Assembly (NCBI GenBank): GCA_020348925.1
Contig: CP070758.1
Location: forward strand, 580,246 to 588,418
Reading direction: 5' to 3'
Origin: Gemmatimonadota bacterium
GTDB taxonomy: Bacteria > JBHIER01 > G020348925
DNA length: 8,173 nt
Numbering within the stretch: position 1 is the stretch's first letter; each line of letters opens with the position of its first letter. Both the position numbers and the translations under genes were made by a program. A model generated the notes under the pieces. The model saw only the letters and a program-made list of their open reading frames with translations. It had not been told where the DNA came from and made no database searches. Shown piece by piece: positions 1 through 8,173 of this stretch.

Positions 1-153
1 GCGGATGCCACCGGCTATCAATTCTCTCTGGAGGAGGATGGCTATTGGATGAAGACCGACGACTTTGCCGAAAAACCACTTTTACCGACAGAGCTGGTGG
101 CGAGAATCGAAAAACTCTTGGAAAAAACGAAGGAAGAGGGGGCATCGGAATAG
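1..153 (+). CDS. Response regulator receiver domain, C-terminal end only
   Basis: This is the last 50 codons of a gene that begins before the window; the reading frame starts at base 1 and ends at TAG 151-153. The peptide contains an EKPLLPTELVARIEKLL stretch. This matches the end of a CheY-like receiver domain, where the conserved lysine-proline pair precedes helix 5 and an 'ELVARIEKLL' helix. The acidic phosphorylation site lies outside the window. No output domain follows, so the protein either ends with its receiver or has its receiver at the C-terminus. Only 68 bases separate it from the sensor kinase at 222, so the two may be cotranscribed and work together. The family call rests on a short segment. 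Confidence 0.6.
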   Translation, partial: ADATGYQFSLEEDGYWMKTDDFAEKPLLPTELVARIEKLLEKTKEEGASE

Positions 154-221
154 GCCGGCATCAGCACGATCCAATAGTCCACATGGTGCTCACGACCTTT
201 TAAATATTACGTATCAATACC

Positions 222-1754
222 ATGAGTAACTCCATACCGACCCAATCAACGAAGGAAAAAGAACGCATCCTCGTCGTCGATGACGAACGCGGTATTCGCC
301 AAGGCTGTCGTCGGATTCTCCAGAGCGAAGGGTTCGAGGTCGAGACGGCTGAGAACGGAAACGAGGGCCTGGCCAAAGCGAAAGAATCGCCCTACGACCT
401 CATCCTCATCGATCTCATGATGCCGGGAATGGGAGGCCTGGAATTGCTGCATCACATCCGCGAGCTCGATCCGGAAATCATTGCCCTCGTCATTACAGGA
501 TACGCCACTGTGGAGACGGCAGTCGAAGCCATGAAACAGGGGGCGTACGATTATATACCGAAACCCTTCACCCCGGATCAGCTCATGGCTGTGCTGAACA
601 GAGGGCTTGAAACGAGAAGACTCCGTTTCGAACGTCAGCAGCTCCTCGAAGAGCGAGACAGAAAACTCCTCGAAGTGGCCAATGAAAAATCTCAGACCCG
701 GACAATTGTCGGGTGCATGGCCGATGGTGTGCTCGTTGTCAATAGGGAGGGCCAACTCGTCCTGTGGAACCCTGCCGCCCTGGCACAGCTCAATCTCAAG
801 AACACAACCGAAACAGGCAAACCTCTCTCCCACTATATCCAAAACGATGATCTCCAAAAACTGATCGATTACGCCCTCTCCCCCGAGGGGTCCGGCTATA
901 CAATGATATCCCAGGAGATAGCCATCGGCCATGACGGAAAGAAAGTGCTCATGGCCGATGCGGCGGCAGTGAAAGAGGATATGGGAGAGACGTTGGGGGC
1001 AGTGGCCGTCCTGCGCGACATATCCGAACTCATTGAAATCGATCGGGTGAAGTCACAGTTCGTTTCCATGGTGGCCCATGAACTTCGCACCCCTCTGGCC
1101 GCCATTGAGGGATACATTGATACCTGCCTCGCCTGTGCCGCCGGAGACGACCCCGAGACGCATCGAAAGATGCAGCAGCGGGCCAAGGAGAGGGCTCACT
1201 CCCTTCTTGACCTGGTCAACGACCTTCTCACGGTCTCAAAAATTGAAGCCGGAAAAATCGCCAAGAAAAAGGAACCGTTAGCAGCCCGAGAGCTCATAAC
1301 GAGATCGGTGGAGTTGCTCAAAGAGGAAGCAGCCCGAAAGAAGATCTCAGTGGACGTAAAAATACCCGAGCGCTTCCCTGATATGGTGGGAGACAGGAAT
1401 GACCTCGAGCGGGTTCTCATCAATCTTTTAGCAAACGCCCTGAAATACAATTCGGAGGGCGGGCGTGTCACTGTTACAGTCTCGGCAGACGATGACTTTG
1501 TGGCCACAAGTGTTGAGGATAATGGATTTGGCATTCCCCCGGAGGATGTTCCGAGGATCTTTGACGAGTTCTTTCGGGTAGAGGATGAGAAAAGACGATA
1601 TATAACCGGAACCGGATTGGGACTGTCGATCGTAAAAAAGACGGTAGAATCACATTTCGGCCGGATCGAAGTGAAAAGCGAGCTGGGCAAAGGCAGTACG
1701 TTTACGATCTTTATTCCAAAATGGAGACCGGACGACAGTACTAAAAGAGGCTGA
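222..1754 (+). CDS. Soluble sensor histidine kinase with N-terminal receiver domain (REC-PAS-HisKA-HATPase)
   Basis: The 510-residue protein has four parts. An N-terminal receiver (about 14-127) has acidic residues D20/D21, phosphoacceptor D64 in a DLMMPGMGG context, T92 and K114. A charged helical linker (about 128-158) follows. A PAS-like domain (about 160-270) begins near GCMADGVLVVNREG. The kinase core has phospho-histidine H286 in AHELRTPL, an N box near 397-410 (NLLANALKYN), a G1 box at D433-G437 (DNGFG) and a G2 box at G463-G467 (GTGLG). No membrane segment or signal peptide is visible, so it should be cytoplasmic and sense an internal cue or accept phosphate through its receiver. All catalytic residues are intact. 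The ATG at 222 lacks a clear Shine-Dalgarno sequence, but the receiver begins 14 residues later, so the start cannot be far off. The gene lies between a response regulator fragment and the Nfn fusion. That it controls these genes is inference, and the ligand is unknown. Confidence 0.93.
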   Translation: MSNSIPTQSTKEKERILVVDDERGIRQGCRRILQSEGFEVETAENGNEGLAKAKESPYDLILIDLMMPGMGGLELLHHIRELDPEIIALVITGYATVETAVEAMKQGAYDYIPKPFTPDQLMAVLNRGLETRRLRFERQQLLEERDRKLLEVANEKSQTRTIVGCMADGVLVVNREGQLVLWNPAALAQLNLKNTTETGKPLSHYIQNDDLQKLIDYALSPEGSGYTMISQEIAIGHDGKKVLMADAAAVKEDMGETLGAVAVLRDISELIEIDRVKSQFVSMVAHELRTPLAAIEGYIDTCLACAAGDDPETHRKMQQRAKERAHSLLDLVNDLLTVSKIEAGKIAKKKEPLAARELITRSVELLKEEAARKKISVDVKIPERFPDMVGDRNDLERVLINLLANALKYNSEGGRVTVTVSADDDFVATSVEDNGFGIPPEDVPRIFDEFFRVEDEKRRYITGTGLGLSIVKKTVESHFGRIEVKSELGKGSTFTIFIPKWRPDDSTKRG

Positions 1755-1835
1755 GGAGAAGGCTGAGATTCCGACAGGACGATGACGACAAAAAACATCT
1801 GATCATAGATCTTTGTCCGTAAGACATGTTATAAC

Positions 1836-1840
1836 AGGAG
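1836..1840 (+). promoter_or_regulatory. Ribosome binding site of the Nfn fusion gene
   Basis: AGGAG stands 10 bases before ATG 1851. It decides the start, because the encoded protein has about 37 residues ahead of the conserved NfnA fold that could otherwise be taken for a wrongly extended start. Confidence 0.75.
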
Positions 1841-1850
1841 AAATTTTTCC

Positions 1851-4208
1851 ATGAGTAGGAGTGACGCTCGTACAAAGAATAAAGACGCTGGCAACAAAGA
1901 TACGGAACACAAGCATGATGAGACGGTCGGTTGCGGCCTCGAGCGGGTGCGGCCCATTGGCAGTGAGAGCCGAATCGTGGCGGACAGGGTCATCGCCAAG
2001 GATATAAAGCTCTTTGAGATCGACGCTCCGTTGACGGCGAAAAAGGTGAGACCCGGTCAGTTCGTGGTGCTCAGGGCCGACGATTACAGCGAACGGATCC
2101 CCCTCACCGTCGCCGACAAGGATGAGGGAAAGGGCACCATTACGGTCATCTTTCAGGAGATCGGAGCATCCACACTGAAATTGGGAGAGCTCAAGGAGGG
2201 TGACTGGATCCTGGATCTGGTCGGTCCTTTGGGAGAACCGACTGAGATCGACAACGTTGGGACGGTGGTCTGTGTCGGCGGCGGCGTTGGCGTGGCACCG
2301 CTCCATCCCATCACGAAGGGGATGAAGGAAGCCGGCAATACCATCATCTCCATCATCGGTGCCCGAAGCAAGGATCATCTCATTCTCGAAGAGGAGATGA
2401 GGGACCTCTCGGATGAAATGTACATCACGACTGACGACGGATCTTACGGTCATCACGGTTTCGTCACCGATGAGCTGAAGCGATTGATCGACGAGGGGAG
2501 GCATATCGACGAGGTGGTCGCCATCGGTCCGGTCGTCATGATGCGGGCCGTGGCAGAGGTGACCCGGCCTCACACCATCAAGACCATCGTCAGTCTGAAT
2601 TCCATCATGGTCGACGGAACAGGCATGTGTGGGGCCTGCCGGGTGACGGTCGGCGGGGAGACCAAGTTCGTCTGTGTCGACGGTCCGGAGTTCGACGGGC
2701 ACCAGGTGGACTTTGACGAGCTGATCGTGCGGCAGGAGATGTACTCCAGGGAGGAGCACCGGGCCCTCTGGCATTACGAGTGCGAAACGTGCGCCGAACC
2801 TGCAGAGAAAAAGAAGGTAAAAGCAGACCGGATATCCATGCCGCAGCAGGATCCCCGGGCGCGTGTTCACAATTTCGATGAGGTGGCTCTGGGATACACG
2901 CGGGAGATGGCCATGGAGGAGGCTTCCCGCTGTTTGAACTGCAAGAAATCCCCCTGCATTGCCGGCTGTCCGGTGAGCATCGACATCCCGGCCTTCATCG
3001 AGAGAATACAGAAGGGCGACTTCATGGGGGCCATCCATAAGATTAAAGAGATGAACAGCCTCCCCGCAGTGTGTGGCCGCGTCTGTCCCCAGGAGGAACA
3101 GTGCGAGCTCGCCTGTGTTCTGAACAAGAAAGGCAGGCCGATCGCCATCGGCCGTCTGGAACGGTTTGTGGCGGACTATGAGTTCGAGCAGGGGGATATA
3201 CGCGTGCCGAAAGTCCCACCCTCGACAGGCAAACAGGTGGCTGTTGTCGGGGCCGGTCCCGCCGGATTGACCGTCGCCGGGGACCTGGCCAAGCTCGGCC
3301 ACAAGGTGACCGTCTTCGAAGCGCTGCACAAGCCGGGGGGTGTTCTTGTTTACGGCATCCCGGAGTTTCGCCTGCCCAAGCGCATTGTCCAGCGCGAAGC
3401 CGATTACATCCGGAGATTGGGCGTCGACATGAAACCCAGCTTTGTCGTGGGCAAGCTGCAGTCCGTTGACGAATTGCTCTCCAACGGCTACGATGCGGTC
3501 TTTATCGGCACAGGGGCTGGGCTGCCTTATTTTATGAACATCCCCGGTGAGAACCTCAACGGTGTTTATTCGGCCAACGAATTCCTCACTCGGAACAACC
3601 TCATGAAATCATACCTCTTCCCCGAGTACGATACTCCCATACGTATCGGGCGCAACGTGGCCGTTGTCGGGGGGGGGAACGTGGCCATGGACGCGGCCAG
3701 GGTGGCTATCAGGCTGGGTGCGGACAAGGTCTATTGTGTCTATCGAAGAGCGCGGGAGCAGATGCCGGCCCGGAACGAGGAGATTGAGAACGCCCTTGAT
3801 GAGGGCATCATCTTTAATCTTCTGACAAATCCTTTAGAAATTATTGGTGATGAAAAGGGCTGGGTCAAGGGCATGGAATGCATCAAGATGGAATTGGGAG
3901 AGCCGGACGCATCGGGGAGACGGAGGCCGGTGCCAATCAAGGGCTCCGAACATATTCTGGATGTCAATATTATCATCATGGCCATCGGTCAGGGCCCGAA
4001 CCCCTTGGTCACGACCACGACGCCGGGTATGGAGCTCAATAAGTGGGGTAACATCGTCGCCGATGCTGAAACGGGCAAGACAACCAAGGAAGGTGTCTTT
4101 GCCGGTGGGGACATTGTTACCGGTGCTGCCACCGTCATCCTGGCCATGGGAGCGGGCAAGAAGGCGGCCGAAGCTATCGACCAGTACCTGAAGGATGGGA
4201 AGTGGTAA
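1851..4208 (+). CDS. nfnAB: Fused NADH-dependent reduced-ferredoxin:NADP+ oxidoreductase (NfnA-NfnB in one chain)
   Basis: The 785-residue protein joins two normally separate subunits. Residues 1-37 are a hydrophilic lysine/aspartate-rich extension. Residues about 38-310 are NfnA/SudB-like: an FAD-binding R82-x-PLT motif, a nucleotide-binding G143-GGVGVAP loop, and a [2Fe-2S] site with D255, C260, C263 and C275, where Asp takes the place of the first Cys of the related PyrK motif. A short linker follows. From about 330 the chain is NfnB/GltD-like: Cys361, 364, 369, 373, 408, 412, 418 and 422 with E419 for two [4Fe-4S] clusters, an FAD-binding GAGPAGL at 467-473, an NADP-type GGGNVAMDAAR from 607, and the C-terminal GGDIVTGAATV FAD motif. 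In characterised Nfn enzymes, flavin-based bifurcation couples ferredoxin, NADH and NADPH interconversion in the cytoplasm. NfnA homologues are also annotated as sulfide dehydrogenase or FNR-like, and NfnB as glutamate synthase small chain. The Asp ligand and the fusion favour Nfn. A nine-G run at 3669-3677 encodes three glycines and does not break the frame. Confidence 0.92.
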   Translation: MSRSDARTKNKDAGNKDTEHKHDETVGCGLERVRPIGSESRIVADRVIAKDIKLFEIDAPLTAKKVRPGQFVVLRADDYSERIPLTVADKDEGKGTITVIFQEIGASTLKLGELKEGDWILDLVGPLGEPTEIDNVGTVVCVGGGVGVAPLHPITKGMKEAGNTIISIIGARSKDHLILEEEMRDLSDEMYITTDDGSYGHHGFVTDELKRLIDEGRHIDEVVAIGPVVMMRAVAEVTRPHTIKTIVSLNSIMVDGTGMCGACRVTVGGETKFVCVDGPEFDGHQVDFDELIVRQEMYSREEHRALWHYECETCAEPAEKKKVKADRISMPQQDPRARVHNFDEVALGYTREMAMEEASRCLNCKKSPCIAGCPVSIDIPAFIERIQKGDFMGAIHKIKEMNSLPAVCGRVCPQEEQCELACVLNKKGRPIAIGRLERFVADYEFEQGDIRVPKVPPSTGKQVAVVGAGPAGLTVAGDLAKLGHKVTVFEALHKPGGVLVYGIPEFRLPKRIVQREADYIRRLGVDMKPSFVVGKLQSVDELLSNGYDAVFIGTGAGLPYFMNIPGENLNGVYSANEFLTRNNLMKSYLFPEYDTPIRIGRNVAVVGGGNVAMDAARVAIRLGADKVYCVYRRAREQMPARNEEIENALDEGIIFNLLTNPLEIIGDEKGWVKGMECIKMELGEPDASGRRRPVPIKGSEHILDVNIIIMAIGQGPNPLVTTTTPGMELNKWGNIVADAETGKTTKEGVFAGGDIVTGAATVILAMGAGKKAAEAIDQYLKDGKW

Positions 4209-4269
4209 GGATCGGTGCAAATATGGACATATTAAGCGATAATGATCCAAGGAAAATACAATAAAAGAT

Positions 4270-4360
4270 TCCCTTCATAAGGAAGAAAAAATCCCCTATT
4301 CGTAAAGGGAGATTGAAAATCGAAAGAATCCCCTCTGACTCCCCTTTGAGAAAGTGGAGA
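4270..4360. repeat. Cluster of three small palindromic units (REP-like)
   Basis: Three short hairpin-forming units lie in a row. The first, near 4270-4284, has a CCTT/AAGG stem. The second, 4291-4313, has a tip of TTCGTAA and eight of ten base pairs. The third, 4339-4359, pairs CTCCCCTTT with AAAGTGGAG around a GAG loop (eight of nine pairs). The second unit with its flank (4289-4321) matches 5207-5239 at 24 of 33 positions, so this is a dispersed family rather than a chance palindrome. A CCCCTTT...AAAGGGG-type core is, from memory, common between genes in Desulfobacterota. The lack of a T tract argues against a standard terminator. Confidence 0.6.
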
Positions 4361-4373
4361 AAACAAAAAAAAC

Positions 4374-4380
4374 AGGTGAG
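4374..4380 (+). promoter_or_regulatory. Ribosome binding site of the first DRTGG-type gene
   Basis: AGGTGAG lies five bases before ATG 4386 and supports that start. It follows directly after an A-rich run that ends the repeat cluster. Confidence 0.6.
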
Positions 4381-4385
4381 GCGAA

Positions 4386-4748
4386 ATGATACTCCAAGAA
4401 ATAATGACCATCCTCAGCGCGGAGGTTCTGGCGTGCAAGAATTCCCTCGACATCGAAGTCAACGCCGTCAAAGCATCGGATCTCATGAGCGATGTCTTGA
4501 CCATGAGCGACTCCGGTGTCCTGCTCCTGACCGGATTGACCAACGTCCAAGCTGTCCGGACGGCTGAGATCGCGGAACTCTCAGCCATTGTCTTTGTTCG
4601 GGGCAAGAGACCGGAACAGGATACCATCGAACTCGCTGAGCAGAAAAATATACCGCTCTTGGCCACTCAATTGCCACTCTATGAATCGTGCGGCCTCCTC
4701 TTTCAGAAAGGACTCATGGGCACGTCTCAGCCGGTGAAGGATTCGTGA
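4386..4748 (+). CDS. DRTGG-type domain protein, first copy
   Basis: The 120-residue protein appears to be a single DRTGG-like domain (the domain type also found in some phosphotransacetylases). Visible family features are V-x-ASDLMSDVL at about residues 28-38, a central LLLTGLTNVQAVRTAE strand-turn-helix, and a later segment with IVFVRGKRP followed by AEQKNIPLLAT and a YE pair. The literal DRTGG pentapeptide is absent. No catalytic motif, membrane span or signal peptide is seen. The domain is thought to bind ligands or regulate, but its function in stand-alone proteins is not established. It starts the five-gene module, and its stop codon lies three bases before the next ATG, which suggests translational coupling. 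It resembles the second DRTGG-type gene at 6555 in length and layout. The family assignment is from recalled patterns, not a profile search. Confidence 0.75.
   Translation: MILQEIMTILSAEVLACKNSLDIEVNAVKASDLMSDVLTMSDSGVLLLTGLTNVQAVRTAEIAELSAIVFVRGKRPEQDTIELAEQKNIPLLATQLPLYESCGLLFQKGLMGTSQPVKDS
4736..4741 (+). promoter_or_regulatory. Ribosome binding site of the RsbW-like gene, inside the preceding gene
   Basis: GAAGGA lies 10 bases before ATG 4752 and within the last codons of the upstream DRTGG-type gene, consistent with coupled translation. Confidence 0.6.
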
Positions 4749-4751
4749 ACC

Positions 4752-5192
4752 ATGCCCGATAACAATGTTTTTGAGCAAAGCTTCCCGGTCAAGGGTGGTG
4801 ACTTCGCCAATGCCGGCGAGGCATCGTGTCAGGTCAAGGAGATCCTCAAAGAGATCGGCGTCGGTGCGGACATCATTCGACGTGTGGCCATCGCCGCTTA
4901 CGAGGCCGAAATGAATGTGGTCATGTACGCCAGGGAAGGCGAAGTAAGAGTGAGCATTTCTCCGGAGATGGTCAATCTCATTATTGAGGATGAAGGTCAA
5001 GGCATAGAAAACATCGATTTGGCCATGCAGGAGGGGTATTCCACCGCCACGGAGGAGATGCGGGAGATGGGCTTCGGAGCAGGGATGGGATTGCCCAACA
5101 TGAAAAAAAACTCCGACGAATTCAAAGTCACATCAGAGGTTGGAAAAGGGACGAAAATAGACATTCGAATTAGAATGGAGAAGGAAACATGA
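4752..5192 (+). CDS. RsbW/SpoIIAB-like ATPase (anti-sigma-factor-type serine kinase fold)
   Basis: The 146-residue protein is a lone GHKL ATPase domain. The N box is at about 48-60, with E51 and N55 in the EAEMN context and Y59 where many relatives have His. The G1 box is D80-G84 (DEGQG). The G2 lid is G107-G113 (GFGAGMG), followed by LPNMKK. No dimerisation or phospho-histidine domain is present, so it is not a two-component kinase. Characterised relatives bind a sigma factor and phosphorylate an STAS-domain antagonist. Neither an STAS protein nor a sigma factor is in the window, so its partner is unknown. Its place directly before the hydrogenase-like gene, in one operon, suggests it acts with that protein (inference). 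The ATP-binding residues look intact. The start is fixed by the GAAGGA site. Confidence 0.85.
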   Translation: MPDNNVFEQSFPVKGGDFANAGEASCQVKEILKEIGVGADIIRRVAIAAYEAEMNVVMYAREGEVRVSISPEMVNLIIEDEGQGIENIDLAMQEGYSTATEEMREMGFGAGMGLPNMKKNSDEFKVTSEVGKGTKIDIRIRMEKET

Positions 5193-5206
5193 GACCTGGG
5201 CGATAG

Positions 5207-5239
5207 AAGTCCACCTTTCGCAAAGTGAGACTTAAAATA
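5207..5239. repeat. Palindromic repeat between the ATPase and hydrogenase-like genes
   Basis: The arms 5207-5218 (AAGTCCACCTTT) and 5222-5233 (AAAGTGAGACTT) form an imperfect stem with nine of twelve pairs around a CGC loop. Together with its flank it matches 4289-4321 at 24 of 33 positions. It fills most of the 63-base gap inside the operon and could lower read-through or shape mRNA ends. No T tract follows, so termination is not indicated. Confidence 0.6.
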
Positions 5240-5255
5240 TAGGATCTCAAATAAC

Positions 5256-6548
5256 ATGCCTGAACAACTCCACTCAATAAAAATAGACGAGGGCAGATGC
5301 GTCGGTTGCATCACCTGCATGAAAGCTTGCCCGACGAAAGCCATCCGGGTGCGGAACAGAAAAGCCGTCATTATTGGGGAACGGTGCATCGATTGCGGCG
5401 AGTGTTTCCGGGTGTGCCCGCACCGGGCTGTGACACCTCTAACGACATCCGCCTCAGATCTGGAAGCGTTTAAAATGACCATCGCCCTCCCCTCGCCGGT
5501 ATTGTACAGCCAGTTCGGACGAAATGCAATGCCGAACGAAATATTGTTGGCCTTGAAAACGATCGGGTTCAGTTACGTTTTTGACGAGGCCTGGCTGTGC
5601 GAAATGGTGACGACCGCTATAGAGGAATATCTTGAAACCCAGGACGGTCCGCGGCCCCTCATCTCATCGACCTGTCCGGCCGTGGTTCGGCTCATCGCCA
5701 TGAGGTATCCGAATCTTTTGCCCCTCATCATTCCCATCGACGCCCCCAGAGAGGTAGCGGCCAAGAGATACAGGACGATGAAGGGCAACAAGCACGGCCT
5801 TTCACCGAAGGAAATCGGCGTCATCCACATCACCCCCTGTCCGGCGAAGATGATCTCCATCAACCGTCCCCTCGGCACCGACAAATCCCATTTGGACGGG
5901 GCCATCTCCATCCGGGACATCTACGGACCCATCCTCACAGTCCTAAAGGACTTGGATGAGGACATGATTATCCAGCAATCGAGCGGTGTGGGCATCGGCT
6001 GGGCCATGACCGGGGGCGAGATCAGAGGGCTGAATATGGATACCTGTCTGGCCGTGTCCGGTGTCCAGGACGTTATGACCATACTGGACGATGTCGAGGC
6101 GGGTAAGCTCAAGGGCATAGACTATCTCGAATGTTTAATCTGTCCGGACGGCTGTATCGGAGGTCCCTTGACTGTCGAAAACAGACATCTGGCCAAGAAC
6201 AGGGTTGAAACCCTGGTCAAAATGTTCGGCGAGAAAACGAGGGTCAGCCGGGAGCTGGTCAAACGACAGTATAAGGCGGGGTTCTTCTCTTTGAAACAAC
6301 AATTGGAAGCTTCGCCGTTACCGCCTCTGGATCCAGATCAAACCAAAGCCATTGAAAAGGCACGCGAGCGAAAGGAGATCGTTCAAAAACTCCCTGGAAC
6401 GGACTGCGGCGCATGCGGAGCTCCGGACTGTCGCACGTTGGCCGAAGATGTTGTGTTGGGACACGCGCTCCTTTCAGACTGTCCCTTCATGGAGTCAAAA
6501 AACGATGTTCTCAAATCCAGTGGATGTCATCCGAAAACACGGAAGTGA
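5256..6548 (+). CDS. [FeFe]-hydrogenase-like iron-sulfur protein, probable sensory type
   Basis: The 430-residue protein has three parts. First, two [4Fe-4S] ferredoxin motifs: C15, C18, C21, C25 and C44, C47, C50, C54. Second, a hydrogenase large-subunit domain (about 75-350) with the three H-cluster loops: L1 C140 (STCPA), L2 C195 (TPCPAK) and L3 C296 and C300 (CPDGC). Third, a C-terminal Fe-S domain with C384, C387, C392 and C409. All four expected H-cluster cysteines are present. T139 replaces the proton-relay cysteine next to the L1 ligand, S201 replaces the Glu of the usual CxxKxxE, and the L2-L3 interval is shorter than in catalytic enzymes. This pattern and domain order resemble sensory (group C/HydS-like or group D) proteins, but no PAS or phosphatase domain follows. 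It probably senses H2 or redox state in the cytoplasm (inference); slow catalysis is possible. Maturation would need HydEFG, not seen here. AGGA at 5241-5244 supports ATG 5256. Confidence 0.88.
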   Translation: MPEQLHSIKIDEGRCVGCITCMKACPTKAIRVRNRKAVIIGERCIDCGECFRVCPHRAVTPLTTSASDLEAFKMTIALPSPVLYSQFGRNAMPNEILLALKTIGFSYVFDEAWLCEMVTTAIEEYLETQDGPRPLISSTCPAVVRLIAMRYPNLLPLIIPIDAPREVAAKRYRTMKGNKHGLSPKEIGVIHITPCPAKMISINRPLGTDKSHLDGAISIRDIYGPILTVLKDLDEDMIIQQSSGVGIGWAMTGGEIRGLNMDTCLAVSGVQDVMTILDDVEAGKLKGIDYLECLICPDGCIGGPLTVENRHLAKNRVETLVKMFGEKTRVSRELVKRQYKAGFFSLKQQLEASPLPPLDPDQTKAIEKARERKEIVQKLPGTDCGACGAPDCRTLAEDVVLGHALLSDCPFMESKNDVLKSSGCHPKTRK

Positions 6549-6554
6549 GGAAAC

Positions 6555-6899
6555 ATGCAACTCAAAGAGATTTTTGAAAAGCTCGATCTCGAGGTCAAAG
6601 CCGGCCAAGACGGCCTTGATCACTTCGTGACCGGTGGGTATGTGAGTGACCTTTTGAGTGACGTTATCGCCAACAGTCGCAAATGTGACCTCTGGATCAC
6701 GCTCCAGATTCATCAAAACATAGTGGCCGTGGCGACGTTGAAGGAGCTGGCCGGAATTATTCTCATCAACGGCAAGGAGCCGGCCGACGCAACGATATCA
6801 AAGGCCGAAGCGGAGGGGGTCCCCATCCTTGTCAGTCCGCTGACCGCCTATGAGATCGTCTCTCAGCTTCACGATTTGGGCATATCCGGAAAACGGTAA
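6555..6899 (+). CDS. DRTGG-type domain protein, second copy
   Basis: The 114-residue protein is another single DRTGG-like domain. It has VTGGYVSDLLSDVIA at about residues 25-39, a DLWITLQIHQNIVAVA strand-helix, IILINGKEP, then AEAEGVPILVS and a final AYEI helix. These elements follow the same order and spacing as in the copy at 4386, but identity is low, so the two are diverged paralogs rather than a recent duplication. No catalytic residues are evident. A GAGGA stretch at 6547-6551 overlaps the hydrogenase-like stop codon and sits close to ATG 6555, and the TAA stop overlaps the next ATG by one base. Both junctions suggest tightly coupled translation. A stable complex of the two DRTGG proteins is possible but only inferred. 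Confidence 0.75.
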   Translation: MQLKEIFEKLDLEVKAGQDGLDHFVTGGYVSDLLSDVIANSRKCDLWITLQIHQNIVAVATLKELAGIILINGKEPADATISKAEAEGVPILVSPLTAYEIVSQLHDLGISGKR

Positions 6900-7651
6900 T
6901 GCTCCGCACCTTCCGGGCCGACCTTCACATCCACACCTGCCTCTCCCCCTGTGCGGACATTGACATGTCTCCGAGCGCCATTTTGGAGACTGCGGAGCAG
7001 AAGGGACTGGACATCATTGCCATCTGCGATCACAATTCCGCCGAGAACGTCGCTGCTGCGGTTCGGGCTGCATCGGACCGAGAACTCACGGTTCTCTGCG
7101 GCATGGAGATCGCATCTCAGGAAGAGGCCCACATCATCGCCCTTTTCGACACACCGGCTGAAATATTGGAGCTTCAAAGGACCGTCTATGCTCATCTTCC
7201 CAAAGGGATGGCTGTTGAGATGAATGTCGACGATCAGATCGTGGTCAACGAATTCGACGAGGTCGAGGGTTTCAACACCAAATTGCTCATCGGGGCGACC
7301 GATTTATCGGTCCATGATATTGTGGACATAGTTCATAACATCGGCGGTCTGGCCATCGCCTCCCACATCGACCGGGAGATGTTCAGTATTGTCGGGCAAC
7401 TGGGATTTATCCCGGAGGATCTCCCCCTGGATGCTGTAGAAATTTCTGCGAACACGCCTCTCGAGGAGGCCAGGGAAAGCTTTGCCATGCACGGAAACTT
7501 CCCCATGATCACCTCCTCCGACGCCCATTTTCTCAATGACATCGGTAAAGTCAACACTGACTTTTTCATGGCGGAACCGACGACGGAGGAGATGAAAAAG
7601 GCTTTCCTCAATGTTGACGGCAGCAGTGTAATTTACTCGGAACCAGTCTGA
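6899..7651 (+). CDS. PHP-domain metal-dependent phosphoesterase-like protein
   Basis: The 250-residue protein carries the metal-ligand motifs of the PHP superfamily: DLHIHT (H10, H12), CDHN (D44, H45), GMEI (E70), EAHIIALF (H78), ASHIDR (H156) and SSDAH (D208, H210). The active site therefore looks complete and should bind up to three metal ions. Characterised members hydrolyse phosphate esters such as histidinol phosphate, nucleotides or nucleic acids; the substrate here cannot be read from sequence. The N-terminal LHIHTCLSPCA stretch with C14 and C18 is, from memory, typical of the PHP proteins beside hydrogenase-like genes. The segment at about 100-145 lies between the two motif halves. 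ATG 6899 overlaps the previous stop codon by one base, so this is the last gene of the coupled module. No signal peptide is visible. Confidence 0.87.
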   Translation: MLRTFRADLHIHTCLSPCADIDMSPSAILETAEQKGLDIIAICDHNSAENVAAAVRAASDRELTVLCGMEIASQEEAHIIALFDTPAEILELQRTVYAHLPKGMAVEMNVDDQIVVNEFDEVEGFNTKLLIGATDLSVHDIVDIVHNIGGLAIASHIDREMFSIVGQLGFIPEDLPLDAVEISANTPLEEARESFAMHGNFPMITSSDAHFLNDIGKVNTDFFMAEPTTEEMKKAFLNVDGSSVIYSEPV

Positions 7652-7662
7652 ATTAGTTTTGA

Positions 7663-7720
7663 TCGCCCAGTATATGTATGCTGGGCGAAGCATTATATTG
7701 GGATATGTATCCCGTTATAA
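7663..7720 (+). terminator. Two adjacent hairpins after the PHP gene, possible transcript end
   Basis: The first hairpin pairs TCGCCCAG (7663-7670) with CTGGGCGA (7681-7688), eight perfect pairs. The second spans 7693-7720: TTATA pairs with TATAA and GGGAT pairs with ATCCC around an ATGT loop, with one mismatch and one wobble. Both contain the 8-mer ATATGTAT in the loop region. They start 12 bases after the operon's last stop codon. Neither is followed by a T tract, so they are not canonical intrinsic terminators; they might stabilise the 3' end or be bound by a protein. Confidence 0.45.
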
Positions 7721-7813
7721 CCTTCAATAAATCTACACTCCACACAATCGATCATCACTTCAAATCGTGAGAAACTGCGACACATTGGTTGGGAAGCATG
7801 TCTTTTCCATCTA

Positions 7814-7837
7814 CCGCACAGGATAAATATCCTGCGG
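7814..7837. repeat. Short hairpin
   Basis: CAGGATA (7819-7825) pairs perfectly with TATCCTG (7828-7834), extended by CCG/CGG beyond a two-base bulge. No T tract follows. It probably belongs to the same intergenic repeat region as 7870-7943. Confidence 0.45.
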
Positions 7838-7869
7838 GATCAGTATTTCGACCACACTCTCACACCACT

Positions 7870-7943
7870 GTCTTTTCGACCGAAGTGAGCGGAGAAATCT
7901 GTCTCACGTCTCACACAGATTCCGCGACTTCGCTCGGAATGAC
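7870..7943. repeat. Large imperfect inverted repeat, non-coding intergenic element
   Basis: The left arm (7870-7901) and right arm (7916-7943) are largely reverse-complementary. They share GTC...TTCGA/TCGGAATGAC at the outer ends, CCGAAGT/ACTTCGC in the middle and AATCTG/CAGATT at the inner ends, around a 14-base loop. The arms differ by a few inserted bases. Sequences like 'CGAAGTGAGCGGAGAAATCTG' with this partner arm are, from memory, a widespread intergenic repeat in Desulfobacterota and other environmental genomes. No transposase is near, so it may be a non-autonomous mobile element or a structured RNA relic. Confidence 0.6.
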
Positions 7944-8018
7944 ACAATATTTCTGTCAGTTAGCTCCATGCCTTTGTCTCACAACAAATAATAAGGAAAT
8001 TTTTACATGGTTAAATAA

Positions 8019-8033
8019 GCGCACCGGGTGCGC
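8019..8033. repeat. GC-rich hairpin
   Basis: GCGCAC (8019-8024) pairs perfectly with GTGCGC (8028-8033) around a CGG loop. It stands out in an AT-rich surrounding. No T tract follows, so a terminator role is not supported. Confidence 0.4.
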
Positions 8034-8173
8034 CTCTGGGGCGAATAATGCGGTATGCTATGATGACCTCTGTCAATCCCCACAAATTAAAAATATTCAT
8101 ATAAATAGAGAACCTTCTAAAACCTTTCATGCCTTACATTAAAAAATCTTATGAACCGTCTTTTTTCGTGAAA

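Follow-up and report, generated by a model that had tools for sequence, protein, structure and literature searches.

A conserved five-gene module around a group D HydS-like protein, with a possible role in redox signalling for electron bifurcation

The closest described relatives of this locus are the group D (M2e) HydS proteins, which have been characterised biochemically as TamHydS of Thermoanaerobacter mathranii (PMC8163306) and whose location upstream of bifurcating hydrogenases has already been reported (PMC3561251). They have been studied as H2 sensors, and the C-terminal cluster of TamHydS is reduced by a stronger reductant and not by H2 (PMC13104023). The gap that we address is their signalling route: here we name four partner proteins, which were not studied in the TamHydS papers (PMC8163306, PMC13104023).

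Other described systems bear on individual parts of the locus. The Bfu family of bifurcating enzymes comprises HydABC, Nfn-Bfu and Hdr-type members (PMC9304861), the DRTGG domain of CBS-pyrophosphatases has been reported to bind dinucleotides or nucleotides (PMC7226116), and Nar1/CIAO3 is a hydrogenase-like protein without a catalytic H-cluster (PMC12991071). The initial annotation of this DNA stated that the gene combination matched no characterised pathway. This is partly outdated, the central protein being a group D/M2e HydS (PMC8163306, PMC3561251); for the rest, searching the literature for the parts of the five-gene set turned up no description of the set as such, and no report from any organism of phosphorylation, interaction or regulation by its proteins.

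Layout and conservation of the module

The window, that is, the whole stretch of DNA analysed, is one complete contig of 8,173 bp from a draft genome in which contigs are joined by 100-N spacers. Its features are as follows.

1..419, no strand: contig-end overlap with the last 419 bases of another contig (98.1%, 8 mismatches)
222..1754, + strand: receiver-PAS-HisKA-HATPase hybrid kinase, 510 aa (Pfam)
1851..4208, + strand: NfnAB fusion, 785 aa (PRK12778, 1128.7 bits; cut-off 1103)
4386..4748, + strand: DRTGG protein 1, 120 aa (Pfam PF07085, 28.3 bits; cut-off 25.2)
4752..5192, + strand: SpoIIAB/RsbW-like HATPase, 146 aa (Pfam HATPase_c, 42.3 bits)
4902..4916, + strand: N-box EAEMN of the HATPase, with E51 and N55
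5256..6548, + strand: group D (M2e) HydS-like H-domain protein, 430 aa (Pfam, alignment, tree)
5298..5417, + strand: two N-terminal [4Fe-4S] motifs, C15, 18, 21, 25, 44, 47, 50 and 54 (Pfam, alignment)
5664..5678, + strand: H-cluster motif L1, SSTCP; T139 at the C299 position, C140 as the C300 ligand
5832..5849, + strand: H-cluster motif L2, TPCPAK; T193 at the M353 position, C195 as C355, K198 as K358
6141..6155, + strand: H-cluster motif L3, CPDGC; C296 as C499, C300 as C503
6405..6482, + strand: C-terminal Cx2Cx4Cx16C cluster motif, C384, 387, 392 and 409 (read from the sequence)
6555..6899, + strand: DRTGG protein 2, 114 aa (Pfam PF07085, 25.3 bits, just above the cut-off of 25.2)
6899..7651, + strand: PHP + PHP_C metal phosphoesterase, 250 aa (Pfam)

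The module consists of five ORFs on the + strand (4386-7651) with intergenic gaps of 3, 63, 6 and -1, as the initial annotation had given them, and its view that the genes form one functional unit is borne out by their conservation. The order DRTGG-HATPase-HydS-DRTGG-PHP, on one strand, recurs in 54 of the 68 homologous loci with enough flank, across about 10 phyla, with median gaps of -4, 15, -4 and -4. The five families travel together and are not scattered independently; their co-occurrence is far beyond chance, and this putative signalling set around a hydrogenase-like protein is widely conserved.

The locus set was built with a fixed HydS profile, an iterated profile having drifted into HydA and HydB, and the profile search of genome contigs used a three-sequence alignment. 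Three apparent gene fusions, DRTGG-HATPase (L039), HydS-DRTGG (L083) and PHP-HATPase (L091), were discounted as evidence because they join neighbouring genes and each occurs in only one draft sequence, where one indel error suffices to produce it. Two frames at L137 (1109 aa and 357 aa) extend over N spacers and, as drawn, do not represent real genes. Scanning for promoters and terminators yielded no signal above shuffles.

The partner proteins keep their characteristic residues. The AlphaFold model of DRTGG protein 1 (pLDDT 94) has the DRTGG fold, with Z 17.0 to 2ioj and Z 14.0 to the regulatory part of the C. perfringens pyrophosphatase, and D32 and S35 of its SDLMSDV motif are invariant in 27 sequences; in DRTGG protein 2 the invariant residues are D32, L34 and S35 (26 sequences). 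The HATPase, which is predicted to be a Ser/Thr protein kinase or a partner-binding ATPase, has SpoIIAB/RsbW as its best match in NCBIfam and anti-sigma F factors as its nearest solved structures; E51, E53 and N55 are invariant in 21 sequences, as are the core residues of the DxGxGI and GFGAG boxes. In the PHP protein, the metal ligands H10, H12, D44, H45, E70, H78, H156, D208 and H210 are invariant in 24 sequences, and relatives by sequence in the PDB include EndoQ, a 5'-3' exoribonuclease and other PHP phosphoesterases. These conserved catalytic residues support the initial annotation, in which one gene encodes a kinase-type ATPase, another a metal phosphoesterase and the central one a "sensor" with an H domain.

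Upstream, the Nfn fusion noted earlier is real and ends 177 bp before the module. The position of the hybrid kinase makes it a possible output or cross-talk partner. The contig that overlaps the start of the window encodes a group C HydS-histidine kinase and its receiver protein, which suggests that this kinase lies just upstream.

The HydS-like protein, its clade and its host genome

Pfam recognises Fe_hyd_lg_C (105.7 bits) and a C-terminal PF04060 FeS domain (49.2 bits) in the HydS-like protein. The architecture is that of group D (M2e), namely two N-terminal [4Fe-4S] motifs, the H domain and Cx2Cx4Cx16C (invariant in the 83 sequences aligned), with no PAS domain, and the group substitutions C299 to T and M353 to T are present. 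L294, at the M497 position, sits just before L3, giving a TamHydS-like pocket of T299, T353, L497 and K358 (numbering verified via T. wiegelii HydS), and all four [4Fe-4S]H cysteines are retained together with K358. In a tree with one group C row and without group A and B rows, the protein falls inside the 83-row HydS-D set, which includes T. wiegelii HydS, and apart from the group C row. By every sequence feature tested, it is a group D (M2e) "sensory" [FeFe]-hydrogenase. The bifurcating group A hydrogenase that commonly accompanies this group, though it does not strictly define it, was not found in the host genome.

Within the tree, the protein belongs to a supported clade of 14 rows (96/85), in which none of the enzymes seen adjoining the module carries an H domain. 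Hdr-Bfu adjoins the module in L036-L043 and L069 and GltD/NuoG-type Bfu in L033-L035; NfnAB adjoins it in L035 as well. The nine Hdr-linked members have lost one cluster ligand and altered the H-cluster pocket, C18R/H and M497Y/H being present in every one of them; the window protein keeps C18. The module usually has Bfu-family operons as its clients, and the occurrence of its relatives beside HydABC in Clostridia, given in the initial annotation, is supported. A HydABC/Bfu gene is missing nearby in 12 of the 54 fully flanked loci, about a fifth.

In the host draft genome (estimated completeness 96.3%, built from short contigs), HydG gave no match, HydE reached 19.8 against a cut-off of 254.6, and the best HydF score was 100 bits against 325.6, covering the GTPase part only. 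Neither a group A/B (catalytic) [FeFe]-hydrogenase, including the HydABC type, nor an [NiFe]-hydrogenase was found there. The statement that no HydABC follows for at least 522 bases holds only to the contig end, because the window is a single complete contig, and none was found elsewhere in the genome either. Only two PF02906 proteins are present, both of the sensory type; the other one is of group C type and has a histidine kinase fused to it. Two H-domain-free Bfu complexes are encoded elsewhere, and the module is seen beside neither. H-domain proteins are uncommon in the phylum of genome G005 (14 of 60 genomes).

Among 50 other genomes with this HydS, HydF is present in 25 of 37 with a catalytic-type H domain versus 2 of 13 without (Fisher p = 0.0026, a statistic that ignores shared ancestry). 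A TSCCP filter for true HydA was dropped, because true HydA enzymes have TSCSP. The 12 of 37 genomes that lack HydF despite a catalytic-type H domain show how often drafts miss it.

What the module may sense and regulate

The initial annotation had left "H2 or redox" state as the input. With no HydEFG or hydrogenases in the draft, H2 sensing via an H-cluster fits poorly and redox sensing better. We put at about even chances the reading that the module serves redox signalling for NAD(P)H/ferredoxin bifurcation, with an H-domain sensor that probably lacks the [2Fe] subcluster because the maturation enzymes were not found. Since no cofactor-building genes were found in the host, redox state is probably sensed rather than hydrogen gas. 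The clusters of the sensor would be two [4Fe-4S] clusters at the N terminus, the [4Fe-4S]H cubane and one cluster at the C terminus, and a change of its shape would signal the redox state of ferredoxin/NAD(P)H. In response, the RsbW-like ATPase would bind a DRTGG protein or phosphorylate it, with the invariant S35 as a candidate site, and the PHP protein may undo the modification or strip a nucleotide ligand. The DRTGG proteins, which have adenine nucleotide-binding relatives, would relay the signal to the enzyme, likely the adjacent NfnAB and perhaps also the two H-domain-free Bfu complexes. Besides the missing maturases and hydrogenases, the recurring gene order, the HydF counts, the clade with its H-domain-free neighbours, the invariant kinase and phosphoesterase residues and the C-terminal cluster of TamHydS, which H2 does not reduce (PMC13104023), speak for this reading.

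More tentatively, and with somewhat less assurance, we suggest that this HydS branch lost [2Fe] and became an H2-independent Fe-S redox sensor controlling bifurcation by Nfn and Hdr/Nfn-type Bfu through the RsbW-type kinase, DRTGG and PHP proteins, and that in the host NfnAB lies between the group C HydS-histidine kinase on one side and the group D module on the other. HydF is absent from 11 of the 14 genomes of the clade. If this well-supported clade does keep the module without maturases, H2 sensing cannot be the whole of its conserved job; the ferredoxin/NADH redox state, common to all the clients, would then be the likely real input, and the regulation of electron bifurcation in anaerobes would become directly testable.

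The main weakness of the redox reading is draft incompleteness: linked maturase genes are possibly absent from the data because the contigs of this draft genome are short. The TamHydS-like pocket also speaks against it, as does the nearest relative (L033, genome G001), which has HydF, HydG and catalytic-type H-domain proteins. The same facts, with the retained cubane cysteines and K358, favour an ordinary TamHydS-type H2 sensor, with HydEFG in unassembled contigs, a complete H-cluster and H2 supplied by neighbouring organisms. About 4% of the genome is missing by the completeness estimate, so linked hydEFG could be lost together. We nevertheless regard this as rather unlikely, given that three maturases and both catalytic [FeFe] and [NiFe] hydrogenases are absent simultaneously and that most of the clade, in other phyla, is also without HydF.

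It is quite improbable that the module aids assembly or maturation (Fe-S or cofactor insertion, or quality control) of bifurcating flavoenzymes, with the ATPase as a chaperone-like GHKL protein. Its operon linkage to Fe-S-rich enzymes of several catalytic types with a common BfuBC core is strong, no DNA-binding output gene lies within it, and Nar1, which resembles hydrogenases but has no H-cluster and functions in Fe-S assembly, is a precedent (PMC12991071); however, the RsbW/SpoIIAB-type catalytic glutamate and the PHP phosphoesterase suggest reversible modification, and the loci with no HydABC/Bfu gene nearby do not fit. That the adjacency to NfnAB is chance, the module regulating, for example, nucleotide or general stress signalling via the adjacent two-component proteins, is very doubtful: the 177-bp gap, the receiver-kinase gene upstream of NfnAB and the absence of the module beside the host's Bfu complexes would allow it, but in L035 the module again adjoins NfnAB, and its neighbour in the nearest relatives, L033 and L034, is GltD-type Bfu.

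Comparison with described systems

TamHydS and the window protein share the domain order, the Cx2Cx4Cx16C motif, the loss of C299 and the changes of M353 to Ser/Thr and M497 to Leu, and both are flanked by a HATPase gene. Unlike TamHydS, the window protein stands beside NfnAB instead of HydABC and in a separate clade, and hydrogenase and maturases were not found in its host draft genome. Group C / M2f HydS likewise has an H domain and a C-terminal FeS domain, but in the window protein neither a PAS nor a kinase domain is fused. The Bfu family consists of the enzymes and not of the module; PHP, kinase and sensory proteins go unmentioned in the text of that description, with only hisK in a figure legend (PMC9304861).

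Nar1/CIAO3, although hydrogenase-like too, is eukaryotic and acts in Fe-S assembly. We know of no comparable kinase or phosphoesterase partners of Nar1/CIAO3. The DRTGG domain of CBS-pyrophosphatases (3l2b, 3l31) has its fold in common with DRTGG protein 1, although the module proteins stand alone, without CBS or catalytic domains. Finally, the SpoIIAB/RsbW anti-sigma kinases and the module HATPase are both GHKL proteins with N, G1 and G2 boxes and the catalytic Glu; neither the module nor the window encodes a STAS antagonist or sigma factor, and the place of the antagonist in those systems is taken in the module by the DRTGG proteins.

The module and its central protein

ORF calling together with Pfam and profile matches gave seven confident genes in the window, two of which precede the module:

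222-1754, receiver-PAS-histidine kinase hybrid
1851-4208, NfnAB fusion

The five module genes match, in order, DRTGG; HATPase_c; Fe_hyd_lg_C with ferredoxin and PF04060 FeS domains; DRTGG; and PHP/PHP_C, with the second small protein assigned to DRTGG by Pfam by a narrow margin only. Their coordinates and gaps in the initial annotation were reproduced exactly by the ORF calls, and its observation of a five-gene unit was right; the unit is real and widespread. No credible gene was found in the 522 bp after the PHP gene (7652-8173, to the contig end); a second HATPase gene, which occupies the position after PHP in many relatives, was not found in the window.

Scanning genome contigs yielded 80 loci with HydS homologues, which come from Bacillota, Aminicenantes, Chlorobi, Ignavibacteria, Bacteroidetes, Acidobacteria, Sumerlaeota, Atribacteria, Coatesbacteria, and Stahlbacteria; they are the top-scoring hits to three seeds and form a non-random sample. 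Among the 68 loci with sufficient flank, the order DRTGG-HATPase-HydS-DRTGG-PHP is kept on a single strand in 54, and the HATPase lies ahead of HydS in 66, part of the misses being gene-calling artefacts (e.g., L030). Two or three HydABC-type genes, usually accompanied by a second HATPase and a 2Fe-2S ferredoxin gene, are close by in 42 of 54 long-flank loci; the initial annotation had likewise placed similar genes beside HydABC. M2e genes upstream of trimeric bifurcating hydrogenases were already known (PMC3561251); our literature search found no published description of the five-gene set.

Judged by its sequence, the H-domain protein of the window is of a known kind, a group D HydS. In every feature tested it agrees with the published description of a group D (M2e) [FeFe]-hydrogenase, TamHydS of Thermoanaerobacter mathranii (PMC8163306), having two N-terminal [4Fe-4S] motifs, a C-terminal Cx2Cx4Cx16C, and no PAS domain. 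Threonine stands at the C299 and M353 positions and leucine at M497, and the alignment shows that all four cysteines of the [4Fe-4S]H cubane are retained, as is K358. The residue numbering was verified using T. wiegelii HydS, in which cysteines 20, 379, and 404 line up with the published TamHydS residues.

Partner enzymes and the rest of the genome

In a tree that includes 83 group D sequences, the window protein groups with L033-L035 (4 rows, support 100/99), nested in a 14-row clade (96/85). No H-domain HydA adjoins the module anywhere in this clade, the flank being incomplete for L040, L091, and the window. At L036-L039, L041-L043, and L069, the module is followed by a NuoEF-type complex without an H domain, of the Bfu family, known H-domain-free relatives of HydABC (PMC9304861). 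Its "HydA" combines a NuoG-type N-terminus with HdrA sequence from the C-terminal half; on contigs that extend far enough, genes for HdrC, HdrB, and the N-terminal HdrA half are found upstream of the module. These identities come from profile assignment in L037 and from similarity to L037 elsewhere; the last gene of L069 is truncated at the contig end. The L040 contig stops after PHP, and only the upstream Hdr genes are visible. At L036-L039, L041-L043, and L069, HdrA2 is apparently split around the module, which places the module within the operon of the enzyme. In L033 and L034, the protein corresponding to "HydA" has a GltD/NfnB-like domain, and L035 has a NuoG-like subunit followed by NfnA and NfnB genes. 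What appears to be novel is the setting of the window HydS, a clade tied to bifurcating enzymes that lack an H domain; in most genomes of this clade, H-cluster maturation genes were not detected.

The genome is not a closed chromosome, and the window is bounded exactly by 100-N spacers. Two Bfu-type operons, both without an H domain, are found on other stretches (L137, adjoining an HdrA-like fragment, and L138, with a NuoF-GltD fusion), and a third stretch, L004, carries a group C HydS/histidine kinase and a receiver gene:

L137 6607-11091, BfuC, BfuB, short BfuA, and the beginning of an HdrA-like gene; contig truncated at both ends
L138 9399-12515, NuoF-type BfuB with a GltD/NfnB-like domain in one 1038-aa frame
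L004 7289-9349, minus strand, group C-type HydS with HisKA-HATPase fused directly to it; Pfam detects no PAS domain
L004 14009-15550, minus strand, multihaem cytochrome-like protein, encoded upstream of the HydS-C kinase

The L138 set also has BfuC, 2Fe-2S ferredoxin, and BfuA genes and is divergent from a Ser/Thr kinase gene. As read from the sequence, the L004 HydS has F, G, and R at the C299, M353, and K358 positions, and its motif L3 has Cx2C rather than Cx3C spacing. L072 and L110 also have a group C-like H-domain protein in the vicinity of the module.

Positions 1-419 of the window overlap end to end with L004 6604-7022, the last 419 bases of that contig, at 98.1% (8 mismatches). Most simply, the two contigs are probably neighbours split by strain variation; the alternative is a two-copy repeat. 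Composition is compatible with both contigs coming from one genome. If joined as neighbours, they would give the order HydS-C/kinase, receiver, receiver-PAS-kinase, NfnAB, DRTGG, HATPase, HydS-D, DRTGG, PHP.

Maturases and the H-cluster site

A PF02906 search of the genome of the window returned two proteins only, its HydS and the group C-type HydS/histidine kinase fusion. Profile searches of this genome for the maturases that build the [2Fe] subcluster gave no match for HydG, a best score of 19.8 bits for HydE, and only GTPase-domain matches for HydF (100 bits vs. a cut-off of 325.6); one control genome scored above the cut-off each time, with T. maritima among the positive controls. No NiFe hydrogenase was found in it either. 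NiFe-family matches occur in most checked genomes of the 14-row clade, so "no hydrogenase at all" is valid for the genome of the window and not for the clade.

We searched 50 genomes behind the loci for HydG, HydF, and PF02906, taking a PF02906 match better than 1e-50 as a catalytic-type H domain. HydF was present in 25 of 37 genomes with such a domain vs. 2 of 13 without (p = 0.0026, a statistic that ignores shared ancestry), and was missing in 11 genomes of the 14-row clade. Genes do go missing in drafts: 12 of the 37 (L049, L053, L059, L060, L067, L081, L087, L097, L099, L100, L105, and L112) show no HydF over the cut-off, most likely because of missing contigs.

The nine Hdr-linked proteins (L036-L043 and L069) have R or H in place of C18, an N-terminal cluster ligand, as do no others among the 83, and Y or H at the M497 position, found elsewhere in the set only in L082 and L091. 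Both changes fit loss of the [2Fe] subcluster in these proteins, but the nine are related and represent one or two independent events. Neither change is present in the window HydS, so its case depends on the missing maturases; for the relatives, the altered site adds to them.

A possible signalling route

The PHP protein retains its metal ligands, and the D and S of the motif DLxS are invariant in both DRTGG proteins. The modelled fold of the first is that of the DRTGG domain of CBS-pyrophosphatases, where this domain is required for diadenosine polyphosphate binding (PMC7226116). HydS may sense the ferredoxin/NAD(P)H state; the ATPase would bind or phosphorylate a DRTGG protein, PHP would reverse that action, and the output could act on the Nfn/Bfu enzymes. 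The C-terminal cluster of TamHydS is reduced by a stronger reductant and not by H2 (PMC13104023), behaviour that is compatible with, and no proof of, a ferredoxin-level sensor. The module ATPase retains the catalytic glutamate and nucleotide boxes, which it has in common with SpoIIAB/RsbW.
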